Source: Bacteroidota bacterium
GTDB lineage: Bacteria; Bacteroidota; Ignavibacteria; Ignavibacteriales; Ignavibacteriaceae
Length of the DNA stretch: 6,182 nucleotides
Direction: 5' to 3'
Assembly: GCA_021793635.1 (NCBI GenBank)
Contig: JAJYSI010000219.1
Span: forward strand, 1-6,182
This document shows, in pieces, positions 1-6,182 of the stretch. The notes under the pieces are model-generated. The model was not told the origin of the DNA. It ran no database searches and worked only from the letters and a program-made list of their open reading frames with translations. The position numbers and the translations under genes are program-made. Position 1 is the first letter of the stretch. Each line of letters begins with the position of its first letter.

Positions 1-522
1 TAAACTCGGCGTTAGTGCATCTGGTTTGTTCTTTGAGTAAGTTCTTTTTACGTTTCTTAATAACTCATAAACATCTAATAAACTTATCAAATGTATCCGA
101 ACCAATGTAGCTATTGTAGAGAATGCTTTCTTTACACTTGCGATTTTCTGTAATACAGTCAGTAATAATTGGGCTATTAGTGTACACAATCCGCCGAAGG
201 CGGATTGTGTTCTGATTGCATTTTCGTTTTCACCATAAAAGTAATGTAACTGAAAATTTTGCTTCATCTTCTTGAACAGTAGTTCTATTTGCCAGCGTTT
301 CTTATATATAAATGCTACTTCTTCGGCCGTTATATCAAAATTATTTGTTATAAATACAAATTGACGCATCTTCTCATCTATATAGTGTCTGGTCGTAAAG
401 TCTAATTTGAATTTGTCGTTGAGTGTTCTGTAAGAAGCATTTTCCCTAAATGAACTTACTATACTTCTAATTTTTGATGAAAGTAATTTATTATCCTTTT
501 TATTTCCATGTCTTTTACATAG
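1..522 (-). pseudogene. IS4-family transposase, C-terminal half, running off the left edge
   Basis: Read on the minus strand from 522 down to 1, one frame stays open for 174 codons with no credible start codon. It contains FVFITNNFDITAEEVAFIYK followed by KRWQIELLFKKMK. The latter supplies the IS4 Y-(2)-R-(3)-E-(6)-K signature: Tyr at 304-306, Arg at 295-297, catalytic Glu at 283-285, Lys at 262-264. A hydrophobic stretch (LCTLIAQLLLTVLQ) and the usual helical tail (VRIHLISLLDVYELL) follow. These families are normally about 380-400 residues with a DDE core. The N-terminal part and both catalytic Asp regions are absent here, and upstream of codon 1 is a TAG at 523-525. Five residues (SAFGG) between ENAIRTQ and LCTLIA look inserted and are encoded by a perfect palindrome. 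The missing N-terminal half is probably the one at 4852-5445. IS4-family assignment is firm; the exact left breakpoint near 470-525 is not. Confidence 0.88.
184..210. repeat. Perfect 12-bp palindrome inside the IS4 transposase remnant
   Basis: ACACAATCCGCC, loop GAA, GGCGGATTGTGT: a perfect 12-bp stem with a 3-nt loop. It is read through in frame by the transposase remnant as TQSAFGGLC. The family normally goes straight from RTQ to a short hydrophobic stretch. The central 15 nt (190-204) therefore look like an in-frame insertion into the self-complementary site ACACAATTGTGT. The palindrome is directly visible; the insertion reading rests on remembered family alignments. Confidence 0.75.
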
Positions 523-529
523 CTAACCC

Positions 530-775
530 CTAAAGCTTTTTCGCCTTTATTTTTCGCTTTATACTTTTAGTGAGATGCTTTGGCTTAAGCGGCTTTTTTA
601 TAATCTTTGCGTCTGCTTTTATCTATTAGCAGCTTGCCCAATATATGCAAGTTGTACGATAAGATTCCTAATGCCGTGTACTTCTTAAAATTTTGTATCC
701 CTTTATCCGGACATCGATTCAACCCAGTTTACCCCGTTTGCGGGGTTTCTTCCTTACTGCCTGATAGCTTATGTC
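530..775 (-). pseudogene. DDE transposase C-terminal remnant (ISNCY-like)
   Basis: The minus-strand frame from 728 down to 585 reads TGLNRCPDKGIQNFKKYTAL, then GILSYNLHILGKLLIDKSRR, ending KDYKKAA and TAA at 585-587. The 'GLNRC.xKG..xF..y.alG.l.yNL..lG' pattern is the C-terminal end of DDE transposases of the ISNCY type. The family name is from memory and less certain than 'transposase tail'. Upstream in the same frame, KLSGSKEE at about 747-770 fits the 'IS.LKR' segment before this motif, but it is separated by an 18-nt palindromic insertion (731-748) that carries a stop. After KDYKK, losing one A from a run of six would extend the protein through a basic tail (KPKHLTKSIKRKIKAKKL) to TAG at 530-532. 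This suggests a homopolymer frameshift. The rest of the enzyme is gone, and the fragment abuts IS200 TnpA on one side and IS4 on the other. Confidence 0.62.
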
Positions 776-946
776 TACATGACCTTTTATTATCTCTACA
801 TCATTTGCTTTGCATATCTCACGGAGTAATTCTCTTACTCTTTCTGCTATTATTCCACTTAATACTTTCTTTCGATATTTTGTTATCCATACTATGTGAT
901 ATTTTATATCGTATACTGTATGTGATGTTTTTCGATAATTTTCCAT
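719..946 (-). pseudogene. tnpA: IS200/IS605-family transposase TnpA, truncated
   Basis: From ATG at 944-946 the minus strand encodes MENYRKTSHTVYDIKYHIVW, then ITKYRKKVLSGI and ANDVEIIKGHV. This is the N-terminal fold of the Y1 (HUH/tyrosine) transposases that move IS200/IS605 elements as single strands. Family resemblance ends at residue 57 (about position 776). In intact enzymes the next residues are a D-H-[VI]-H-type segment bearing the HUH histidines, and the catalytic Tyr lies near residue 120-130. Here the frame instead runs through 18 foreign residues (SYQAVRKKPRKRGKLG and neighbours), which are the adjacent ISNCY-like remnant read in another frame. Normal length is 130-150 residues, against 75 here. 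Without HUH and Tyr the product cannot be active. The start is supported by family agreement from residue 1. Confidence 0.9.
727..748. repeat. Palindromic mini-insertion with 4-bp flanking direct repeat
   Basis: Plus strand: GTTT, then ACCCCGTTTGCGGGGT (6-bp stem, loop TTTG) at 731-746, overlapping a second GTTT at 745-748. Removing 18 nt (731-748) restores a continuous transposase reading frame on the minus strand, SKEETGLNRCPDKG. The GTTT pair looks like a target-site duplication. The core CCGTTTGCGG is shared with the elements at 4658-4684 and 5261-5286. C-C/G-G in place of C-T/A-G within the stem is a compensated change. Confidence 0.7.
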
Positions 947-967
947 AAAGCTAAATTACTAAAGTCT

Positions 968-981
968 TCGCCTAAAGGCGA
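968..981. repeat. Hairpin upstream of TnpA, probable IS200 left-end subterminal hairpin
   Basis: TCGCC-TAAA-GGCGA, a 5-bp stem with a 4-nt loop, lies 22 bp upstream of the TnpA start. IS200/IS605 elements carry imperfect hairpins near each end that TnpA recognises, and the leader hairpin often occludes translation. The element edge is probably within 985-1005 but no boundary is visible. The matching right-end hairpin has been lost with the 3' part of the gene. Confidence 0.6.
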
Positions 982-1029
982 GCGTTTTTGCCCTCCAATC
1001 CCCGTAAGAGACAATAAATTTACTACAAA

Positions 1030-1065
1030 TGACTACTGACCAATGACAACTGACTTCATGACATC
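1030..1065. repeat. Degenerate heptamer tandem repeat (TGACNNC/A)
   Basis: Four consecutive 7-nt units, TGACTAC, TGACCAA, TGACAAC and TGACTTC (1030-1057), are followed after one extra A by TGACATC (1059-1065). The last unit overlaps the ATG (1058-1060) that would start the GH108 pseudogene. The TGAC core is invariant. Confidence 0.7.
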
Positions 1066-1488
1066 CTTTAACAAACCATATCCAACGAAGGCTCCCTCAG
1101 CAACAACGCAAACGACAAAGGCGGATTTACCTACAAAGGAATTTCCCGGGCAAAACATCCGTCCTGATCCGGCTGGAAAATTATTGGTGCAGCTATTGCC
1201 GACGGCTCTGTAGACAAACTAAGAAATAATCAACAGCTTAACCTGCTTGTTGAAGAATTTTATCGCTCTGAATTCTGGGACAAAATCCAAGGATATCTTC
1301 TTCCATCTCAGCTTATCGCAGATGAATTGTTCGATAGTTCTATTAACTTAGAAGTTTCTGTAGCTTCAGAAATACTTCAGCATACAATTAACCTTCTCAA
1401 CAGAAATACTCGTTTATATCCTGATAATGTTGTAGACGGAATAATCGGCAGCCAAACTTTATCAGCTGGTTCTCCAGAATCGAGATAA
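1058..1488 (+). pseudogene. GH108-type endolysin (lysozyme), frameshifted and nonsense-mutated
   Basis: GH108 proteins (pfam05838 plus a C-terminal PG_binding_3 domain) cleave peptidoglycan in phage lysis or wall remodelling. ATG at 1058 gives MTSFNKPY. A +/-1 shift near 1076-1082 leads into ISNEGSLSNNANDKGGFTYK and GISRAKHPS. The catalytic Glu of the family NEGG motif is present (1087-1089), but the last Gly is Ser. TGA at 1165-1167 stands where relatives have Trp before SGWKIIG, so one G-to-A change explains it. The frame then continues through FYRSEFWDKIQGYLLPSQ, the family's ELFD(S/T) segment and LLNRNTRLYPDNVVDGIIGS, the start of the peptidoglycan-binding domain. It stops at TAA 1486-1488, some 40-60 residues short of the usual end. 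There are three independent lesions, so it is not functional as written. It heads what looks like a lysis-type cassette. Confidence 0.85.
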
Positions 1489-1515
1489 CAAAATGAAATT
1501 ATCTTTTAACCTAGC

Positions 1516-1533
1516 CCATAGATTTATCTATGG
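1516..1533. repeat. Perfect 8-bp hairpin in the 1489-1603 intergenic stretch
   Basis: CCATAGATTTATCTATGG has an 8-bp stem and a TT loop. It lies 28 bp after the GH108 stop. With the hairpin at 1561-1576 it accounts for much of this gap, and a 31-codon ORF across both is not considered a gene. Confidence 0.7.
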
Positions 1534-1560
1534 TAAAAATAATGGACAAAACAATCCCTT

Positions 1561-1585
1561 AACCGATTCATCGGTTTATAATTTT
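1561..1585 (+). terminator. Hairpin plus T-rich tail, possible terminator of the endolysin gene
   Basis: AACCGA-TTCA-TCGGTT (1561-1576) is followed by TATAATTTTTAATA. The stem is short (6 bp, half A/T) and the T-run starts four bases late, so it is a weak intrinsic terminator at best. It may equally be one more of the small palindromes scattered through this window. Confidence 0.4.
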
Positions 1586-1603
1586 TAATAGCAACAAAAT
1601 AAC

Positions 1604-2081
1604 ATGCGCAACAAAATAATTTATATCATCATAATTCTCGTTTTACCCGTCCTCTTTGCCCTATTCCGTCCTATACGAAGAAACAAAAACCGAAACCACT
1701 TACTCTCCCGGTAAGACCGAGCAACTATACAAAAAAGGCAAAGACTCTGCGATAACAAAAACAAAATCAATCCATGCTACATCAATTCTAAAACCCACTG
1801 CAGTAGATTCAACATATAATTTTACAAGTGATGATAGCAGCTACAAGTTCTCAATAAACATTCAGCCGACTGCAGACGGAAAACTTACAATGGATTACTT
1901 TCTTGATTTGACTTCAAAAGACTTGGTCCGGATCGATACCATTTATCAACTCCGTGTCGACACACTAAAAATCAAACAAACAATTACAGAAATAATCGAA
2001 CCGCACTTTTACAACACCTTTCTTTTCGGTGCTGTTGTAACCGGTTCAGTCATTTTATTACTAACAATCTTAATTAAATGA
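1604..2081 (+). pseudogene. Membrane-anchored hypothetical protein, frameshifted in the signal segment
   Basis: I do not recognise the family. ATG at 1604 opens a classic hydrophobic N-terminus (MRNKIIYIIIILVLPVLFAL) but this frame stops at 1715. The frame one base over is open from 1635 to the TGA at 2079-2081 and encodes the body: YEETKTETTYSPGK, a Lys/Thr/Ser-rich polar stretch, FSINIQPTADGKLTMDYF, then a region with repeated IDT/VDT (RIDTIYQLRVDTLKIKQT). It ends with a C-terminal membrane segment (FLFGAVVTGSVILLLTILIK). A single-base indel near 1650-1665 would join signal and body into about 158 residues. TTG at 1656 is an alternative start that loses the signal, which I consider less likely. 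The layout (export signal, polar domain, C-terminal anchor, beside a lysozyme and a tiny membrane protein) suggests a role in phage-type lysis, but that is inference. Confidence 0.6.
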
Positions 2082-2089
2082 AAAGTCCT

Positions 2090-2125
2090 TCTCTGGTGAC
2101 TGAGCTTGTCGAAGTCAAGGAGAGA
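2090..2125. repeat. Dispersed palindromic repeat with GAGCTTGTCGA core
   Basis: TGACT (2097-2101), core GAGCTTGTCGA (2102-2112), AGTCA (2113-2117), extended outward by TCTC/GAGA arms with a small internal mismatch. From memory, CTGAGCTTGTCGAAG and its complement are a very abundant dispersed motif in Bacteroidota-like and other environmental genomes, often mis-translated as TELVEV. A 19-codon ORF starting at 2078 (ATGA overlap with the preceding stop) contains exactly VTELVEV and is therefore treated as repeat, not gene. Confidence 0.65.
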
Positions 2126-2141
2126 TATTTAGAGTGAGGTC

Positions 2142-2315
2142 ATGGGACACGAAGACAAAATAAAACTCATAATCGAACTCATAAAATTTTTCTTATACAT
2201 CATTACATTGGTAATCTCAATTGCCTTTGCATTCAACTCAATGGACAAACGTATTTCGATAATCGAATCCGAAATTTCCCGGGTATCCGTCCCTTCGGGA
2301 AAAGTCAAAAAATAA
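2142..2315 (+). CDS. Small single-span membrane protein, 57 residues
   Basis: The ATG is at 2142, preceded by AGTGAGGT 2-9 bp upstream, and the gene ends at TAA 2313-2315. The product is MGHEDKIKLI, then IELIKFFLYIITLVISIAFA as one long hydrophobic helix, then FNSMDKRISIIESEISRVS with isoleucine spacing that suggests a short amphipathic or coiled helix, and a basic tail VPSGKVKK. No family is recognised with confidence. Length, single helix and position third after an endolysin and an anchored protein fit a holin- or spanin-like accessory, which is inference. It is intact while its two upstream partners are broken. Cytoplasmic/periplasmic orientation cannot be fixed. A small hairpin TCCC-TTC-GGGA lies within the tail codons at 2290-2300. 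Confidence 0.6.
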   Translation: MGHEDKIKLIIELIKFFLYIITLVISIAFAFNSMDKRISIIESEISRVSVPSGKVKK

Positions 2316-2442
2316 TTCCCATGTATGGATTTTGTTTACTTGTCAGGCATTGACGGATAAAATTCTATAACCTCATTTATATTTTTAAATTGTTGTGCAT
2401 CCTTCCTTTGTTCCTGCTTCTTCACTTCACTAAGTCTAATCG

Positions 2443-2512
2443 CCTTAGCTCGCTCATTGCACTTAAGCCCTCGCTTATTCACGAAGTCCTAAGCTCGTTC
2501 TTAAGCCGTCGC
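2443..2512. repeat. Imperfect direct repeat pair in the 2316-2602 intergenic region
   Basis: Copy 1 (2443-2474) and copy 2 (2488-2512) share CCTWAGCTCG, TTAAGCC and TCGC blocks. Copy 1 has an extra 7-8 bases in the middle. The rest of the 287-bp gap is A/T-rich with no recognisable gene. A 66-codon open frame here lacks protein character. Transcription of the AlbA_2-domain gene must start in or before this gap, but I see no convincing promoter. Confidence 0.4.
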
Positions 2513-2602
2513 AACTTTTGTTTCAAAATATTTTACTTTCGGATTCTATTCATCAAATTCTTTTATTCTTTATATTTACAAAAAAAATAATATTATATTT
2601 TA

Positions 2603-3919
2603 ATGCCCGAACACCAAAACATAGAATACAAACAAAGTTGGCATGAGGACCATCTTAAAACTATTTGCGGCTTTGCAAATTCTCAAGGCGGTACTCTTAT
2701 TATCGGTAAGGACGACAAAGGGAAAACAATCGGTATTACAGATTATAAAAAATTAATGGACGATCTTCCAAATAAAATTAAAAACCATCTTGGCATAACC
2801 GCTTCTGTAAATCTTAAAACAAGTAAAGGTAAACATTTTATTGGAATAATAGTTCCCTCATATTCAGTAGCAATTTCATTACGCGGTCGCTACTACATAA
2901 GAACCGGCAGTACAACTTCGGAGCTAACAGGTGCTGCGCTTAACGATTTCTTGTTAAAAAAGTCCGGTAAAACATGGGATGATGTTATTGAAGAAAGAGC
3001 TGCAATAAAAGATATTGATGAAGCAACAATTTCCGAATTCTTAAAAGCAGCCGAAAAGAGCGGTAGGCTTCCCAGTTCAAACGGATTAAGTACGAAAGAG
3101 CTTTTAGAAAAACGCAGACTTACTTCCGGTTCGCAAATCAAACGCGCAGCAATTATACTTTTCGGGAAAGACCCTGGAAAATTTTATCCCGGAATCTCTG
3201 TTAAGGTTGGTCGCTTTGGTAATAGCGAAGATGACTTAAGATTTCAGGAAGTTGAAGAAGGAAATTTATTTTATCTACTCAGTGAAGTTCTTCTCCAGAT
3301 AAATAGAAAGTTCTTAACGAAGCCGGTTGAGTTCGAAGGTCTCTTACGAATTGAAAAGGGAGAATATCCGGCAGCTGCTCTCCGTGAAATGATTCTAAAC
3401 GCTCTTGTACATAAAAGCTACTTTGGCACTCCAATTCAAATCAGAATTTATGATGACAAGATGAACATTTGGAATGAAGGGACATTGCCCGAAGGTTTAA
3501 CAAACGAAATCCTAAAACAGCAGCATCCCTCACTTCCTTGTAATCCGATTATTGCCGATGTTTGTTTCAAAGGCGGATACATTGATGCATGGGGTAGAGG
3601 AACACTAAAAATTATTGATGCATGTAAACAAGCCCAGCTTCCCGAACCTGATATGAAAGAAATTCACGGCGGTTTTTCTGTAACCTTGTTCAAAGATATT
3701 TTCACGGAAGAACAATTACGCAAAATGGACCTGAATGCTCGCCAAATAAAAGCCGTATTCTTTATAAAAGTGAATGGAAAAATCACAAATAAAGATTACC
3801 AGCAAATTAATATTTGTTCGAGAAATACTGCGACAAATGATCTTTCTGATTTAGCTCTGAAAGGACTAATTCTAAAAAGCAATGTTAAAGGCGCTGGTTC
3901 ATATTATACCTTAAAATAA
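2603..3919 (+). CDS. AlbA_2 (Schlafen-like) / GHKL ATPase / winged-helix protein
   Basis: A 438-residue, intact protein of the COG2865 type ('predicted transcriptional regulator'). Residues 1-118 form an AlbA_2 (PF04326) domain: NIEYKQSW, CGFANSQGGTLIIGKDDKGK and YYIRTGSTT are its hallmark blocks. Residues about 255-365 form a GHKL ATPase-like HATPase_c_4 domain, with the N-box helix AALREMILNALVHKSYF, then DDKMNIWNEGTLPEGL and the glycine-rich WGRGTLKI. Residues about 375-438 look like a winged helix: LNARQIKAVFFI, ITNKDYQQINICSRNTATND and the wing KSNVKGAGSYYTLK. Family members occur as regulators and in mobile or defence islands; some Schlafen-fold relatives cleave RNA, but nothing here proves nuclease activity. 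The start is the first ATG, placed just before the AlbA_2 core, with an A/T leader and no Shine-Dalgarno sequence. A repeat array starts one base after its stop and may be its own binding site. Confidence 0.9.
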   Translation: MPEHQNIEYKQSWHEDHLKTICGFANSQGGTLIIGKDDKGKTIGITDYKKLMDDLPNKIKNHLGITASVNLKTSKGKHFIGIIVPSYSVAISLRGRYYIRTGSTTSELTGAALNDFLLKKSGKTWDDVIEERAAIKDIDEATISEFLKAAEKSGRLPSSNGLSTKELLEKRRLTSGSQIKRAAIILFGKDPGKFYPGISVKVGRFGNSEDDLRFQEVEEGNLFYLLSEVLLQINRKFLTKPVEFEGLLRIEKGEYPAAALREMILNALVHKSYFGTPIQIRIYDDKMNIWNEGTLPEGLTNEILKQQHPSLPCNPIIADVCFKGGYIDAWGRGTLKIIDACKQAQLPEPDMKEIHGGFSVTLFKDIFTEEQLRKMDLNARQIKAVFFIKVNGKITNKDYQQINICSRNTATNDLSDLALKGLILKSNVKGAGSYYTLK

Positions 3920-3981
3920 TTGCACATTAATTGCACAAATTGCACATTGATTGCATATCAATAGCATAAATTGCATAATAA
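3920..3981. repeat. Six-copy iteron-like array, TTGCAYA, spaced 9 or 11 bp
   Basis: Repeats start at 3920, 3931, 3940, 3951, 3962 and 3971: TTGCACATTAA, TTGCACAAA, TTGCACATTGA, TTGCATATCAA, TAGCATAAA, TTGCATAATAA. Spacings are 11, 9, 11, 11, 9, close to one helical turn, so all copies face one side of the helix. Spacings of 11 rule out an in-frame peptide repeat. The array starts immediately after the AlbA_2-domain gene's stop and lies 61-122 bp before the next start. An internal palindrome ATTGAT-TGCAT-ATCAAT spans 3946-3962. It is plausibly an operator for a DNA-binding protein; the winged-helix protein next door is the obvious candidate. Confidence 0.8.
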
Positions 3982-4041
3982 AATATATCTACGATGTACA
4001 GGCGATGTTAGCGATTAGTTGGCTATTACAAATATTAGTAT

Positions 4042-4635
4042 ATGGGCTTAACAATTCACTACAACGGTAAATTTAATGAGAAAGCTTCTCTTTCCGGAAT
4101 GATAGAAGAAGTAAAAGACATTGCTGAAATTTATAATTGGCAATACACAATTTATGAAAGCCAATTTCCTGCAGACTCTTTCGATAATGATTCCTTTAAC
4201 GAATATATTTACGGTATAACTTTTACACCACCTGAAAGTGAATCTGTCTTCCTATCTTTTCTTTCCAACGGAAGAATGAGCAGTCCGGCTCATCTAAAAT
4301 ATTTCGGTAACTCTTCTGATAAATCTGAGAGAAAATATTTATATATGCTTTCAACAAAAACACAATTTGCTGGAAGCAATATTCACAAGCTTACAGTTCA
4401 CCTGCTTAAATATATTAGCAAAAAATATTTCAAAGAGTTTAATGTAATTGACGAAGGGAAATACTGGGAAACTATGGATGAAAAATTACTTGAAGATACT
4501 TTCAGACGTTATAACTATTTATTGGATTCAGTTGGTTTCGCTTTAGAAAATGTTCCCATGAAAGTGAATGAAACATTTGAAGAATATTTCACTCGAGTGT
4601 TAAAATTAATTCACAATCAAGATAAGAAGAAGTAA
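4042..4635 (+). CDS. Conserved-looking hypothetical protein, 197 residues
   Basis: Begins MGLTIHYNGKFNEKASLSGM, followed by acidic helix IEEVKDIAEIYNWQYTIYES. It continues with YGITFTPPESESVFLSFLSN, GRMSSPAHLKYFG, a KYLYMLSTKTQFAGSNIHKL segment, then helical LLKYISKKYFKEFNVIDEGK and a C-terminal helix ending HNQDKKK. There is no signal peptide or membrane segment, so it is probably cytosolic. The start MGL(T)IHY is one I associate from memory with uncharacterised Bacteroidota proteins; no function is known to me. It follows the AlbA_2-domain gene by 122 bp with the iteron array between, on the same strand, so it could be the regulated target. No Shine-Dalgarno sequence is evident. The frame is clean throughout and codon use resembles the upstream gene, so I take it as real. 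Confidence 0.8.
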   Translation: MGLTIHYNGKFNEKASLSGMIEEVKDIAEIYNWQYTIYESQFPADSFDNDSFNEYIYGITFTPPESESVFLSFLSNGRMSSPAHLKYFGNSSDKSERKYLYMLSTKTQFAGSNIHKLTVHLLKYISKKYFKEFNVIDEGKYWETMDEKLLEDTFRRYNYLLDSVGFALENVPMKVNETFEEYFTRVLKLIHNQDKKK

Positions 4636-4653
4636 CCAGAGGCAATTTAGATA

Positions 4654-4848
4654 TTGAAGTCGCACACGACTCCGTTTGCGGAGTTTATGCAATATATATC
4701 AAGCAATATAAGCTATTTGCTTGAGTTAAATTACTTAAAAAATAAAGAGCGCGATAAATTATTAGTAAAGCATATTTCATATTATTGTGCTTATGAGCTA
4801 AGGACGGATCGAATGAATTATAACCAATTATTAATAAAATTAAGTTGA
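4654..4848 (+). CDS. Small hypothetical ORF with a palindromic element at its start
   Basis: The frame is open from 4651 to TGA at 4846-4848. Two starts are possible. TTG at 4654 has AGAGG 11 bp upstream and gives 64 residues whose first residues (KSHTTPFAEF) are palindrome-encoded. ATG at 4687 gives 53 residues: MQYISSNISYLLELNYLKNK, then ERDKLLVKHISYYCAYEL and RTDRMNYNQLLIKLS. The latter part has the look of a real helical protein, but I recognise no family. With the ATG, the GGAG of the palindrome lies 3 bp upstream and inside a hairpin, which would be a poor ribosome site. Deleting the 24-nt element would give LKFMQYIS from the TTG. It lies 18 bp after the 197-residue gene and abuts the IS4 remnant, so it may be the leftover end of a longer gene. 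Confidence 0.45.
   Translation: MKSHTTPFAEFMQYISSNISYLLELNYLKNKERDKLLVKHISYYCAYELRTDRMNYNQLLIKLS
4658..4684. repeat. Two-hairpin palindromic element, copy A
   Basis: AGTCG-CACA-CGACT (4658-4671) overlaps by three bases with ACTCCG-TTTG-CGGAGT (4669-4684). The 24-nt core 4660-4683 matches copy B (5261-5284, opposite strand) at 23 of 24 positions; the one difference is in the first loop (CACA vs CATA). The core has no stop in any of six frames. Confidence 0.88.
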
Positions 4849-4851
4849 CGC

Positions 4852-5445
4852 CTATGCGCAAAACGGGACTACCGACTGAACTGCATCTATTAGCATGTGT
4901 ACCTTTAATCCGCCCTTCTTCTTTCCGTCATTCTTTGGATTTCTGCCTACTCCCTTTAGTATATCGCTAAACAGTCTGATTGTTGTTGAATCTATTATCA
5001 ATAACTCTTTGAATGTTAAGCCGTATGTCCGGCTGTCCGACATAAATCCCTTATACTGCTCGACAAGCTTATAATATAATGCCTCAAAAAATGAACTATC
5101 CCGGTTTCTTAATCCATCTGATGCAGTACTTTTTGCCGGCGACTTTTGCATCCCGAGATGATTTAGCTTACCGCCTAACGCCTTCATTCCATCGCATATT
5201 TCAGCCATCGAATCGCATCTACTCAATATCCCAAATAGCATTACTATCAACTCGTCCCAGCTCCGCAAACGGAGTCGTATGCGACTCTTAAAGGCTTTAT
5301 AATAGTAATCGCTTTTCTTTTCTCTTACTAACTGAGCAAACGTTGACTTATCTATCAATTTCATTATTTGTCCGAAAATCGGCTGTCCGGCAAAATTTAA
5401 CTGCCCGACTTCTTCATTCAGGCGGGTTTCCGTATCTTTGTTCAT
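4852..5445 (-). pseudogene. IS4-family transposase, N-terminal half
   Basis: Starts at ATG 5443-5445 and reads 197 codons to TAG at 4852-4854. The head LNFAGQPIFGQIMKLIDKST and SWDELIVMLFGILSRCDSMA match the DUF4372 N-terminal domain of IS4-type transposases. AKSTASDGLRNRDSSFFEAL and the first catalytic Asp in ELLIIDSTTIRLF (D152) follow, then KKKGGLKVHMLIDA. Homology ends at VVPF, where relatives continue for another 200 residues with the second Asp and the Y-R-E-K box. The last few codons (CA, stop) belong to the junction. Eight residues (RIRLRLRS, 55-62) between FKS and WDEL appear inserted and are encoded by the two-hairpin element. The C-terminal half at 1-522 has the same strand and the correct order. 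A hairpin lies in the leader at 5491-5514. Confidence 0.9.
5261..5286. repeat. Two-hairpin palindromic element, copy B, inside IS4 transposase
   Basis: On the plus strand CTCCG-CAAA-CGGAG (5261-5274) overlaps AGTCG-TATG-CGACT (5273-5286). It is inverted relative to copy A. The transposase reads it as eight extra residues between FKS and WDEL. GAG occurs both just before the element and at its end on the coding strand, so the insert length is 24 nt, a multiple of three. Confidence 0.88.
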
Positions 5446-5490
5446 GTCGTTCTCTTGTTTGTTTTTGTCTACAACAAAATTACGACTTAC

Positions 5491-5525
5491 GGGAGCTACT
5501 TCTTAGTGGCTCCCTATATTTTTTT
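5491..5525 (+). terminator. Strong hairpin plus T-run upstream of the IS4 transposase
   Basis: GGGAGCTACT-TCTT-AGTGGCTCCC (10-bp stem with one G-T pair) is followed by TATATTTTTTT. On the plus strand this is a textbook intrinsic terminator, yet no plus-strand gene ends nearby. On the minus strand the same inverted repeat sits in the transposase leader, 46 bp before its ATG. IS10 and IS50 use similar leader structures to block translation from read-through transcripts; the same role here is inference. Confidence 0.7.
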
Positions 5526-5567
5526 GTCGGTTAGTAGTGATTTTATTTAAAACATAAAGACGACTTA

Positions 5568-5589
5568 TTTCCTATTTTTTTATAGGAAA
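5568..5589. repeat. A/T hairpin upstream of the outer-membrane gene
   Basis: TTTCCTAT, loop of six T, ATAGGAAA: a perfect 8-bp stem ending 29 bp before the ATG at 5619. It may be a leader structure or operator. It may also mark the outer edge of the IS4 element, whose terminal repeat I cannot identify because the other end is outside the window. The remainder of 5446-5618 shows no gene. Confidence 0.45.
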
Positions 5590-5618
5590 AATAAAACCAA
5601 AAGAAAGGGACGTGTAAA

Positions 5619-6182
5619 ATGAAGAGAACACTTATTCCAGTTATATTCTGCCTTTTAGCTTCAATTAATTTATATTCACAAAACTTGGCATCACTCGAAT
5701 TTAGTGGTGGAGTGATTTCGCCGATGAAATCTTATAACGGATTGATGGGGAAAATACAGATAAATTATTCTTACTCTAATATCAATAATCTTTATGCCAG
5801 CTTTTCGTATTCATCGTGGGCAAAAAATAAAGTTATAATTCATGATCCTGACGGACAGACTTTTAATGACGTTTATTCTGAAGATAATCATTCGTTATAT
5901 TCAATTCTTATAGGTAATAGAATGATATTTTATAGATATAAAACATTCAGTGTTTTCAATGAGTTTGAATTGGGCTATCAGGGATTAAATTATACAAGAA
6001 GTTTTCCTCAACGAATTGTGAATCCAGATGGTACTATTGAATATTTGACTGATTATAGCTTAAGCCAAAATATTACAGAAAACCTTTTAGGTTTAGGAGT
6101 GGGGTTGGGAATAAAAAATAGTATATCAACAAAAGTTGATTTATTGATTTCGATTAAGTTAAACAGATGCAGCTCGTTACCG
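5619..6182 (+). CDS. Outer-membrane beta-barrel-like protein, 3' end beyond the window
   Basis: ATG at 5619 has AAGAAAGGGA 8-18 bp upstream as ribosome site. The product opens with a signal peptide, MKRTLIPVIFCLLASINLYS, with cleavage likely around YSQ-N. It then alternates short polar and aromatic strands typical of barrels: SLEFSGGVISPM, KIQINYSYSNINNLYASFSY, SLYSILIGNRMIFYRYK, FSVFNEFELGYQGLNYTRSF, LLGLGVGLGIKNSISTKVDL and LISIKLNR. All 188 codons to the window edge are open. Repeated G-x-G and alternating aromatic residues support an outer-membrane barrel; no specific family or ligand is recognised. It lies downstream of the IS4 remnant on the opposite strand and is probably chromosomal host sequence bordering the accessory block. 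Confidence 0.8.
   Translation, partial: MKRTLIPVIFCLLASINLYSQNLASLEFSGGVISPMKSYNGLMGKIQINYSYSNINNLYASFSYSSWAKNKVIIHDPDGQTFNDVYSEDNHSLYSILIGNRMIFYRYKTFSVFNEFELGYQGLNYTRSFPQRIVNPDGTIEYLTDYSLSQNITENLLGLGVGLGIKNSISTKVDLLISIKLNRCSSLP

Follow-up and report, generated by a model that had tools for sequence, protein, structure and literature searches.

The window, by which we mean the whole analysed stretch of 6,182 nucleotides, contains N- and C-terminal parts of one type of IS4 transposase (IS4-a), a remnant of an IS200-like transposase, two copies of a 24-bp element and several other hairpin-forming stretches, which are arranged as follows.

1–369, minus strand: C-terminal part of an IS4-a transposase (DDE_Tnp_1), continuing beyond the window edge
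190–204: second hairpin, TCCGCC-GAA-GGCGGA on the plus strand and TCCGCC-TTC-GGCGGA on the minus strand, in frame in the IS4-a C-terminal part, net +12 bp
719–946: Y1_Tnp fragment (Pfam match), the IS200-like remnant
731–746: single hairpin ACCCCG-TTTG-CGGGGT in the IS200-like remnant, similar to the element's second hairpin apart from a compensated change in the stem
4,658–4,684, plus strand: copy 1 of the 24-bp element (27 nt counting the AGT ends), detected as an inverted-pair match
4,852–5,445, minus strand: N-terminal part of the IS4-a transposase (DUF4372), cut off at 4,852, with 92% amino acid identity to locus L013 (contig C52 of genome G001) over residues 14–195
5,260–5,286, minus strand: copy 2 of the element, in frame in the IS4-a transposase, adding RIRLRLRS, with a 24-bp gap in relatives
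5,400–5,426, minus strand: 27-bp extra stretch CCCG...CGGG, an imperfect palindrome in the transposase N-terminus, absent in 11 related loci

The two transposase parts (1–378 and 4,852–5,541) are of the same IS4 type, in the same orientation and 4.5 kb apart, and about 310 bp found between them in L013 are missing from the window. They are either two fragments or parts of a single IS, with 4.5 kb of other genes in between.

The two copies of the element form a 26-nt inverted pair (4,658–4,683 on the plus strand, 5,261–5,286 on the minus strand) with 25/26 identical bases, confirming the near-identical pair reported in the preliminary description, and their sole mismatch (C/T) falls in the first loop. 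The 17-nt core common to both, CGACTCCGTTTGCGGAG, matches the window twice at up to three mismatches and appears in none of 200 dinucleotide shuffles, on which ground a chance repeat was rejected. Copy 2 lies in the part of IS4-a that carries the DUF4372 domain (Pfam), and the eight extra residues described between FKS and WDEL are indeed present there. Copy 1 is located 3' of a 197-codon ORF and overlaps a 64-codon ORF (4,654–4,848, TTG start). This small ORF has no Pfam match, and no other sign of its being a gene was seen. The left flank of copy 1, GATATTGAAG, shares 10 identical nt with the left flank of a copy in a different IS4 transposase (IS4-b) of G001; because this flank is common to both, copy 1 may stem from the same insertion event, surviving here in a relic.

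Comparison with related loci distinguishes occupied from empty sites in both transposases. At the copy-2 site, L013 reads TTCAAGAGT directly followed by TGGGAC, and the window has 24 extra bases at this junction. The 24 bp are missing in 9/9 IS4-a loci that cover the site (18 loci aligned), one of which, L015, has a second gap beside the 24-bp gap. At the protein level, the eight residues are absent in 118/119 other homologues, the remaining one not covering the site (120 listed of 782, one of them the window itself). In IS4-b (L004), a third copy is embedded as GATATTGAAG, TCGCAAACGACTCCGTATGCGGAG and TTTGCC in succession, a clean 24 bp in frame, and 10/10 relatives aligning on both sides are without it (19 aligned). 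The 24-mer is thus clearly an insertion at two sites; it is a dispersed element that has moved, in line with the insertion put forward earlier, and not transposase family sequence. The opposite reading, ordinary IS4 family sequence with a chance likeness, is refuted by the empty IS4-a and IS4-b loci and the homologue comparison; with the core also absent from the shuffles, we give it practically no credence.

Counted from AGT, the first base of the element falls on codon position 1 in IS4-a and on codon position 3 in IS4-b, and the encoded residues vary with the phase, being RIRLRLRS in the former and the VANDSVCGV region in the latter. AGY flanks both ends at the two sites with a known empty counterpart, where the net gain is exactly 24 bp each; these flanks would fit a 3-bp duplication of the target as well as a preference for certain targets. 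Occupied and empty versions of orthologous genes, clean insertion, whole-codon length and two coding phases of the 24-mer are thus directly seen.

The genome sets searched for the 24-mer, which lack the window's own source genome, yielded four copies in three genomes (G001, G014 and G015), with at most two per genome, so that the element is rare in these sets and a high copy number finds no support there. G001 contains two (up to three mismatches). The order-wide search (164 genomes, up to two mismatches) gave matches in these three genomes, and the class-wide search (391 genomes) gave accepted copies only in G001 and G014. A scan of genome contigs returned four matches, L001–L004, of which L004 alone was accepted; L001–L003, from Planctomycetaceae, Deltaproteobacteria and Rathayibacter records, differ in their second loops and were taken as chance. 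By judgement, a match in G216 (three mismatches; unrelated loops) was likewise taken as chance, and 25/28 places in the class-wide match list were set aside, their loops being unrelated and the reversed control giving 9 matches. Viral contigs contain no exact match to the 18-mer CGACTCCGTTTGCGGAGT, and viral carriage was rejected.

Three of the four copies in the searched genomes, namely the second G001 copy and those of G014 and G015, occupy a single orthologous site 5' of a gene (L005, L007 and L008) that looks like a lipoprotein gene. An ATG follows the element after about 35 bases in G001 and G015, and none occurs within the 65 bases after it in G014. In all three genomes an open reading frame continues from the element into the downstream gene, so the upstream copies might themselves be coding; an effect of the element on expression of the lipoprotein-like gene is also possible. 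L184 resembles this locus and is without the element, but its gap is larger, so it is not a clean empty site.

Retention of the upstream site in three genomes, and the spacing to the ATG in G001 and G015, would suit a functional nucleic-acid element (a regulatory RNA hairpin, a terminator or a protein-binding site) that homologous exchange has spread and that is maintained because it has a function. Against this stand the two sites within transposase reading frames, the stem changes in the upstream copies, the missing ATG in G014 and an Rfam search of the window at gathering scores, which found no known RNA family. We therefore regard a retained function of this kind as quite unlikely.

The fold of the element was evaluated with DNA energy parameters on six variants. 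The two hairpins proposed in the preliminary description do share the three bases ACT, so both cannot form fully at once, and copy 2 ends in C, which abolishes the outermost pair of its second hairpin. They compete with an alternative fold, one imperfect hairpin (CGCAyACG-ACTC-CGTtTGCG), with energies of –6.2 and –6.2 kcal/mol for the window copies and –6.3 kcal/mol for the IS4-b copy, whereas the most stable of the alternative folds scored has –6.1, –5.5 and –6.1 kcal/mol. The single hairpin is slightly more stable in these 3/6 variants, less stable in the other three (the upstream-site variants), and within 1 kcal/mol of the best alternative in 4/6. In G014 and G015, the second hairpin is intact (–6.1 kcal/mol) and the single fold drops to –0.1 and –4.2 kcal/mol, respectively, which somewhat favours the two-hairpin view; the G001 upstream-site variant is weak in every fold scored. 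Differences between the IS4-b copy and the window copies are confined to loops, except for the last base of copy 2, whereas the upstream-site copies (G001, G014 and G015) carry changes within stems.

The single fold is also what an excision scar or a maximally deleted derivative of a larger transposon might leave, with CGCAyACG/CGTtTGCG as terminal inverted repeats, ACTC as the joint and AGT as the target duplication. The inverted repeat, imperfect (7/8 pairs) with a 4-bp centre, and the AGY at either end fit this origin. No longer element with the same ends was seen in scans that targeted the short form only and that a longer one would have escaped. Such a scar would need an identical internal end point at each of three unrelated sites, and we consider it unlikely, if less so than the other alternatives weighed here.

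Both window copies are free of stop codons in all six frames, as had been reported. Random double hairpins built in the same way are just as open in 27% of cases, and base shuffles in 9%, and the G014 copy has a stop in one of six frames. Because roughly one random double hairpin in four is equally open and the G014 copy is not, openness in six frames alone is weak evidence, and at a rate of 27% in the random set we have given up the argument from it. Of the earlier suggestion that the repeat can enter genes in any frame without ending them, the differing phases hold; the stop-free property has little distinctive about it.

The second hairpin in the window extends to a full palindrome at 184–210 (–10.9 kcal/mol, z –5.8). 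Its site is empty in 5/6 related loci that cover it, and the sixth, L073, has the hairpin with the loop reversed (GAA). Here the insert and its flanks make a perfect palindrome with a 12-bp stem, and the flanking bases differ from those of relatives toward pairing, as would be expected if hairpins were made locally, by template switching or quasi-palindrome correction in replication, and were not mobile repeats. Yet neither an identical 24-mer in unrelated genes nor one TCCGCC...GGCGGA stem at 978 places can be templated locally. Local templating is contradicted for the core sequences and could still shape the flanks; as a general account of these hairpins we hold it to be very unlikely.

Those 978 places of TCCGCC-NNN-GGCGGA, whose loop is free in sequence, are spread over 102/160 genomes of the order, compared with 5 for the reversed-pattern control. 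Phase was counted for 80 sites in 70 loci (L123–L152 and L223–L262; 35 G090 loci excluded) on the longest open frame, a choice that favours coding-looking frames. On this basis, 30/80 sites count as internal to an ORF of 200 codons or more. All but one of them (29) are in phase 0, which reads Ser-Ala-X-Gly-Gly; when tandem pairs are joined, the count is 24/25 internal sites. One dominant phase is thus directly seen. The other 50 sites fall in short frames or close to ORF starts, including eight near-start sites, not scored as internal, with five in phase 2, two in phase 0 and one in phase 1. Because the other phases of the hairpin give Arg-rich or Pro-containing peptides, a single dominant phase may be the remainder to be expected after selection.

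Type IX secretion tails, identified by motif count, contain 18/30 of the internal sites. In L109 (G001), the tail reads VEF[SAGGGSASGG]NAS, compared with five insert-free tails among the loci examined. Pfam recognizes Por_Secre_tail in L109, L235 and L152; in L243 and L131 it gives no Por_Secre_tail match, and the tail motif was read by eye. Further Ser-Ala-X-Gly-Gly stretches occur in an FGE-sulfatase (L126) and, near the ORF start and hence outside the 30 internal sites, in a NuoL-like protein (L244) and a primase (L255). Judging by the usual sequences of their families, these three would be inserts.

G090 contains 84 copies of TCCGCC-NNN-GGCGGA. In its loci (L188–L222), 22/36 places lie inside a longer repeat, ggtcatcccccatcac...gtgatttccccc, in which the 3-base loop varies freely, and none of the 36 is within an open frame of at least 150 codons, for which reasons these loci were kept out of the phase count.

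The most informative test comes from oxygen-independent coproporphyrinogen oxidase (HemN), which has two sites with Ser-Ala-X-Gly-Gly-like inserts. In L226 (G006), SASGG stands in place of a single residue in L242 (G007), the proteins being otherwise identical at 420/463 positions; the insert was checked at the DNA level for these two loci alone. Among 121 sequences (the query plus 120 listed of 8,000 scored), five residues replace one at site 2 in 11 and are lacking in 110, and the insert at site 1 is present in 6 and lacking in 111, the other 4 having one extra residue. The insert residues are variable (SADGG, STEGG and STMGG), which looks like decay of the inserts. Each HemN insert is a net gain of four residues, the same as that of the TCCGCC insert in IS4-a.

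The best explanation, and one we hold to be probable, is that the 24-mer is a mobile repeat, very short and non-coding, which forms hairpins and whose surviving copies lengthen genes by whole codons. It would have inserted independently at three, perhaps four, separate places, namely IS4-a, IS4-b, the site 5' of the lipoprotein-like gene and perhaps copy 1. It would move in folded, single-stranded form, either through a hairpin-recognising enzyme acting in trans or through a replication error. The leading candidate enzyme would be a Y1/HUH transposase of the IS200/IS605 or RAYT type; Y1 transposases favour hairpins, which is the basis of this guess, and the Y1_Tnp fragment in the window proves no functional link to the element. 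Insertion itself may be blind to frame, with selection retaining survivors that keep whole codons and no stop, and survivors inside transposase genes would be carried along by the IS.

The 24-mer may further be part of a larger set of short hairpin inserts present across the order, chiefly TCCGCC-NNN-GGCGGA; we infer this single population from common behaviour, not from common sequence. A bolder proposal is that the order holds several families of codon-sized mobile hairpins, among them TCCGCC-NNN-GGCGGA, the 24-mer and probably further ones, that spread through genes, even those of core enzymes such as HemN, and leave in-frame linker-like peptides (Ser-Ala-X-Gly-Gly). Because a single TCCGCC insert gives a net +12 bp in HemN as well as in IS4-a, as if five codons had replaced one, a single undescribed insertion mechanism might underlie them. 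We advance this only tentatively, as a possibility that we would not bet on.

Intraprotein palindromic repeats are best known from Rickettsia, and intragenic REPs from other groups. As described in excerpts of PMC10969869, the Rickettsia palindromic elements are about 150 bp long with a conserved encoded peptide. The analogy drawn to them in the preliminary description is apt, since in both cases palindromic repeats lie in frame in protein genes, here with empty relatives found for the 24-mer. However, the present element measures 24 bp (15–30 bp for its TCCGCC sibling), the peptides of the 24-mer change with phase, and the lineage, judged by the names attached to some homologues, is Bacteroidota/Ignavibacteria-like.

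GTAG/CGTC REPs are short (20–40 bp) stem-loops, often paired and some within ORFs, and CGTC repeats are known from Chlorobi and Bacteroidetes (Di Nocera et al. 2013, PMC3733652, in excerpt). They resemble the element in being short, partly intragenic stem-loops and differ in their tags, the 27 nt of the element containing neither GTAG nor CGTC on either strand. Mitochondrial double-hairpin elements, according to excerpts of PMC2800124, are short dispersed hairpins, some in tandem, at times within genes without frameshift and retained in the transcript, and coding palindromes are reported from nematomorph mitochondria (PMC6649704). They share with the present repeats a short, dispersed and sometimes intragenic character without frameshift, but are organellar, whereas here the carrier is bacterial (G001 is a 4.5-Mb Bacteroidetes bacterium MAG) and the hairpins overlap by three bases. 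MITEs are likewise small non-coding mobile DNA, but at 70–300 bp with terminal inverted repeats of 15–30 bp (as described in the excerpted PMC3733652) they are far longer than the insert described here, which is 24 bp in its entirety.

In the titles and abstract openings of open-licence literature, nothing was found on these repeats in Ignavibacteria. The systems above show that in-frame palindromic inserts are already known; the present ones differ in size, in lineage, in lacking the REP tags and in their repeated steps of whole codons. Outside the phylum of Rickettsia, inserts of 12–30 bp are here met repeatedly, in transposases, in sorting domains and in one or more core enzymes, and they may account for odd short insertions in the predicted proteins of these bacteria. 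HemN, with occupied, decaying and empty versions together, would allow the seeding of protein loops by selfish hairpins to be measured directly.

Other hairpins are present in the window and in G001. At the site of the 27-bp stretch (5,400–5,426), L073 carries another hairpin insert, of 21 bp; both are open in the frame of the gene and have stops in two of six frames each. The 731–746 hairpin has the CCG-TTTG-CGG core found in the element and lies just beyond position 726, where similarity to contig C122 of G022 ends. Over 480 kb of G001, 81 hairpins were counted, some of them twice under two loop lengths, compared with 5 in one resampled control, and they include several repeated families. 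Among its loci (L083–L122) are a 34-bp hairpin family, AAACCTCCGAGGTTT-AGGA-AAACCTCGGAGGTTT, with 13 copies in the 480 kb, and families with covarying stems, e.g., CCCACGACTTGAAGTCGTGGG and CCCACGAATTCTATTCGTGGG. Palindromes of the CCTGCCTGCCGACAGGCAGG type lie near open-frame ends in L102 (position 3635) and L099 (position 9365), where they read PACRQAG/PACWQAG.
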